A DNA stretch of 64,000 nt. Origin: Luteitalea pratensis. GTDB lineage: Bacteria > Acidobacteriota > Vicinamibacteria > Vicinamibacterales > Vicinamibacteraceae. Shown piece by piece: positions 1 through 64,000 of the stretch. The position numbers and the translations under genes are program-made. The stretch's first letter is position 1; every line of letters starts with the position of its first letter. The notes beneath the pieces are model-generated. The model did no database searches and was not told the origin of the DNA. It was given only the letters and a program-made list of their open reading frames with translations. The DNA lies in the NCBI RefSeq assembly GCF_001618865.1, contig NZ_CP015136.1, positions 2,763,001-2,827,000 of the forward strand. The letters are read 5' to 3'.

Positions 1-1767
1 ACCTACGGCCTGCAGGTGGACCAGCGTCTGCGGCTGGCCGGAGACACCACTCTCAAGGTGCCGTCGGGCCGTCTCGCGGGTCAGTGGGGCATGTCGCACG
101 ACGACTTCGGGCGCCTGTTCTTCAGCTACAACCAGGATCACATCCGCGGCAGTCTCGTTCCCGCGGCTTACGCGACCCGCAATCCCCACTACACGGCATC
201 GGCTGGCGTGGACGTGCGTGTCGGCATGGACAACGACGTCTGGCCGCACGCGATCACGCCTGGCGTCAACCGGCGCGCGCAACTGCGCGACGACGGCCGA
301 CTGGCGGCGTTCACGGCGAACGCGGCGCCCTCGGTCTATCGCGGGGATCAGTTCCCGGAGGCGTACCGCGGCAACGTGTTTGTCGGTGAGTCCGCGGGCC
401 GGCTGATTCGCCGCTCGGTCCTGACCGAACGGGACGGCATCATCACCGGCAAGAACGCCTACGCCGAGCGCGAGTTCCTGTTCTCGCACGACGAGCGCTT
501 TCGCCCGGTCTTCAGCGCCACCGGACCCGACGGCGCGTTGTACGTGGCCGACATGTACCGCGGCATCATCGAAGGCCACATTTTCATGACGACGTTCCTG
601 CGCAACCAGATCGTGGAGCGCGGCCTGCAGCACCCCTTTGGCGGCATGGGCCGCATCTACCGCATCGTCCATGAAGGTCGGCCGCTCGGCACACTGCCGA
701 CGATTGCGCCTGGGAATGTCGCCGCGTGGGTGCCCGTGCTTGCGCATCCCAACGGCCACTGGCGCGACATGGCGCAGCGAATGCTCGTCGCCTCGCGCTC
801 GAAGGCGGTCGTGCCGGCGGTGCGTACGCTGGCGATGTCGCACGAGGACCCGCGCGTCCGCCTGCACGGGCTCTGGACGCTGGAGGGGCTCGGAGGCGCG
901 GACGACGACCTGGTGCGCGCGCGCCTGACTGACACATCGCCACACGTCCGTATCGCGGCGTTGCGCGTCGCGGAGGGACGGCTGCCGGCCGCCGCCATGC
1001 GACGGGCCGTGATGGCATTGGCCGACGACTCGGACGTGTCGGTCCGTCGCCAGGTGCTCTACACGCTCGGAGCGTCGGACGCGTCCGATGTGGGCGACGC
1101 GCGGATGCGCCTGTTGCGCCGCGACGTGGCGGCGCCGTTCGTGATCGACGCCTTCATGAGCGGCCTGGCGGGACGCGAGGCGCAGACGCTCGACACGGTC
1201 GTGCGATCGCCATCGTGGGCATCGGATCGCCCGGAGCATCGCGCGCTCGTGACGGCCCTGGCGACGGCGATCAGCAACGAAGGACGAGCCGAGCAGGTCG
1301 CTGCGCTGCGTCGGCTGTCATCGGAGTCCAACGCTGGTGTGCCGTGGCAGCGGGAGGCCGTGCTCGAGGGCGTGCAGGCGTCCAACCGCGCCCGCCAGCC
1401 TGCCACGACCGCGGCGCCACCCCGCGACGCGGCAACGGCCGCGCTCGTCGAGCAGGGCCGGGCGGCCTACGCCCTCTGTGCTGCGTGTCATCAGGCCGAC
1501 GGCCGCGGACTGCCATCACTCGCCCCGCCGCTCGCCGGCAGTCCCAGGGTCACCGGACCGCCCGATGCCCTTGTCGACATCGTCCTGCGTGGCCGCGACG
1601 AGGACCCGGCGTACCCGAGCATGCCGCCGCTGGCGGCACTGCCGGACGACCAGTTGTCGGCCATCCTGACGTACGTCCGCCAGGCGTGGGGCAACGCGGC
1701 GCCAGCAATTTCTGCCGACGCCGTGCGCGCGCGTCGCGGATCTGCGACCGGGGCCATGCGGCCCTGA
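1..1767 (+). CDS. Cytochrome c / HEAT-repeat membrane-bound dehydrogenase, C-terminal part
   Basis: The reading frame is open from base 1, so the N-terminus lies outside the window. The visible 588 codons hold the end of a sugar-dehydrogenase-like beta-propeller (residues with GPDGALYVADMYRG near nt 520-570), a helical HEAT-like stretch (about nt 720-1300), and a C-terminal class I cytochrome c domain with the heme motif CAACH near nt 1474-1488 and a later Met-containing PSMPPLAALPD segment for axial ligation. This order is typical of the large periplasmic propeller-HEAT-cytochrome c proteins of Planctomycetes, Verrucomicrobia and Acidobacteria, thought to oxidise sugars or alcohols and pass electrons to the respiratory chain. 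The substrate cannot be read from sequence. The domain order is seen; the redox role is family knowledge. Confidence 0.85.
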   Translation, partial: TYGLQVDQRLRLAGDTTLKVPSGRLAGQWGMSHDDFGRLFFSYNQDHIRGSLVPAAYATRNPHYTASAGVDVRVGMDNDVWPHAITPGVNRRAQLRDDGRLAAFTANAAPSVYRGDQFPEAYRGNVFVGESAGRLIRRSVLTERDGIITGKNAYAEREFLFSHDERFRPVFSATGPDGALYVADMYRGIIEGHIFMTTFLRNQIVERGLQHPFGGMGRIYRIVHEGRPLGTLPTIAPGNVAAWVPVLAHPNGHWRDMAQRMLVASRSKAVVPAVRTLAMSHEDPRVRLHGLWTLEGLGGADDDLVRARLTDTSPHVRIAALRVAEGRLPAAAMRRAVMALADDSDVSVRRQVLYTLGASDASDVGDARMRLLRRDVAAPFVIDAFMSGLAGREAQTLDTVVRSPSWASDRPEHRALVTALATAISNEGRAEQVAALRRLSSESNAGVPWQREAVLEGVQASNRARQPATTAAPPRDAATAALVEQGRAAYALCAACHQADGRGLPSLAPPLAGSPRVTGPPDALVDIVLRGRDEDPAYPSMPPLAALPDDQLSAILTYVRQAWGNAAPAISADAVRARRGSATGAMRP

Positions 1768-1786
1768 TTGCTGAATACAGCCGCCG

Positions 1787-1845
1787 CCCGCCAACCTGAA
1801 GGTCGGCGGCTACGCCAGATGTCGGCGTCGACCTTCAGGTCGACG
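1787..1845. repeat. Palindromic intergenic repeat (REP-like)
   Basis: Between the convergent dehydrogenase and glycosyltransferase genes lie nested inverted repeats: GCCGCC/GGCGGC arms, then a 9-bp stem CGTCGACCT/AGGTCGACG (1826-1834, 1837-1845) with a 2-base spacer. The motif resembles the palindromes at 37638-37657 and 37752-37817, so it is probably one member of a dispersed REP family. It could also act as a bidirectional terminator. Confidence 0.6.
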
Positions 1846-3694
1846 CTCGCGCCAGGTCGCGCCACAACGCGAGGAGACGCTCCGCCGTGTTGCGCGCGTC
1901 GAACGTGCTCTCCACCTTCCGCCGCCCGCCGACGGCGAACCGCTCGCGCTCGCCGAGTGCCTCGACGATGCGTGCAGCGACCACGGCCGGTGCGTCACTG
2001 CCGTCAAACAGCAACCCCTCGTCACGCGATTCGTCGACGATGCACGCGTACCCGGCCGAGCGGCGCGCCACGAGCAGGCATCCCGCGGCCAGCGCCTCGA
2101 GGCCAACCATGCCGAGCGCCTCGTTCCTCGATCCCACCAGCACCACGTCAGCGTGCGCATACAGGGCGTGGATGGGATGCGTGAACGACCGCCACGTCGC
2201 CGTCAGTGGCGGTGCGGCGGCCAGGACGTCGGCCGTGAACGCGTCGCAATACGCCGGGTCGTGTCCACACGAGCCGACGACCAGCAGGTCGCATGGCACG
2301 AGCGCCGCGAGCGCTCTCGAGATGTCGAGCACCTGAGTTGTCCCTTTCTCGGGCTCGATCCGCCCGACGCACAGGCAGCGCACTCGGCCATCCGCCGGGC
2401 GGCCGTACGCGACAGGAACACGTGCCTGCAGATCGATGCCGTCGGCGATGTGCTCCACCCGCGCCGACGGTCCGAGTCGTGCCGCGATGCGCTGCTGGAG
2501 ATGGGGCGCGACGGCGACGATGGCATCGGCAAAGGCGAATGCCGGCTGAAACCGCTCCAGTTCGTTCAGCCGCACATGCTGGACGATCCGTGTCCCACGC
2601 GCGAACGCGACGGGTGCCCACGTGCTGCCCTCGGCACCGTCGAAGTGGATCACGTCGGGACGCACCGTGTGGAGCGCTTCGAGGAACACCGCCGCATCCC
2701 GGGCGCTGCGCGGCCCCATGCCGTCAGTGGTCTGCCATGTCGTGAAACCCCGCGCGTCCAGGAGGCGCCTGAGGGCGGTGTCGCGGCCGCAGACAAACGC
2801 AATGTCATCGGCGGGCAATGCGGTCAACATCTCCTCCCACGCCGCGTTGGCACCCGACTGGTACATGGCCGGGACGGTCACGAGCACGGACCGCCGCCGA
2901 TCCATGCCGTCGCACGTGGCGGGGCCGCGCGCGCGCCGCAGCCGCTCCCGGTCGCGAGCGCGATCCTCGTCGTGCGCGCGAAGGGCAGCGGCGAGCCGAG
3001 AACGGGAGTCGAGCTCGAGCAGCGGCGCCGCCGGCCACTCCTTCCACGCAGATCCGTCGAGCGCCTCCGCAAGCGCGCGATCCGGCCAGCCCACGTCCTC
3101 GGGTGCCAGGCGCGCGACGGCCAGCGGGACTTCGCGGACCGAGAGCCCGAGCCGCCGCAGGCGTTCGATGGCCTGGGGGATGGTCACGGCCCCGGCGACC
3201 GCCCCGGCGGCCTCCGCCATCGCATGCGCGCGGGCACTTGCGACGTAGAAGACCTCGGGCGGGACACCGTCCACCATGGCGACGTCCAACTGCGCCTGGC
3301 GGGCGCGCTCGAGCGTGGCGCGGAGCACATCAGCTGGCAGCAGCAGGGCTGCTGGACGCAGGACCGTCATCAGCGCCCCGCGTGGGAGCGCCAGCGCGCG
3401 CAACCGCTTCGCGTCCGTGAAGAACGGACTGGCGACCACCTCCACGCCGTCAGGCGACAGCGATGTCCGCGACGCGACCCGGTCGGTGCCCGGAACACAC
3501 CGGCTCACGCGCACGCGCTGTCGCGGCCAGCAGGCGTGCACGCCGGCGGTGATGCGTGCGAGTACCTGCGGGTCCGCCGGGTCCGCCCCGGCGTAGCCAT
3601 GGCGATCGGAGGAATCGAGAAGCAGGACGATGCAACTGCGGCCAGGCTTGCGCGTCGACCTGCGGCGATGTTCGATGTCTAGCTCTTGGTCCAA
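1835..3694 (-). CDS. Glycosyltransferase, GT4-like (GT-B fold)
   Basis: This 619-aa protein transfers a sugar from a nucleotide donor, probably onto a surface glycan or lipid at the inner membrane. The C-terminal half is a GT4-type donor-binding domain: CVGRIEPEKGTTQVLDI starts the domain, and the acidic E-x7-E region is EALGMVGLEALAAG near residues 530-545. The first ~260 residues are unlike ordinary GT4 acceptor domains and may be a specific extension. The start at 3694 is a TTG with a GGGGGCT sequence about 12 nt upstream; later starts are possible. It is monocistronic here and converges on the preceding gene through a palindromic repeat. Acceptor and product are unknown. Confidence 0.75.
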   Translation of the reverse strand: MDQELDIEHRRRSTRKPGRSCIVLLLDSSDRHGYAGADPADPQVLARITAGVHACWPRQRVRVSRCVPGTDRVASRTSLSPDGVEVVASPFFTDAKRLRALALPRGALMTVLRPAALLLPADVLRATLERARQAQLDVAMVDGVPPEVFYVASARAHAMAEAAGAVAGAVTIPQAIERLRRLGLSVREVPLAVARLAPEDVGWPDRALAEALDGSAWKEWPAAPLLELDSRSRLAAALRAHDEDRARDRERLRRARGPATCDGMDRRRSVLVTVPAMYQSGANAAWEEMLTALPADDIAFVCGRDTALRRLLDARGFTTWQTTDGMGPRSARDAAVFLEALHTVRPDVIHFDGAEGSTWAPVAFARGTRIVQHVRLNELERFQPAFAFADAIVAVAPHLQQRIAARLGPSARVEHIADGIDLQARVPVAYGRPADGRVRCLCVGRIEPEKGTTQVLDISRALAALVPCDLLVVGSCGHDPAYCDAFTADVLAAAPPLTATWRSFTHPIHALYAHADVVLVGSRNEALGMVGLEALAAGCLLVARRSAGYACIVDESRDEGLLFDGSDAPAVVAARIVEALGERERFAVGGRRKVESTFDARNTAERLLALWRDLARAST

Positions 3695-3900
3695 TAGTCC
3701 CGTCAGCCCCCATTCGGTAGGCTACCGCCACATTCAGGGTTTCGGCTCCACGACTTCGCGGACGCCAACGCCCAGGCAGGCGTGGGCCCCATCAGACGTG
3801 TGCTGCGGCGGCCGACGCATTCTGTTCGCGGCGGGTTCCCTACGCGGCGACGTGGACTCAGGCGATGCAGCCATTTGCACGCCCATCAACGGGAGCCAGC

Positions 3901-4725
3901 ATGGACACATTCCTCGGCAGCGTCCGCGCACGAACCGGCGTCGCGCTTGCCGCCTGTCTCGCGAGCCTGCTCGTTGCGGGCTGCTCACGAGAGCCCGCGA
4001 CACCGGAAGCGAAGAAACAGCGCGGCGACGAGATCGTCAAGCGCATGAGCGACCATCTGGCTCAGGCCAAGACGTTCACGGTCGAGACCGCCGACACGCG
4101 CAAGCGTTCGCGCGGTGGCAAGGAGATCACGGTACACACCAAGCGCCAGGTCACGGTGCGACGACCCGATCGACTCGCGTTGCGCATCACCGGCGACATG
4201 AACCTGCGTGGCTGGTACGACGGCAGCAAGCTGACACTCGTCTCGGATCCGCAGAAGGTGTGGGCTCGCGCCAACGCCGCCGCCACCATCGACGAGACCC
4301 TCGATCGCATGGCCGACCACCTCGCCATGCCGGTTCCACTGGCCGACTTCCTGTACAGCTCGCCATACGACGCCCTGATCGGCACGAAATCCACCGGTGG
4401 CTATGTTGGCAGCGAGACGGTCGAAGGCGTCGCGTGCGCCCATGTGGCTTACAAGCACCCCGCGGTCGACTGGGATCTGTGGGTCGCCGAGACGGGCGAT
4501 CCGGTGCCCAGGAAGTTCGTGATCACGAACAAGACGGCGACGCGCGCGAGGACGACCGAAGTGACGTTCGACAAGTGGACGTTCGGCGCCGAAGCCACGG
4601 ATGCGACGTTCACCCCTGAGGTACCCGCCGGCTACGAGCGGATCCAGATCGTGGTCGGCGCGCCCACGACACCTGCGCCGACGGCCACGCAGGCGCCGAC
4701 CGCGTCTGGCGCACCGAAGCAGTAG
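3901..4725 (+). CDS. DUF2092 family lipoprotein
   Basis: This is a 274-aa exported lipoprotein. A signal peptide ends in the lipobox LVAGC about 23 residues after the chosen ATG (3901); an upstream in-frame ATG (3865) would put extra residues before it. The body matches the DUF2092 pattern: paired strands as in LALRITGDMNLRGWYDG and KLTLVSDPQKVWARA, a central YVGSETVEGVACAHVAY and DWDLWVAETGDPVPRK. Such LolA/LppX-like half-barrels are predicted to bind lipids or small hydrophobic ligands in the periplasm. The C-terminus is Ala/Pro/Thr rich. It is followed after 24 nt by the repeat protein at 4750, so the two are probably co-transcribed. The molecular function is not established. Confidence 0.8.
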   Translation: MDTFLGSVRARTGVALAACLASLLVAGCSREPATPEAKKQRGDEIVKRMSDHLAQAKTFTVETADTRKRSRGGKEITVHTKRQVTVRRPDRLALRITGDMNLRGWYDGSKLTLVSDPQKVWARANAAATIDETLDRMADHLAMPVPLADFLYSSPYDALIGTKSTGGYVGSETVEGVACAHVAYKHPAVDWDLWVAETGDPVPRKFVITNKTATRARTTEVTFDKWTFGAEATDATFTPEVPAGYERIQIVVGAPTTPAPTATQAPTASGAPKQ

Positions 4726-4749
4726 CGTGAGTAACGCCCGGAGGTCACG

Positions 4750-5493
4750 ATGACAGCACGATCGAATACCAGGAAGTGGCCCCGCGCAGCGGTCGCGGCG
4801 GGGCTGGGCGTACTGCTGGCGATGCAGACCTCGGCTGGCCTCATGGCGCAGGCGCGCGCAGCGCGCCGTGGCGGTGCCGTGCAGACCGACGAGGGCGGTG
4901 CAGCGGTGGGGCGGCGCGGCGCAGCGGTGAAGACCGACGAGGGCGCCGCAGCGGTCGGCCGGCGCGGCGCTGCCGTGAAGACCGAAGAGGGCGTGCAAAC
5001 CGTACACCGCGGCTATGCCGCTCCCGCCGCGCGCGGCGGCGTGGCGGTCGGCGAGGAGGCGGCGGTCGCCGTGGGCCGTCGCGGCGCCGTGGTCGTCGGG
5101 GAAGAAGGTGCGGCGAGGGCTGGACGCTACCACTACAGCGGTGGCGTCGCCGTGTACGAGGATAACGACGCGTGGAAGACGGCCGCAGGTATCGCGATCG
5201 GCGTCGCTGGCGGCATCGCGATCGGCACGCTTCTCTCCAAGCCTCCGGCGCAGGCCGCCCCAGTCACGGTCAACAACAACAATTACTACTACGACAGCGG
5301 CTCGTACTACACGAAGGCCATGCACGAGGGAGAGGTGGTCTACCAGGTCGTGGAGCCGCCGGCTGGCGCAGTGGTCCCGACCCTGCCCGCTGGCTGCACG
5401 TCGGTCAACAAGGGTGGCACCGCCTACTCGCAGTGCGGGACGACCTACTACCAGAAGGTGTCCAACGGGTATCAGGTCGCCACGCCGAAGTGA
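4750..5493 (+). CDS. Secreted repeat protein with Tyr/Asn-rich C-terminus
   Basis: The 247-aa product has a signal peptide (residues ~10-34), then imperfect 16-residue repeats of the type GRRGAAVKTDEGAAAV (about residues 38-125) and a Gly/Ala hydrophobic segment (AAGIAIGVAGGIAIGTLL, ~143-160). A short C-terminal domain carries NNNNYYYDSGSYY and two cysteines (LPAGCTSV, YSQCGTTYY) that may pair. A GGAGGTC ribosome-binding site precedes the ATG. It follows the DUF2092 lipoprotein in an apparent operon. The C-terminal part resembles the DUF6515-like envelope proteins often found with DUF2092 genes. The role is unknown; a periplasmic or outer-membrane location is inferred. Confidence 0.7.
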   Translation: MTARSNTRKWPRAAVAAGLGVLLAMQTSAGLMAQARAARRGGAVQTDEGGAAVGRRGAAVKTDEGAAAVGRRGAAVKTEEGVQTVHRGYAAPAARGGVAVGEEAAVAVGRRGAVVVGEEGAARAGRYHYSGGVAVYEDNDAWKTAAGIAIGVAGGIAIGTLLSKPPAQAAPVTVNNNNYYYDSGSYYTKAMHEGEVVYQVVEPPAGAVVPTLPAGCTSVNKGGTAYSQCGTTYYQKVSNGYQVATPK

Positions 5494-5915
5494 GCCTGGT
5501 GCATGAGCGCTGGTGGGCGGCGATCCCGGCCGTCCTGCTGACCGTCGTTGCGACGACACAGATCATCCTCACCCGCGTGACGATGCTGAGCCCGTGGAAG
5601 GGAGGTGGCTTCGGGATGTTCTCGACGCTTGACGGACGGCCGTTCCGCTACGCTCGCCTGTTCGTCCGCGCGTCCGAGCGATCCGAGGAACTCACGGTGC
5701 CACCGTCGCTCGAGGACCTGACGGTCGCGGTCGAGATCCTCCCGGGTGAACCTCAGTTGGAGCGCCTGGCGCGTGCGGTGGTGGCACGCGAGCGCAGGCA
5801 GGGCCGACCCGCCGACGAGGTACGAATCGAGGTCTGGCGCGTCGAGTTCGCCGCAGGCTCACTGATGCCGCGGGATCGGCTGCTGCGGCGACACGAATTC
5901 CGTGCGGCTCCGTAG
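5490..5915 (+). CDS. Small membrane-anchored protein, unknown function
   Basis: The 141-aa protein starts at a GTG overlapping the previous stop in a GTGA quartet, a sign of translational coupling. One N-terminal membrane segment (WWAAIPAVLLTVVATTQIIL) is followed by a segment with GGGFGMFSTLDG and a ~90-residue soluble domain. The reading frame is open further upstream, inside the preceding gene, but that part is a shadow. The next gene starts 14 nt before this one ends. This tight coupling with a polytopic membrane protein suggests the two products form one complex. No known family is recognised. Confidence 0.65.
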   Translation: MSLVHERWWAAIPAVLLTVVATTQIILTRVTMLSPWKGGGFGMFSTLDGRPFRYARLFVRASERSEELTVPPSLEDLTVAVEILPGEPQLERLARAVVARERRQGRPADEVRIEVWRVEFAAGSLMPRDRLLRRHEFRAAP

Positions 5916-6780
5916 CTGGGTCACCTGTCCGGGACCGACCGGTCCGATTCACGTCGCACTGCGTCTCACCCTGATCTGGCTGCTGCTCCGTCCGATGGGA
6001 CCGTGGTACGTGCGCGCGCCGCTGCTCCTGCTGTCGATGCTCGGACTTGTCTCCGGGCCATGGCTGCGGGCGCCGGCGGTCTGGTTGGCCATGGCCTTCC
6101 TCGTCGCTGTCCGGGTGTTCCTCGAGTGGCCGCTGCCCGACAATCACATCTACCTGCTCGCGTATTGGTGTCTTGGCATTGCACTGGCGCTGAGGTTCGA
6201 GAGTCCTGCGAGCCAGTTGGCACGTACCGGTCGCCTGCTGCTCGGCATCGTGTTCGCGTTCGCGGTGCTCTGGAAGGCGGTGTTGTCGCCCGACTATCGC
6301 GACGGCCGCTTTTTTGCCGTGACCATGTTGACCGACGATCGCTTTGCCGACGCCGTGCAGCTCCTGGGCGGGATCAGCGACGCGCAACTGCGGGAGAACC
6401 GTGACTACCTCACGCCGCTTCCGGGCGGCGCTGAGTTGCTGGAGCCCAAGGTGCTGCAGGCACCGGGTCGCTTTCGCGCGCTGGTGCTCGTCGCGACGTG
6501 GGGGACGCTCGCGATGGAGAGCCTGGCCGCCGCCCTCTGGCTGGCGCCGGTCACTCGGCCGGCGCTGCTCACCGCCAGGCACGGTATCGTTGTGCTGTTC
6601 TGCCTGACCACGTATGCGTTCGCGCCAGTCGCCGGGTTCGGCTGGCTGCTGATCGTCCTCGGCCTGAGCAACTGCGGCCCGCGCGACCGCTGGTCGAAGG
6701 CCGTGTACGTGGCGACTTACGCGACGGTGTTGTTGTATGCCGAGGTGCCGTGGGCCGCACTGGTGCTGGGAGGACTGTGA
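5902..6780 (+). CDS. Polytopic membrane protein, unknown function
   Basis: The 292-aa protein is almost entirely hydrophobic, with about seven or eight predicted membrane helices (for example LTLIWLLLRPMGPWYVRA, APLLLLSMLGLVSG, LLLGIVFAFAVLWKAVLS, YATVLLYAEVPWAALVL). A loop of about 70 residues between helices (residues ~130-200, with YRDGRFFAVTMLTDDRF) lies in the middle. The layout is reminiscent of HTTM / vitamin-K-carboxylase-like membrane proteins, but no diagnostic residues were identified. The GTG start lies within the end of the upstream gene. It is co-transcribed with its single-pass partner and perhaps with the DUF502 gene 19 nt further on. Confidence 0.65.
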   Translation: MRLRSWVTCPGPTGPIHVALRLTLIWLLLRPMGPWYVRAPLLLLSMLGLVSGPWLRAPAVWLAMAFLVAVRVFLEWPLPDNHIYLLAYWCLGIALALRFESPASQLARTGRLLLGIVFAFAVLWKAVLSPDYRDGRFFAVTMLTDDRFADAVQLLGGISDAQLRENRDYLTPLPGGAELLEPKVLQAPGRFRALVLVATWGTLAMESLAAALWLAPVTRPALLTARHGIVVLFCLTTYAFAPVAGFGWLLIVLGLSNCGPRDRWSKAVYVATYATVLLYAEVPWAALVLGGL

Positions 6781-6799
6781 TCATGGGAGGACCTGACGC

Positions 6800-7402
6800 A
6801 TGAAGGCAGCACGCGAGTTCGTCGTGAACACGCTGGTCGGTGGCATCTTCATCGTCGTGCCCGTCTACCTAGCGATCGTGCTGCTGCTGAAGGGCATGCA
6901 GTCAGCGGCGCGCCTGGTGAAGCCGTTCGCGGCGATGGTGCCTGACTGGTTGCCGGCCGAGACATTCTTCTCGCTCCTGCTGGTCCTGCTGGCCTGCTTC
7001 CTGGTAGGTGCGGCCGTGCGGACGAAGGCGGGGCGGGCGATTCGAGAAAAGATGGAGAAGGTGTTCTTCGAGCGGCTTCCCGGCTACGGCCTGCTGCGCA
7101 GTCTCACCCAGCGGCTGGCCGGGGACACCGAAGAGAGCGCGTGGCAGCCGGCCTTGTCAGAGATCGAGGATGCGCTGGTCCCCTCGTTCATCATCGAAGA
7201 ACTTGCCGACGGACGCTACACGGTGTTCGTGCCATCCATCCCGACACCGTTTGCCGGGGCCGTCTACGTCCTTGCGCGGGAACGCGTGCATCCCGTCGAC
7301 GTGCCGTTCACACAGGCGGTCAGAACCATCTCTCGATGGGGGTCGGGATCGGGCGAGATGGTAGCCGCCATGCGAAGCCCGACGTCAGGCCCCACCGCCT
7401 GA
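6800..7402 (+). CDS. DUF502 family inner-membrane protein
   Basis: This 200-aa protein fits DUF502 over its full length. It has two N-terminal membrane helices (TLVGGIFIVVPVYLAIVLLL and FFSLLLVLLACFLVGAAV), then the conserved PGYGLLRSLTQRLAGD-like segment and a soluble beta-rich tail with VPSIPTPFAGAVYVL. The ATG follows GGGAGGACCTGACGC. The family is widespread, and its biochemical role is unknown. It sits at the end of a run of five same-strand envelope genes. Confidence 0.85.
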   Translation: MKAAREFVVNTLVGGIFIVVPVYLAIVLLLKGMQSAARLVKPFAAMVPDWLPAETFFSLLLVLLACFLVGAAVRTKAGRAIREKMEKVFFERLPGYGLLRSLTQRLAGDTEESAWQPALSEIEDALVPSFIIEELADGRYTVFVPSIPTPFAGAVYVLARERVHPVDVPFTQAVRTISRWGSGSGEMVAAMRSPTSGPTA

Positions 7403-7445
7403 GCACGCGTATTCGTGGCGCGATCGTCGTGTCGACCGGTCGCGC

Positions 7446-8560
7446 CTACTCGACCCGAAGCGCGTCCACCGGACTCACCGTCGCGGCGCGCCAGCCGGGC
7501 AACAGTGCCGCCGCGAGCCCGACCACCGCGAGCACGCCGCTGGCCAGGAGGATCATTCGGGCGTTGAAGGGGCTCGCTCCGAACAGTTGGGCCTCGATCC
7601 ATCGTCCCAACGCCCACGTCGCCGGGATGGCCATGGACATACCCAGAGCCAGCATGACCACGGCGTCACGCGTGACCAGCCACAGCGCGGCGGCCGGCGT
7701 TGCGCCAAGCGCGAGTCGCACCCCGATTTCCGGGGTGCGTTGCGTGACGACGAACGACATCACCCCGTAGAGCCCCACCACCGACAGCAGCAACGCGATC
7801 GCGCCGAAACTGCCTGACAGCGTCGCCAGCAATCGCTCCATCCGCAGCGACCGCTCGATCTGTTGTCGCGCCAGTACGCATGCGAGAGCACGACCACCGG
7901 ACGCGTCCCGGGCGGCTCATCGTCGGAGCGGTCGAAGAGCCGGCCCGTGGCGGGATGTGCGCCGAGGACCTGGAAGTAGGAGCCGGACACGATCTCGGCC
8001 CGCACCTGTTCGCGCTCGCGCCCCATCGACAGGGCCACCATGGTCGGATGCCTGCAGAGCACGCCGTCGAAGACCTGGACCTGCTCGGACAATTCGCGGC
8101 AGAGCGGATAGGACACCAGCGCGCCGCTGCCCCATTTCCCGGTGAGGTCGCTGCCCGTCCACGCCAGTCGCACGAGCTGCCCGGGCTCGGGGACGGCCAG
8201 CACGCGCAGCAGGATCCGATCGACCAGCGAGAAGAGCGCCGCGTTGGCGCCGATGCCGATGGCGAGCGAGAGTATGGCAGTGGCCGTGAAGACCGGGCTT
8301 CGGCGCAGCGCGCGGACGCCGTAGCGCATGTCGCGGCCGAGGTCGTCGAGCCAGCGCCAGAACCACGCGTCACGGACCTCCTCCTGGACCTGGGTCACGC
8401 TGCCGAACTCGAGCCCGGCGCGTCGCCGTGCGTCGGCGACGTCCACGCCGGACTGCACCAGGTCATCGACGCGTCGTTCGATGTGGTCCGCCAACTCACG
8501 CGCCAACTCGTGCTCGAGCCGGCGCCGCTGCCACGGCAGGAGGTTCAGCAGTCTCGCCAT
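7446..8560 (-). pseudogene. ADOP-type ABC transporter permease with internal deletion and frame change
   Basis: ADOP permeases are MacB-like FtsX-superfamily proteins of about 800-900 aa. Here only the two ends remain. The first part (8560 down to about 7862) has the acidobacterial N-terminal region, the helix LSLAIGIGANAALFSLVD and the MacB periplasmic start, ending in VVLSHAYWRDN. The sequence then jumps, in another frame, to QIERSLRMERLLATLSGSFG, with the last three membrane helices and GWRAATVSPVDALRVE at the C-terminus. More than 1 kb of coding sequence is missing at the junction near 7862. The start codon lies 3 nt after the PadR stop, as in intact PadR-ADOP pairs. A functional transporter is very unlikely. 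Confidence 0.8.
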
Positions 8561-8562
8561 CG

Positions 8563-8925
8563 CTAATTACCCGCCTCGAAGATGAGTCGCACCGCTTCGG
8601 TCAGGCGGCCCCACGATTCCTTCTCGAGAACCAGTTGCTTGCGTCCGGTCCGCGTCAGCACGTAGAACTTGGCGTCGCGCCCGGCATCGGACTGGCGCCA
8701 CTCCGACTCGAGCCAGCCCTTCTGCTCGAGCCGGTGCAGGGCAGGGTAGAGCGACCCCTGGTTGACCTGCACGACCGCACGCGAGATCTGCAGCAGCCGC
8801 TGCGCGATGGCGTAGCCGTGTGCCGGCTCCAGCGCCAGCACCTGCAGGATCAACATGTCGAGTGTCCCTTGCGGGATCGGGAATCGTGATGGGGGCACGT
8901 CCGTTGTTGCCTCAACCTTCGACAC
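8563..8925 (-). CDS. PadR family transcriptional regulator
   Basis: This is a winged-helix repressor of about 120 aa. The PadR signature is clear: PQGTLDMLILQVLALEPAHG (short of the usual K in the first helix), then GSLYPALHRLEQKGWLESEW for the recognition helix and wing, and a short C-terminal dimerisation helix. Start: the frame is open to a TTG at 8955. A GTG at 8925 gives the more usual length; neither has a strong ribosome-binding site. It is followed directly by the ADOP permease remnant, the standard acidobacterial arrangement in which PadR controls its own operon. With the permease broken, the regulator may be an orphan. Confidence 0.85.
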   Translation of the reverse strand: MSKVEATTDVPPSRFPIPQGTLDMLILQVLALEPAHGYAIAQRLLQISRAVVQVNQGSLYPALHRLEQKGWLESEWRQSDAGRDAKFYVLTRTGRKQLVLEKESWGRLTEAVRLIFEAGN

Positions 8926-9019
8926 ATATGGTGGCAGGGAATCAGGACCTGTCAACCCGGCGCCGGGCCGGCCCGCCGGGACAGCGGGCCATTACCTACC
9001 TGCGGGCAAGAGCCAGGTA

Positions 9020-9052
9020 ATGCCGGAATGCCGAGAATGCCGGGAATGTCGA
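9020..9052. repeat. Nonamer microsatellite, period 9
   Basis: About three and a half copies of a CCGGAATGC-type nonamer stand in the 250-bp gap between the divergent PadR and AI-2E genes. A related CCGGAAGGC array in the opposite orientation occurs near 36796-36818. The rest of this gap shows no coding sequence. Confidence 0.5.
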
Positions 9053-9208
9053 ACGGAGCGCCAGGCAGCGACGTTCTCGCTCCCATGGCGCCCGTCCAGT
9101 GAGCGCCGTCAGTGGTCGTGGTACTACTGCCATGAGGCCCTGGCTGCGCTCCTGCCAGCCAGGGCCGGCTCCTGGGTCCCAGTGCGCCGTACGCGGACGT
9201 GAGGCAAC

Positions 9209-10981
9209 GTGGAAGATCGGTTCAAGGCGCTCAATACCTGGCTCTCGTTCACGGGCTTCGTGATGGCGGTGGGGATCCTGTACTGGGCACAGGTGGTCCT
9301 GGTCCCGGTGGCCATGGCCGCGCTCATCACCTTCATGCTGGCCGGACCGGTGACCCGACTGCAGCGGCGCATCGGCCGCGTGCCCGCAGTCGGTCTCGTC
9401 GTGGCCGTGGTGTTCGCCGGATTGACGGCCGCGACGTGGGTCCTCAGTCGCGAACTGACGTCGCTGGTCGCCGATTTGCCCGCGTACAGGGCCAACATCC
9501 GGGAGAAGGCCGCCGACGTGCGGCGGGCGTCACGCGGCGGCTCGGTCGGTGAAGTCCAGAAGACGCTGACCGACATCCAGCAGGAGTTCCAGCAGGATCA
9601 GGGCACACGCGGCAGCGCCGCCACGCCGCTCGTCGTGAGTTCCGAACAGCAGGCCTCGTTATGGGGCTTCCCGAGCTGGCTCGGCCCGGCGATGGGGCCC
9701 CTCGCCACCGGCGGCCTCGTGATCACGATGGTGATCTTCATGCTGCTCGAGCGCGAGGACCTGCGCGGCCGGATCATCTCGGTCGTTGGCCATGGGCATC
9801 TCGCCGTCACCACGCGAGCATTCGAAGAGGCGGGCGCGCGCGTCAGCCGCCAGTTGCTGATGCAGGCGCTCGTCAACGCGATCTACGGCATCGGCGTCGG
9901 TGTCGGACTGTGGCTGATCGGCGTGCCGTACTTCGTGCTGTGGGGCGCGCTGGCGGCCGCACTCCGCTTCATCCCGTACGTCGGGCCGCTGATCGCGGCC
10001 GTCGCGCCGTTTGCCGTCGCGCTGGCCGCTCTGCCGGGTTGGACACGCCCGATCTACGTCGCGCTGCTCTTCGTCGGCCTGGAACTGGTAACCAATCTCG
10101 TACTCGAGACGGTGCTCTACGCCGGCGCCGCAGGCGTGTCGCAGGTCGGGCTCCTCGTCTCGGTGGCCTTCTGGACATGGTTGTGGGGACCGATGGGGCT
10201 GTTGCTGGCGACGCCGCTGACGGTGTGCGTCGTGGTGCTCGGCAAGTACGTCTCCGGGCTCGAATTCCTCGCGACGCTGATGTCCGATCAGCCGACGATG
10301 ACGATCGATCAGCGCTACTACCAGCGCCTGCTGGCCCGCGACATCGTCGAAGCGGGCGACATCCTCGAGCAGTCCGGCACGGCCGAGTCACGGGATCAGG
10401 TGTTCGACGCGGTCATGGTCCCGGCGCTGGTGTATGCCGAGCGGGATCGGCTCGAGGAACGGGTGTCGGCCGAGGAGGAGCAGGACGTCGTCGAGGCCAC
10501 GCGGGAACTGCTCGGGGACCTCGGCGGGTCCGAACCTGTGTCCCTGACGGAACAGGCCGCGGCAGGCGACGCACGGATCGTGATTGGCGTTCCTGTCAAC
10601 GGCGCTGCCGACGAAGTCGCGCTGCTGATGCTGTCGACGCTGATCGCGCCGGTTGGGATCGCGATGACCGTGCTGTCGCCGCGCGTGCTGGCGTCCGAAG
10701 TCGTCGAGCGGCTCCGATCGACCCCAGGATCGATCCTGTGCCTTGGCGACCTCCGCCCGAGTCCGCCGACACGCGCGCGCTACCTGGTCAAGAAATTCCG
10801 GTCAGCGCTTCCCGATCTGCCGATCGTCGTCGGCCGGTGGGCGCCGCCGGACCTGGCTGACCTCGACCTCGGGCCGCTGCTCGAGGCGGGCGCCACCCGT
10901 GTGGCATCGACGCTTGTCGAAACGCGACGGCACGTCACCGAACTGGCCGCGGTGACGGTGCGCAACCACGACGCGGCCTGA
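9209..10981 (+). CDS. AI-2E family (PerM-like) permease with extra C-terminal cytosolic domain
   Basis: The first ~370 residues are a typical AI-2E/PerM transporter: hydrophobic pair at the N-terminus, a periplasmic or amphipathic middle region, and the conserved C-terminal bundle with RFIPYVGPLIAAVAPF and GPMGLLLATPLTVCVVVLGK. These proteins are predicted exporters or facilitators of small molecules; only some members have been tied to autoinducer-2 or Na+/H+ exchange. Residues ~390-590 are an addition: an acidic helical linker (AEEEQDVVEATRELLGDL) and a Rossmann-like domain starting ARIVIGVPVNGAADEVALLM, of the general shape of cobalamin-binding or response domains but without the corrinoid DxHxxG motif. 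The start is a GTG preceded by GTGAGG. The stop lies 4 nt from the stop of the convergent regulator. Confidence 0.8.
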   Translation: MEDRFKALNTWLSFTGFVMAVGILYWAQVVLVPVAMAALITFMLAGPVTRLQRRIGRVPAVGLVVAVVFAGLTAATWVLSRELTSLVADLPAYRANIREKAADVRRASRGGSVGEVQKTLTDIQQEFQQDQGTRGSAATPLVVSSEQQASLWGFPSWLGPAMGPLATGGLVITMVIFMLLEREDLRGRIISVVGHGHLAVTTRAFEEAGARVSRQLLMQALVNAIYGIGVGVGLWLIGVPYFVLWGALAAALRFIPYVGPLIAAVAPFAVALAALPGWTRPIYVALLFVGLELVTNLVLETVLYAGAAGVSQVGLLVSVAFWTWLWGPMGLLLATPLTVCVVVLGKYVSGLEFLATLMSDQPTMTIDQRYYQRLLARDIVEAGDILEQSGTAESRDQVFDAVMVPALVYAERDRLEERVSAEEEQDVVEATRELLGDLGGSEPVSLTEQAAAGDARIVIGVPVNGAADEVALLMLSTLIAPVGIAMTVLSPRVLASEVVERLRSTPGSILCLGDLRPSPPTRARYLVKKFRSALPDLPIVVGRWAPPDLADLDLGPLLEAGATRVASTLVETRRHVTELAAVTVRNHDAA

Positions 10982-10985
10982 GGGG

Positions 10986-12890
10986 TCACGGGGGACCTTC
11001 ACCCTGCGCCAGGTTCATCTTCCGCAGCAGTTCGCCCCAGCGTGGATCGGAGTGGAGGCTCTCGAGTGGCGGATCGACCTTCACGTAGTTGAATGTGTCG
11101 CCGCGTTCCATCGTGAAGAGCAAGCGGAAGGCCGTGTCCTTGTCGCCCAGCGCGGCGTACGCGGCAGCCGCGACGGAAGGGTTCGTCGGCCTGGCGGGGG
11201 ACAGGCGCGCGAGCAATTGGCGGGCCTCTTCATGCCTGCCCTGAAGGGCATGGAGGCGGGCGAGTCGCCATGGGATGCCTCGGGCCTCGAGGCCACTCCT
11301 CCGATACGCGTCGAGCGCCTTCGCGTACAGACCCGTCTGCGTATGGATGTCGCCGAGAAGCGTCTGTACTGCCGCGATCCCCGGCTCCAGTTCCAGCGCG
11401 AGGTTCAGGCGATGCACAGCCTCGTCGTACCGGTGTGCACGGTACAGGATTCGCGCAAAGTTCATCTGGATGGCAGGGGCCAACGGGTCGAGACGGACGG
11501 CGCTCTCGATGTGGGCGATGGCTTCGTGAAAGCGCCCGAGCTGGCACAGGAGGAGCGCGTAGGTGTAGTGCGCGTGGGCATCGCTGGGATCGAGTGCGAT
11601 GGCTCGGCGAATCGAGTCCTCCGAGCCGGTCCAATCCCAGTCGTACAGACGCTTGATGTCGGCTTGCACGACGTGCGCCTCGGCAAGGCTCGCATCAAGG
11701 GCGAGGGCCTTTTCCGCGGCCGCGCGCGACGGCGCTTCCATCGCCTTCGGCCCGGCCGGCCCGTACACGCCACGCGCCCACCAGGCGTGGGAGAGCCCGG
11801 CGTACGCTGCGGCATAGGTGGGATCGATCTGCGTTGCCCGCTCGAAGTGGGCGATGGCCCGCGTCAAGCTGTCCTCGTCGTATCTCCAGAGATGGTAGCG
11901 ACCGACCAGATACTCCTGATGGGCCGCCGGAGGCACCGCGATCGCCGATGTCATCCTGGCCCGCTCCTCGGCAGTGACGTGAACGCGGATCTCTTCGGCG
12001 ACGGCGCGCGCCACCTCTCCTTGCAACTTCAGCACATCCGATGTATCGCCCTCGTACTCGCGTGCCCACAGGTGCGTATCGGTTGACGCGTGCACCAACT
12101 GGACGCTGATCCTGACCCGCTGGTCGGTGCGCTGGACCGACCCCACGATCACCGCGTCCACGTCCAGTGCGTGGCCGATCTCCGGCAGTGTTCTCCGCGT
12201 GTCACGGAATCGCATCACGGATGTGCGTGACACCACGCGAAGGGCCCGGATGCGCGCGAGGTTGCCGATGAGTGCCTCGGTCATGCCGTCGGCGAAGTAA
12301 TCCTGAGCCGAGTCACCCGAGAGATTCGAGAGAGGCAGCACGGCCAGCGACGTGATGGCGGGCAGGTTGGTGTCGGCCCGAGACACGTGCATCCGGTAGA
12401 GGCCGCCGCCCAGCACCAGGACGATCATCGCGCCAACGAGCAGCCAGCGGCCGGCCCCCGTGCGCTCCCTTGCCGCGACGTCGGGAGCGGGGAGCGTGTT
12501 CGCGTCGTGTGGCACGCCCGCTCCGTCGGGCCGCGACGGCAGTTCGGGCGGGACACCCCGCGCCACCTCCCGCACCTTCGCGACGAACCGGTACCCGCGG
12601 GCTGGAATCGTGACGATGTACTGGTGGTCGTCCGGCCTTTCGCCGAGCGCCTTCCGCAGCAGCGAGACGTTCCTGGCAAGCCCACCTTCTTCCACGTTCG
12701 TGTCACCCCAGACCTGCGTCAGCAGCTCGTCCTTCGTGAGCACGTGGTCTCGGTTGTCGAGGAGGGCGAGCAGCGTCTCGAAGACCTTCGGCGGGAGCGG
12801 CAGCGGATGACCGTCGCGCCAGAGGAGTCGCTTGTCGACATCGACGAAAAACGGCCCGAACTCGTACGAGTGGCACTGTCTCTCGCTCAT
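10986..12890 (-). CDS. CadC-type winged-helix regulator with TPR domain
   Basis: The 634-aa protein has an OmpR/PhoB-type winged helix at residues ~5-100 ([20 protein letters not shown], then the recognition helix of [11 protein letters not shown] and GYRFVAKV). A linker and a membrane helix near residue 145-165 ([17 protein letters not shown]) follow, then a TolB/adenylate-cyclase-associated-like domain ([22 protein letters not shown]) and about six TPR repeats to residue ~600. This is the one-component membrane-integrated regulator layout of CadC/ToxR, in the version common in acidobacteria. DNA binding is cytosolic and the TPR part periplasmic. The ATG at 12890 was preferred to a TTG six codons upstream. 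The ligand and targets are unknown; the divergent neighbour is a haloperoxidase-like gene. Confidence 0.85.
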
Positions 12891-13080
12891 CGTGGGCCGC
12901 CGGAACAATTCCGAAGAAAAACGAAGCGCCCGCCGAAGGACCTGGAACAGCCGGCGCGGGTACGGTCACTGCGGCGAGCGGTTCGTGGGCGGATTGTATC
13001 GCCGCACGATCCGGCCTGCCGCGCGGAAGTCTGACGGCCGCCTCGTCAGGCCCGCCCGCACACCGGAAAGGGAGAGCACG

Positions 13081-14382
13081 ATGCCACATCACACCTGTTC
13101 CACGATTGGGGCCGTCCTGATCGGCGTCCTTGCATGCACGCCCGTTGCGACTGCCGACCGGCCCGCTGATTCTCTCGTCGCCAACCAGGCGCTCGAGTGG
13201 AACCAGATCTTCATCGACACGCTCATTGCCACCAACACGGCCAACGCGTTTAGCCAGCGCCTCGGAGCGATCGTCCATTCCGCGATGTTCGATGCGTACA
13301 ACGGCATCGAACGTCGCTATACACGGATTCACGAGGAGCGCACAGCGCCGCGTGGCGCGTCGCGCCGGGCAGCCGTCGTCGCCGCCGCCTACACGACGCT
13401 GGCACAGCTGTTCCCGACCCGACAGGCCGACCTGGAACTCATCTACTCTGCGTCGCTGGCGGCGCTCAGCGACGATGACGGGAATGGTGGTCGCTCGCGC
13501 GAGCTCGGAGTCGCGTGGGGCATGGAAGTGGCGCTGGGGATATTGGCCTGGCGCTCGACCGATGGGTTTGGAGAACCGTATCCGTCGTTCAGCGGTGGGA
13601 CCACGGTCGGGCAGTGGCGACCGACACCTCCCGCATTCGGGCCGATGAGTGCGCAGGGGCTTGCGTTCACCGCCGCGTTCGTCCTGCCGAGCCTCGCGCA
13701 ATTCGATCCAGGACCGCCGCGCGGACTGACCAGTGCGACCTACGGTGAGGACTTCGATGCCGTGAAGGCACTCGGTCGCAGGATCGGTTCAACGCGTACT
13801 GCGGACCAGACGGCCCTGGCCGTGTTCTGGGAGGGCAATGCCAGCGTGCATTGGAATCAGGCCGCGAACCAGATCGCGCGCGCGAACGACCTCTCGCTGT
13901 CCGAGAGCGTCCGATTGCTCGCAGTGCTCAATGTCGCGATGGCGGACACGGCATTTGCGACCTGGCGTGCAAAGCGGCACTACGGCGCCGACGCGTCCGA
14001 GGTGACCTGGCGACCGGTCACGGCGATACCCCTTGCCGACAGCGACGGCAATCCGGCGACGTCTGCTGATGCGGACTGGCTGCCATTGGTCAATACGCCC
14101 TCGCACCCCGAGTTCCCGGCAGGACATCCGAGCCAGAATGGCGCGGCAGCGACCGTCCTCCTGAGCTACTTCGATGACGCGCAGACATTCACCCTGACCA
14201 CGAGTACGCAGCCGAGTCGAACCTACACCAGCATTTCGAAGGCTCGGGCCGATGGTAATGACGCCCGCGTCTGGGGCGGCATGCACTATCCGAGCACGGT
14301 GAGGGCCAGTGACGGCAACGGCGAGGCGATCGCGCGCTACGTGAACGAGTACGCGATGCAGAGTGTCCACGGCTCGCACTGA
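13081..14382 (+). CDS. Vanadium-dependent haloperoxidase / PAP2-like secreted protein
   Basis: The 433-aa product carries a signal peptide (residues 1-26, cut after VATA). The C-terminal half has the phosphatase/haloperoxidase core: SHPEFPAGHPSQNGAAA, holding the catalytic Gly-His, and ARVWGGMHYPSTV, the second Arg-x-x-Gly-x-His. The early helices (FSQRLGAIVHSAMFDAYNGI) are as in secreted vanadium haloperoxidase homologues. Such enzymes bind vanadate and oxidise halides with peroxide, or act as acid phosphatases; the activity here cannot be decided. The frame is open upstream, but the ATG at 13081 has GGGAGA before it and begins the signal peptide. Its divergent neighbour is the winged-helix/TPR regulator. 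Confidence 0.8.
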   Translation: MPHHTCSTIGAVLIGVLACTPVATADRPADSLVANQALEWNQIFIDTLIATNTANAFSQRLGAIVHSAMFDAYNGIERRYTRIHEERTAPRGASRRAAVVAAAYTTLAQLFPTRQADLELIYSASLAALSDDDGNGGRSRELGVAWGMEVALGILAWRSTDGFGEPYPSFSGGTTVGQWRPTPPAFGPMSAQGLAFTAAFVLPSLAQFDPGPPRGLTSATYGEDFDAVKALGRRIGSTRTADQTALAVFWEGNASVHWNQAANQIARANDLSLSESVRLLAVLNVAMADTAFATWRAKRHYGADASEVTWRPVTAIPLADSDGNPATSADADWLPLVNTPSHPEFPAGHPSQNGAAATVLLSYFDDAQTFTLTTSTQPSRTYTSISKARADGNDARVWGGMHYPSTVRASDGNGEAIARYVNEYAMQSVHGSH

Positions 14383-14501
14383 GCTGCGCGCCGGCGTCGT
14401 TGGCATCAGCAGGTCCACGACGGGGCGTGCTGATGCCGCGTCTTGCTCTGCCGGGCAGGCCGACGCCGCAAGCCGCGCAGTGCGTCGCAGGTTCCTCTGG
14501 C

Positions 14502-15887
14502 TTACTTGTGACTCACGCGAAACGCGAAGTCGTAGCGGAAGCCGATGGTGAACACGCTGTCGCCCGACGCTCCCGTCGGGGAGACGCTGTCGAGATCGAT
14601 CTTGCTCTCGGTGTAGATCTTCGCGGTCCTGGCCACGAACCACTCGGCCCCGAGAATGGCGTATTTCGTGTTGAAGTCGGGATCGAGCAGCGTATCTCTC
14701 ACCTTGGGGTCCTGGTACGTGAAGCCGCCAATCAGGCCGAGGCGCTTGATCCTTCCCTGAAGGAACAACTCGACGCCGTCGGCATCGAACGCGACAGGCG
14801 TGACGATGTCCTCGAACGGCACCTGCACCATGTCGCCATTGTCCTGGTGCGAGTAGACCAGACCCATCTGGAACGCTCGCCAGTCGATGCGCGTGCCTAG
14901 CGCTGCATACTCGCCATCGCCACGCAGGCCTTGCACGAGGTTACGCGTGTTCTGAGACCAGTTGGTGTGCGTGTAGGCGCCGCCGAACTTCACGCCGGGC
15001 AGGACGGTGAGCTGCACTGAGCCGCCGGCCCCGTCTGACTCCTTACCGCCACGGAACTGCCCCTGGACCCCGACGTCGAGGATCTTGAACAGGGTGTTGC
15101 GGTAGTTCACGACCCGGTCTGCGCGACCCGTTCCGGTGGCGCCGCCATCGGTACCCGCCACGTAGGTTGACGTGCCTTGGCCGCCGAAGACGTTGAACCG
15201 GTCGGTCGTATAGCTGGTGATGTCGTAGTGGACCGAGCCCTGCTTGCCGATGGCCACCCGGCCGACGGGTCCGAAATCGACACCGATGAACCCGAGGCGT
15301 GCGATGAACACCGGGCTGGTGTCGGTCTCGACGACGCCGAAGTCTCCGTTTCCTGATGCCGACAAGTTGAACTGCGTGTCGCTCTGCACCAGATTCACGC
15401 CCCACTCGGTGCCGGCAAACATCTTCACGCTGCCGCGTGTCCGGAAGTTGATCCCGACGCGGGTGGCGTTGTCCTGCACTTCGGCGGTGTCGTCGTATGC
15501 AGCCAGGTGGGTACGCAGCTGGCCATAGGGCTCGAAGGTGCCCACGAACTCATCGCCGCCGGTCGCCTCGGCGGTGGCACCAAGGGCGAATTCGCCGCCG
15601 CAGGACTCGGTGACCCAGATGCCCGCGGTGTCATAGCCCCAGGTCTTCCCCAGCAGGCAGGTGCCCTGGCCCGTCGAGCGAAGCAACGCCACACCGGCGG
15701 CGGTATCGGCGGGACAGACCTTGCGCTCGGCGTTGGTCGAGACGCACGTGATGACGGTGGCCGCGGACTGACTCCCTTGCGACTGTCGCGCCAGGGCGCT
15801 GGCTGGCAGCAGTGCGCCGGCCAGGCAGAGCAGGATGCTCATGCCGAGAGCCGAGGGCAGCGGACCGATGCTGGAGGCGTGGTGCAT
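14502..15887 (-). CDS. DUF3011 domain fused to an outer-membrane porin
   Basis: The protein is about 461 aa with a signal peptide. Residues ~45-105 hold a DUF3011 domain with paired cysteines (ITCVSTNAERKVCPAD, GTCLLGKTWGYD, WVTESCGGEF). The remainder is a 16-18-strand porin-like barrel: alternating strands, GRVAIGKQGSVHYDITSY resembling a constriction-loop region, and a C-terminal strand FTIGFRYDFAFRVSHK. The C-terminal residue is not the canonical Phe, as a short tail follows RYDFAF. ATG 15887 is preferred; a GTG at 15914 is in frame. It lies 89 nt downstream of the LPxT-type protein on the same strand and may be in one transcript with it and the sortase. Confidence 0.75.
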   Translation of the reverse strand: MHHASSIGPLPSALGMSILLCLAGALLPASALARQSQGSQSAATVITCVSTNAERKVCPADTAAGVALLRSTGQGTCLLGKTWGYDTAGIWVTESCGGEFALGATAEATGGDEFVGTFEPYGQLRTHLAAYDDTAEVQDNATRVGINFRTRGSVKMFAGTEWGVNLVQSDTQFNLSASGNGDFGVVETDTSPVFIARLGFIGVDFGPVGRVAIGKQGSVHYDITSYTTDRFNVFGGQGTSTYVAGTDGGATGTGRADRVVNYRNTLFKILDVGVQGQFRGGKESDGAGGSVQLTVLPGVKFGGAYTHTNWSQNTRNLVQGLRGDGEYAALGTRIDWRAFQMGLVYSHQDNGDMVQVPFEDIVTPVAFDADGVELFLQGRIKRLGLIGGFTYQDPKVRDTLLDPDFNTKYAILGAEWFVARTAKIYTESKIDLDSVSPTGASGDSVFTIGFRYDFAFRVSHK

Positions 15888-15976
15888 GATGTCCCGTCGA
15901 GGGCGCCGCGACACCCTCGGCCCGAATGGCTGCGCCCGTCGAGTGACGAGCGCAGCCCGGGTAAGTGCTGGCAGGA

Positions 15977-16792
15977 TTAGCGGTTCGCGCGACGACGACG
16001 GACCGTGAGTGACAGTCCGGTCAACAGTGACGCGATCCCGGTGAGGCCCAGCAGCGGCAGCTGGGTCGCCGTCTTGGGCAGCGTCTTTGCCGGCGCAGCG
16101 GACGCCCCCGCGGACGCTCCCGCTGGCGCCGCTGCTGCTGGCGCCGCCGCTGGCGCCGCCGCTGCTGGCGCCGCCGCGGACGCCCCCGACTTGGGAGCCG
16201 AAGCCGCACCCGCGGCCGTCGGGGCCGTGCCGGTCACGGCCACGTTGCTCGCCAGTTCGACGCGCTGCGCTTCCGTGATCTTCACCGCCTTGACAAGCAT
16301 GTCCTTGCGGAGGTCGAACACGGTGATCGGTTTGTTGTCGCCATCGGTGAACTTCACCGGGGAATCAGCCGCGACCGTGTACTGGCGGTTCTGGCCGTTG
16401 GGCAAGGTCAGGATCACGGTCGGACCGGCCGCATACCAGACCCGCCCTTCGAGCGACTGCACCGTGCGATCGGTCACCGGCGTGGACGTCTCCGTGACCG
16501 TGGCCTTCAGTCGCGTGCCCACCGCCAACTGGTCGACCCTGAGTTCCTTGCCGTCGACGATGAAGCGGCGGTCGGGCGGGGGCGTGAACATCCGCACTTC
16601 GCCGGATGCCATCTTCACCGCCACCGTATTGCCGTCCACCTGGATCACAGTCCCGCTCAGGGTCTGCGTCCTGGCGGTCGCGGCTCCCTTCGTCGAGGTC
16701 TGCGACGTCGACGTCGGCTGGGCCACGGCCACTGCCGACACCAGCGAGAGGAGTGCACCACCGAACATCACCCGAGTCATTGCGCGTGTCAT
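15977..16792 (-). CDS. Exported protein with C-terminal LPxT-type sorting signal
   Basis: The 271-aa protein has a signal peptide (MTRAMTRVMFGGALLSLVSA), then a beta-rich region of two similar segments (LSGTVIQVDGNTVAVKM, LEGRVWYAAGPTVILTL), an Ala/Pro/Ser-rich spacer (~195-235) and a C-terminal tripartite signal: LPKTAT, a hydrophobic helix (PLLGLTGIASLLTGLSL) and a basic tail RRRRANR. This is the form of a sortase substrate, with Ala in place of Gly. The gene immediately upstream on the same strand encodes a sortase. A strong GAAGGAAGGAG precedes the ATG. Anchoring target and function are unknown; in a Gram-negative cell the acceptor would not be a thick peptidoglycan wall. Confidence 0.8.
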   Translation of the reverse strand: MTRAMTRVMFGGALLSLVSAVAVAQPTSTSQTSTKGAATARTQTLSGTVIQVDGNTVAVKMASGEVRMFTPPPDRRFIVDGKELRVDQLAVGTRLKATVTETSTPVTDRTVQSLEGRVWYAAGPTVILTLPNGQNRQYTVAADSPVKFTDGDNKPITVFDLRKDMLVKAVKITEAQRVELASNVAVTGTAPTAAGAASAPKSGASAAAPAAAAPAAAPAAAAPAGASAGASAAPAKTLPKTATQLPLLGLTGIASLLTGLSLTVRRRRANR

Positions 16793-16921
16793 CAATTGCT
16801 CCTTCCTTCTCCCAAATGAGAAACCCGCGTGTCGTGCCGACACGGGGCAAGTACAGCACCTGGTCACCGCTCCACGGGACGCGAGCGAGGCGTTCAGCGA
16901 CTTCCGGACCTGGCCATCGAA

Positions 16922-17587
16922 TCAGGGGCGCTCGGCCCGCACGATGAACCGTTCGGGGGCCGGGCCAACGAAATAGAACGGGTAGCACGTGACCAGCGTC
17001 AGCGAACGGGTGGGCGTGGCGTCGAGCACCGAGACATCGTCGGGCGACACGACCCAGGTACGCTGGACGCGGTAGACCTCCTTTCCGTGGTGGGTCTCGA
17101 GTTCGATGACGTCGCCGACGCCAATGTCCTTCAGGCCCCGGAAGAAACCGTCACGGTGGCCCGCAATGCCGATATTGCCGTCCGTGCCTGGCACCGCCGT
17201 GTCGTCGATGTGGCCGACACCGCGATCGAGGGTGACCTCGTCGGTGCCCGGCAGCACCGGCACCTCGAGGCCGAACTTCGGGATCCGCAGGACGCCGATC
17301 GATGCCGGACCGGGCGTCCGTAGGGCACTGCGCCAGGCAGCGATGCGCTTGGGCTCCCAGAGCGTCAGATCCGGCGTCGACGTGGTGAGCGGTTCCCGTG
17401 CCTGCAGCGCCGCAAACCGGGCCACTTCATACCGGGCTCCGAGGACGCGGTCGACGTGCAGCACACCGAAAGTGACGACGCACGCCACGCCGATCAGCCA
17501 CGCGGCGGGTTCAGCCGCGGCAAAGCTCCGCCGTGTGCGTGGCGCGGCATCCGTGACTGGATGCGGATCTTCAACAGGCGAAGCCAT
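16922..17587 (-). CDS. Sortase (class D/E-like transpeptidase)
   Basis: A 221-aa membrane-anchored sortase. One N-terminal helix (PAAWLIGVACVVTFGVLHV) precedes the beta-barrel with SIGVLRIPKFGLEVPVLPG, the catalytic His in GIAGHRDGFF (residue 144), the catalytic Cys in TLVTCYPF (residue 201) and the downstream Arg in ERFIVRAE. Sortases cut an LPxT-type signal and join the protein to an amine acceptor. The protein encoded next downstream, 129 nt on, ends in LPKTAT plus helix plus basic tail, so it is the evident substrate. The ATG at 17587 is chosen because the longer open frame upstream has no signal-like features. The class is an estimate. Confidence 0.85.
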   Translation of the reverse strand: MASPVEDPHPVTDAAPRTRRSFAAAEPAAWLIGVACVVTFGVLHVDRVLGARYEVARFAALQAREPLTTSTPDLTLWEPKRIAAWRSALRTPGPASIGVLRIPKFGLEVPVLPGTDEVTLDRGVGHIDDTAVPGTDGNIGIAGHRDGFFRGLKDIGVGDVIELETHHGKEVYRVQRTWVVSPDDVSVLDATPTRSLTLVTCYPFYFVGPAPERFIVRAERP

Positions 17588-17912
17588 GGGATCGCGGATG
17601 CGAGACGTTACGCTGAAATACCTCGCTACAGCAACAGTGCTGCACCTCGCGTGCCACCAGGGCCCGGACGGAGGCGTCGCAGTCGCCACAGTTGGAGCAT
17701 CGGATTTCCACGCGATCGGGGCGGCCCGGAGGCTCGGGAATCCGGGAAGACTCCGAAGGACGGGAGAATCCTCCGAAATGCGGTGGTCCACCCAGTTCGT
17801 GGGATGAAGGGTAGGATTTACCTGTCGTGAGCGGCGTGGCGGGACCGCAGGCTGCTCAATCAAGAGCAGCCTGCGGCTGCCGGCGGGCCTCGGTGGCGGG
17901 AGGGTGACGCGC
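17588..17912. other. Intergenic region without recognisable gene
   Basis: These 325 bases between the aquaporin and sortase genes contain the hairpin at 17845-17876 described separately. Otherwise only a short direct repeat (CTCCGAA) near 17752-17778 was seen. No ribosome-binding site with a convincing small gene was found. A promoter for the sortase operon is expected here but could not be picked out with confidence. Confidence 0.5.
17845..17876 (-). terminator. Hairpin terminator after the aquaporin gene
   Basis: A perfect 13-bp stem CCGCAGGCTGCTC/GAGCAGCCTGCGG with a 6-base loop (AATCAA) begins 37 nt beyond the aquaporin stop codon on the minus strand. There is no following run of T on either strand, so it may act with Rho or as an RNA-stabilising 3' end. 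Confidence 0.6.
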
Positions 17913-18638
17913 CTAGCGGCCGGCGCGTCCGCTCACCGGAGGTTCTTCGGCGGGACCTTCGAGGACCAGCGTGTGGGTGACGCCCGCCAATGCGGCGCCA
18001 ATCACCGGAGCCAGCCAGAACAGCCAAAGCTGCTGAATGGCCCAGCCCCCGACGAAGAGCGCCGTGGCTGTGCTGCGTGCCGGGTTCACCGACGTGTTTG
18101 TCACCGGAATGCTGATCAGGTGGATCAGCGTCAGGGCGAGGCCGATGGCGAGTCCTGCGAACCCCACCGGGGCGCGCTTGTGCGTGGTGTTGAGGATGAC
18201 CAGCAGGAACATGAACGTCATCACGACTTCGGAGATCAGCCCCGCGGCCAGGGAATAGCCGCCGGGCGAGTGCGCGCCGTAGCCATTGGAGGCAAACCCT
18301 CCGGCCAAGCTGAAGTCCGCTTTGCCACTCGCGATCAGGTACAACACGCCGGCGCCGACGACACCACCAACCACCTGCGCGACGATGTACGGCAACAGCA
18401 GGGCCGTCGGAAAGCGGCCCCCCGCCCACAGGCCGATCGACACGGCCGGATTGAAATGCCCTCCGGAGATCGGGCCGAACGCGTATGCCCCGGTGACCAC
18501 GGTGAGCCCGAACGCCAGGGACACGCCATGCAATCCGATGCCGACGTCCGGGAACGCGGCGGCGAGCACCGCGCTGCCGCACCCTCCGAGAACGAGCCAG
18601 AACGTGCCGAGCAGCTCGGCAGAGAACTTAGAAACCAC
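17913..18638 (-). CDS. aqpZ: Aquaporin Z-like water channel
   Basis: A 241-aa major intrinsic protein of six helices with both half-helix motifs: [11 protein letters not shown] and [14 protein letters not shown]. The spacing and the narrow-pore residue pattern (His in helix 5 region [19 protein letters not shown], Arg after the second NPA) favour a water channel over a glycerol facilitator. It acts in the inner membrane. The start is a GTG ([15 protein letters not shown]) with AAAGGAAG upstream; the longer open frame is not needed. It stands alone, with a strong hairpin after it. Confidence 0.9.
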
Positions 18639-18878
18639 GGCCGCTTCCTTTGCTGGTTGTCGAGCGATTGAGGTTCCGGCTTGCCAGGTGTGAAAGAGAC
18701 CCGTCGGCCGCATCCACACCGGCGCGCGAAGAAAGGCGCGTCAGGTGCGCGGATGCGGCCACCTTGCCGCTGCGGTGTCTGCTGCCAGGCTACGGTCCGC
18801 AGCCCGAGGACGGTCCTGGCATCCAGAGACGTGCGGCCCCGTCGCGAGGCCGCTGCCAGGAGTTCGGTAAGACGTGAA

Positions 18879-19427
18879 TTACTGGCGCTCGACCGACACC
18901 AGCATCGCTTCGGTCCAGACGATGTCGAGCTTGTCGCCCACCTTGACGTTGGCGAGGGCGGCCGTATCCTGCACCTTCGACGTGTACTTCCAGTTGTTCG
19001 GGCCGTCGAAACTGATCGTCGACGCGGCCGTGTCGACAGCCGTGATCGCCACGGTGAGGGTCTTCTGCTTGGCTTTCGTCCCACCCGGCAATTCCTGTGC
19101 GGAACCGGTCGTGCTCTTCGCCGCGCTCGCGACATCCGGTTCACCCGGCTTCTTCAGGCGGATGATGACGTTCTCGTAGTACTTGGCGGTGACCTTGTCG
19201 CCGACCTTGATCTCCGCGAGCCGCTTCAGGTCCGGTCCGGCCACAGCCGTCACCGACGTGCCATCGGCCTTCTTGAAGGTGACCGCGCGGCTGGCCGCAT
19301 CGACCGCCTCGACGACACCCGACTCCGTCTTCATCTCCGACTTCAGTGTCCTGGCCTGGGGCATGGCCGCCCGTGGCACAGACAACAGGAGTGCGACTGC
19401 AAGGGTCCCTATGACTAGCTGTCTCAT
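18879..19427 (-). CDS. Exported beta-rich protein, unknown function
   Basis: The 182-aa product has a signal peptide (MRQLVIGTLAVALLLSVP). Two similar segments follow: SGVVEAVDAASRAVTFKKAD with KVGDKVTAKYYENVI, and LTVAITAVDTAASTISFDG with KVGDKLDIVWTEAML. They look like a duplicated OB-like or SH3-like unit (DUF5666-type). GAGGAGCACAC precedes the ATG. It is alone on its strand, 240 nt from the aquaporin gene. Location is periplasmic by inference; no catalytic residues were seen. Confidence 0.65.
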   Translation of the reverse strand: MRQLVIGTLAVALLLSVPRAAMPQARTLKSEMKTESGVVEAVDAASRAVTFKKADGTSVTAVAGPDLKRLAEIKVGDKVTAKYYENVIIRLKKPGEPDVASAAKSTTGSAQELPGGTKAKQKTLTVAITAVDTAASTISFDGPNNWKYTSKVQDTAALANVKVGDKLDIVWTEAMLVSVERQ

Positions 19428-19862
19428 GTGTGCTCCTCGTTGCGCCGCGGGCGCGTCCGCCCTGGGCCAGAAGTCCGATGCCACCTCAGCCGTTCACACA
19501 CACCCGGTCTGAACTGGCCACTCTGGTCAGAGCCCCGAAATCTCGCCATACGACTTTCGGGCCTCAGAAATGCAGGCCGCATGCCAGCAGGCGCCGACCA
19601 TCAAGTGCACAAAATGTGGCCGGAACCATGAGCCATCGATCTCCTGTCGAGATTGGATCAACCCGGCATGTCGGAGGTCACCCCCACATTTCGGGGGCGG
19701 GTCCCGCCTCGCGCGAGGGTGCCTGTCGCCGCGCCCCGAGTACTCGGAAACGGCCCTCGACTCGCGCCTGTGTTCGACAGGTCGCAGTGACGCGTGTCGG
19801 GTTCTGCGACCAAGGTCGTAATGGGCGCGCGATTGGCGGCCGAGGGATGCTTTGCGCGTCTG
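19428..19862. other. Intergenic region without recognisable gene
   Basis: This is a 435-base stretch upstream of the next membrane protein. Short open frames occur on both strands, but none has a good ribosome-binding site, signal peptide or family resemblance. Divergent promoters are expected; no confident boxes were recognised. Confidence 0.4.
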
Positions 19863-21098
19863 ATGCCTCCATGTCAAGACGGGACGTACGCCAAGCGGGA
19901 CCTCCGTGCCGTCGTGGCGTGGATTGTCGTCGCGCTCCTCGTGGGCGTAGGGACGCCGGCGTGCGCACCGAAAGTCACGCGCCGCCAGACCGACATCATG
20001 GAGAATCTCGGCAAGGTCAGCGTGAGCGCCGCCGTGCTGCGCGCCCGCGTCAACGACCTTGCCGATCGGTTCGCCGGACGGATCGAGGAGAGCGCAGACC
20101 GCATCGAAGGAGAGACCAAGACGGTCGACGCCCGCCGGCGTGCCCTTGCGCTGAAGGTGGACGTCATCCCCGCGGTGTACACGGCCGGGTATCGCGTCGA
20201 CCCACTCGCCGCGGCCATTGACGTCTGGGTTCTGGCGTTCCAGTTCGGCGCGTACGTGCAGACCGGCGCCGGCCGCGATCTCTTCGGCGCACAGCAGGAA
20301 TTGGTGCAGGCCGCGGCCCGCGACGTGATTGCCGACGCCGATACGGTGCTCAGGTCCGTCGTGAGCCAGCCGGAGTATTTCGATTCGGCGCGCGGCAAGG
20401 TCGAGACCTGGGCCCGGACACATCCCATTGCCCATACCTTCGGCTCCCGCCCGTCGGGCTCCTCCGTCCTTGCCGAGTTGAAGTCCGACGAGCGGGATGC
20501 GTTCCTGGCGGTGGGCTCGGCGTCCGACACGCTCGAGAATCTGTCCGAGCGCCTGAACACGTATGCCACGCAGTTGCCCAAGCAGGCGCGGTGGCACAGT
20601 GAGATTCTCGCATCGGAGCTGACGGCCGAGATCGCCACCGCTCTCGCGATCGATCGGACGATCCCGGACATCCACGACGTCGGCGCCGCCGCCCGCGGCG
20701 CCTCCGGCGTCCTCAGCGACCTCAACCGCCTGTTCGACGTCGAACGCGCGATGCTCGAAGTCGAGCGGCGTGCGGTCCTCGCGGGGATCGATCAACAGCG
20801 GCTGGAGTCGCTCGACTTCGTCACGTCGGAACGGCACGCGCTCGTCGCCGCGATCCGCGAGGAGCGCCTGGCGCTCGTGGCCGCCCTGCGCCAGGAGCGG
20901 ATCGAGGCGATCGCCGAGATCGATGCGATCAAGACCCGCGCAGTCGACACGTCGCTCGCCGGTCTGAAGAATCTCGTCGACTACACATTCTGGCGGGTCG
21001 CTGTGCTGCTGACGAGTCTGCTGTGCGTCGCCGCGCTGTTCGGTGCGATCGCGCTCTGGCTCCTGCTGCGTCGTGCTCGCGTGCCCGCGACATCCTGA
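19863..21098 (+). CDS. Predicted membrane protein with long helical periplasmic region, unknown
   Basis: This 411-aa protein is not recognised. It has an N-terminal hydrophobic segment (AVVAWIVVALLVGVGTPAC, where TPAC could be a lipobox) and a long, mainly alpha-helical middle with charged heptad-like stretches (RLESLDFVTSERHALVAAIR, EERLALVAALRQERIEAIAE). A C-terminal helix (VAVLLTSLLCVAALFGAIAL) with a basic end LLLRRAR follows. The pattern suggests a coiled-coil domain held between two membrane attachments, as in sensory or scaffold proteins, but no HAMP, methyl-accepting or catalytic domain was identified. The start is uncertain: ATGs at 19821 and 19863 and an earlier one are all in frame. 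Confidence 0.6.
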   Translation: MPPCQDGTYAKRDLRAVVAWIVVALLVGVGTPACAPKVTRRQTDIMENLGKVSVSAAVLRARVNDLADRFAGRIEESADRIEGETKTVDARRRALALKVDVIPAVYTAGYRVDPLAAAIDVWVLAFQFGAYVQTGAGRDLFGAQQELVQAAARDVIADADTVLRSVVSQPEYFDSARGKVETWARTHPIAHTFGSRPSGSSVLAELKSDERDAFLAVGSASDTLENLSERLNTYATQLPKQARWHSEILASELTAEIATALAIDRTIPDIHDVGAAARGASGVLSDLNRLFDVERAMLEVERRAVLAGIDQQRLESLDFVTSERHALVAAIREERLALVAALRQERIEAIAEIDAIKTRAVDTSLAGLKNLVDYTFWRVAVLLTSLLCVAALFGAIALWLLLRRARVPATS

Positions 21099-21399
21099 AA
21101 CTCAGCACCGCCATCACGGCGGTGGGCCCTGCCCAGGATGTCCACCGGGCTCCACACGCTGACAGCGCAAAGCGGCACGGGCGCTGCGCCGATTCGTGTC
21201 CTGAGACCTGAGACGACGCCTGGCGACGATGCAGGATGGCCGTCTCCCGCGAATCTGGCGTTCGCTCAATCAGTGTCACGTATCGAGCACGGCCAGTGCT
21301 TGCTCGTCATGATCCCGCGGCGTCGGGGGTACCCGCGATGGATCGGCTGTGAGCGCGCTGCGTTATCTCGCGAGCTTCGCGGGGTAGCCAGTGCTGCCG
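21099..21399. other. Intergenic region between convergent genes
   Basis: About 300 bases with no supported gene. It includes a short CTGAGAC-type direct repeat near 21200-21214, related to the array at 56090-56125. Confidence 0.4.
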
Positions 21400-22095
21400 T
21401 CAACGCTTCACGCGGGCGTCGCGCCCGAAGGCAGCGTCAGCGGCACCGCGGAAGTCGGTCGGCGGCGCCGCGCCCTTCTTCGCGGCCTTCTCGATCGCAA
21501 TCCGATGGTTCATGTCCGCGGCGATGAACGTGGTGTCCTTGCCGGCCAGGCGTGCGGCGACCAACTCGTCGCGCGCGACCTCGCCGCCGCCGATGGCCAC
21601 GAGACGATCGCTGACATCCACCATCGCTGCCGACGTCGGAGACAACTGGTCAGTGCCTTCAATCACTCCGCCCCACGACGAGTCTCGGACGTAGAAGGTA
21701 TGGTCGACACAGGGCGAGACGGACGCGTTGCTTTCGCGTGCCTGTGTAGAGACGACGCCACTCGTCGAAAAACCACGCTGCTTGGCCAGTTCGTACACGC
21801 GCCCAATCCCGTCAGGCGTGGCGCCGATGTTCACGATCGTGGTGGTGGGGGAGTACTGGTCGAGGACTGCGGCAGCGTGCCTGAAGAGGGCTGCCTCGTC
21901 CTCATACCCGGCGCCCGAGTAACCCAGGAACGTCAGGACCATCTTGCCCTGGCCCTTGAAGAACGCACGAACTTCTGACGGTGTGGCTTCCATGGTGCTC
22001 TTCGGCGACTCGCACGCCGACGTGATGTCGGTCGAGCCCGACAGCAAGAACGCGGCGGCGACGCCGTGCGCAATCGAGAGACGGCGCGTTGTCAT
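21400..22095 (-). CDS. Exported Rossmann-like protein, unknown function
   Basis: A 231-aa protein with a signal peptide (residues ~1-28). The body alternates strands and helices: KMVLTFLGYSGAGYEDEAAL, a strand TTIVNIGATPDGIGRVYELA, and LVAIGGGEVARDELVAARL. The GGG-E-x-x-RDE element recalls SLOG/Rossmann-like nucleotide-binding proteins, but the resemblance is weak and an exported location would be odd for them. Two cysteines (SACES, SPCVDH) may pair. AGGAGTCGCTATC precedes the ATG at 22095. The frame stays open upstream for 680 codons across the opposite-strand DUF4062 gene, which is a composition artefact. It is divergent from the DUF4062-subtilase gene. Confidence 0.6.
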   Translation of the reverse strand: MTTRRLSIAHGVAAAFLLSGSTDITSACESPKSTMEATPSEVRAFFKGQGKMVLTFLGYSGAGYEDEAALFRHAAAVLDQYSPTTTIVNIGATPDGIGRVYELAKQRGFSTSGVVSTQARESNASVSPCVDHTFYVRDSSWGGVIEGTDQLSPTSAAMVDVSDRLVAIGGGEVARDELVAARLAGKDTTFIAADMNHRIAIEKAAKKGAAPPTDFRGAADAAFGRDARVKR

Positions 22096-22245
22096 GATAG
22101 CGACTCCTGACCGGGGGATGGTACACGACGATGTTGCGTCGGTCGGCTTTGGCGACATGGCTGAGCTGACGGCCGCAGGCGGAGACTGCTCGAACCCACG
22201 ACATTCAACCGCATGCGCCCGAGTGGTGCGCAAGGAGAAACACGC

Positions 22246-22464
22246 ATGGCCAAGACGAGCAAGAGGACGGCGGCTGCCTTGGAACGCGCTCGAAGATGAT
22301 GCCGCCCGACATCGCCGAGCAGACGTACGAGCAGAACAAGGAGTTCTACGACACGTTGCCGCAGGACGTCGTGAAGGCGGCCGGCCGGGCGCTCCCAGAC
22401 CCGGACACGATGCTGGCGCTGGTGGCCACCGATCCAGTCGGTGCTGTACGATGTCGCCGACTGA
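22246..22464 (+). pseudogene. Small broken ORF upstream of the DUF4062 gene
   Basis: An ATG with AAGGAG upstream starts MAKTSKRTAAALERARR and stops after 17 codons. A second frame immediately continues with MPPDIAEQTYEQNKEFYDTL and DVVKAAGRALPDPD, and the first frame resumes as IQSVLYDVAD and stops at 22464. The pattern suggests one small protein of about 70 residues broken by two compensating frame changes (near 22295 and 22435). Alternatively the gene starts at 22296. It would have stood 27 nt ahead of the DUF4062-subtilase gene. Confidence 0.35.
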
Positions 22465-22491
22465 AGCGTTCTGTTCGGGCGGAGGAGAGGC

Positions 22492-24051
22492 ATGGCGAGA
22501 CACGTGCTGGACATCTTTCTCTCCTCGACCTCCGAGGACCTGAAGGATTACCGTCGTACCGTCGCCGACACCCTCGGGCGCCTCGGACAGTTCGTCGTCA
22601 GGATGGAGACGTTCGGTGCCAAACCGAACAAGCCGCTGCCGGAGTGTCGGCAGGAAGTGGCCAGATCGGACGCGCTCATCGTCATCGTCGGCCATCGGTA
22701 CGGCTGGGTGCCGACCAAGAAGGACGGCGGCGACGGCAGGCGAAGCATCACCTGGTGGGAAGTGCAGTGGGCCCTCGACACGAACAAGCCGGTCTACGCC
22801 TTCCTGATCGACCCGACGACACCATGGACCGGCGCCAGGGAACAGGATCGCCTCGTGCGGGCGGGCTCGGAAGCCGAGACGCTCGGTGTCTGGCGCGACG
22901 TCCGCAGCCTCGCGGACTTCCGCAAGTTCCTCGAGAATTCGACGACGCGTGACGTGTTCACCACGCCCGATCAGCTCGGCCTGGTCGTGGCGACGAGCCT
23001 GTTTCCGTGGCTCCTCGAGCATGCCAGTCCGGTGCGGCCGGTGGCGCCCGGGGATCTGACGGCGGCAAGCGTCGTGCCTTCGGATCGACCACGTCCCGCG
23101 GCACGCGGTCGCGACGGGGTCGCGGGTCGAGTCAATCAGCGCCACCAACAGTTGTACTGGCTCGAACAGTTGCATGTGGGCAGCGCCCGTGAGCTCATTG
23201 CCGATCCGAAACCCGTTCGGGTGGCGATCATTGCCGGCCGCCCGCGCGAGAGTCACGCGGCGCTGACCAGCGTGTCCATCACCTCGGTGGCGACCGACGG
23301 TCGTGCGTCGGCCAACACGCCAGACGACTACACGACCGTGTTGAGCGCGTTGATCGCCGGGGCCGGCGACGACTTCGAAGGCGTCGCTCCGGGCGCGGAA
23401 CTGCTGACGATCAGTGTCCTGGACGAGAACTACACATCCACGAACGCGAGCATCGCCTCGGCGATCGACCGGGCCGTCCTTGGCGGTGCCCGGGTGTTGT
23501 GCCTGTCGCTGGGCTCCGCGAAGGAGTCGCAGGTCATCACGAACGCCATCACCGATGCGGTTGAGGCAGGGCTGATCGTGGTGGCCGCGGCCGGCAACCA
23601 GGGATCCGAGACACGGATCTATCCCGCGGCACTCGAGTCGGTGCTTGCCGTGGGTGCCGTGGGCATCGACGGCGAACCCACCCAGTGGACCAGCCATGGC
23701 GACTGGGTCGACATCATGGCGCCAGGAGACGTGCTGGTTCCCTCCGGCGCCGATGGCTATGCACAGATGCAGGGAACGTCGTGGGCCTGCGCGATCGTCA
23801 GCGGCGTCGTGGCGCTGCTGCTGCAAGTCGATCCGACGCTGAAGCCGGCTGCCATCCGGAAGCTGCTCACCGATACGGCCCACGCGACGCGCAGCGACAA
23901 GGCTGGCGCGCGGGTGGTCGACGCGTACCGGGCGGTGCGCGGCGCACTGCAGCCAGCCAGTCAGGCTGACCGGCCCGCTGTCAGGAAGCCCGCGGCCGGG
24001 TCCGGTGGCGTCCGCAAAGTGACCCGGCGCCGGGTCGCGGCATTGCGGTAG
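22492..24051 (+). CDS. DUF4062 domain fused to a subtilisin-like fold lacking catalytic Asp and His
   Basis: The 519-aa protein starts with DUF4062 (residues 3-~95: LDIFLSSTSEDLKDYRRTVA, ARSDALIVIVGHRYGWVP, SITWWEVQWAL), a TIR-like fold typical of signalling and conflict proteins. After a linker comes an S8 subtilase-like domain (~240-495). Its Asn (AAAGNQG, N369) and Ser (GTSWACAIVSG, S430) elements are kept. The Asp motif reads VAIIAGRP, with Ala at residue 248, and the HGTHVAG motif reads DYTTVLSALIAG, with Asp279 in the His place. A classical triad is therefore absent, so it is probably a binding module or uses different chemistry. No signal peptide is present, so it is cytosolic. GGAGGAGAGGC precedes the ATG. 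The combination is unusual. Confidence 0.8.
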   Translation: MARHVLDIFLSSTSEDLKDYRRTVADTLGRLGQFVVRMETFGAKPNKPLPECRQEVARSDALIVIVGHRYGWVPTKKDGGDGRRSITWWEVQWALDTNKPVYAFLIDPTTPWTGAREQDRLVRAGSEAETLGVWRDVRSLADFRKFLENSTTRDVFTTPDQLGLVVATSLFPWLLEHASPVRPVAPGDLTAASVVPSDRPRPAARGRDGVAGRVNQRHQQLYWLEQLHVGSARELIADPKPVRVAIIAGRPRESHAALTSVSITSVATDGRASANTPDDYTTVLSALIAGAGDDFEGVAPGAELLTISVLDENYTSTNASIASAIDRAVLGGARVLCLSLGSAKESQVITNAITDAVEAGLIVVAAAGNQGSETRIYPAALESVLAVGAVGIDGEPTQWTSHGDWVDIMAPGDVLVPSGADGYAQMQGTSWACAIVSGVVALLLQVDPTLKPAAIRKLLTDTAHATRSDKAGARVVDAYRAVRGALQPASQADRPAVRKPAAGSGGVRKVTRRRVAALR

Positions 24052-24131
24052 TGCGCCTCGACCGCTGCGACAACTGGAACCAAGGTGACACGCTTGCCTC
24101 CCGTCGCGGCGACATGCCGTGACATCGCCCG

Positions 24132-25730
24132 TCACTCGGGAACGCCCTCATTCCCGCCCCCAGCCGGATAGCGGAAACGCGGCGGCGTAGCAGTCGAAGC
24201 GAGCGCACGGACCGCGTCCACCGTCAGGCGGACGACACGTGCCATCTTGTCGAAATCCAGTCGATCGATGGTGTCCACCGGCTCGTGATACCCCGGATGG
24301 AAGCCGCCGAAGAGCCACACCGCGGGAATGCCCTTCTGCAGGAAGGGCAGGTGATCGCAGCGGAACAGCGTGCGCATCGACGAGTCGTGGTCGAACTTGT
24401 CGCTCAGCGCCAGTCCCGCACCGGTCGACTCGTGGCGCAGCAGCGCGGCGAGCTCGGGGCTGTAGGCCGCGCCGACGAGGTTCAGCTGATCGGATCGGCC
24501 GGCCGTGATCTCGTAGGCGCCGAGGCTCTCCGGCGTGTGCTCCTCGTTGCGACCGATCATGTCCAGGTTGATCACAGCGCGGGTCGTGGCCAGCGGACGG
24601 AGCGGGTGCGCGACGTAGTGATACGACCCGAGCATCAATTGTTCTTCCGAGCCGAAGGACACGAAGAGCACGCTGCGCGCCGGACGAGTGCGGGCAAGCA
24701 GGCGGGCCACTTCGACCATCGCGACGGTCCCGGATCCGTTGTCATTCGCGCCCGGGTACGTCTTGCCCCCTTGCGACCCGAGATGGTCGTAGTGCGAGGT
24801 GACGAGAATGGTCTCGTCACGCAGGCTCGGATCGCTGCCAGGCAGGAGCCCGGCGACATTCCATGACGCCTGCACCCGCGAGGTCTCGTTGACGGCCAGG
24901 AGAGCCACCGTTACGCCATCGAGCGATTGGGATGCCGGCCGCATCGCCGTGTCGATGCGCCGCTGCCAGTCAGCGGGTGTGTGGCCGGTGCCCTTCAGCA
25001 GGGTGGTGGCGACGTCGGCTGGCACGATCACGCGCGGAATGCGGAGCTCGCTTGTCGCCAGCGCCTGCGGCGGTGCGTTGGCGCGGTCGGCGGGCCTTGG
25101 CGACGATCGATGTGCATTGACCGGCTCGGTCACCACCAGCAGCGCGGCGGCACCGTGCTGCTGCGCGTTCCACGTCTTGGTCCAGACGCCGGCGTGCAGC
25201 GTCAGGCCAGTGCCGTGGAACGCCGCGGCGGGATCGCCTTCCTGCGGCTCGTGATCGAAGACGAGCACTGCCTTGCCGCGGACGTCCATGCCCGCGTAGT
25301 CGTCGTAGCCGAACTCCGGTGCGGTGACGCCGTAGCCCGCGAACACCACGTCGAGGGCGAGGTCGATCTCGCGCGTCGGGTCCGGGAAGAACACGGCAAC
25401 GGGGGCAAAGCGCTGTTGGTCGCCCGCCTGTCGCACGACGACCGATGAGCGATCACGATCGAGACGAACCGCAACGAGGTCGAACCGCTGCAGGTACGTT
25501 GCCCCGTCGGCTGGCGCCAGGCCCGCCTTGCGCAACTCCGTGGCCAGGAACCAGGCGGCGGCGTCGGCGCCTTGCGTAAGCGAGGCCCGACCGTCCACGG
25601 GTGGCGACGTGAGGAACTCCAGGTCCGCGCCCATCCGCTCGCGGCTGGACTGACGCGGCGACGACTCCTGTGCCAGCAAGGGCGTCAGCGCCAGCGCGAG
25701 GACAATCGGCACGAGGGATCGAGTCGGCAC
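24132..25730 (-). CDS. Exported M28 family zinc metallopeptidase with PA domain
   Basis: The 532-aa enzyme has a signal peptide (LVPIVLALALTPLLAQE). A protease-associated insert (about residues 105-260, GKAVLVFDHEPQEGD) precedes the M28 catalytic domain, which keeps the cocatalytic di-zinc ligands: SHYDHLG, GANDNGSG, the GSEEQ catalytic Glu, NLDMIGRN and the late YHEPVDT. It would remove N-terminal residues from peptides in the periplasm or outside the cell. The GTG start at 25730 has no strong ribosome-binding site. It converges on the DUF4062 gene with 80 nt between stops. Substrate preference cannot be told. Confidence 0.9.
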   Translation of the reverse strand: MPTRSLVPIVLALALTPLLAQESSPRQSSRERMGADLEFLTSPPVDGRASLTQGADAAAWFLATELRKAGLAPADGATYLQRFDLVAVRLDRDRSSVVVRQAGDQQRFAPVAVFFPDPTREIDLALDVVFAGYGVTAPEFGYDDYAGMDVRGKAVLVFDHEPQEGDPAAAFHGTGLTLHAGVWTKTWNAQQHGAAALLVVTEPVNAHRSSPRPADRANAPPQALATSELRIPRVIVPADVATTLLKGTGHTPADWQRRIDTAMRPASQSLDGVTVALLAVNETSRVQASWNVAGLLPGSDPSLRDETILVTSHYDHLGSQGGKTYPGANDNGSGTVAMVEVARLLARTRPARSVLFVSFGSEEQLMLGSYHYVAHPLRPLATTRAVINLDMIGRNEEHTPESLGAYEITAGRSDQLNLVGAAYSPELAALLRHESTGAGLALSDKFDHDSSMRTLFRCDHLPFLQKGIPAVWLFGGFHPGYHEPVDTIDRLDFDKMARVVRLTVDAVRALASTATPPRFRYPAGGGNEGVPE

Positions 25731-25747
25731 GGGGGAGAGTCTAACGG

Positions 25748-25850
25748 GCTACGGCCTACAGCCTGCAGCCTACGGCCTACAGCCTACGGTCCACAGCTCC
25801 TGTAGGCTGCAGGCGGCAGGCTGTAGGCTGGCTATGCAGCCCTGCAGCCG
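25748..25850. repeat. Heptamer repeat array (CTGCAGG / CTGTAGG type), left side
   Basis: About 100 bases consist of degenerate 7-mers of the form CCTACAG/CCTGCAG/CCTACGG, switching about halfway (near 25799) to the inverted form CTGTAGG/CTGCAGG. The whole can fold as an imperfect long hairpin. The same words recur at 28125-28180 on the other side of the cysteine-ladder gene. Confidence 0.75.
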
Positions 25851-25898
25851 CGTCGACTCGCTCCCGGGTTCGGGCCGGATCGACGCGGCACCACACGG

Positions 25899-27815
25899 CT
25901 ACTTGCAGAACGCGACCTCGTCCAGGACGTCAGTCGGCACGGTTTCCCCCGTAGTCAGGAGGATGGTGGCCGACATCTTGACCAGATACGCGCACTTGTC
26001 GAGGTTCGCGACGTTGACACCGACGCTGGCGGTACCGAACTTGTCGGTGGCCGTTGCGGCCGCGTCGTCGGTGAGCGCCGCCGGATACGGTCCGCCGGGC
26101 CCATCCATGGTGATGGACACCGCGCCGAGGTTCGGATGCGCGGCCGTGTACTTGATGGTGAGCGCGTTGGTGATCTTCGCGCAGCCCGTGCCGATCTCCT
26201 CGACGTCGACCATCACGACGGCGAGTTGATTGTCCACCTCTTGCGGCGCCCACGAGCCCTTGTGGATCACGTCGTCATAGTGGGTGTTGTAGATGGCCAG
26301 GTTCGCGCAGATCCCGGCGGTTACTTCAGTGGCCGGCATGCCCACGCGTCGGACCTGCAGCCGTAGCCCGAAGAACTTGTCCTCGCCCTCCGCGGGCGGC
26401 GTGGTGCTCTGACCGGCGTGTGCCGTGATGGCGATGTTCGGCCAGCTCGCCATCTTCGTCGTGTCGAGGATGAGGAGATTGCCATTCGGCGCGAAGTTGC
26501 CTCCGGCGTCGTTGACGTTGCTTTCCTGCGGGACTTGTACCCACCCGTCGGCGGTGAGTGCGGCGACCATGTCGTTGGGCGCTGTTCCCTTCACGGCGTA
26601 CGGCTTGACATCGTCAGGCGGGGCGGGCACGGTGCTCTGCCACTGTCCGATGACGGTCCGCACGATCCAGTCGGTCGGCACTGCTGTCCAGGAACCGCCG
26701 GGAAGCTCCATGTATTCGAAGCGGTACTCGGCAGGCCCGCCGCCATGCTGCTTGCACAGGATGCCGTTCAGGCGAATGGACTCATAGAAGGCGCGACTGT
26801 CGGTCGTCAGGCCGGTCGCGGCGTTGATCCCCGTCAGGATGTTGTAGCCGCCGATGTAGCGGAACGTCGTCAGGCAGCCCGGCGGGCAGAAGATCCAGCA
26901 GTACAGCTCGCAGCGCGTATAGCAGATCCACTGGCAGACGTAGTAGCAGAAGCGCGACAGCTTGAGCTCCTCGATCACCGTGCCCCAGGCACCAGGATCC
27001 TCGCGGACGAACGCCTCGTTCAGCCTCTTGAGCGCCCCTTCGTCTCGTCCCAGCCGGGTCAGCGCCAGGGCGAACTCGCGGAGCTGCGGGATCTCGATAT
27101 CGACTCTCGGGAACTCGCGGCAGACGATGAAGCAGAGCCGGAAGCAGTTCCAGTAGCAGAAGAAGCGACAGAGGATGATGCAGAGGCGCAGCACGCGGAC
27201 GCCCTGCAGGACGGCGCGGAAGCCCTTCACGTCCTGCTTGCGAACGGCATCGAACGCCTTGGTGAGCGTCGCTTCGTCCCTGGCCACGGCGGCGAGGCCG
27301 TCCAGCCAGTCGCGAATCTCGCCGAGCGGATCTTCCTCGGGCTCCAGGCGTGTCCCGGTGCAGACGGTGACGCAGAACTTGCGGCATCGAAGCATGCAGA
27401 TCCAGAGGAAGACGAAGAAGCAGAAGCGCTGGATCTTCAGATCCCTGGCAATCGTGGCGAGCGACTGCGTGTCGCCGCGGTCCATGGCGTCGAGCAGGCG
27501 CTTGAGCAAGTCGGCGTTGTCGCGGAGGGGCTGCAGGAGCTTGGACAGCTCGACGATCTCTGCGGGAGTGGGGGGCGCCGTCGGAACCTCCTGGCAGATG
27601 AGGCGAACGACGCGCACGCAGCGCCAGATGCACAACCAGAAACAGATGCGTTGACAATGCGGGCGCAGTCGTCGTTGCTCCAGCGCGCCGCGAAATGCTT
27701 CGCGATCGTGCGCCTCGAACGCCTTGACGGCTCGAGTAAACGTTTGCTCGTCCTCGGCGAGCGCGCCGATCGCCCGCGCAGATTCCGCGAGCTCGATGAG
27801 ATGTTCGTTCTTCAT
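25899..27815 (-). CDS. Four-module cysteine-ladder protein, unrecognised family
   Basis: The 638-aa protein matches no family I recognise. Residues 1-318 hold four modules of 78-80 residues. Each is a ~45-residue charged helical part (as LARDEATLTKAFDA, GFRAVLQGVRVLR) followed by an aromatic-rich run with Cys at every fourth position: C54-58-62-66-74; C132-140-144-148-152; C212-216-220-224-228-232; C290-294-298-302-306-310-314. That makes 23 cysteines, where i,i+4 spacing would place them on one face of a helix. Residues ~320-638 are a beta-rich domain with a few more cysteines. There is no signal peptide. AAAGGAATGGCAC precedes the ATG. Metal binding or a membrane-seeking helix bundle is inference only. 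Confidence 0.75.
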   Translation of the reverse strand: MKNEHLIELAESARAIGALAEDEQTFTRAVKAFEAHDREAFRGALEQRRLRPHCQRICFWLCIWRCVRVVRLICQEVPTAPPTPAEIVELSKLLQPLRDNADLLKRLLDAMDRGDTQSLATIARDLKIQRFCFFVFLWICMLRCRKFCVTVCTGTRLEPEEDPLGEIRDWLDGLAAVARDEATLTKAFDAVRKQDVKGFRAVLQGVRVLRLCIILCRFFCYWNCFRLCFIVCREFPRVDIEIPQLREFALALTRLGRDEGALKRLNEAFVREDPGAWGTVIEELKLSRFCYYVCQWICYTRCELYCWIFCPPGCLTTFRYIGGYNILTGINAATGLTTDSRAFYESIRLNGILCKQHGGGPAEYRFEYMELPGGSWTAVPTDWIVRTVIGQWQSTVPAPPDDVKPYAVKGTAPNDMVAALTADGWVQVPQESNVNDAGGNFAPNGNLLILDTTKMASWPNIAITAHAGQSTTPPAEGEDKFFGLRLQVRRVGMPATEVTAGICANLAIYNTHYDDVIHKGSWAPQEVDNQLAVVMVDVEEIGTGCAKITNALTIKYTAAHPNLGAVSITMDGPGGPYPAALTDDAAATATDKFGTASVGVNVANLDKCAYLVKMSATILLTTGETVPTDVLDEVAFCK

Positions 27816-28313
27816 GTGCCATTCCTTTCGGTACCGTGAACACGCGCCTCATGCGTCATGTCGCGCCCGTCGGCCACCATCGCGCGTGACAGGCTCCTGC
27901 GCACGTTGCCAATGCCTTGGCGACGGGCGGACCCGCGGCTCCGCATGCGGGAGCACAACATCCGCCCGGGTGGCAACCATGTACCTGTACGCGTGCGCCT
28001 GCCTGTGATCAGCAGTACGGACAGCCGAGATGGAGGGCGTCAACGGCCGTGGCGACGATCATGAGAGCCTCGCGTCCCTCCTTGAAGAGAACGTCACGGC
28101 TGCGGTATCCGGACAGCACTATCGTGCAGGCTGAGGCCTACGGCCTGCAGGCTACAGGCCGCAGGCTGCAGGCTGCAGGCGTGTGGTGCGGAATCCCGTT
28201 CAGTCAGGTAATCTCGCTTCGCTCGTCCTCAGCAGGTGAGTCGGATTGAGCCCTGGGGCTCGCATCCGTCCAGTGCTGCGCGTCCGACCAGTCTCTTCGC
28301 CGCGGGGTGCTTT
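27816..28313. other. Intergenic region with repeat array
   Basis: This stretch of about 500 bases separates the divergent cysteine-ladder and sigma-factor genes. It contains the heptamer array at 28125-28180 and no supported gene. Promoters in both directions are expected here; no clear -35/-10 pair was recognised. Confidence 0.4.
28125..28180. repeat. Heptamer repeat array, right side
   Basis: Seven or eight degenerate copies of GCTGCAG/GCTACAG/GCCTACG words, of the same type as 25748-25850. Both arrays lie outside the cysteine-ladder gene, one on each side. Confidence 0.7.
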
Positions 28314-28847
28314 GTGTCCCACGGAAACGCCCACCTCGACTACGACACGCTGCGCCGGGACGTGGTCCGTGCCGTCGCGCGTCTGTGTCCGGGGTGGTTG
28401 TCGCAGCGCCGCGAGGACCTCGTGCAAATCGCTGTGATGCGTGTCATGCGCATCACCGAGAAGCGGTCCTCGTCCGATGAGGTGAACGAGCCCCTGTCGA
28501 CGTCTTACCTGTATAGGGTCGCGTACAGCGTCCTGGTCGACGAGATCCGGCGGCTGCGACGTCACCCCGAGACGGATCTCGAGGACGATGCGGTCGCGCC
28601 ACTGGCGGTGTCGAAGGAGAATCCCGAGCGCACGGCGGCATCGAAGGAGATCGGCCGCGGCATCCAGGACTGCCTGTCGCAGATGAAGCGCGAACGGCGA
28701 CTCGCCGCCACGCTCCACCTCCAGGGACACACGGTGCCGGAGGCGGCCAGGATCCTCGACTGGGCTGTCAAGCAGACGGAGAACCTCGTCTACCGCGGCC
28801 TGGCAGACCTTCGAAAATGCCTTCTCGCCAAGGGGATACGACCGTGA
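28314..28847 (+). CDS. ECF-type RNA polymerase sigma factor
   Basis: The 177-aa product has the two DNA/core-binding regions of a minimal sigma factor. Region 2 is REDLVQIAVMRVMRIT with TSYLYRVAYSVLVDEIRRLR. Region 4 is RRLAATLHLQGHTVPEAARILDWAVKQTENLVYRGLADLRKCL, read as separate helices. It directs RNA polymerase to a dedicated promoter set. The GTG at 28314 is preferred; the frame is open to 28236. The last codon overlaps the GTG of the next gene (GTGA), so the sigma factor and its presumed partner are translationally coupled. This suggests autoregulation of the operon that ends in the CHAT protein. Confidence 0.85.
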   Translation: MSHGNAHLDYDTLRRDVVRAVARLCPGWLSQRREDLVQIAVMRVMRITEKRSSSDEVNEPLSTSYLYRVAYSVLVDEIRRLRRHPETDLEDDAVAPLAVSKENPERTAASKEIGRGIQDCLSQMKRERRLAATLHLQGHTVPEAARILDWAVKQTENLVYRGLADLRKCLLAKGIRP

Positions 28848-29515
28848 CCGAGACGCGCAGGTCGGACGAGCGCCTGGCCGACGTCTTCAGGGCGATCGAG
28901 GACTCGTCAGCTGTCGCGGTGAGCGACAGTGATCGCGAGCGCATCTGGCTGGCCATCTCGGGCGAGCTGCCGCCCGAGGAGCGGCGCGCCCTGGTCGACC
29001 AGATGGCCACGACTCCGGCGTACGCCGAGGCCTGGCGCGTGGCGCACGAGATGTGGCGAGCATCACAGGGCACCGCGGCAGAGGCGGCCGACACACCGGT
29101 CCGGCACTACCCGAGACGCTGGACGGCACCGTGGGTGGCCGCGGCGGCCGTGCTCCTGGTTGGCACCACCATCGGGCTCGTGTCGTTGCGCGAACAGCAA
29201 TCGGTCGACAAGTTCCGATCCTCACCCGGATATGTCATCGAGTCGCGCGTGCCAGACGCCGGCGCGCTGCCGCGTGAAGCATTCCGGCTGCAATGGGCGG
29301 CCGGCCCGGAGGGGTCGCGTTACCGCGTCCGTGTCACGACGGAAGACCTTGTCGTACTCGCCACAGCCGCCGACCTCGCTGCTGCGGAGTTCTCGGTAGC
29401 GGCAACCCAGCTGTCGGAACTGCCCCCGGGCACCACGGTGCTCTGGCAAGTGGACGCATATCTTCCGGACGGCGAACGGGTCACGTCGCGAACGTTCGTC
29501 ACACACGTCAGGTGA
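28844..29515 (+). CDS. Membrane-anchored anti-sigma-factor-like protein
   Basis: The 223-aa protein starts at a GTG inside the sigma-factor stop (GTGA overlap). Residues 1-~85 are a helical cytosolic part (ERIWLAISGELPPEERRALV, AEAWRVAHEMWRA) lacking the zinc HxxxCxxC motif. A membrane helix (WVAAAAVLLVGTTIGLVSL) follows, then a periplasmic domain (SYRVRVTTEDL-type strands, LPPGTTVLWQVDAYLPDG) resembling a fibronectin-like fold. Position and layout indicate an anti-sigma factor that senses something outside the membrane; direct evidence of sigma binding is not visible. An ATG at 28817 is in frame but less likely. Confidence 0.7.
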   Translation: MTETRRSDERLADVFRAIEDSSAVAVSDSDRERIWLAISGELPPEERRALVDQMATTPAYAEAWRVAHEMWRASQGTAAEAADTPVRHYPRRWTAPWVAAAAVLLVGTTIGLVSLREQQSVDKFRSSPGYVIESRVPDAGALPREAFRLQWAAGPEGSRYRVRVTTEDLVVLATAADLAAAEFSVAATQLSELPPGTTVLWQVDAYLPDGERVTSRTFVTHVR

Positions 29516-29596
29516 GGGAGTCCGGTCGGAGCCGACGTTATCCGTTCAGAGGCGACGCAAGCGACGTTGTCGTATCCACAAGGAGGGAGCTTGACC

Positions 29597-30061
29597 ATGG
29601 GGACGAACGCTGCAATCACGCGTGGTGCACTGGCTTTGCTGCTGACGTCGATGCTCGGCGTCGTGGCTGGTGCCCAGGGGCCGCCCCGGGGCACCCAGCG
29701 CACCGGCTACTGCCCCGGGGGGCCGTTGACACTCACCAGAGGACAGGTGGCATTTCATATGTCGCTGGACGACATCCAGGGCGCCCCTGCCGGACTCGTG
29801 CTGATGAGGATCATCGATCGGGAGGGGAACGAGGTCGCCGCACGGAGTGTCTGGCTGCAGCCAGGACAGTCCGCTTCGCTCGTGTACACCGGCACAGACC
29901 TGTTCCGGCCGCAGGCCGAAACGTTCGAATCCCTCTCGACGCTGACGACGCTCAGCGACCGCCGCACGTTCATTGGCACCTTCGAGGGGTTCGATGACCT
30001 CAGGGCTGAGCTGCCCGTCCTCTGTGCCGAACCTGCCGGGCAGGGCCGCATCCCGGGATGA
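29597..30061 (+). CDS. Small secreted protein of the sigma/CHAT operon
   Basis: A 154-aa protein with a signal peptide (ALALLLTSMLGVVAGAQG). The mature part is beta-rich (GQVAFHMSLDDIQGAPAGLV, VAARSVWLQPGQSASLVYTG), with two cysteines near the ends (GYCPGG, PVLCAEP). AAGGAGGGAGCTTGACC precedes the ATG. It lies between the anti-sigma-like and CHAT genes, with 81 nt before and 12 nt after. Function is unknown; it may be a ligand or accessory of the exported CHAT protein. Confidence 0.65.
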   Translation: MGTNAAITRGALALLLTSMLGVVAGAQGPPRGTQRTGYCPGGPLTLTRGQVAFHMSLDDIQGAPAGLVLMRIIDREGNEVAARSVWLQPGQSASLVYTGTDLFRPQAETFESLSTLTTLSDRRTFIGTFEGFDDLRAELPVLCAEPAGQGRIPG

Positions 30062-30073
30062 CGGGCGTTCGCG

Positions 30074-32926
30074 ATGCGGTGGTACGGACACGCGACTGTC
30101 GCGCGAGTCGCCGTCACGGCGGCGACCGTCGTGTGCTCGGCCGTCGGCGCCGCGCAGGCACCCGCTGACCCCTATGCGGTGTGCCAGGAGCAGTTTCGCC
30201 GCGCGCCCCGGGACTACGAGTCCGCCTACTGCTTCTATCGTGTCACCTTCGAACGGCGCCTCTGGGCTGAGGGTGCCCGCATCTTCGACGACCTGATCGC
30301 CGAGCACCCGGACAACTCGTGGCTCGTGCTTGCCTACGGGCATATCCACCGCAGCCGCGATCCCGATCGCGCTGAGGTCCTGTATCGCCGTGCCGCACGC
30401 GCCTTTCAGGCCGCCGGCGATGTGGCCGGCGAGGCGGAAGCCCGCACGAATCTGGCGAACTTCCTGCGGCCAAAGGGGCGTGTCGAAGACGCACGACGCG
30501 AAGTCGATCGCGTGGTCGCCCTGGCCGCGAGTGTGGGCGACCCGCTGGTCAGGGCACAGGCCTGGATACTCGAGTCCGCGTACGTGCAGGAGACGGGCGG
30601 CGATCTTGGTGTGTCGTATCGCTTGCTCAAGCAGGCGCAGGACATCCTGCCCGAGCACCCGCCGTACCTGCGTGAGCGGGCGCTGCTCATCGCGCTGGGC
30701 GCCGCGTCGTTCAGGATGGGACGGCTGGACGAGGCGCTGACCACCTACCGGCGACTCGAGACGCTCGCCATGGCGAAGGGCGAGCCACTGGTCCTTGCAA
30801 ACGCGCGCTACAACATCTTCAACACGGCGGAGGCGATGGAGGCGGTGCTGCCTACGCCAGGCGCCAGGGATCGCCTGACGGCGATGGCTGAACGGTCGCT
30901 GGCAACCGCGGTCGCTGGGCAGAACCTCGACGTGACGGTGAAGAGCCATCGCGCGCTCGCGGACCTGATGGCGTTCGACGACCGGGCGCACGGGGAGGCG
31001 CTGCGGCACGCCCAGCAGTGCATCACGCTGGCGGCGGAGGCCCGGCAGCCCGCCGACGAGGCGGCCTGTTCGTGGATCGTGGCGACACTCGAGGCGCCCG
31101 CCGACGCCCGCGCGGCACGTGCGGCTGGACAGAGAGCCGTCGAGGCCACCTCGCGCGACAACAATCCGCGTACACAGGCGCATAGCGCAGGCCGGCAGAT
31201 GCGTGTGAGCTGGCTTACCAGATCGCACGACGAGGCCATCAGGGATTCGCTCGCCGCCATCGGTACCGTGGAAACGCTTCGGGCTCTCCAGGACGATGCC
31301 AGGACCAGCGCCGACCTCTTCTCATCCTGGACGCGGGACTACTACTGGCTGTCGGGACGTCTCCTGCGAGAAGACCATCCCGACGTGGCGCTGGCATTCT
31401 CGGTGACCGAGCGCATGCGCGCGCGTTCATTGCTCGACGTCCTCGACACATCTCGCCAGCCCCTCGATCCGGGGCACCCTGCGGTCGCTGCCCGACGGGC
31501 CGTGCTGGAGAGCATCGCCGCGGTCCAGCGTGTGTTGATGGATGGGAGTGTGGGCGGGGAGCGACGCGCGCGACACCTGCAGGAACTCGACGTCCTGGAG
31601 CGCAGGGAACAGGAGGCACGGCGACAGGTGGCCATGGCGTTTCCCGATCGGCGTGACGTGCCGCGCACTTTTGCGAGCCTCGATGCCGTGCAAGCCGCGC
31701 TCGGCCCTGACGAGGCGCTTCTGTCGTTCCAGGTCGGCCTGTGGGAGAGCTACGCCGGCGAGGACGAAGGTGGCTCGTGGCTGCTGGTTGCGACACGAGA
31801 CAGCCGGACGATCTACCGCCTTCCAGACCGCGCGCGCCTGGCGCCTGCCGTCCCCATGTTCAACGGACTGCTCGAGAGTAGCCAGAGAGGTGCGGCCGCT
31901 GCGGCGATCAGCCTGTACGACGCGCTGCTGTCCGACGCCGTCTCGTCGCTGCCACCAGGCATCAATCGGCTCGTCATCGTGCCCGATGGCGTCCTGCATC
32001 ATCTTCCGTTCGAGGCGTTGCAGTCGTCGCGGGAGGCGCCGCCGCTCGCTGCGCGCTACGAAATCGTCCTCGCGCCGTCAGCCACGCTCTGGCTGCAGGG
32101 ACGGGCGAGGCCTCGTCGAACACCAACGGGCCGGATGCTCGTCCTCGCCGATCCGGCCCTGGCCGGCAGCGCCGAACGCGCGGATCGCGGATCGCGGATC
32201 GGGGATCGCGGCTCGCCGATCGCGGACCCGTCGCCGTTGCGAGGCGTGCGACTCGGCCGACTCCCTCACGCCCGCGACGAGAGCAGCGCCATCGCGCACC
32301 ACGTAGCCGGTGTGGACGTGCTCATCGGCGAGAAGGCATCCGAGAGGAATGTGAAAGCCAGGGACCTGCGTACGTATGACGTCCTGCACTTCGCCGCGCA
32401 CGCGGTAGCCGACGAGGCCCACCCGGAGCGCTCTGCGGTGCTGCTGGCCGCTGGCGGGCCCGCCGAAGACGGGCTGCTGCAGGCCAGGGAAATCGCGGCG
32501 CTCGACATCGAGGAAAGCATCGTGGTGCTCTCGGCGTGCCAGACAGCCGCAGGTGCCGTCCTCAGCGGCGAGGGCGTGTTGAGCCTCGCTCGGGCGTTCT
32601 TCGAAGGGGGCGCACACGCGGTGATCGGGACCCGGTGGCCGCTGCGCGATGCCGACGCGGCCGTGCTGTTCGACACGTTCTATCGGCACCTCGCGGAGGG
32701 CGTGTCGCTGTCGGCGGCCCTGAAGGCGACCCGCGATGAGGCGCGTGCGGCAGGGCGGCCGCCTTCGGCGTGGGCGTCGCTGGTCCTGCTCGGCAACGGC
32801 GACCTCCGGCCCTTCGCCGGCAGACGGCCACCTGTGGTGGAGAAGGGCCGTCACCTCGCTCCGCTCGTCGTCGCGCTCTCGATCCTCATCGCCCTCGGTA
32901 TCGTGCTCGCGCGCCGGCGCGCCTAG
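30074..32926 (+). CDS. Exported TPR-CHAT protein (caspase-like peptidase family)
   Basis: The 950-aa protein has an N-terminal signal-like segment (VAVTAATVVCSAVGAAQA), then TPR-like helical repeats to about residue 480. The CHAT domain (~540-905) follows, with the catalytic pair His776 in VLHFAAHA and Cys822 in VVLSACQTA, and GEGVLSLARAFFEGGAHAVI and TRWPL after it. It ends in a membrane helix (LAPLVVALSILIALGIVL) and RRRA. CHAT peptidases act in bacterial signalling and death responses. Here the enzyme seems to be carried outside the inner membrane and tied to it. It is the last gene of the ECF operon. Residues near 703-718 (RADRGSRIGDRGSP) come from an in-frame GGATCGCG repeat. Confidence 0.85.
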   Translation: MRWYGHATVARVAVTAATVVCSAVGAAQAPADPYAVCQEQFRRAPRDYESAYCFYRVTFERRLWAEGARIFDDLIAEHPDNSWLVLAYGHIHRSRDPDRAEVLYRRAARAFQAAGDVAGEAEARTNLANFLRPKGRVEDARREVDRVVALAASVGDPLVRAQAWILESAYVQETGGDLGVSYRLLKQAQDILPEHPPYLRERALLIALGAASFRMGRLDEALTTYRRLETLAMAKGEPLVLANARYNIFNTAEAMEAVLPTPGARDRLTAMAERSLATAVAGQNLDVTVKSHRALADLMAFDDRAHGEALRHAQQCITLAAEARQPADEAACSWIVATLEAPADARAARAAGQRAVEATSRDNNPRTQAHSAGRQMRVSWLTRSHDEAIRDSLAAIGTVETLRALQDDARTSADLFSSWTRDYYWLSGRLLREDHPDVALAFSVTERMRARSLLDVLDTSRQPLDPGHPAVAARRAVLESIAAVQRVLMDGSVGGERRARHLQELDVLERREQEARRQVAMAFPDRRDVPRTFASLDAVQAALGPDEALLSFQVGLWESYAGEDEGGSWLLVATRDSRTIYRLPDRARLAPAVPMFNGLLESSQRGAAAAAISLYDALLSDAVSSLPPGINRLVIVPDGVLHHLPFEALQSSREAPPLAARYEIVLAPSATLWLQGRARPRRTPTGRMLVLADPALAGSAERADRGSRIGDRGSPIADPSPLRGVRLGRLPHARDESSAIAHHVAGVDVLIGEKASERNVKARDLRTYDVLHFAAHAVADEAHPERSAVLLAAGGPAEDGLLQAREIAALDIEESIVVLSACQTAAGAVLSGEGVLSLARAFFEGGAHAVIGTRWPLRDADAAVLFDTFYRHLAEGVSLSAALKATRDEARAAGRPPSAWASLVLLGNGDLRPFAGRRPPVVEKGRHLAPLVVALSILIALGIVLARRRA
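32180..32225 (+). repeat. In-frame octamer-type repeat inside the CHAT gene
   Basis: Several copies of GGATCGCG/GGATCGGG words in a row, encoding RADRGSRIGDRGSPIAD. It is an insertion between two strands of the CHAT domain that keeps the frame. Confidence 0.6.
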
Positions 32927-33085
32927 ACGCGAGGGGCACCATTCAGTTCCTGCCTGCAAGAGGTCCGACCTGGGGCTTCCCTCGACTGTTGGCCAGTGGC
33001 CCCAGTTCAGCGGCGACCTTGAACACGACCGGTCTCAATCAGGTTCATGCCAGAGGAATGAGAAGATGGCAGGACCTTCGATTCG

Positions 33086-33220
33086 ATGGATATCGGCAGC
33101 CGGATTGGCCTGTTCGAGGTCGCGGCCTCGCTCGGCGCGGGCGGAATGGGCGAGGTGTATCGCGGGCGCGACCCGCGCCTGGGTCGCGATGTCGCCCTCA
33201 AGGCGACTCGCGGCAGCGCG
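33086..33220 (+). pseudogene. Ser/Thr protein kinase, N-terminal fragment
   Basis: Forty-odd codons starting [20 protein letters not shown], followed by [20 protein letters not shown], give the glycine loop and the catalytic Lys of a Hanks-type kinase (Pkn family). The similarity stops just after the Lys. What follows in frame is unrelated and runs antisense through the beta-propeller gene. At least 200 kinase residues are missing. It is a truncated relic. Confidence 0.7.
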
Positions 33221-33300
33221 CTAGCTGAGGGAACGGTCCCGCCCGCGGACGTGAGGTGCCCACTCGACGGGCCGCGTCGAGCGGGCTGGGACAATGCGGG

Positions 33301-34281
33301 TCAGGGCTGTTCTTTCCCCGGGCCCGAGCGCATGGACACGAAGATGTCAGTTCCAACGTTGCCGAGGCCATTCGCGCGTGCCGAGCCGAAATACAGACGC
33401 GTGCCGTCTCGAGAAATGGAGGGGCGTGATTCGGTCACGCCGCTGTTGACCGCGTCCACGGGCCGGGGAGCGGACCACGGCTCCGTGACGCTCGAGCGCG
33501 TGGACGTGAAGATGTCTGCCGATCCGCTGCGATTCGAGTCGAAGACAATTTCCAGTCCGTCCTTCCGGACGTTGGGCCTTGCATCGTACGCGCCGGGCTG
33601 GTTCAACTCGTCCACGAGGCTTGGCATGCCCCACGTGCCATCCTCGTCCAGAACGCTCACGTAGATCTTGTGGAGGAGTGGGTCGAGGCGATTGCTCGAG
33701 AAGTACAGCATCGTCACGCCATCGGCTTCGACGAGCGCCGGCGAAAATTCTTCCCGCGTGCTGTTGACGTTGCACAGCGATTGCGGCGTGAGCCGCCCGC
33801 GAACCGGGTGCTGTCGCGTGAAGTAGATGTCTGCCGAGTTCGTCGTCACGCCGGCGCACTCGTTCGCACGGGTGCTGACAAACAGCAACCGGTTCCCTGG
33901 CAGCGGTGTCGGGCAGAACTCGTTCGCTCCGGAATTGACCGGCAAGGGCAGCCGTTCAATCTCGCTCCAGGCGACGTCCTCGCTGGCACGATACGCCACC
34001 CAGATGTTGAGGTCCGGCGCGATTTGGGGGTCGTCGGTGCGAGTGGACGCGAAGAAGAGCGTGAGTCCATCCGGGGCCTCGATGGGGCAGCCGTCGTTCC
34101 CCGGCGTGTTGACGAGTTGCCGGCCCGGGTCGATGCTGACGGGCGGCGACCACTCGCCGAAGGGCTGAGCGCTCGCCGCCGGCGCGACAAGCAGGGTGGC
34201 CATGCCTGCCAGCGCCAGTGTTGGTAGTCCGCGGCTGGCGTGCCGATGCGGCCATGCACGGTCTTCGGACTGCGGGACCAT
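33301..34281 (-). CDS. Exported PD40/TolB-like beta-propeller protein
   Basis: The 326-aa product has a signal peptide ([20 protein letters not shown]) and then six or so PD40 blades, each with the pattern G-x-x-LYFxS-R: [55 protein letters not shown] and [19 protein letters not shown]. It resembles TolB-like propellers used for binding in the periplasm. No enzyme domain is attached. GAGGAGGGTAAGCCT stands before the ATG at 34281. The gene sits between relics of a kinase and of a winged-helix/FHA regulator, with no partner. Confidence 0.8.
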
Positions 34282-34428
34282 AGGCTTACCCTCCTCGTTG
34301 GAACGACGCCCTGGAGTCGCGATGGGCGTATCCTTGACACGGTCCGAGCCCATCGAGTGTGGAGCACCCGAACGCTCCGCGACGCGTATCGACGCGCCGA
34401 TCGTGCGCTCCGCCCCTCGGTCAGGTCA

Positions 34429-34790
34429 TGAGCAAACCGGGAGAGAATCCGGAGAATTCCAGGAGGGACCGATCGACGCTTCGCTTCGGTCCCTTTGTGC
34501 TCGATGCGGCGTCGCGTCGCCTGACGCGCGGGCGCGCCGCGATCCACCTGACGCCGAAAGCGTTCGACCTGCTGCAGGCGCTGGCGAGCGAGGCTCAACG
34601 TCGTCGGCCGCGATCCCGAGGCGCAGGTCTGGCTCGACCAATCAGGTGTCTCGCGACGCCACGCGCGCATCGCCATCGACGGGGTGCGCGCGCAACTGGA
34701 AGACCTCGGGAGCAAGAACGGGACGACGGTCGGAAAGACACCCGTGACTGGCGCAATTACGCTTCGAGACGGCGATCTAGATTGCGTTTG
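34429..34790 (+). pseudogene. Winged-helix/FHA regulator, broken
   Basis: The first frame (ATG 34429) reads FGPFVLDAASRRLTRGRA, then IHLTPKAFDLLQALA, the first half of an OmpR-type winged helix. It then jumps to another frame with a clear FHA domain: LNVVGRDPEAQVWLDQSG, VSRRHARIAIDGVRAQLED, LGSKNGTTVGKTPV and LRDGD, where similarity stops. The recognition helix of the winged helix and the last FHA strand are missing, so there have been at least two deletions. An intact relative would bind DNA and, through FHA, a phosphothreonine peptide, fitting the kinase relic nearby. Confidence 0.75.
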
Positions 34791-35094
34791 GCGGCATGGC
34801 AGCCGTGTATCGGGAATCGAGCGCCGGCATGTCCACCGACACCCACACGGGCGGAAGCTGGCCTTCCTCGGACGGCACACCGGACACGATGCGGCGAACT
34901 TGATCTCGCGTTGACGGACGGGATGGCTTCCTTGCAGCGAGGAGTCGACTCACCTCGCGTCGTCAGCGCCCGCGGCGAAGCAGACGAGGCACGCAGCCGA
35001 CCGGCCGCTCGCTGGCGTTTGTACGGCGCACCCGGCGCCAGCGCTCAGGAGACGACGTCGGGCGAGCGCCTGGAGCTATAGGCTGGACGCACTC
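34791..35094. other. Non-coding stretch
   Basis: These 304 bases after the FHA relic show no supported gene; they are probably further decayed coding sequence. Confidence 0.4.
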
Positions 35095-35505
35095 ATGACC
35101 GACATCTTGTTGCAACCGATTGGCATCGTCCGTTCATCGCTCTCCTCGCGGACCGGCGCCCCCCGCCAGCCCGATGAGGGCGCGCCGCCCGCGTCGATCG
35201 AACTCGATCCGAAGTGGCGGGAAGGCCTGGACGGTCTCGCCGTCGGCGACCGGATCGTGCTGATCACGTGGCTCGACCGCACCGACCGGTCGACGCTGCG
35301 TGTCCAGCCGAGGGTCCGCACGCGTCCGCCGCAAGGCGTGTTCAGTACGCGTTCGCCCGATCGTCCAAACCCGATCGGCTTGCACGACGTGACCGTCACC
35401 GGTGTGGACGGCCGGCGTGTGGACGTCGACGGACTCGAGGCGATCGACGGTACACCGGTGCTCGACATCAAGCCGGTGCTGGCATGCCGCATTGCCGACC
35501 GCTGA
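35095..35505 (+). CDS. TrmO/TsaA-like SAM-dependent tRNA methyltransferase
   Basis: A compact 136-aa member of the YaeB/TrmO (UPF0066) family. Members methylate the N6 of t6A in threonine tRNAs using SAM. Seen: the start IGIVRSSLSSRTGAPRQPD, GLAVGDRIVLITWLDRTDR, the hallmark TRSPDRPNPIGLHDVTV, and IDGTPVLDIKPVL near the end. It lacks the C-terminal extension of the E. coli enzyme, as many bacterial and archaeal members do, so the exact substrate is less certain. The GNAT gene follows after 58 nt. Confidence 0.85.
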   Translation: MTDILLQPIGIVRSSLSSRTGAPRQPDEGAPPASIELDPKWREGLDGLAVGDRIVLITWLDRTDRSTLRVQPRVRTRPPQGVFSTRSPDRPNPIGLHDVTVTGVDGRRVDVDGLEAIDGTPVLDIKPVLACRIADR

Positions 35506-35563
35506 CGACACGGCGCGCGTCGCTGGGCTCGATGCGCGCGAGAGCCTGCCGAACGGCCCGCCG

Positions 35564-36049
35564 ATGAAGGACGCTGCGTTGCGCATCGCTATCGCAGACA
35601 CCGATGCAGACGTGAGCGCTGTGGCGGCGCTCTTCCGGGCCTACGCCTCGTCGATCGGTGTGGACCTGAACTACCAGGGGTTCGACGCCGAACTCGCGAC
35701 ACTACCCGGCCAGTACGCCGCGCCGGCTGGTGTGTTACTGCTGGCGCGCCGCGCCGATGGCGAGCCCCTGGGTTGCGTGGGCCTTCGGCGCTTGCAGGGT
35801 GACGTCGCGGAGATGAAACGGCTGTACGTCTCGCCGGCGGCGCGCGGCCTCGGTCTCGGGCGCGCGCTGCTGGATGCCGTGCTCGCCGCGGCCGGCGACC
35901 TGGACTACGCCGAGGTGCGACTCGATACGCTCCCCACCATGCACGCTGCCATCGCGATGTATCGCAGTGCCGGCTTCACGGCCGTTGCGCCGTACTACGA
36001 CACGGCCCCAGCCGGCACGCTCTTCTTTGCGCGGCGCATCGTCGGTTAG
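35564..36049 (+). CDS. GNAT family N-acetyltransferase
   Basis: 161 aa with the GNAT core: motif A is AEMKRLYVSPAARGLGLGRA, binding the acetyl-CoA pyrophosphate through R/Q-x-x-G-x-G/A, and motif B is the late YRSAGFTAVAPYY. Substrate unknown. The ATG at 35564 was chosen; the frame extends upstream in the end of the TrmO-like gene without support. Confidence 0.85.
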   Translation: MKDAALRIAIADTDADVSAVAALFRAYASSIGVDLNYQGFDAELATLPGQYAAPAGVLLLARRADGEPLGCVGLRRLQGDVAEMKRLYVSPAARGLGLGRALLDAVLAAAGDLDYAEVRLDTLPTMHAAIAMYRSAGFTAVAPYYDTAPAGTLFFARRIVG

Positions 36050-36058
36050 AAGCGTCGC

Positions 36059-36730
36059 TCAGGCGCCGGCAGCAGCCGCGGCCCGTGCCGCGACCTGTGC
36101 GGCTGCCTCCTCGCACGCTGGCCTCGTCTCGTCATCGGCTGAGACCGTGCAACCCAGATCGCGGAGCAGGCCATCGGCGACGTCGTACACCCAGCCGTGC
36201 ACCGACACCTCCTGCGCGCGCTGCCAGGCGCCGCGGACGATGCTGGTGAGGCAGACGTTGCGGACCTGCTCGATCACGTTCAGCTCGCAGAGCCGGCTGA
36301 CCTGCTCCCGCTCGGGTCCCGGGATGTCGAAGATCGTCCGATGCTGTTCGCGCACGTCCTGGACGTGCCGGAGCCAGTTGTCGATCAGTCCCAGCGAGGC
36401 CTGCGTGTACGCCGCCCGGATGCCACCACACCCAAGGTGGCCGACGACCATGACGTCTTCGACCTGCAGCACATCGACGGCGTACTGCAGGACCGACAGG
36501 CAGTTCAGGTCGGTGTGGACGACGACGTTGGCGACGTTGCGGTGGACGAAGAGCTCGCCCGGCGCGAGGCCGAGGATCTGGTTGGCCGGCACGCGGCTGT
36601 CCGAGCAGCCGATCCAGAGGTAGCGGGGAGCTTGCTGATTCGCGAGGGAAGTAAAGAAATCCGGATCGCGAGCGTTGACCCCAAGAGCCCAGGCACGATT
36701 GTTCTCGAACAGATGCGATAGCGTCCGCAT
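36059..36730 (-). CDS. can: Beta-class carbonic anhydrase
   Basis: The 223-aa zinc enzyme interconverts CO2 and bicarbonate in the cytosol. The zinc ligands are in WIGCSDSRVPANQILGL (Cys, with the Asp/Arg dyad) and VVGHLGCGGIRAA (His and Cys). Its N-terminus, MRTLSHLFENNRAWA, matches the E. coli Can type. The C-terminus is extended by an Ala-rich tail (QVAARAAAAAGA). ATG 36730 was chosen; the longer frame has no support. Confidence 0.92.
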   Translation of the reverse strand: MRTLSHLFENNRAWALGVNARDPDFFTSLANQQAPRYLWIGCSDSRVPANQILGLAPGELFVHRNVANVVVHTDLNCLSVLQYAVDVLQVEDVMVVGHLGCGGIRAAYTQASLGLIDNWLRHVQDVREQHRTIFDIPGPEREQVSRLCELNVIEQVRNVCLTSIVRGAWQRAQEVSVHGWVYDVADGLLRDLGCTVSADDETRPACEEAAAQVAARAAAAAGA

Positions 36731-36795
36731 GCCTAACGCTATCGCAGGTGTCGCGCATTCAGTGAATCCTCGAACAAAGGCTCTCGACATTGCGG

Positions 36796-36818
36796 CCTTC
36801 CGGCCTTCCGGCATTTCG
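36796..36818. repeat. Nonamer microsatellite, period 9
   Basis: Two and a half copies of a GGCCTTCCG nonamer upstream of the carbonic anhydrase gene, of the same type as the array at 9020-9052 in opposite orientation. Confidence 0.45.
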
Positions 36819-36845
36819 TTGTCGGCCGGATTGAGCGCCGCGCGG

Positions 36846-37538
36846 TCACCCGGCGGGTGACGGCAGGATGTCGCAGTAGGCGAAGCGGCCGTCGCGGAGT
36901 ACGACGTCGCCGCACGAGACCGCGATCGGTTGCGAGAATATCGGCCCGGCCGAGACGAACGTGTGGAACTCGCCGCGTTCGCCGCACGGGTCTACACCGG
37001 CCGGCAACTCGGCGATCAAACCATCGTCGAACACGCGTCCGGCAAACCGGGCGGCGAGTTGCGTCGTGTCCACGCACGCGAGATGGGCGACGAACCCGCG
37101 GGCCACGAAGTCGTGTGCCAGTTGCCGCGTCTCGCGTCCCCAGAGCGGGAAGCAGCCGGTCAGTCCGGCACGTCGCAACAGCGCCTCCCGATAGGCACGC
37201 ACGTCCTCGAGGAAGAGGTCGCCGAATGCGAGCGTCTCGACGCCGGGATGGCCGACCCCCATGCGCGCGACCGCGTCGAAGAACGCGGCCTCGTAGGCTT
37301 CGTTCGAGCACTGCGGCTCCAGCGTCACCTCGATCAGTGGCAGGCCCGCCGAAGCCACCTGCGCCTCGAGCAGTACCCGGCGCACGCCATGGATGCTGAT
37401 GCGGTCGTACTCGCGAGTGACACTCGTCATCAGCGCCACGACCTCGAGGCGCGGGTCCTCGCGCAACGCCGCCAGCGCCAGGGCGCTGTCCTTGCCACCG
37501 CTCCAACTGAGCGCCACCGGTTCGCGATCGAGAGACAC
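36846..37538 (-). CDS. ATP-pyrophosphatase (DUF71 / diphthine-ammonia-ligase-like)
   Basis: The 230-aa protein is a PP-loop ATP-binding enzyme. ALSWSGGKDSALALAAL near the N-terminus is the PP motif, and GDLFLEDVRAYREALLRRAG and ECHTF-like GERGEFHTFVSAGP are the DUF71 signatures. In eukaryotes this family amidates diphthine; bacteria lack diphthamide, and members in bacteria are linked to other amide or B12-related chemistry. The substrate is therefore unknown. It is monocistronic, 115 nt upstream of the carbonic anhydrase gene on the same strand. Confidence 0.85.
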   Translation of the reverse strand: MSLDREPVALSWSGGKDSALALAALREDPRLEVVALMTSVTREYDRISIHGVRRVLLEAQVASAGLPLIEVTLEPQCSNEAYEAAFFDAVARMGVGHPGVETLAFGDLFLEDVRAYREALLRRAGLTGCFPLWGRETRQLAHDFVARGFVAHLACVDTTQLAARFAGRVFDDGLIAELPAGVDPCGERGEFHTFVSAGPIFSQPIAVSCGDVVLRDGRFAYCDILPSPAG

Positions 37539-37637
37539 TTATCGGCCATCGTGCCATGGATGCGGGGCCATCGCGGCCCGACGTCCGTCAGGCGCCCTTG
37601 GGTGACCTCGATGCCGCGTTTTCATGGGCAACCCCGC

Positions 37638-37657
37638 CCGTCGACCTAGGTCGACGG
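37638..37657. repeat. Perfect 20-bp palindrome (REP half-element)
   Basis: CCGTCGACCTAGGTCGACGG is its own reverse complement and is followed by CTACAC, the same end as the REPIN at 37752-37817. Confidence 0.7.
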
Positions 37658-37751
37658 CTACACACGACGAATTGGTCAGCAAGGTAGCGGTCTACCGCCT
37701 CGCCTGCTCTCAAGCCCGGTGCGCGGGCGCCGATTTGCGTGGAAGCGCCGA

Positions 37752-37817
37752 GTGTAGCCGTCGGACTTGTCCGACGGTCGGTGATCTACGACGGCCGGAC
37801 AAGTCCGGCCGCTACAC
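37752..37817. repeat. REPIN-like inverted repeat with GTGTAGC/GCTACAC ends
   Basis: A 66-bp element. Its left arm begins GTGTAGCCGTCGGACTTG and its right arm ends AAGTCCGGCCGCTACAC; the arms pair with few mismatches. Each arm is itself palindromic (GTCGGACTTGTCCGAC, CCGGACAAGTCCGG). This is the form of a REP doublet. Confidence 0.75.
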
Positions 37818-37855
37818 ATTCTGTTCGGCGTCGGGATCTCCCTCGCCGAGTCGGG

Positions 37856-40800
37856 ATGACCAGGATCACACCAGTACAGCGCACGATCGCCCTACGCAGG
37901 TCCAGACGATTCCTCGGGAACGTGGTGATCGCGCTTGGCCTGGTGCTGGCCGGTGTCGTGACGCTTGGAGTGGCCGCGATTGCGTCCAGCGCCGACCACG
38001 TCACGGTCGACACGACGGCCATTTTCGTGTCTGGAGATGAGCAAACGCGGCCGATCCACGTGACAGCATCGTCATCGCGGGCCACGTGGTCTGCGGCGAC
38101 GTCGACTGCATGGCTCACGCTCAGTCCGGCGGCCGGGTCCGGCAACGGCACCGTGATGCTGACGGCGGCGCCGAACCCGACCGCCCTGCCCCGGACCGCC
38201 ATCGTGACGATCGCGGGCCGGCAGGTGACGGTGACCCAGGACGGCGCGGTGCCCTCGTCTGCGTCCACGCCCTGGACGGTGGCCGACGCTCCGGCATGGT
38301 TGACGGTGAGCCCGGGATCGGGGACCGGCAGCGGCGCGGTGACGTTGACAGCCGCCCCGAACATGAGCGTCCAACCGCGGACCGCCACCGTGACGATTGC
38401 GGGCCGGCCGGTGACGGTGACGCAAGACGGCGCGATACCGGCCTTCGCCGTGACTCCGGGCACCTGGAGTGCGGACGCGAACGGGGGCCTGCAGAACGTG
38501 GGCCTGACCAGTTCGATTGACGATGCGCCGTGGACGGCCAGCAGCGACCGTACCTGGATGATGGTGAGTCCTGGCGCCGGCGCGGGCAGCGGGACACTGG
38601 CCCTGACGATCGCGGCCAACGCCAGCGTCCTGCCGCGGACAGCCACAGCGACAATCGCGGGCCGGTTGGTGATCGTGACGCAGGCGGGCGCCGTCCCGGA
38701 CTTTGGCGTCACTCCCCGAACCTGGAATGCAGCGGCCGGCGGCGGAACGCAGGGCATCGCGGTAGCCAGCTCGCCCGGCGACGCGTCGTGGACCGCCAGC
38801 AGCGATCGAGCGTGGCTGTCGCTCAGCCCAGCGGCCGGGACCGGGCCCGGGGGCGTCACGTTGACGGTGGCCCCGACCACGAGTGCCCAGCCCCGGACGG
38901 CGACGGCGATGATCGCGGGGCAGGCGGTGATCGTGACCCAGGCGGGCGCCGTGCCAAATTTCGCCATCACGCAGGGCACGTGGGGTGTTGCGGCTGGGGG
39001 CGGAACGCGAAGCCTGGCTGTGGCCAGCTCGCTTGGCGATGCGCCGTGGACCGCCAGCAGCAATCAGGCGTGGCTCTCGCTCAGCCCTGCGGCCGGCACC
39101 GGGCCCGGGGCCGTGACGCTGACGGCGGCTCCCACCGCGAGTGCCCAGCCCCGGACCGCGACGGCGACGATCGCGGGGCAGGCGGTGATCGTGACGCAGG
39201 CAGGCGCCGTGGCGACCTTCGCCGTCACTCCCGGCTCATCGAACGTGTCGGCCGATGGAGGGACGCACGGCGTGACGGTGACCAGTTCGCTGGCTGACGC
39301 GCCCTGGACGGCCGCGAGCGACGTACCCTGGCTTTCCGTGTCGCCGACCAGCGCGACCGGCAGCGGCATGGTGACGGTCATGGCCGCCGCGGCCGCAGGT
39401 CAGCTCGGACGAACGGGCACGCTCACCATCGCGGGCCGGACGGTCGCGGTGTCGCAGACTGGCCACCAACCTGTGCCCCAGCCTGGTCCCCAGCCGACCG
39501 CAACCATCAGCGAGCCGAGTTGGGTGGCGCCCACGAATGGGGGATCGCGAGAGATCACGCTCGAGGTGCCCGACGCCACGTCCTGGGAGGTGTCCACCGA
39601 CGCGCCGTGGATCACGATCAGTCCGGCACGTGGTTCCGGGCACGGGTCCGTGACGATCGCGGCCATGCCCGCGGGGAGTGTGTTGTCCGGCTTCAGCATC
39701 ACGGGGCAGGAGGCGGCCGCAGCACTCGACATCCCGGATGGCGCGTCGACGATGACCGTGTCGCAGTTCCATGCTGGGGCTGTCCGCACCGGCACGGTGG
39801 TGTTCGCGCCGGTCGCTCCTGCCGCCAGCTACACGCGCTACCTCGCTGAAGGGGCTACGTCGTCGATGTTCGACACACGTCTCGCGCTGTTCAATCCGGG
39901 GACGACGGCAGACGTCGCGACGGTGTCGTTTCTCCGCGACGGCCAGGCGCCGCTCGACTACCGAATCGCGCTTCCGCCGCAGCAGCGCGTCACGCTCTGG
40001 CCGAAATCCATCGCCGGTCTCGAGTCGGCGGAGTTCTCGACGACAGTGACCGCAGCCGTGCCCGTCGTCGTCGATCGCACCATGACGTGGGACGCGAGTG
40101 GATACGGTGCGCACGCCGAAACGGCAGCCGTGGCGCCGTCGCCGACCTGGTACCTGGCGGAAGGTGCGACCCACAGCGGCTTCGCGCTCTTCTACCTGCT
40201 CCAGAACCCGGGCGATACGGCCACCACGGTGCGCGTCCGGTATCTGCGTGCCACGGGGGCTCCTCTCGAGAAGGACTACCGGCTGGCAGCGCGGTCCCGC
40301 TCCAACATCTGGGTCAACGTCGAGGAATTTCCGGGTCTGGGCCAGGCACTCGCGTCGGCGGAGTTCAGCGCGGTGATCTCCTCGCTCGACCAGACGCCGA
40401 TCATCGTCGAACGGGCGATGTACCGATCGAGCCCGGATCGGCCGTTCGATGCCGGCCACGTGAGCATGGGTGTGAGTACCCCGTCGACCCGTTGGTTCAT
40501 GGCGGAGGGCCGGACTGGTCCGTTCTTCGATCAGTTCGTCCTCATTGCCAATCCGACCGATACGCCGGCTGACGTGCGCGTGACGTACCTGCTCGACACC
40601 GGGCAGACGTACACGAAGACGATGATGGCCCCCGCCAGCGCGCGTTCGGGCATCTGGGTCGACTACGACGAGATACCTGGCGTCGCCGGCCATCCGCTCG
40701 CGGACGTCGCTCTCTCGACGACGGTCGAGTCCCTCAATGGCGTGCCTCTCGTCGTGGAGCGCACCATGTGGTGGCCGGGCGACGGCACGACCTGGTACGA

Positions 40801-41191
40801 GGCCCACAACTCGAGCGGTGCCACAGAGACCGGGACGAAGTGGGCCATGGCCGAAGGCGAGGTCGGCGGCAGCCGCAACGCCCAGACCTACGTGCTCATC
40901 GCCAACACCTCGACCTGGCAAGGCCGAGCCAGGGTGACGGTCCTGTTCGAGGATGGCACCTCGCGTACCTCGATCTACCCCTTGCGTCCGCAGTCGCGCA
41001 CCAGTGCGGCGATCGGCCCGGACTTCGGCGCGGCGGTCGAAGGGAAGCGATTCAGCGTGATTGTCGAGTCGCTTGGCGCGACTGACGGGGCCCCGGTGCC
41101 ACAGGTCGTCGTCGAACGCGCCATGTACTCCGATGCGGGCGGCGTGCCAATGGCAGCAGGCACGAACGCGCTCGCGACGAAGCTGCAATAG
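37856..41191 (+). CDS. Surface protein with seven BACON-like modules and AEG repeats
   Basis: The 1111-aa exported protein has an N-terminal helix (NVVIALGLVLAGVVTLGVAA) followed by seven BACON-like Ig modules (~40-640). They follow the pattern WTASSDRAWLSLSPAAGTGP, ending VTIAGRPVTVTQDG; the second is shortened. Modules 3-6 recur with an exact 258-bp period, and modules 4 and 5 are almost identical in DNA. From ~655 to the end are four or five AEG repeats: YTRYLAEGATSSMFDTRLAL, TWYLAEGATHSGFALFYL, RWFMAEGRTGPFFDQFVLIA, each with an N-P and a VVERAM element. BACON modules are linked to carbohydrate or mucin binding. The ATG at 37856 is preferred. The final GTNALATKLQ is echoed by a relic downstream. 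Confidence 0.8.
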   Translation: MTRITPVQRTIALRRSRRFLGNVVIALGLVLAGVVTLGVAAIASSADHVTVDTTAIFVSGDEQTRPIHVTASSSRATWSAATSTAWLTLSPAAGSGNGTVMLTAAPNPTALPRTAIVTIAGRQVTVTQDGAVPSSASTPWTVADAPAWLTVSPGSGTGSGAVTLTAAPNMSVQPRTATVTIAGRPVTVTQDGAIPAFAVTPGTWSADANGGLQNVGLTSSIDDAPWTASSDRTWMMVSPGAGAGSGTLALTIAANASVLPRTATATIAGRLVIVTQAGAVPDFGVTPRTWNAAAGGGTQGIAVASSPGDASWTASSDRAWLSLSPAAGTGPGGVTLTVAPTTSAQPRTATAMIAGQAVIVTQAGAVPNFAITQGTWGVAAGGGTRSLAVASSLGDAPWTASSNQAWLSLSPAAGTGPGAVTLTAAPTASAQPRTATATIAGQAVIVTQAGAVATFAVTPGSSNVSADGGTHGVTVTSSLADAPWTAASDVPWLSVSPTSATGSGMVTVMAAAAAGQLGRTGTLTIAGRTVAVSQTGHQPVPQPGPQPTATISEPSWVAPTNGGSREITLEVPDATSWEVSTDAPWITISPARGSGHGSVTIAAMPAGSVLSGFSITGQEAAAALDIPDGASTMTVSQFHAGAVRTGTVVFAPVAPAASYTRYLAEGATSSMFDTRLALFNPGTTADVATVSFLRDGQAPLDYRIALPPQQRVTLWPKSIAGLESAEFSTTVTAAVPVVVDRTMTWDASGYGAHAETAAVAPSPTWYLAEGATHSGFALFYLLQNPGDTATTVRVRYLRATGAPLEKDYRLAARSRSNIWVNVEEFPGLGQALASAEFSAVISSLDQTPIIVERAMYRSSPDRPFDAGHVSMGVSTPSTRWFMAEGRTGPFFDQFVLIANPTDTPADVRVTYLLDTGQTYTKTMMAPASARSGIWVDYDEIPGVAGHPLADVALSTTVESLNGVPLVVERTMWWPGDGTTWYEAHNSSGATETGTKWAMAEGEVGGSRNAQTYVLIANTSTWQGRARVTVLFEDGTSRTSIYPLRPQSRTSAAIGPDFGAAVEGKRFSVIVESLGATDGAPVPQVVVERAMYSDAGGVPMAAGTNALATKLQ
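38447..39478 (+). repeat. 258-bp tandem coding repeats
   Basis: Four successive BACON units start at 38447, 38705, 38963 and about 39221 with constant 258-bp (86-codon) spacing. The second and third share long identical DNA stretches, a sign of recent duplication or conversion. Confidence 0.75.
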
Positions 41192-41572
41192 CCAGATTCA
41201 GGGCGTGCCGCACGCTCCTCATTCACCCACTCGGCCCTGCTGCCCGAAGTCGTGTGTCATGAGGTTCCGGGTTTGTCACTTTTGACCGGCTGTCGCAGTG
41301 GAGCTGCGATAGCGTGACCATCATCCGCGCGCGGGCCGGCAGTGACTGGCGCGCCGGCATCGCCGTGAGGCTCTGTACCGAGCGCGCGAAGCGGTTGTCG
41401 AGTCAGCCATGAGCGCCTCGTCAACGTGGTTGGCCTCCACGTCATGCGGGGCCGGCACGAATTCCACCGCGACGAAGCTGGAGTAGTCTTCGGAGTCGGC
41501 TGTTGCTGGCGAGCGCGCTCGTCGCCGCGAGTGCTTTGGTCGGCTCGGGACAGCAGCGACGAAGGAGGCTGT
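41192..41572. other. Intergenic region with relic of an AEG-repeat gene
   Basis: These 380 bases separate the surface protein from the DUF1080 gene. Apart from the relic at 41391-41486, no gene was seen. Confidence 0.5.
41391..41486 (+). pseudogene. C-terminal relic of an AEG-repeat surface protein
   Basis: The frame reads EAVVESAMSASSTWL, then GAGTNSTATKLE and a stop. It lines up with the last residues of the preceding gene, VVERAMYSDAGG and AAGTNALATKLQ. About 30 codons remain of a second, lost copy. Confidence 0.55.
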
Positions 41573-42331
41573 GTGACGACAGAGCGGTGGACGTCTCCCC
41601 GGCGCGTCGTGGCTGCTGCACTCGTCATTGGAGGCGTGGTCATCGGCGCGCCGCCCGTGGCACAGGCGCAGAGCGACACGCTGCCCGCGGGCTTCACCCG
41701 CCTGTTCAACGGCAAGGACCTCAGTGGCTGGCGTGGACGTCCCGGCAAGGGCGGTGTGTTCAGCCCCTACGTGGAGGCGACGTTCACCGACGCCGAGCGC
41801 AAGGCCAAGCAGGCCGAATGGAATGCCGATCGCGACGCGCACTGGTGGGTCGACCCCGTGCGTGGCGAGCTCGTGACCGACGGCAAGGGCGTGCATCTCG
41901 CGACCGAAAAGGCGTACGGCAACTTCGAGCTGCTCGCGGAGTGGAAGCTCACCGTCCCCAACGGCATCACCGGCATCTACCTGCGGAGTTATCCGCAGGT
42001 GCAGTTGTGGGACCCGGCGAGCGCGACCAATCAGCAGACCGGCGCGTTCCGCGGCTCGGGCGCGCTCTGGAACAACAACGACGACAACCCCGGCAAGTGG
42101 CCGCTCGTGAAGGCCGACAAGCCGATCGGCGAGTGGAACCACGTGCGCGTCAGGATGGTCGGCGAGCGTGTGTGGGTGTGGCTCAACGGCCAACAGACGG
42201 TGGACGGCCAGAAGCTCGACAACTACTTCGATCGCAGCCAGCCGCTGCTGCCGTCGGGCGCGATCGAGTTGCAGACACACGGTACCGAGGTGCGCTTCCG
42301 CAACATCTTCGTGCGCGAGCTCGATCCGTAG
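41573..42331 (+). CDS. DUF1080 (3-keto-disaccharide hydrolase-like) exported protein
   Basis: 252 aa with a signal peptide (VVAAALVIGGVVIGAPPVAQA). The DUF1080 jelly-roll signatures are GFTRLFNGKDLSGWRG, YGNFELLAEWKLTVPNGITG, the region SGALWNNNDDNPGKWPL, then GEWNHVRVRMVGERVWVWLN and GAIELQTHGTEVRFRNIFVR. Members include the periplasmic 3-keto-glycoside hydrolases; the substrate here is unproven. The start is a GTG with GAAGGAGGCT just before it. Confidence 0.9.
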   Translation: MTTERWTSPRRVVAAALVIGGVVIGAPPVAQAQSDTLPAGFTRLFNGKDLSGWRGRPGKGGVFSPYVEATFTDAERKAKQAEWNADRDAHWWVDPVRGELVTDGKGVHLATEKAYGNFELLAEWKLTVPNGITGIYLRSYPQVQLWDPASATNQQTGAFRGSGALWNNNDDNPGKWPLVKADKPIGEWNHVRVRMVGERVWVWLNGQQTVDGQKLDNYFDRSQPLLPSGAIELQTHGTEVRFRNIFVRELDP

Positions 42332-42450
42332 CGACGCCATCGAACACCGCTCATCGCGGCCGCGCCTCAGGAGTAGCGAGACCGGCGCGATCTTTGCTTT
42401 ATCCGCTGGGGGAGTGGCGACACGCTGCGGGTCGCCCCTTGGAGGTCACG

Positions 42451-42612
42451 ATGCCTGCACGATGGACAGCAAAGGACGAGCGGCAGTACGAGCACATCAA
42501 GGAGAGCGAGCGAGACATGGGCCGGCCGATGAGGCGGGCCAAGTCGATCGCCGCGGCCACGGTGAACAAGCGTCGCGCTTCGGAGGGCCGCACCGCCCAG
42601 CGCAAGAAGTAG
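42451..42612 (+). CDS. Small basic conserved protein
   Basis: 53 codons from an ATG with GGAGGTCACG: MPARWTAKDERQYEHIKESE, with a basic C-terminus RRASEGRTAQRKK. It matches the short conserved pattern K-DERxYEHIKES...A..TVNK.R...GRT that is widespread in bacteria, sometimes labelled plasmid-stabilisation or Rho-like. The function is unknown; the strong ribosome-binding site and sequence pattern support a real gene. Confidence 0.75.
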   Translation: MPARWTAKDERQYEHIKESERDMGRPMRRAKSIAAATVNKRRASEGRTAQRKK

Positions 42613-42660
42613 GCGGGATGCGCGTACCCCACCTGTGCCGCGGCGTCAACTGCCGTCGCA

Positions 42661-43791
42661 CTAAGGGTCGGCTGCAGGGGAAGTGATCAGCTCGAGTGAC
42701 ATCGACTTGATCAGGGCATGCAGCGGCATGCCCTTGACGATCCCGAGCTGCGCCACCGCCTCCCGTGTGACCTCGGCGAGAAGGCGAACGTTGCCCACGG
42801 CGACCTGCACGATGACGTGGTCGACGTCCGCGTCGCTGTGCATGGCAGACACGACGCCGGACAAGACATTGCGCAGGCTCAGGCCCGTGGGCCGCTCGGT
42901 GGCCAGGATGATCTCCCGCGCGGGAATGCGCAGGCGCACGCGCATGCCCTCGGTCAGCGCGCGGCTCGGCGCGAGCAGCGTTCCTCCCGCGAAGGCCAGT
43001 TCCGCGAGACCACGCGATGCGTCGACGCGAAGCACGACCGCCTCGATCGCGCTGCCGAGGCCAACCGTCTCTCTCAGCCACGTGAGATCGGGGCGGCTCG
43101 TGAGTACGTCCATCGGACCGACCGCGACCACTCGACCGGCGTCCAGCAGCAACAGGTGTGTCGCGAGGCGGACCACGTCGTCGAAGTCGTGCGTGACCAG
43201 GACCACGGGAATATCGAGCGACCGCCGAATCTGATCGATCTCGTCCTGCAGGTGTCGCCGAACCCTTCGATCGACGGCGGCCAACGGTTCGTCGAGGAGC
43301 AGGACGGCCGGATCACGCGCCAGCGCCCGGGCCAGGGCGACGCGTTGACGCTCGCCGCCCGAAAGGTCCGCTGGACGACGGTCCCGATGGGTGGCGAGGT
43401 GCACGAGGGCCAGCAGCGCCTCGGCTCGGTCGTGTCGCTCGCCCCGAGGAAGATGGCCCAGCGCCACCAGCACATTGCCCAGGGCGGTGAGATGCGGAAA
43501 CAGTGCGTAGTCCTGGAAGACAAGTCCGACGGCCCGGCGATGCACGGGCACCGACACCTCCGCAGCGGTGTCCACCCACGTCTCCGTGCCGGCCCGGACG
43601 AGCGCCTCCGCTGGCGAATGGAGTCCGGCGATGCTGCGGAGAATCGTCGTCTTGCCACTGCCAGAGGGACCGAAGATCGCCAACACCTGCCCTGGCTCGC
43701 ACGTGAAGGACACGTCGAGCGGGATGGGCCCAGTCTGGCGCAGGGTCACCGCCAGCGCGCGATCAACCACGACGACTGGCCGAGGATCCAA
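42661..43791 (-). CDS. modC: Molybdate ABC transporter ATP-binding protein
   Basis: The 376-aa ATPase energises molybdate import. Seen: Walker A FGPSGSGKTT, the signature LSGGERQRVALARALA, Walker B AVLLLDEPLAAVD and the switch His in LVTHDFDD. From ~residue 295 is a TOBE/mop-like domain (GLSLRNVLSGVVSAMHS to LHALIKSMSLEL) that binds the oxyanion and can regulate transport. The TTG start is 29 nt before the end of modB, so the genes overlap. It is the last gene of modABC. Confidence 0.9.
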   Translation of the reverse strand: MDPRPVVVVDRALAVTLRQTGPIPLDVSFTCEPGQVLAIFGPSGSGKTTILRSIAGLHSPAEALVRAGTETWVDTAAEVSVPVHRRAVGLVFQDYALFPHLTALGNVLVALGHLPRGERHDRAEALLALVHLATHRDRRPADLSGGERQRVALARALARDPAVLLLDEPLAAVDRRVRRHLQDEIDQIRRSLDIPVVLVTHDFDDVVRLATHLLLLDAGRVVAVGPMDVLTSRPDLTWLRETVGLGSAIEAVVLRVDASRGLAELAFAGGTLLAPSRALTEGMRVRLRIPAREIILATERPTGLSLRNVLSGVVSAMHSDADVDHVIVQVAVGNVRLLAEVTREAVAQLGIVKGMPLHALIKSMSLELITSPAADP

Positions 43792-44431
43792 GCCATGTAG
43801 TGACGCTGAGCGTGGCGATGGCGATGGCCAACAGGGTGGCGGCCATCATCCCGGCGGTGCGATCGTCGAAGGCCTGCATGCGGTCGTAGATGGCGATACT
43901 CAGCGTCCGCGTCTCCCCGGGAATGTTGCCACCAACCATCAGCACGACGCCGAACTCACCCAGCGTGTGCGCGAACGCCAGGAGGGCAGCGGTCATGATG
44001 CCCGGCCAGGCGAGCGGGATTTCAATGCGGAATAAGCGCTGACGCGGCGTCAACCCACAACACGCCGCCGCCTCGCAGACCTCGCGCGGGATCGCTTCGA
44101 AGGCGCGCTGAATCGGTTGGACGACGAACGGAATGTTGACGATCACCGACGCCAGTAGCAGACCCGCGAAGGAGAACGCGAGCGTGTGGCCGGCGACCGA
44201 GGCAAACGCCGCCCCCAGCGGCGAGCGTGCGCTGAAGGTCACGAGCAGATAGAAACCGAGTACCGTCGGCGGCAGGATGAGCGGCACCGCGACGAGTGCC
44301 TCGGCGAACGCCTTGCCACGAAAATTCCGGATCGCCAGCGCGTGCCCGGCCCAGATGCCGAGCGGGAGGAGCACCATCACGGTCCCAATGGCCAGCGACA
44401 ACGACACGCGCAACGCAACAGCATCCATCAT
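43763..44431 (-). CDS. modB: Molybdate ABC transporter permease
   Basis: A 222-aa inner-membrane protein with about five helices. The BPD-transport signature EAAACCGLTPRQRLFRIEIPLAWPG (in parts) forms the EAA loop that docks on ModC. VPLILPPTVLGFYLLVTF is typical of ModB. Its ATG directly follows the modA stop (TAGATG), which indicates coupled translation. Confidence 0.93.
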   Translation of the reverse strand: MMDAVALRVSLSLAIGTVMVLLPLGIWAGHALAIRNFRGKAFAEALVAVPLILPPTVLGFYLLVTFSARSPLGAAFASVAGHTLAFSFAGLLLASVIVNIPFVVQPIQRAFEAIPREVCEAAACCGLTPRQRLFRIEIPLAWPGIMTAALLAFAHTLGEFGVVLMVGGNIPGETRTLSIAIYDRMQAFDDRTAGMMAATLLAIAIATLSVTTWLGSSASRRG

Positions 44432-45238
44432 CTACTCGGGCAACGCGAAGCCGTAGCGCGCCAGTGTCGCCTTGGCGGGCGACTGCTGCAGATATCGATA
44501 GAACTGCTCGGCAACGGCGTCTGCGCGGTCCGTGAGCACCATACGCTGACGGAGCGGAGCGTGATCGTCTGCAGGAATCAGGAAGTACGTGCCCTTGTTG
44601 CGCATCGCCGGCCCGAGCGCGAGCGAGTACGCAATGATGCCGCCGGCTGCGTTGCCCGCCGTCGCGAACTGCGCCGCCTGCGACACATTCTCGCCGAGCA
44701 CCAACGTCGGCTGCAGGGTGTCCCACAATCCCCGCTTCCGCAGCGCCTGCTCGGCGGCGCGGCCGTACGGGGCGTGATCGGGGTTGGCGATCGCGAACCG
44801 GGTCACCTGACCGCCCTGCACCAGTCGGGCGAGGCCGTCGAATCCTTCAGTCGGATCAAGGGGAGAGCCCGGCGGCGCGAACAAGACGATGCGGCCGGTG
44901 GCATAGAGCACGCCGGCGTCCCGGGTCCGCCCCGCGCTGGCCAGTTGTTCGACGAACCGTTCATCGGCCGAGAGAAACAAGGCAAAGGGGGCGCCGTCCT
45001 GGATCTGGCGGGCGAGTGTCCCCGAAGACCCGAAGACCAGTTCGACACGCTGGCTGGTGTCCTTGGTGAACTGATCAGCCACTTCGGAGAGCGCGAATTG
45101 TAGATCCGACGCGGCAGCCACGCGCGACGGTGACGCCTGGGATGAGCACGCCTGGCCGGCAACGAGGGCGAGTCCGAGCACGGCCGCCTGGAGCACAGCA
45201 CGGCGACGCCTCAGTCCCGTGCCCGGTTCCTCTCGCAT
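44432..45238 (-). CDS. modA: Molybdate-binding lipoprotein
   Basis: The 268-aa periplasmic solute-binding protein is first in modABC. It has a basic N-region, a hydrophobic helix and the lipobox VAGQAC, so it is lipid-anchored. The type II fold is clear: RVAAASDLQFALSEVADQF, VFGSSGTLARQIQDGAPFAL, FAIANPDHAPYGRAAEQAL and AGGIIAYSLAL. It binds molybdate or tungstate and passes it to ModB. It is divergent from a TonB-dependent receptor. Confidence 0.92.
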   Translation of the reverse strand: MREEPGTGLRRRRAVLQAAVLGLALVAGQACSSQASPSRVAAASDLQFALSEVADQFTKDTSQRVELVFGSSGTLARQIQDGAPFALFLSADERFVEQLASAGRTRDAGVLYATGRIVLFAPPGSPLDPTEGFDGLARLVQGGQVTRFAIANPDHAPYGRAAEQALRKRGLWDTLQPTLVLGENVSQAAQFATAGNAAGGIIAYSLALGPAMRNKGTYFLIPADDHAPLRQRMVLTDRADAVAEQFYRYLQQSPAKATLARYGFALPE

Positions 45239-45285
45239 TGGCGCGTCATCATGTCAACGACGCCTCGGTCAGCGCAACCGCTTGA

Positions 45286-45302
45286 CCGACCTAATCGGTC
45301 GG
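45286..45302. promoter_or_regulatory. Inverted repeat in modA / receptor intergenic region
   Basis: CCGACC-n5-GGTCGG lies 48-64 nt upstream of modA on one side and about 200 nt upstream of the receptor on the other. It is a candidate operator for a divergently acting regulator. Confidence 0.4.
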
Positions 45303-45327
45303 CTTTACAATCCCCACTGCCTTGAAG

Positions 45328-45389
45328 CTGAGACTGTGTCTCAGTTGCTGTATTGAGGTGGTCCGTCAGTGCGCGAACACTGACGGACC
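45328..45389 (+). promoter_or_regulatory. Two hairpins in the leader of the TonB receptor
   Basis: A CTGAGAC/GTCTCAG stem with a 3-base loop (45328-45344) is followed by a perfect 12-bp stem GGTCCGTCAGTG/CACTGACGGACC with loop CGCGAA (45360-45389). No run of T follows. Both lie 115-180 nt before the receptor start, as expected for an attenuator or structured 5' leader. Confidence 0.5.
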
Positions 45390-45505
45390 TGCCGAACAGA
45401 AGGGCCTGAGTAGACCGTTTCCTGCCAAGCGATTTGCACGCTGGCGCGTTCGGCACGTCCATTGTGCCGGGTCGACGACCAGCCACGCAATCGGGAGAAG
45501 TCGTC

Positions 45506-47869
45506 ATGCGTCGCTGTTTGTCGATCATCATCGGGTGCTGGGCAGTCCTCGTCTCCTCGTCTCCGCTCGCGCTGGCCGCCGGGCGCCTCGAACAACCCGA
45601 CTCTCGTGGGATGGTCCGGGGGCGAGTCGTCGACTCGACAGGTGCGGCCGTCGTTGGCGCGCAGGTGACCGTCACACCCCAGCCCTCGAGTGGCCCAGCG
45701 ACGACGGTGACCAATCAACAGGGTGACTACGAGTTGGCCACGACACCCGGCGCCTTCACACTGCGCATCGTGGCAGGCGGCTTCGTCGATGCCGCACGTC
45801 GGGTCACGCTGGAGGCCGCCACGACGACGACATCGAATGTCGCCCTGGAAGTGGCCGGGATCCATGAGTCGGTCAGTGTCGGCGCCATTGCGGGCTATTC
45901 GGTCCCGGCGGTGTCGTCTGCCACCAGGACCAACACGCCACTCCGTGACGTCCCGCAAGCCGTCAGCGTGGTCTCACGTGCACTCATCGATGACCAGCGG
46001 ATGTCCAGCATGGCCGACGTGACCCGCTACATGCCGGGCGTGGGCATCGCACAGGGCGAAGGGAACCGTGATACCCCGATCCTCCGCGGGAACAGCACCA
46101 CCTCGGACTTCTTCGTGGATGGCGTCCGTGATGACGTCCAGTATTTCCGCGATCTCTACAACGTCGAGCGCGTGGAAGCGTTGAAGGGACCCAACGCGAT
46201 GATCTTCGGTCGCGGCGGCGTCGGCGGTGTGATCAACCGGGTCAGCCGCCAGGCCAACTGGGGGCAGGCGCGTGAAGCTTCCGTGCAGGTCGGATCCTGG
46301 GGCAACAGGCGATTCACCGCGGACGTCGGACGGGGCCTGAACGAGACGGTCGCGATTCGCGCCACCGGCGTGTACGAGAACTCGGACTCCTACCGTGACG
46401 GCTTCAATCTCGAGCGGTACGGCTTCAATCCGACTGTCGCCGTCCGCCTCGGCCGCGACACGACGTTGACTGGCAGCTACGAGTACTTCCACGACGACCG
46501 CGTTGCCGACCGCGGCATCTCGTCATTCGAGGGCCGACCGCTCGACGTGGACCCGAGCACCTTTTTTGGGGACCCAACGCAGAGCCAGGCCGATGCGACG
46601 GTCAACGTCGTGTCGGGGCTTCTGGAACACCGGTTCAACCCGCGGATGACACTGCGGAATCGGCTCAGCTACGGCTCCTACGACAAGTTCTACCAGAACG
46701 TCTTCCCCGGCGCCGTCAATAGCGCCGGCACGGCGGTCGCGATCTCGGCATACAACAACGCCACCGAGCGGCAGAACGTGTTCAACCAGACGGACCTGGT
46801 CTTCTCGACAAGGACCGGCCGGATCGGGCACACGCTCCTGGTCGGGACGGAGTTCGGCCGGCAGGACACCGACAACTTTCGTGAGACTGGCTACTTCACC
46901 GGCCTTGGCCCGAACGTCACGACCGTCCTGGCTCCGATCGCTTCGCCGACCATCAACATGCCCGTGGAGTTTCGCCAGGGCGCGACCGACGCCGACAACC
47001 AGGGAGTGACGACGATCGCGGCCGCGTATGCGCAGGATCAGGTGGCGCTTTCCAGGCACGTCGAGGCCGTCGTGGGCCTGCGCTACGACCAGTTCGATTC
47101 CGACGTGACCAACAACCGCATCGGCGTGACGTTCAAGAGCAGCGACGGCCTGGTCTCTCCTCGACTCGGCCTGATCTACAAGCCGGTTGAGCCGCTGTCC
47201 CTCTATGGCAGCTACAGCCTGACTTACCTTCCCCGGGCTGGTGAGCAACTGGCGTCCCTGTCGCTGACCAACCAGGCACTGGACCCGGAGGAATTCCGCA
47301 ACTACGAAGTCGGGGCGAAGTGGGACGTCCTTCCGACGTTCGGCGTCACGGCAGCGGTGTACCGTCTCGACCGCGGCAACGTCGTGGTGCCTGATCCCGC
47401 GGATCCGACGCTGTCGCTCCTGGTCGACGCGCAGCGCACCAGGGGCGTGGAAGTCGGCCTGAACGGCAACATCACGGCTGCGTGGAGCATCGCGGGCGGC
47501 TACGCCTACCAGGACGGCGAGATCACGCGCTCGATCTCGGCGACGGCGCAGGCTGGCGCCACCCTGGCCCAGTTGCCTGCGCACTCGGTGTCGCTCTGGA
47601 ACAAGTACGACTTCACGCCTCGTCTGGCTGCGGCGGTGGGCGTCATCTACCGGGGCGATGTCTACACCTCCACGGACAACCTGGTGGTGCTGCCGAACTG
47701 GACGCGCGTCGACGCCGCGGTCTACTACCACCTCACGTCGACGATTCGTGCGCAGATCAACGTCGAGAACCTGCTGGATGCGCAGTACTACCCCACGGCG
47801 CACAGCAACACCAACATCACGCCCGGTTCACCGCGTGCCGTGCGACTGGCGCTGACCACCCGCTTCTAG
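45506..47869 (+). CDS. TonB-dependent siderophore-type outer-membrane receptor
   Basis: The 787-aa receptor has a signal peptide and an N-terminal carboxypeptidase-regulatory-like Ig domain (MVRGRVVDSTGAAVVGAQVT; ~35-115) instead of a signalling STN domain. The plug follows (LRDVPQAVSVVSRALIDDQR, ILRGNSTTSDFFVDGVRDD, VERVEALKGPNAMIFGRGGV), then a 22-strand barrel ending in ALTTRF with terminal Phe. The plug is of the FpvA/FhuA siderophore type. The start follows GGGAGAAG. It is divergent from modABC, which suggests but does not prove uptake of a metal-chelate such as a molybdenum or iron complex. Confidence 0.85.
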   Translation: MRRCLSIIIGCWAVLVSSSPLALAAGRLEQPDSRGMVRGRVVDSTGAAVVGAQVTVTPQPSSGPATTVTNQQGDYELATTPGAFTLRIVAGGFVDAARRVTLEAATTTTSNVALEVAGIHESVSVGAIAGYSVPAVSSATRTNTPLRDVPQAVSVVSRALIDDQRMSSMADVTRYMPGVGIAQGEGNRDTPILRGNSTTSDFFVDGVRDDVQYFRDLYNVERVEALKGPNAMIFGRGGVGGVINRVSRQANWGQAREASVQVGSWGNRRFTADVGRGLNETVAIRATGVYENSDSYRDGFNLERYGFNPTVAVRLGRDTTLTGSYEYFHDDRVADRGISSFEGRPLDVDPSTFFGDPTQSQADATVNVVSGLLEHRFNPRMTLRNRLSYGSYDKFYQNVFPGAVNSAGTAVAISAYNNATERQNVFNQTDLVFSTRTGRIGHTLLVGTEFGRQDTDNFRETGYFTGLGPNVTTVLAPIASPTINMPVEFRQGATDADNQGVTTIAAAYAQDQVALSRHVEAVVGLRYDQFDSDVTNNRIGVTFKSSDGLVSPRLGLIYKPVEPLSLYGSYSLTYLPRAGEQLASLSLTNQALDPEEFRNYEVGAKWDVLPTFGVTAAVYRLDRGNVVVPDPADPTLSLLVDAQRTRGVEVGLNGNITAAWSIAGGYAYQDGEITRSISATAQAGATLAQLPAHSVSLWNKYDFTPRLAAAVGVIYRGDVYTSTDNLVVLPNWTRVDAAVYYHLTSTIRAQINVENLLDAQYYPTAHSNTNITPGSPRAVRLALTTRF

Positions 47870-47882
47870 CCTCGAAAGACCG

Positions 47883-47911
47883 GCACCCGGGCGCCAGCGG
47901 CGCTCGGGTGC
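47883..47911 (+). terminator. Hairpin terminator after the TonB receptor
   Basis: A 13-bp stem GCACCCGGGCGCC/GGCGCTCGGGTGC (one G-U pair) with a 3-base loop, 13 nt after the stop codon. No following T run, so termination could be assisted by Rho. It also lies beyond the end of the convergent gene. Confidence 0.6.
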
Positions 47912-47959
47912 GACACCCCACCTCTTCAGCACTCGTCTCGGCCGGTTCCGAGGTCGCCC

Positions 47960-48400
47960 TCAAGGCAGCGTGGCGTTCAGCGCCCGCGCCCACGCGGCCT
48001 CGGCGCGATGCCATGCGCCATCGTGACCGTCGCGCATGATCGTGCTGATGTTCCGCCGATACTCCGGGGCCCCAGGTCCCGGCAGGTAAACGTATCCGCC
48101 GTCGTCGAGCTCACCCTTCGCGTACAGCACGACGTACGCCTCGTACTTGATCGCGTCCATGCCTTGCACGTCGAAGCTGAGACGGTAGCGGCGATACGAC
48201 GGATCGGGCGGACCCGTCGGCTCACCGATGAACGCGCCCACGAACACGTTCGCGCGCTCGATGACGGGGCCGGCGGTGATGACGAGTGGCGAGGCGGCCT
48301 CCGCACTGGTGACGGTCAACCGCACGGTCTCCTTGACCCCCTGCGCAGCGAGCACCGCGGTGGTCGAAAGGCAGGTGACGAGCGTGACGTATCGGAGCAT
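47960..48400 (-). CDS. Exported protein of unknown function
   Basis: 146 aa with a short signal peptide (MLRYVTLVTCLSTTAVLAAQ). The mature part is beta-rich (VRLTVTSAEAASPLVITAGP, YEAYVVLYAKGELDDGGYVY) and ends in helices (AWHRAEAAWARALN). GGAGGGGGGAGACTCG stands before the ATG at 48400; upstream codons in frame are not supported. Not recognised; no partner gene. Confidence 0.65.
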   Translation of the reverse strand: MLRYVTLVTCLSTTAVLAAQGVKETVRLTVTSAEAASPLVITAGPVIERANVFVGAFIGEPTGPPDPSYRRYRLSFDVQGMDAIKYEAYVVLYAKGELDDGGYVYLPGPGAPEYRRNISTIMRDGHDGAWHRAEAAWARALNATLP

Positions 48401-48563
48401 CGAGTCTCCCCCCTCCTGGAGAAGACGCAAATGGCAGCGCAAGCGTGAACACGGCGCCCGGTGACCAGCTTGCGGATGTACGGAACGGACCGCGCAAGCG
48501 TTCTCCCTTGCGCTGGCGTCCGAGTCCCCACTCGGCGCCGTGCGCCCGTAGAGAGGCAACTCG

Positions 48564-49649
48564 ATGGTGGACATTCCCACACGCTCACCGGTATTCCGAT
48601 TCGACCCCTCGTTGCCCAAGAAGGAGGTCGCGAAGATCAGGGACAACGTGTCGGCCATAGTGCTCGACGGCGAGCGTCTCTGGCTCGGCGGAGATGAAGG
48701 TACGGCCATTCACCGCATGACGCGTGAGGTCTCCGGCGATTTCGGGACGCATGTCAGTTTCAACCTCCAGGACACACTCGGACTACCCGGGCCCGCCAAG
48801 GAAGAGATCGACATCGAAGGTCTCGACGTCGACGATGGCTACCTCTGGCTGATTGGCTCGCATAGCGCCAAGCGGAAGAAGGCCGAGGACGACAGGAGCA
48901 TCAGCGAAAACCTCGAGCGCCTCGCGACAGTAGAGGCCGATGGCAATCGCTTCACGCTGGCCCGCGTGCCACTCGACGACGGTGGCGTGCCCGTGAAGTC
49001 GCACGGCAGGAGTACGGCGGCTCGTCTCGAGGGCGATGCCAGTGCCAACCTGCTGACGAAGGCGCTTGCGACAGACCTCCACGTTGGGCGCTTCGTGCCC
49101 GTCGGGCGGCCCGGGGGAGGCCCCGGTGGTGTGCCGAGCAAGGACAACGGTTTCGACATCGAGGGCCTTGCGATTTCGGGCAATCGCGTGTTCCTCGGGT
49201 TGCGAGGTCCGGTGCTTCGAGGGTGGGCGATCGTGGTGGAACTCCGCCTCGAGGAAGGCGCCAATGGCATGTTGACGCTCGGCGGGTTCGGTCAGTCTGG
49301 CCGGCAGTACCTGAAGCACTTCCTGCAACTCGACGGCCTCGGAGTACGCGACCTCGTAATTCAGGGCAACGCCATCCTCGTTCTCGCCGGGCCCTCGATG
49401 GACCTGGATGGACCCGTCTATGTGTACCGCTGGACCGACGCGTTGCTGCAGGGTGCAGACTCCCTGACATGGAATGACGACCTCCCGAAGGTCGTGCGCG
49501 TCCCGTTCGGCGAGACAAAAGACCACGCGGAGGGCCTGAGTCTGGTGCCAGGCACACCACTTTCGCTCCTCGTGTGCTACGACTCGCCGGCGGCATCCCG
49601 CATCGTTGGCGACCACGGTGTGCGGGCGGATGTATTTGCCGTCGCGTGA
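48564..49649 (+). CDS. DUF3616 family protein
   Basis: A 361-aa cytosolic protein (no signal peptide) matching DUF3616 over its length: VSAIVLDGERLWLGGDEGTA, IDIEGLDVDDGYLWLIGSHS, NGFDIEGLAISGNRVFLGLR and FGETKDHAEGLSLVPGTPL. The repeated D-I-E-G-L-x-x-x pattern suggests a beta-propeller, possibly with bound metal. The function of the family is not known. The ATG at 48564 was taken. Confidence 0.85.
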   Translation: MVDIPTRSPVFRFDPSLPKKEVAKIRDNVSAIVLDGERLWLGGDEGTAIHRMTREVSGDFGTHVSFNLQDTLGLPGPAKEEIDIEGLDVDDGYLWLIGSHSAKRKKAEDDRSISENLERLATVEADGNRFTLARVPLDDGGVPVKSHGRSTAARLEGDASANLLTKALATDLHVGRFVPVGRPGGGPGGVPSKDNGFDIEGLAISGNRVFLGLRGPVLRGWAIVVELRLEEGANGMLTLGGFGQSGRQYLKHFLQLDGLGVRDLVIQGNAILVLAGPSMDLDGPVYVYRWTDALLQGADSLTWNDDLPKVVRVPFGETKDHAEGLSLVPGTPLSLLVCYDSPAASRIVGDHGVRADVFAVA

Positions 49650-49667
49650 TACTTGCCTTCGGGGCAG

Positions 49668-51142
49668 ATGTGCGGTCAGATCCGGCCCGACGTGCCGAAC
49701 ACCTTGTCTTCACGTGCCGCTCCGCTCCCGCCCTGGCTCGCGTCGTCTGCAAGTGAACTCGCGGGGCGCATCCGCTCGGGCGCGTTGACGTCCGAAGCGA
49801 TGGTGTCGGCGCACCTCGCGCGGATCGCAGAGGTGAATCCCCACCTCAATGCCGTTGTGCAGTTGCGGGCCGATGCGGCCCTCGCCGACGCGCGCGCGGC
49901 GGATCGCATGTTGGCCGAGGGAGCCACCGTGGGTCCGCTGCACGGCGTGCCCATCACGGTGAAGGACTCCTTCGACACGGCAAACCTGGTGACAACCGGG
50001 GGAACGCTCGGTCGCAAGGCATTCGTCCCGACCGCGGACGCCACCATCGTCGGACGCCTGAAGGCCGCCGGCGCCATCGTGCTCGGCAAGACCAATACAC
50101 CCGAATTGACGCTGGCGTACGAGGCCGACAACCTGGTCTACGGCAGGACGCGCAACCCGTACGACCTGTCGCGTGGCACGGGCGGCAGCAGCGGTGGGGC
50201 AGCGGCGATCGTGGCGGCGTGCGGATCGCCGCTCGACGTCGGCAGCGACACGGCGGGCAGCATCCGATTCCCTGCGCACTGCTGCGGGGTGGCTGGCCTG
50301 AAGCCCACCGCGGGCCGGGTGCCGCGGACCGGGCACATCATCGGCCCCGGCGGCTTGCAGCAGTGGCTGACGACGATTGGTCCGATCGCACGACGCGTCG
50401 AGGACCTCGAATCGCCCTCGGCATCATCGCGGGGCCCGACGACATCGACCCGCACATCGCACCCGTGCCACTTCGGGCGTCCGCGCTGGTCGAGCTCGAC
50501 GGACTGCGGGCCGCGTTGTTCGTCGACACCACCCTCGCGCACGCGACGCCTGACGTCCGCGATGCGGTGACCATGGCCGCCCAGGCGCTCGCCACAGCGG
50601 GGGTGGACGTCGAGCAGGCCAGCATTCCGGCATTCGAGCGGGCCTTCGAGTTCTTCCCGCAGTTGTTCGGTGCCGACGGTGCGGCAGGCCTCAAGGGTTT
50701 CCTGCAATTGCTCGGCACGCGCGACGTGTCGCCACAGGTACAGGGCGCCATCGCCCTGATGCGCCGCTACGCCATGTCCAGCGCGGCGCTCGGCAACCTG
50801 GTGCAGGCAATCGACCTGTGGCGCGCAGAGGCACTCGCCTTCATGCGGCGCTACGACCTGATCATCTGTCCCGCTGCGGCAGACGTCGCGCCGTGGCCCG
50901 TCGCAGACTGGCTGGACCCGGCCGTCTCGTGGAATGCCGGCATCTTTCCGTACCTGGTGCCGTTCAACTTCATCGGCACGCCCTCGGCCGTGGTCCGTGT
51001 CGGTGCGACCGCATCGGGCCTGCCCATCGGCGTGCAGTGCGTCGCGCAGCCGTGGCGCGAGGATGTGGCGCTACGTGCAGCCTCGCACCTCGAGGCCGCG
51101 CTTGGCGGCTGGCAGCCACCACCAGCCACGGCCTTCGAGTAG
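49668..51142 (+). pseudogene. Amidase (amidase-signature family), single frameshift
   Basis: The frame up to 50410 holds the amidase signature: Lys of GVPITVKDSFDT, the cis-Ser in GTGGSSGGAAA and the nucleophile in GSDTAGSIRFP. At about 50410/50411 one base is missing (VEDLE, then IALGIIAGPDD in another frame), and the C-terminal half continues intact to 51142, ending LPIGVQCVAQPWREDVALRA. All catalytic residues are before the break, but the substrate-binding half would be lost. Both sides keep good protein sequence, so this is a very recent mutation or a sequencing error. The enzyme would hydrolyse amides. Confidence 0.8.
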
Positions 51143-51192
51143 CCTTGGGCGCGAGATCTGTCCGGCGAAGTCGCCGGCCATCGGAGGCGCCC

Positions 51193-52860
51193 ATGCGATC
51201 GCTACTGGGAACGGCGCTCATCGTCGCCGCTGCGCTCGTGGCCGTTCACGGCCAGCGCGCGCAATTCGATCTGGTCATCCGCGGCGGCCGCGTTGTCGAC
51301 GGGACGGGCAATCCGTCGTTCGATGCCGATCTCGGCATCCGGGATGGCCGCATCGTGGTCCTCGGGCGCGCGACCGGATCCGCGTCGCGCACCATCGACG
51401 CGACCGGGCTCGCCGTCGCGCCGGGCTTCATCGACATCCACAACCATTCCGATACCACGCTGCTCGACGATCCTGATGGGCAGAGCATGCTGCGCCAGGG
51501 CGTGACGTCGATGATCCTCGGCGAGGGGGGATCGGCGGCGCCTTCCAGGCGATGGCCGCGCTTCACGGCGTACTTCGACGAACTGCGGCGTCGCGGCCTC
51601 AGCGCGAACATCGGATCGTACGTGGGCTCCAGCCAGGTGTGGACCCAGGTGCACGGCCCCCGGGCCGGCCCACCCGACGGCACGGAACTGGAGGCAATGC
51701 GGCGTCTGGTCGGCGAAGCCATGACGGACGGCGCGCTCGGTCTCGCAAGCTCGTTGAGCGGGCCGCCAGGCGTCTGGATCGATACCGACACGCTGGTCGC
51801 GCTCGCGGAGGTCGCGGGCCAGCACGGCGGCCGCTACTCGACGCACATGCGCACCGAAGGCACGGGCGTCTTCAAGTCGGTCGAGGAAGCCGTCGAGATC
51901 GGGCGGCGCGGACACCTGCCGGTGGACATCATCCATCTCAAGATCGCCGAGCGGACGATGTGGGGACAGATGCCCGATCTCGTGGCGCTGATTGCGGCGG
52001 CGCGCGCGCGCGGCCAGGCCGTCGAGGCCAATGTCTATCCGTACCGCGCCGGCCAGAACGATCTGGCGAGCATCGTTCCGCCCTGGGCGCACGAAGACGG
52101 CGCCACCGCGCTGGTGGCACGGCTCAAGGATCCGTCGCTCCGCCCGCGGCTGGAAGGCGAGATCCTCGGCAAGGTGCCGCTCGGTGACTGGTACAACCAT
52201 TACACGGCCACCGGCGGCTGGGACGGCATGCTGCTCGTGACACTCACGAATCCGCGCTATCGGCAGTTCGCGGGGAAGCGGATGAGCGAGGTGATCACGT
52301 CCATCGGCAGGCCTCCGCTCGACGTGTTGTTCGAGCTGCTGATCGAAAACGGCGGGTCAGTGCCGACGGTGTTCTTCCATCACAGCGAGGAGGACATGCG
52401 GTACGCGCTCGCGCAGCCATTCGTCTCGATTGGGTCGGACGGCAGCGCGGTGAACGCGGACGGCACGGTCGGACCGGCGCACCCGCATCCGCGCTTCTAC
52501 GGCACGTTTCCGCGGGTGCTCGGCCGCTACGTCCGGGAGGCCAGGCTGCTGAGCCTCGAGGAGGCGGTGCGCAAGATGACCTCGGCCAACGCCGCCAAGG
52601 TCCGCCAGTTCGACCGCGGCCTCCTGCGTCCAGGGTTGTGGGCCGACGTCACGATCTTCGACCCGGCGCGGGTACTGGACCTCGCGACGTTCGAGCAGCC
52701 GCAACAATACGCCACGGGCATCGAGTACGTCATCGTCAACGGGACGGTCGTGATCGATCGCGGCACCCACACGCATGCGCGGCCGGGGCAGATTCTTCAA
52801 GGACCAGGCCGCGCGATCGATGTCGATGCGTCTCGCCAACGGCCCATGGGGCAGCGCTGA
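51193..52860 (+). CDS. N-acyl-D-amino-acid deacylase-type amidohydrolase, exported
   Basis: A 555-aa enzyme with a signal peptide (LLGTALIVAAALVAVHGQ). The amidohydrolase frame is complete: FDLVIRGGRVVDGTGNP, metal ligands in FIDIHNHSDTT, GAL GLASSL-type loop, THMRTEG, VDIIHLKIAE, and the late IGSDGSAVNADGT and HPRFYGTFPRVLGRYV. It is of the D-aminoacylase group that removes acyl groups from D-amino acids in the periplasm; dihydroorotase-like functions in the family make the substrate uncertain. GGAGGCGCCC precedes the ATG. It follows the broken amidase by 50 nt. Confidence 0.88.
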   Translation: MRSLLGTALIVAAALVAVHGQRAQFDLVIRGGRVVDGTGNPSFDADLGIRDGRIVVLGRATGSASRTIDATGLAVAPGFIDIHNHSDTTLLDDPDGQSMLRQGVTSMILGEGGSAAPSRRWPRFTAYFDELRRRGLSANIGSYVGSSQVWTQVHGPRAGPPDGTELEAMRRLVGEAMTDGALGLASSLSGPPGVWIDTDTLVALAEVAGQHGGRYSTHMRTEGTGVFKSVEEAVEIGRRGHLPVDIIHLKIAERTMWGQMPDLVALIAAARARGQAVEANVYPYRAGQNDLASIVPPWAHEDGATALVARLKDPSLRPRLEGEILGKVPLGDWYNHYTATGGWDGMLLVTLTNPRYRQFAGKRMSEVITSIGRPPLDVLFELLIENGGSVPTVFFHHSEEDMRYALAQPFVSIGSDGSAVNADGTVGPAHPHPRFYGTFPRVLGRYVREARLLSLEEAVRKMTSANAAKVRQFDRGLLRPGLWADVTIFDPARVLDLATFEQPQQYATGIEYVIVNGTVVIDRGTHTHARPGQILQGPGRAIDVDASRQRPMGQR

Positions 52861-52932
52861 CGATCTCCGCGAGCCACGCACCGAATCCAGCCTGACTCGA
52901 GCGCGGCGTCCGCGGTCGACGGAGGAGTGCAC

Positions 52933-54576
52933 ATGAGGAATCCGCGTTTCGATCGTCTCGCCGAGTACGTCGGTACCGTCGCACGATTGGCGCAACGTCC
53001 CGTCGGCGCCCGACACGACGCCCGTCGAGGCGCAGGGATGCGGAGGATGGCGGTCCTCTCGCTGGTCTGGCTGCTGTCGGCGGGCGTGAATGCGCGGGGC
53101 CAATCGACGTGGTATCTGAGTGAAGGTGCGGAAACGGACTACTTCCGGGAAGCCGTCGTCGTGGCCAATCCGACCGAGTCGACACTCACCGTGACGCTGA
53201 CTTTGTTGCCGCAGGCCGACGCCATATTCAGGCAGCGCGCGCACACGACAACCATGAAGCCGCGGTCGCGCGTGACGCTCGACGTCCGTGACATCTTCGG
53301 GTTGAACGGGAGCGCGTCGATTGAGGTGACGGCGGTCGATGCCAGCGGAGCGCCAGGCCCGATCGTGGTGGACCGGACCACTGTGCTGCCACAGGCGACC
53401 GATCCATGGACCGGGCAGGTCCCTTCGATGCACAGTGCCGGCGCCGTCGCGGCCACTGCGTCGAGGTGGTATTTCGCTGAAGGCGCGACGGGAGCCTTCG
53501 ACACGTTCGTTCTCGCGGCGAATCCGCATCCCACGGAGACCGTCGTTCGCGCCACGTATCTCACCAGTCTTGGCACGACGTACACGTCGATGCAGGTAGC
53601 GCCTCCGCATGGGCGGGTCACATTCTGGCCCCGGGCCGAGCATACGGCGCTGGCACAAGCCGAGTTCGCCACGGAAGTCGAGTCGATGACTCCCGGCAAC
53701 GGCATCGCCGCCGAGCGTGCGCAATACTGGGACAACTTCGGCGGCGCGCATGCCGCGGCGGGCGTATCCCAGTTGTCCGCGTCCTGGTACTTTGGCCAGG
53801 TGGAGACGACCGCGCCGAACAGCCCAAGACCCGTCGCATTCGACACGTTCCTCCTGTTGTACAACCCAGGGAACTCGGATGCGGCAGTGACTGTCCACTA
53901 CATCTCGGCAGCGGGGCAGACGGTGTCAAGAGCACACATCGTCGGCTCACGGCGGCGCGTCACTGTCTGGGTCGATCGGGAAGGTGCCTTCGTGGACACC
54001 ACGCCCTGGAACCAGTTCGGCATGCTCGTCGAGTCATCCGTCCCGATCGTTGCCGAACGCGCGACGTATTTCGGACCGCCGGTGGCCGGCGCTCCCAGCA
54101 CGCCCGCATTTCCCTGGCCTGACGGGCACGCGACCGCGGGGCTGCCTTCCATGAGTTCTGTGTGGGCCTTCGCCGAGGGAGAGGAGGGGGTTTACCTGAG
54201 CCTGACGGAAGCAATCCCCACGACCGTCCTGGAACACACCTATTTCGGGGTGTTGAACGCGACCCCTTCGACTCTGGCCGTTCGTGTCGACTATCTGCCT
54301 GAGCGCTACCCGCTGATCTCGTCCATTCAATGCGTCGGTCCGCGTTCACAGGCCACGATCAATCCGCAGGGCCTCTTTTTCTCGAACGCCTACACGGGCT
54401 TCATCCGGTTCGCGGCGGTGCTGCAGAGCGTGACGAGCCCTGAATGCCCCGGAGCGGTCGCCGGCTTGCCGTTCGCCGTGGATCGCGTGACCTTGCGCGG
54501 CTACCCGCCGTCGGCAGGTCATGCCGGCACGGGCGTGGCCTTGCCGCCAGCGAGCGGCGTCCCTGTGCCCCGGTAA
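52933..54576 (+). CDS. Exported AEG-repeat surface protein
   Basis: A 547-aa protein built of AEG repeats like those in the second half of the protein at 37856: STWYLSEGAETDYFREAVVV, SRWYFAEGATGAFDTFVLAA, SWYFGQVETT and VWAFAEGEEGVYLSL, each followed by an N-P element and a VxVDR or VAERA segment. The signal peptide (MRRMAVLSLVWLLSAGVNA) begins 35 residues after the ATG chosen for its GGAGGAG site; the start may be 53038 instead. A stalk, adhesion or carbohydrate-binding role is inferred. No BACON module here. Confidence 0.75.
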   Translation: MRNPRFDRLAEYVGTVARLAQRPVGARHDARRGAGMRRMAVLSLVWLLSAGVNARGQSTWYLSEGAETDYFREAVVVANPTESTLTVTLTLLPQADAIFRQRAHTTTMKPRSRVTLDVRDIFGLNGSASIEVTAVDASGAPGPIVVDRTTVLPQATDPWTGQVPSMHSAGAVAATASRWYFAEGATGAFDTFVLAANPHPTETVVRATYLTSLGTTYTSMQVAPPHGRVTFWPRAEHTALAQAEFATEVESMTPGNGIAAERAQYWDNFGGAHAAAGVSQLSASWYFGQVETTAPNSPRPVAFDTFLLLYNPGNSDAAVTVHYISAAGQTVSRAHIVGSRRRVTVWVDREGAFVDTTPWNQFGMLVESSVPIVAERATYFGPPVAGAPSTPAFPWPDGHATAGLPSMSSVWAFAEGEEGVYLSLTEAIPTTVLEHTYFGVLNATPSTLAVRVDYLPERYPLISSIQCVGPRSQATINPQGLFFSNAYTGFIRFAAVLQSVTSPECPGAVAGLPFAVDRVTLRGYPPSAGHAGTGVALPPASGVPVPR

Positions 54577-54644
54577 CAGGACGGCTGGCGTTGCAGGTCG
54601 GGGCCTCCTGCGTCCCGGGTCGTGTCGCGCGTCGACCCGCGCAG

Positions 54645-54690
54645 GAGCGCAGGAGCACAGGAGCACAGGAGCACAGGAGCACAGGAACCC
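54645..54690. repeat. Octamer tandem repeat, AGGAGCAC
   Basis: Five to six copies of an 8-bp unit AGGAGCAC (first ones AGGAGCGC), between the AEG protein and the enolase-superfamily gene. Confidence 0.8.
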
Positions 54691-54803
54691 AGAAAGACAG
54701 GCGTACACGACGTTTGTGATCGTGCAAGACGTCACGTGGCGGCGGTATCATGCGCGTGTCTTCAGACTCGATGCGCGGCTACCGCGCACGCTCAGGAGTG
54801 TCG

Positions 54804-56084
54804 ATGAGCACTGGACGCCGCGCGTTCCTCCGGCTGAGTACCCTCGCTGGCGGCAGCATGGCCAGTCTCGGCGCGTCCGCGTCGCGGGCCAGGGCGGGCC
54901 TTACCGCGACGCAGACCGCCATGCCAGCCGTCGATTCGGCGCGATTGATCGAGACCGCCGCAACGCCCGTATTGCGACGAGAACTGTTCCAGGGCCCGGT
55001 GACCATCGCGTCGGTCGAGTTGCTGAAGGCCGGCGATCAGTACCTGGTGCGCGTACGTTCACAGGATGGCGCGGTTGGCCTTGCCGCCGGACATCCCGAC
55101 GTCCTCGAGACGACGTGGCCGATCCTGACACGACGCGTTGCGCCGTTCTTCGTCGGCAAGGACGCGCGCGATCTCGACGCCCTCATCGACGGCGTCTATC
55201 TCGCCAACTCGAACTACAAGTGGCAGGGCCTGCCGTTCTGGGTGCCTGTCGCGAGTGTCGAATTTGCCATCCTGGACCTGCTCGGACTTGTCGCGCGCAA
55301 GCCGCTAGGCGACCTTCTGGGCGGCGTCCTGCGGCGAGACATCTCGGTCTACCGCGCCAGCGGGAACCGCGGCAACTCACCGGAGGCGGAGATCGCGTAC
55401 CTGCAGCAACTCGTCGCCGAAACCGGCGCGCACGCCATCAAGTTCCGTCTCGGCGCGCGCATGCGCTACGACGACGCCTCGACTCGCCGTGACCTGGCGA
55501 TGATTCCGTTGACGCGCAAGACCTTCGGCGACGCGATGGCCATCCACGCCGACGCCAACAGCTCGTACGACGTCGCCACCGCCCTGCGCATCGGCAAGAT
55601 GATGCAGGAGCATGGCTTCGCGTTCCTCGAGGAGCCGGTGCCGTTTGACAGCTACGACGAGACCAGGGCCATCGCCGAGGCCCTGCCCATCCCCGTAGCC
55701 GGCGGCGAACAGGAGAGCAGCCTGCGGCGATTCCGTTGGATGGTCGAGCATCGGGGCGTCGACGTCGTCCAGCCCGACCTCTTCTACTTCGGCGGGTTGA
55801 TCAGGTCGATTCGCGTCGCCCGCATGGCGGCGGTCGCCGGCATGCCGTGCACGCCACACATGTCCGACGGCGGCCTCGGCTACCTCTACGTCGCGCACTA
55901 CGCCTCGTGCGTGCCCAACGCAGGGCCGTTCCAGGAGTACAAGGGGCGCGACGACTCGTTGCCGGTCGCGTCCGACTCGTCGACGCTGCGCTGCGTCAAG
56001 GGCATCCTCACCGTGCCGTCCGGACCGGGCCTGGGCGTGACGATCGATCCGGCGTTCGTGAAGTCGGCGACAGCGGTGACGTGA
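54804..56084 (+). CDS. Mandelate racemase/enolase superfamily enzyme, Tat-exported
   Basis: The 426-aa protein starts with a twin-arginine signal (GRRAFLRLSTLAGGSMA). The capping domain (VTIASVELLKAGDQYLVRVR) is followed by the barrel with the Lys acid/base site HAIKFRLGARM and the metal ligands Asp (AIHADANSSYD), Glu (FLEEPVPFDSYD) and Glu (VAGGEQESSLRRF). The last His region is TPHMSDGG. This puts it in the MR subgroup, which abstracts a proton next to a carboxylate, as in sugar-acid dehydratases. Tat export suggests a periplasmic role. The substrate is not determined. Confidence 0.85.
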   Translation: MSTGRRAFLRLSTLAGGSMASLGASASRARAGLTATQTAMPAVDSARLIETAATPVLRRELFQGPVTIASVELLKAGDQYLVRVRSQDGAVGLAAGHPDVLETTWPILTRRVAPFFVGKDARDLDALIDGVYLANSNYKWQGLPFWVPVASVEFAILDLLGLVARKPLGDLLGGVLRRDISVYRASGNRGNSPEAEIAYLQQLVAETGAHAIKFRLGARMRYDDASTRRDLAMIPLTRKTFGDAMAIHADANSSYDVATALRIGKMMQEHGFAFLEEPVPFDSYDETRAIAEALPIPVAGGEQESSLRRFRWMVEHRGVDVVQPDLFYFGGLIRSIRVARMAAVAGMPCTPHMSDGGLGYLYVAHYASCVPNAGPFQEYKGRDDSLPVASDSSTLRCVKGILTVPSGPGLGVTIDPAFVKSATAVT

Positions 56085-56087
56085 TCG

Positions 56088-56127
56088 TGGTCTCAGGTCT
56101 CAGGTCTCAGGTCTCAGGTCTCAGGCC
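56088..56127. repeat. Heptamer tandem repeat, TCTCAGG
   Basis: Five exact copies of a 7-bp unit (GTCTCAG) directly after the enolase-superfamily gene. Confidence 0.85.
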
Positions 56128-56185
56128 ACACCGGTCGTCGCGATTGTCGGCCCGGCGGCACAGGCGAGCCGGAAGAACCGGGAAC

Positions 56186-57379
56186 TCATCGCCCTGCCAG
56201 TTCCCGCCACCCCGCGAGCAGTTCCTCGATGATGGTCGAGGTTTCCTTCCGCAACCGTGTCTCGAGTGTCATCACCGTCGTCGGCGCTGGTCTGCGGGCG
56301 GACACGAGCTTGCCCGCTCCCAACTGCACGCCGGAATCGAAGGCGATGTCGCCGAGGTCCCTGGCTGTCCGCAGATCGCTTATGCGAACCTCACGGTAGG
56401 AGGGCTCCCAGCTGGACACCCACCAGTCGAGCCAGTGCTCCGCGCGGTCCGGAGCCCCCGGTATCAGTAGCGTGGGGCCAACCGCGAAGATGTCGTGCCT
56501 CAAGCGCCCGAGCTGTCGAGCGCCGTCGATGACGCGCACCGCCAGTGGATCGGTCGGACTCTCGAGGCAACTCACACCCTCGAGATTGACGACCTCCTTG
56601 GCCTCGAGCAACTCGTCGTCGTCGGGATCGGTTGTTGTGCCCTGCACGCGAATCAGCACTTTCCTGATCGTGGCGCTGCCCACGCCCATGCGCAGCCACC
56701 CGGCGCGCCTGACGGCAAGGTATCCAGGCGCAAGATCCGGACGCTCGGCGCGAACCAGTCGATCGAGGGCCTCCATGCCCGCGACGACCGCCTGGGATCT
56801 GGCGTCGTCCATCGGGTACATCTGTCTCCCGCCCCACGAGAGATAGGCGGCACGCGTCACGGGCGCCTGTCGTTGCAGCTCACCGACGATGTCGGGGGCG
56901 CGAGGCTGATAGTCCGGATTGGTCAAGGCGAGACGGTATCCCTCGAAGAAGCGGTCCCAGAGCGCATCGCGGTGCCGCGTCCAGCCACGCTGGCGGGCTG
57001 CGAGATCGAGTGAGCCCAGGAACCGGACGACATCGATGAACGCGGGACCTCGGGTGGAATCGTCGAAGTCGTCGAGTCCCCACGCATCCTTCGTCAGCGC
57101 GAATTGCTCCACGTGGGCGTCGCCGTGAAGGTGGACGATCGTCGGGCTGGTGACGCCGGCAAATGCGTCGCAGACGCGCTCGGTCCAGGCGCGATTGATG
57201 AACCGGAAATACGTGAATGGGTCGGCCCGCAGCATGGCGAGCAACCTGGGCGACACATTGGCTAGCACTGCCGGATTCGGCCGGAGCTGACGTTGCGCCG
57301 ACGACGGCGAAGGGAGCACGGAGTAGATTGCCGCGAGCACAAGGCCAGCGAACCGGAAGTCCCGTCGAACCCGATGCAT
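56186..57379 (-). CDS. DUF2252 family protein with signal peptide
   Basis: 397 aa. The DUF2252 core is complete: TIVHLHGDAHVEQFAL, LDDFDDSTRGP (kinase-like acidic motif), VVRFLGSLDLAARQRG and QTAARQLGRLRHD-like VIDGARQLGRLRHDIF. The fold is related to aminoglycoside phosphotransferases and other kinase-like proteins, so ATP use is expected. But the first ~28 residues (FRFAGLVLAAIYSVLPSPSSA) look like a signal peptide, which would place it in the periplasm without ATP. ATG at 57379. Function unknown. Confidence 0.8.
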   Translation of the reverse strand: MHRVRRDFRFAGLVLAAIYSVLPSPSSAQRQLRPNPAVLANVSPRLLAMLRADPFTYFRFINRAWTERVCDAFAGVTSPTIVHLHGDAHVEQFALTKDAWGLDDFDDSTRGPAFIDVVRFLGSLDLAARQRGWTRHRDALWDRFFEGYRLALTNPDYQPRAPDIVGELQRQAPVTRAAYLSWGGRQMYPMDDARSQAVVAGMEALDRLVRAERPDLAPGYLAVRRAGWLRMGVGSATIRKVLIRVQGTTTDPDDDELLEAKEVVNLEGVSCLESPTDPLAVRVIDGARQLGRLRHDIFAVGPTLLIPGAPDRAEHWLDWWVSSWEPSYREVRISDLRTARDLGDIAFDSGVQLGAGKLVSARRPAPTTVMTLETRLRKETSTIIEELLAGWRELAGR

Positions 57380-57589
57380 ACGGTAGCTCCCGCGTACGTA
57401 GTTGTCACGTCGCTCGGGCCGAGCCCGGAGATGCCGCTCCCTCCAGGAATGGCTTGGGCAGGCTGACAGGGTAACCGCGATTGTCGCGCCGTGTGCGCGG
57501 CGGCCGCGTCACAGGGCGCGCTGCCGGTTAGCGTCGCAGGACATCGGCGACGAGATCCCCCAGTTGCGCGGCCCATCACGGCCTCGATG

Positions 57590-57748
57590 GCGTCATACGA
57601 GACGAGCCTCTCGGCCTCCGACCCGCGGGTCCTCATCGGCCTGGGTGACCACCGAGGGCCGGTGACGGCCGTGATCACATGGCCGGACGGCAGACAGCAG
57701 CGGGTCACGCTCGCGCCAGGGCGTTACGTGCGGGTGGAAAAGCCCTGA
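57590..57748 (+). pseudogene. ASPIC/UnbV domain, C-terminal fragment
   Basis: About 50 codons ending in LIGLGDHRGPVTAVITWPDG and VTLAPGRYVRVEKP match the last strands of the ASPIC/UnbV domain, found at the end of FG-GAP (CRTAC1-like) propellers. The rest of a protein of 500 or more residues is not in the window. It is a 3' relic. Confidence 0.65.
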
Positions 57749-57831
57749 ATTGGTGCTGTCCCCGTGGAGTGCTCCCGAATCGAGGCGCTCGTGGGGGGGC
57801 GCGAGGGAGCGGGCACAGGTCAGGCTGCGGC

Positions 57832-57850
57832 CTTGCCAAAATTTGGCAAG
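57832..57850. promoter_or_regulatory. Probable ParD operator palindrome
   Basis: CTTGCCAAA-A-TTTGGCAAG: 9-bp arms around one base, 19 nt before the parD start, the usual place for the autoregulatory operator of a toxin-antitoxin operon. Confidence 0.7.
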
Positions 57851-57868
57851 ACGATTTACGCTCACGTG

Positions 57869-58114
57869 ATGAGCACGATGAACATCTCGCTGCCCGAGGG
57901 CCTCAAGGACTTCGTGGATCAGCAGGTGGCCGAGCGCGGGTACGCAACGAGCAGCGAATACGTGCGCGAACTCATTCGCAGGGACCAGGACCGACTCCAC
58001 CTCCGTGGTCTGCTGGTCGCTGGCGCGGTGTCGCGGCCCACACGTCCGGTTGACGCCGCTTACTTCGAACGGCTGCGCGCGAGGGTGCGCAAGGGCGCTA
58101 TTGCTCGCCGGTGA
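57869..58114 (+). CDS. parD: ParD-type antitoxin
   Basis: 81 aa. The ribbon-helix-helix domain is at the start: STMNISLPEGLKDFVDQQV, GYATSSEYVRELIRRDQD. The C-terminal tail binds and neutralises the toxin. The frame is open upstream, but the ATG at 57869 begins the conserved domain. It is followed by the toxin with a 4-bp GTGA overlap, and preceded by a palindrome that should serve as operator for autorepression. Confidence 0.9.
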   Translation: MSTMNISLPEGLKDFVDQQVAERGYATSSEYVRELIRRDQDRLHLRGLLVAGAVSRPTRPVDAAYFERLRARVRKGAIARR

Positions 58115-58440
58115 GTGCCAAGCCACTGGTCCTGCGCGCGTTGGCGATCCGCGACGTCGACGAGGCGGTGGCCTGCTACGTTGGTGCAGGCGGTGAGAGT
58201 GCCGCACTCGGGTTCATCGATGCACTCGAGATGGCGCTCTCCCGCATCAGCCGCCATCCCGGCAGCGGGTCGCCTCGCCACGCTCATGAGCTGAACCTGC
58301 CGGGGTTGCGTTGCGCCACGGTCCGTCGCCATCCGCACCTGGTCTTCTACGTCGAGGTCGAGGCTCACGTCGATGTGTGGCGCGTTCTTCACGGTGAGCG
58401 CGACATCCCGGCATGGCTGATGTCGCCTGACACCGCCTGA
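58111..58440 (+). CDS. parE: ParE/RelE-superfamily toxin
   Basis: 109 aa. The RelE-like fold is recognisable: LRALAIRDVDEAVACYVGAG, the mid SRISRHPGSGSPR and the end VFYVEVEAHVDVWRVLHGERDI. ParE toxins poison DNA gyrase; RelE-type ones cleave mRNA. The ParD partner points to ParE. The start is a GTG overlapping the parD stop, so antitoxin and toxin are translationally coupled. Confidence 0.9.
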   Translation: MSAKPLVLRALAIRDVDEAVACYVGAGGESAALGFIDALEMALSRISRHPGSGSPRHAHELNLPGLRCATVRRHPHLVFYVEVEAHVDVWRVLHGERDIPAWLMSPDTA

Positions 58441-58591
58441 GCCTCGGCCGCTGGCGACCTCTCAGGCGACCCAGGCCCGCCGTCCACGAACGCCGTATCA
58501 CGCCGCCTCCTCGTTGAAGACGAGGTAGCCGGCCGCGCGGATTGTCCGCTAGCCACTCCGTCGACGTTCTTCTCACTGGCGAGGAGACTTC

Positions 58592-59473
58592 ATGGCGCTC
58601 TATGCATTCGACGGCACCGGCAACCAGGACGAAGACGACAACGCGCGGGATTCCAACGTCGTCCGCTTTTTCGAGGCATATGTGGACCCGGGCAAGAACG
58701 ATGATCCTGACAAGGACGTCGGCAGCCTGTACGTCAAGGGTATCGGTCGGATGGCGCAGACGCTGCTTGGGATGGGCATTGCCGAAGCCTTCGGCATCGG
58801 CGGCCACCGCCGCGTCGAACAGGCGATGTCGCGGCTCAAGCGCAATCTGCGTCATGGCGACTCGATCGTGGACGTCGTCGGCTTCAGTCGCGGCGCTGCG
58901 CTGGCGCTGTCGTTCGTCAATGAAATCGCGGACGAAATGCCACAGCAGAAGGTCCGATTCCTGGGGCTGTTCGACGTCGTCGGCCAGTTCGGCCTGCCCG
59001 GTCCCAATGTCAACGCCGGGCACCGGCTCACGCTCCCCGGAAACGTCGAAGCGTGCCGGCACGCGATGGCCATTCATGAGAGCCGTGCGTCGTTCCCGCT
59101 GACTCGGCTCAGCGACAAGCACGGCACAGCGGCGAAGTCCCTTGTCGAACTGTGGTTCACGGGAGTCCACTCGGACGTGGGTGGGGGCAACCGGAACCGC
59201 GGCCTCAACTCGGTGGCCCTGCACTGGATGTTCATGAACGCCCGCCGCGCCGGGCTGCCGATCGCACAGGACGCCATCGAACGTAACCTTGCCGACCGGA
59301 CGCTGCCGCAGAAGATCAGCGTTCACAAGGTGGACCTCGAGGTGCATCGATCGTGCTTCGCCAGCGACTGCCTGCACGCGAGCGTCACACTTGTCGCCGG
59401 TGGGCAGGGGCCGTTCCGGACGATGCCCGCGTCGCCGCTGAGGCACATGGACGACGAGGGCGCTCTTGCCTGA
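58592..59473 (+). CDS. DUF2235 (Tle1-like) alpha/beta hydrolase
   Basis: A 293-aa hydrolase: MALYAFDGTGNQDEDDN start, nucleophile elbow VVGFSRGAALALSF (GFSRG), the catalytic Asp in GLFDVVGQFG and the late His in WFTGVHSDVGGGN. DUF2235 includes type VI secretion phospholipases of the Tle1 family. No T6SS genes, VgrG or PAAR protein and no immunity gene lie nearby, so this may be a housekeeping-type or orphan member. GAGGAGACTTC stands just ahead of the ATG. Confidence 0.85.
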   Translation: MALYAFDGTGNQDEDDNARDSNVVRFFEAYVDPGKNDDPDKDVGSLYVKGIGRMAQTLLGMGIAEAFGIGGHRRVEQAMSRLKRNLRHGDSIVDVVGFSRGAALALSFVNEIADEMPQQKVRFLGLFDVVGQFGLPGPNVNAGHRLTLPGNVEACRHAMAIHESRASFPLTRLSDKHGTAAKSLVELWFTGVHSDVGGGNRNRGLNSVALHWMFMNARRAGLPIAQDAIERNLADRTLPQKISVHKVDLEVHRSCFASDCLHASVTLVAGGQGPFRTMPASPLRHMDDEGALA

Positions 59474-59597
59474 TCGCCGCCGACACGAGTTCGTACTTCA
59501 TCCTTCCTGACGTCGCGGTGCCACCAGCGCCGCGGCGTCTTGCAGGTCATGTCGCCATGCTACGATCCGCGGCAGTCCCTGCAGAAGGAGTTACTCG

Positions 59598-62500
59598 ATG
59601 TCGACTCGCACGGCCGTCTGTGCTCTCGTCGGTTTCCTGATCCTTCCTCTCGCTCTCCCGCTTCGGGCTGGCGCGCAACAGATCACGACCGGCGTGATTC
59701 AGGGGTCGGTGTCCGACTCCACTGGTGCGAACCTTCCGGGCGTCTCCGTCGAGGCACGTAATCTCGACACGAACCAGGGCCGCACTCAGGTGACCGCGAG
59801 CGACGGCCGCTTCGTGTTCCTGCAGATGCCGCCGGGAAGCTACCGCGTCTCCTTCACGCTCGCCGGATTCGCGACGACGGTGCAGGAGAACGTGCTGTTG
59901 ACGGTCGGCCAATCGATCAACCTGCCGGTGGCGATGAAAGTATCCGGGGTGTCCGAGACCGTGACGGTCACGACCGGGACGCCGTCGATCGACACCGAGC
60001 GCACCGCCGCCGCGACGACGATCAACCAGGCGACGATCGACACGATCCCGATCCTTGGACGCAAGTTCGAGGACCTGCTGACGCTCACCCCCGGGGTCAG
60101 CGTCGTCCAGGGCCCCGACGGCGACGAGATCTCGTTTGCCGGCCAGCGCGGCGTCTTCAACAACATCAGTCTCGACGGCGGCGACTACAACAACGGGTTC
60201 TTCGGCGAGCAGGCCGGGGGACAACGCGCGTCCGTTGACATCACGCTCGATGCGATCAAGGAATTCCAGGTCATCGCCAGCGGCGCGCCTGCCGAATACG
60301 GCCGCACGGCCGGTGGTGTCGTCAACGTCATCACCAAGTCGGGCACGAACTCGGCGCGGGGAAGCGCCTTCTACTTCCAGCGCCTGGAGGGACTGACCGG
60401 CGACCTCTCTGACGGGTCGAAGCTCGAAGACTTCCACCGCGAGCAGTATGGCGGCACGATTGGCGGGCCGATCAAGAAGGACAAGGCGTTCTACTTTCTT
60501 GCCCTGGAAGGGATCAACGGCAACTTCCAGCGCCCGAACCTGAGCACCCAGTTCGGCGACGTTCCCTGCCCGGTGCCCAATCCGACGATTGCGGCCAACG
60601 AAGCCCTCATCAACTCGAATCCCGACTGCCAGCGGACCGCGCTGCTCGGCTTCCTCCAGTCGCGCGTGGGCATCAACGACGGGTTGCCGATCCGGCACCC
60701 GCAGAGCACGTTCGCGTTGCTCGGCAAGGCCGACGCGGCCATGAATCCGAACAACCACCTCTCCGGCTCCTGGAACTTCAACCACTCACGCAAGGAGAAC
60801 GAGACGTTCGACGTCGCGACGTACGGCAACTCGGCCAACGGCATCGAAGGCGATCCCGCGCACATCAATGCCCTGAACCTCAACTGGTTCACGACGGTGA
60901 TGACGCGGATGGTCAACGAGGCGCATTTCACGTATTCGCGCGAAACGCGGCCGCGCACCGCAGCCGGTTCCGGCCTCACCGCCGACACCGGCATGGGGTT
61001 CGGTCCGACCTTCCGGTTCGGCGATCCGTTCTTCCTGCAGCCCGGCGTCGACGAACTGATCTGGCGCACACAGATCAAGGACAACGTGTCGATCGTGAGC
61101 GGCTACCATACGTTCAAACTCGGTGGCGAGTGGATGCACACGCTGAACGACCAGGTGTTTCGCGGGTTCTTCACGGGTCGCTACATCTTCAGCAGCGTCC
61201 CTGGCTTCCTGCGGTACGCATCACCGGCAGCGGCCGGCGGGTACGGACCCAACACGGTGGGCTGCTCCAACGGCGCGTTTGTGACCTACCCGGCGGCGTG
61301 CCCGGCAGGATCGACAACAGACGGCGGGCCCCTGCTCTTGTACCTGCAGGGTGCGGGCCGGACAGGGCTCGCAACCGATGCCGCCGGCGCATCGACGATC
61401 ACCAACAATGAACTCTCCCTGTTCGCGCAGGACTCGTGGCAGATCCGCCCGGACGTCACCCTCAACTACGGGTTGCGGTGGGACGCCCAGACCATGCCGG
61501 AGACCGTGGACCCCACCACGACCGCGTTCGCCTCCGTCTTGAACGACCCGACGTTCCCCTCCGATGGCACCATCCCGAGTCAGTGGAACATGTGGCAGCC
61601 GCGAGTGGGCGTGGCCTGGGACGTCAGGGGCACCGGCAAGTCGCTCGTGCGAGCGAGTTGGGGCGTGTATTACGCCAGGCAGAACATGTTGAGCCAGGTT
61701 GGATCGGTGACGACCAACGGTTTGCAGCAGCAGACGATCTTTGCCAACACGGCCAACCTTCTCGCCTTGGGGGCGCCGACGCCGACCTGGCCGAATGTCG
61801 TCACGCCGACGCCGCTACCGGACGGGCAGTTCCCATTCTTCAGCGGCGTCCGCGTCTTCGATCGCGACTACAAGAACCCGCACATCTTCGCGTTCAACGT
61901 CGCCTACGAGCAGGAGCTCGCGCCGAACTGGGTCGGGTATGCCGACTTCATCTGGAACGAGGCCCATGACCTGACGCGGTTCCTCAACTTCAACAAGAGC
62001 GACCCGGTGTGCTGCGATCAGGGGCCGGGGACGGGCAACGTCTACGTCTACAACGGGCACCCGTGGCAGCCGCAGCTCGACGAGGTCATGGTGACCAACA
62101 GCCTCGGTGAATCGCGCTACCGCGGCCTGACGCTTGGCGTCCGCAAGCGCCTGTCTGGCGGCATCCAGCTCGAAGGCAATTACGTGCTCGCCAAGGACGA
62201 GGACAACGACTCGAACGAGCGCGACCCGTTCACCGACCGCAGCTTCAACTTCTTCGACCTGTCGAAGGACTGGGGCCCTGCCGACCGCGACATCCGCCAC
62301 AAGTTCAACTTCTTTGGCTACTTCGTCATCCCGCACGGGCTCTGGGCGAACACGCGGGTGCAGTATCGCAGCGCGCAGCCGATCACCGCGAGCCCGAGAG
62401 TCGTCAACGGCAACGATAGCGGCCGGAACAGCCTGCGGAAGGACAACGAGTATTTCACATTCGACTGGCGCCTCGGCCGGCCGTTCCGCTTCGGTACGCA

Positions 62501-62660
62501 CTTCGAGCTGACGCCGATCATCGAGATGTTCAACACGTTCAACAACGCCAACAACATCAATCCGCTGAGTACGCCGGCGCTCTTCAACTTCGACGGCTAT
62601 CTCCGCACGGGTGTTGGCGATCCGCGTCAGATGCAACTGGCAGTCAAGCTCACGTTCTGA
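59598..62660 (+). CDS. Oar-like TonB-dependent receptor with carboxypeptidase-regulatory domain
   Basis: A 1020-aa outer-membrane protein with a signal peptide (LVGFLILPLALPLRAGA). The carboxypeptidase-regulatory-like domain (TGVIQGSVSDSTGANLPGVS; ~30-115) is followed by the plug (PILGRKFEDLLTLTPGVSVV, SLDGGDYNNGFFGEQAGG, EYGRTAGGVVNVITKSGTN) and a large barrel with long loops that ends in MQLAVKLTF, the terminal Phe. This is the Oar-like type expanded in acidobacteria, thought to take up polymers such as peptides or glycans. GAAGGAGTTACTCG precedes the ATG. No SusD-like partner follows. Confidence 0.88.
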   Translation: MSTRTAVCALVGFLILPLALPLRAGAQQITTGVIQGSVSDSTGANLPGVSVEARNLDTNQGRTQVTASDGRFVFLQMPPGSYRVSFTLAGFATTVQENVLLTVGQSINLPVAMKVSGVSETVTVTTGTPSIDTERTAAATTINQATIDTIPILGRKFEDLLTLTPGVSVVQGPDGDEISFAGQRGVFNNISLDGGDYNNGFFGEQAGGQRASVDITLDAIKEFQVIASGAPAEYGRTAGGVVNVITKSGTNSARGSAFYFQRLEGLTGDLSDGSKLEDFHREQYGGTIGGPIKKDKAFYFLALEGINGNFQRPNLSTQFGDVPCPVPNPTIAANEALINSNPDCQRTALLGFLQSRVGINDGLPIRHPQSTFALLGKADAAMNPNNHLSGSWNFNHSRKENETFDVATYGNSANGIEGDPAHINALNLNWFTTVMTRMVNEAHFTYSRETRPRTAAGSGLTADTGMGFGPTFRFGDPFFLQPGVDELIWRTQIKDNVSIVSGYHTFKLGGEWMHTLNDQVFRGFFTGRYIFSSVPGFLRYASPAAAGGYGPNTVGCSNGAFVTYPAACPAGSTTDGGPLLLYLQGAGRTGLATDAAGASTITNNELSLFAQDSWQIRPDVTLNYGLRWDAQTMPETVDPTTTAFASVLNDPTFPSDGTIPSQWNMWQPRVGVAWDVRGTGKSLVRASWGVYYARQNMLSQVGSVTTNGLQQQTIFANTANLLALGAPTPTWPNVVTPTPLPDGQFPFFSGVRVFDRDYKNPHIFAFNVAYEQELAPNWVGYADFIWNEAHDLTRFLNFNKSDPVCCDQGPGTGNVYVYNGHPWQPQLDEVMVTNSLGESRYRGLTLGVRKRLSGGIQLEGNYVLAKDEDNDSNERDPFTDRSFNFFDLSKDWGPADRDIRHKFNFFGYFVIPHGLWANTRVQYRSAQPITASPRVVNGNDSGRNSLRKDNEYFTFDWRLGRPFRFGTHFELTPIIEMFNTFNNANNINPLSTPALFNFDGYLRTGVGDPRQMQLAVKLTF

Positions 62661-62681
62661 CGGGGAAGATCCTTCGCGAGC

Positions 62682-64000
62682 TCAGAATTCGATCGTCTCG
62701 CGATAGGCGGGCATCTCGGCACTGAGACCGAAACGGTCCTGGATGCGTTGGCGGAGCACGGTGCGCGGTCCGTCCTCGCCGTGGGTCAGGATGACCCGCG
62801 GCCGGGACGCCGCGAGCGATTTGAGCCAGTTGAGCAGATCCGCCTGACCGGCGTGACCACTCAGCCCGCCGAGCACGTGCGTCTTTGCCTGCACCTGGAC
62901 GATCTGCCCTGCGATCCGTACCTCCCGGGCGCCGTCCGCCAATTCGCGTCCCACCGACCCGCGGGCCTGGTAACCGACCATCAGCAGCAGGGTCGTCGGG
63001 TCGGGCAGATGATTCTGCAGATGGTGCACGATCCGGCCTCCCGTGCACATGCCGGCGCCAGCGAGAACCATCCAGGGGCCGGGCTTGCGTGCGAGAGCAC
63101 GCGAGTCGGCCGCCGTCTGACAGACCGCCGCGGTGCGGAGATTGGCCGACAGCTCGCCTGACCGCCGCATGGCCTTTGCCTCGGTGTCGAACAGCTCGGC
63201 ATGCGACTTGTAAGCGTCGGTTGCGCGGATGGCCATCGGGCTGTCGAGAAAGATCGGGAAGGGCTGCAGCGTCCCGCGCTTGAAGGCGCCGGCGAGCAGG
63301 TACAGCAGGAGTTGTGGCCGGCCGACCGCGACGACGGGCACGAGCACCCGCCCACCCTGTAAGACGGCTGCCTTCACCGCGGCCCGCGCGGCCAACGCGG
63401 TGTCGGCCAGCGACGGGTGTTCCCTGTCGCCGTAGGTCGATTCCATGAACACCAGGTCGGCGTGCTCGAAGGGCACCGGATCACGATGCAGCGGCGCGCC
63501 GCGTGGGCCGATGTCACCGGAGAACACGACGACCTTCCTGCGGTCACCTTCTTCCACGGTGACCTCGAGACTCGCCGAGCCGAGGATGTGACCGGCCTCG
63601 ACCGCGCGAACGCTGACGCCAGGCGCGATGCGCGTCGGATGGTTGTAGCGCAGCCGACGATAGAGCGGCTGAAGGCGCTCGACGTCCTCAGGCGTGTAGA
63701 GCGGCGCGATCGCAGGCTGACCGGCCTCCCTGCGCCGGCGGTTCTGCCGTGTCGCGTCTTCCGCCTGGATGTGGGCGGCATCCTTCAGAATCAGGTCGGC
63801 CAGTGTGATCGTGGCCGGGGTGGCGTAGATCGGCCCCCGGTAATCGAAGCGCGCAAGCAGCGGCAGGCGCCCCGTGTGATCGAGGTGCGCGTGCGTCAGG
63901 ACGACGGCGTGAAGACGTGCCAGTGCGTTGGTCTGCGGAAGCCGGTTGAAGTTCTCCAGCTTCTGCCGGCCCTGGAAGAGCCCGCAGTCGATCATGACGT
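62682..64000 (-). CDS. Beta-CASP metallo-beta-lactamase RNA hydrolase, partial
   Basis: The frame is open to the end of the window, so the N-terminus is cut off. The MBL fold has MIDCGLFQGR, the metal-binding LTHAHLDHTGRLP, GHILGSASLEV and VFSGDIGP. The beta-CASP insert holds ESTYGDREHPS, and the end has LAGAGMCTGGRIVHHL, SGHAGQADLLNWLK and LTHGED. It is of the YsgA/CPSF-like RNA-processing group, here with a C-terminal HGE motif. It processes RNA in the cytosol; its exact role in bacteria is less clear. Confidence 0.88.
   Translation of the reverse strand, partial: VMIDCGLFQGRQKLENFNRLPQTNALARLHAVVLTHAHLDHTGRLPLLARFDYRGPIYATPATITLADLILKDAAHIQAEDATRQNRRRREAGQPAIAPLYTPEDVERLQPLYRRLRYNHPTRIAPGVSVRAVEAGHILGSASLEVTVEEGDRRKVVVFSGDIGPRGAPLHRDPVPFEHADLVFMESTYGDREHPSLADTALAARAAVKAAVLQGGRVLVPVVAVGRPQLLLYLLAGAFKRGTLQPFPIFLDSPMAIRATDAYKSHAELFDTEAKAMRRSGELSANLRTAAVCQTAADSRALARKPGPWMVLAGAGMCTGGRIVHHLQNHLPDPTTLLLMVGYQARGSVGRELADGAREVRIAGQIVQVQAKTHVLGGLSGHAGQADLLNWLKSLAASRPRVILTHGEDGPRTVLRQRIQDRFGLSAEMPAYRETIEF

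Follow-up and report, generated by a model that had tools for sequence, protein, structure and literature searches.

Metallothioneins are short proteins of very high cysteine content that use CxC and CxxC motifs. Their chains are unstructured in the apo form and fold on metal (PMC7558416), and basic residues stand beside their cysteines. Long tetrad repeats of a single residue type along a helix are found in FliH/YscL, whose helices carry long xxxG tetrads or GxxxG repeats (PMC2674601). Closest in chemistry to the protein described here are Csp3 and Csp1 (PF03860, DUF326; PDB 5fig and 5arm), which hold many reduced cysteines on alpha-helices in a 4-3-4-3 spacing, on all four helices of a four-helix bundle and turned to one core face. 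In MtCsp3, eight Cu(I) sites are each formed by the two thiolates of a CXXXC pair on a single helix; the loading of Csp3 comes to roughly one Cu(I) for every cysteine (PMC5171941).

We analyzed a 64,000-nucleotide stretch of DNA from a soil bacterium (the window) that holds a gene whose product repeats, in each of four modules, a ladder of cysteines set four residues apart (Table 1). In our judgment, the simplest reading may be that this protein is a new scaffold that binds thiol-loving metals, copper among them. The GC3 profile across the gene is typical of coding sequence, and its modules and their register are kept by homologues in 10 other genomes. A 473-codon open frame that lies antisense to it (26418-27839, plus strand) mirrors the high G+C of the ladder gene and was taken as an artefact. 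The sequence-only reading of this DNA had described four modules with exact i,i+4 cysteines, numbering 5, 5, 6 and 7 from module 1 to module 4, with Val70 and Phe136 in the empty slots; we confirmed these positions and place them on the minus strand.

Table 1. Features of the cysteine-ladder locus (positions in the window)
Feature	Positions	Strand	Description and basis
Cysteine-ladder protein gene	25899..27815	-	Single open frame, ATG start, 638 residues
Ribosome-binding-site-like AAAGGA	27823..27828	-	7 bases 5' of ATG, read in the upstream sequence
Module 1, residues 5-78	27582..27803	-	Repeat alignment; helices H4-20, H23-34, H38-47, H51-73
Ladder 1, Cys 54/58/62/66/(Val70)/74	27594..27656	-	Cys positions in the sequence
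Module 2, residues 83-157	27345..27569	-	Repeat alignment, AlphaFold2 helices
Ladder 2, Cys 132/(Phe136)/140/144/148/152	27360..27422	-	Cys positions in the sequence
Module 3, residues 162-237	27105..27332	-	Repeat alignment; AlphaFold2 together with module 4
Ladder 3, Cys 212/216/220/224/228/232, 6/6 slots filled	27120..27182	-	Cys positions, DNA pattern
Module 4, residues 240-316	26868..27098	-	Repeat alignment; AlphaFold2 with module 3
Ladder 4, seven Cys, 290-314 in steps of 4	26874..26948	-	Cys positions, DNA pattern
C-terminal beta-rich domain, residues 317-638, end part Ig-like	25902..26867	-	Cross-phylum sharing, AlphaFold2, VIA-align
Divergent neighbours: sigma-70-like (28236-28847), two unnamed proteins, TPR-CHAT (30074-32926)	28236..32926	+	Pfam

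The register of the ladders is strict. Within the four 21-residue ladders no cysteine stands off register, a result reached by none of 200,000 within-segment shuffles, and the DNA pattern for five tetrad-spaced cysteines occurs five times in the window, always inside the ladder gene, against a shuffle expectation of 0.01. The pattern is not chance. The ladders of the window protein form 17 CxxxC pairs and contain no CxC or CxxC; the five cysteines that do not belong to a ladder all lie in the C-terminal domain.

We then compared 34 modules from 11 distinct proteins, six with four modules and five with two. The slots of the ladder are cysteine in 190 of 204 cases and the positions between slots in 3 of 510 (module 2 of the homologue L021 was counted one slot out of register, with 4/6 slots filled either way), which bears out the earlier claim that the ladder is under selection and shows that the i,i+4 register is kept in all 11 proteins. 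Ladders are complete in the two-module proteins and in modules 3 and 4; in the four-module proteins, one or two slots are missing from each of modules 1 and 2. These losses are lineage-specific: the window protein and L021 have Val/Phe or Ala there, and the Terriglobia proteins have Arg in the slot of module 1 and Tyr/Phe in that of module 2. The consensus of the ladder reads C-x-x-[ILV]-C-[RHE]-W-[FLIV]-C-x-x-[RH]-C-R-[RL]-[VFL]-C-x-x-[VLF]-C, rich in Trp, Phe, Ile, Leu and Val and basic overall (12% Arg, 2% Lys and 4% His vs 4% Asp+Glu).

The family is rare and patchy. Counting the window's own genome, the module profile matched proteins in 3 of the 193 genomes examined from the class and in 2 of 396 from a phylum sample, and in a second acidobacterial class it did so in 7 of 399; a scan of the collection added one further Terriglobia protein (L025). 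The genus is represented by four more genomes, all of which lack the ladder protein, and searches of plasmids, phages and viral contigs found no relatives. When genomes were scanned for six spaced TGY codons as a plain DNA pattern, low-complexity repeats dominated the matches. Viral contigs with seven-cysteine tetrads were set aside, being rich in Gly/Ser/Thr, mostly repeats or chance, and giving no convincing match to the module profile. Three viral contigs (L140, L078 and L135) encode phage proteins with a cysteine at every fourth residue that are rich in Gly/Ser/Thr/Asp, for example CSSGCTQNCNITCSATCEHSC; these form a different, probably non-helical class. In agreement with the initial impression that no family could be recognized, the protein has no match in Pfam, NCBIfam, PHROGs or PADLOC, its best NCBIfam match (halocin C8, E 5.3) being noise. 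As far as we searched family libraries and literature, this is a real, conserved family that has not been described.

AlphaFold2 models of the full protein, built with 10 sequences, predict four helices per module with the ladder on the last one (H51-73, H129-153, H209-232 and H287-309), which is 23-25 residues long, at pLDDT values mostly of 80-95; a separate model of modules 3 and 4 has a pLDDT of 91 and a pTM of 0.80. The C-terminal half is predicted as beta, with low pLDDT in places, so that the models support the order proposed from the sequence, helical modules and then some 320 beta-rich residues. Foldseek against the PDB and BFVD returned no PDB or viral structure with E below 0.8 for the modules, and VIA-align found no convincing fold for them (Z at most 3.5); Csp is not among the rows of either search, an absence that is no evidence against a Csp fold. 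De novo designed bundles of the ABLE, PS1 and MPP1 type, which a PDB profile search matched at E 5e-6, were rejected as kin because the match reflects a shared composition of helix-'GD'-helix hairpins and covers only the half of the module without cysteines.

The claim that the thiols lie along one face does not hold on an ideal alpha-helix. Each residue there adds 100 degrees, which puts every cysteine 40 degrees from the next one in the ladder, so that six cysteines sweep from 0 to 200 degrees; their mean vector is 0.42 in a window ladder vs 0.90 in helix 1 of BsCsp3 (a sequence that we verified to be that of PDB 5fig), whose gaps run 4-3-4-3-4 and not 4-4-4-4-4. Only a helix with about 4.0 residues in each turn would bring the ladder onto one face. 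The hydrophobic residue preceding each cysteine (columns 3, 7, 15 and 19) drifts round the helix with it, which means that the apolar face itself turns. Since the cysteines wind round the helix, part of each ladder may be exposed to solvent or face the adjoining module.

How the protein relates to Csp depends on whether chemistry or kinship is considered. Both have many cysteines on alpha-helices, the ladders lying in predicted helices, and both have CXXXC pairs within single helices, so the comparison with Csp that the sequence-only reading had drawn is reasonable as chemistry, such pairs binding Cu(I) in MtCsp3 (PMC5171941). It does not hold as kinship: the protein has no Pfam match, none of 20 modules matches DUF326, and hhalign of the module profile against BsCsp3 gives a probability of 0.2%. 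Whereas Csp draws cysteines from all four helices, those of the ladder modules are confined to the fourth, by sequence and by the AlphaFold2 models, in a 4-4-4 spacing; unlike Csp, the protein also consists of repeated modules followed by an Ig-like domain. Ladder helices of different modules may nevertheless bundle together. By sequence, then, the protein is not a Csp, but by chemistry it may be like one. DUF326, the family of Csp-type stores, has no match in any of the 10 host genomes; these bacteria could use a different store, though the absence is no proof of one. The likeness to metallothioneins is limited to cysteine content and to basic residues beside the cysteines: the ladder protein is 638 residues long, and its helical modules are predicted without metal. 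FliH/YscL share the long tetrad repeat of one residue type, but with Gly in place of Cys and without modules, and we claim no homology.

Based on these features, we propose as a plausible account, which we hold as tentative and not yet as probable, that the protein is a leaderless, probably cytosolic thiolate ladder binding soft metal or metalloid ions, with Cu(I) as the first candidate. Members of the family would be leaderless, probably cytosolic proteins built from four-helix modules, two or four per chain, with a thiol at every fourth residue of each module's last helix. On reading, the sequence shows neither a signal peptide nor a membrane span, as in cytosolic Csp3, and as in Csp we would expect reduced thiols and no disulfides. 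The thiols of a CxxxC pair, with C-beta atoms about 6.4 Å apart on an ideal helix, could act as two-coordinate clamps, most likely for Cu(I), with Ag(I), Zn(II)/Cd(II), Hg(II) and As(III) as other possible ions. Each thiol being common to two clamps, ions may form a succession that runs along the helix and winds about it. That single pairs add up to a store is likewise part of the proposal. The many Arg and His residues beside the cysteines would offset the thiolate charge, and the Ig-like C-terminal domain might dock or oligomerize the store. In favor of metal binding we count the kept register, the ladder on a single helix, the 17 CxxxC pairs, the missing leader, the basic ladders, the absence of DUF326 and some metal-gene neighbours; against it count metal neighbours that vary, the lack of a shared operator, the spiralling of the cysteines, the slot losses in modules 1 and 2, and a C-terminal domain that exists without ladders. 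A more specific version, which would make the protein a categorically new metalloprotein design and in which the spiral tetrad ladders carry an unbroken thiolate-bridged chain of soft metal, two or four per protein, and replace the missing Csp stores, we regard as doubtful. If the ladders hold metal, alpha-helices can form a high-capacity thiolate store by a second, unrelated design, and its 4.0-residue period, which textbook helix packing does not produce, would be useful for metalloprotein design. If they hold none, the rule that a helix keeps a cysteine at every fourth position across a phylum still calls for an explanation and can be tested directly.

The C-terminal domain is shared beyond the ladder family. 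VIA-align places residues 530-638 close to an Ig repeat of SiiE (Z 8.4 over 94 residues, 3.4 Å) and to RbmA (Z 8.2), an Ig-like arrangement that is a common one. Among the 396 Acidobacteriota genomes sampled, the domain occurs only where the ladder protein does, and it is found without ladders in two Gammaproteobacteria, Ca. Jettenia, one Chlorobiota and one Chitinophagales genome. Five proteins (L022, L023, L024, L026 and L027) have the same domain of about 320 residues at 38-45% identity; unlike the ladder protein, these TTR/CarboxypepD_reg proteins begin with two transthyretin-like domains (PF01060/PF13620) and have no cysteine ladder. They too are leaderless, with no evident signal peptide. 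Conversely, the two-module ladder proteins have a different end domain. As ladders occur with differing end domains and the end domain occurs without ladders, the two are separate building blocks, and the ladder family gives a first handle on an unannotated domain found in several phyla. A motif FCK near the C terminus is invariant in the five transthyretin-like proteins.

The strongest rival to metal binding holds that the cysteines are packing or cross-linking residues, which either let helices cross closely or harden a structural protein by disulfides between modules or chains; we consider it unlikely. A small side chain at every fourth residue recalls the tetrad repeats of FliH/YscL (PMC2674601), the GxxxG runs of FliH being a presumed means of close crossing. 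The joint drift of the cysteines and of the hydrophobic residues before them, the Ala at three slots of L021 and an Ig-like end domain suited to a structural protein agree with this view. However, cysteine is kept far more strictly than packing needs: Gly or Ser never fills a slot and Ala does so three times, yet Arg, Tyr, Phe and Val occur. Cross-linking also meets an established geometric obstacle, as i,i+4 cysteines on one helix are not easily joined by a disulfide, and the protein has no export signal.

Ranking next, and less likely again, is a role as the output or protease target of a stress or conflict module formed by the sigma-like and TPR-CHAT genes, in which the ladder protein would sense oxidants or metals and be cut by CHAT; such a role is compatible with metal binding. 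The neighbourhoods of ladder loci vary and have no constant gene, but a distant homologue (L052) has the same divergent layout as the window, a sigma-like gene (recognized by eye, with no Pfam match) followed by TPR-CHAT, in genomes with just 9 and 4 CHAT genes, respectively, and in L028 a sigma-like gene lies 86 bases upstream of the ladder gene. TPR-CHAT proteases are reportedly known together with sigma factors in type III-E CRISPR. Yet a CHAT gene lies near the ladder gene in only 2 of 10 genomes and is absent from three genomes altogether, and the co-location was spotted after the fact. Neither P0001 nor L029 has a PADLOC match, which gives no place for the ladder protein in the anti-phage defence models. 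The divergent neighbours of the window gene are no more than possible partners. The TPR-CHAT protein of the window has 950 residues and a weak PADLOC similarity to BovA (E 2e-07).

A role as an Fe-S, heme or other redox cofactor protein, with the ladders as a relay for electrons or redox changes, is improbable. Many conserved cysteines beside Trp, Phe and Tyr would fit such a relay, but CxxCH, CxxCxxC and the other known cluster motifs are missing from the sequence, Fe-S clusters rarely use a pure i+4 run of cysteines on one helix, and no Fe-S or heme assembly genes were seen among the neighbours.

Two further alternatives raised from the sequence were weakened to the point of being very improbable. 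A multi-core ribosomal peptide precursor, with the helical part as leader and the ladder as a core that is modified and excised, is suggested by a RiPP radical-SAM C-methyltransferase gene (TIGR03975, 664 bits; L052:2892-4844, genome G772) 1 kb from the ladder gene, but TIGR03975, which has three copies over the cut-off in the acidobacterial genome G772, passes it in only 2 of 10 host genomes, lies on another contig in G139 and adjoins the ladder locus in L052 only; moreover, AlphaFold2 predicts stable helices followed by a 320-residue domain, and the module alignment, read by eye, shows neither Gly-Gly nor another motif for leader cleavage where the helical part passes into the ladder. Insertion of the aromatic, cysteine-rich helices in or across a membrane, for which their Trp, Phe, Ile, Leu and Val would speak, is hardly to be expected of helices of just 21-23 residues with about 18% Arg+Lys+His spread over 21 residues, no signal peptide and ordinary soluble helices upstream.

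Returning to the binding of soft metals, several ladder genes lie near genes related to metals. In L053 a CusA/CzcA-type heavy-metal pump (1093 bits) is encoded directly upstream, with adaptor and outer-membrane genes; L055 has a CobW-type GTPase and a tyrosinase, a copper enzyme, near the ladder gene, L054 an EfeU/Ftr1-type iron transporter, and the L020 ladder gene lies behind two Get3/ArsA-type ATPases. These neighbours differ at each locus and are absent from the window and from several other loci, and the upstream sequences of the ladder genes revealed no shared operator. We treat metal-gene and sigma/CHAT neighbours alike as leads. A small gene of the membrane-type DUF1360 family lies directly downstream in L052 (5499-5831, minus strand; match just under the cut-off) and in L053 (8550-9032, plus strand).

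Some further genes were noted at these loci. The contig L055 that carries the CobW-type GTPase and tyrosinase genes also encodes (19-1599) a dense His/Cys stretch (HDHDCHEHDCHCHCHHCHERECRCYCHRRHHHREC) with no NCBIfam match. In the window, a gene at 22492-24051 (plus strand) that adjoins an M28 peptidase gene fuses DUF4062 to a subtilase (PF13271 and PF00082), an unusual fusion of the conflict-system type. Finally, L015 encodes a contractile tail-sheath protein (6016-7086; PF04984/PF17482) 4 kb from the ladder gene; it could belong to an injection-system island that the end of the contig truncates.
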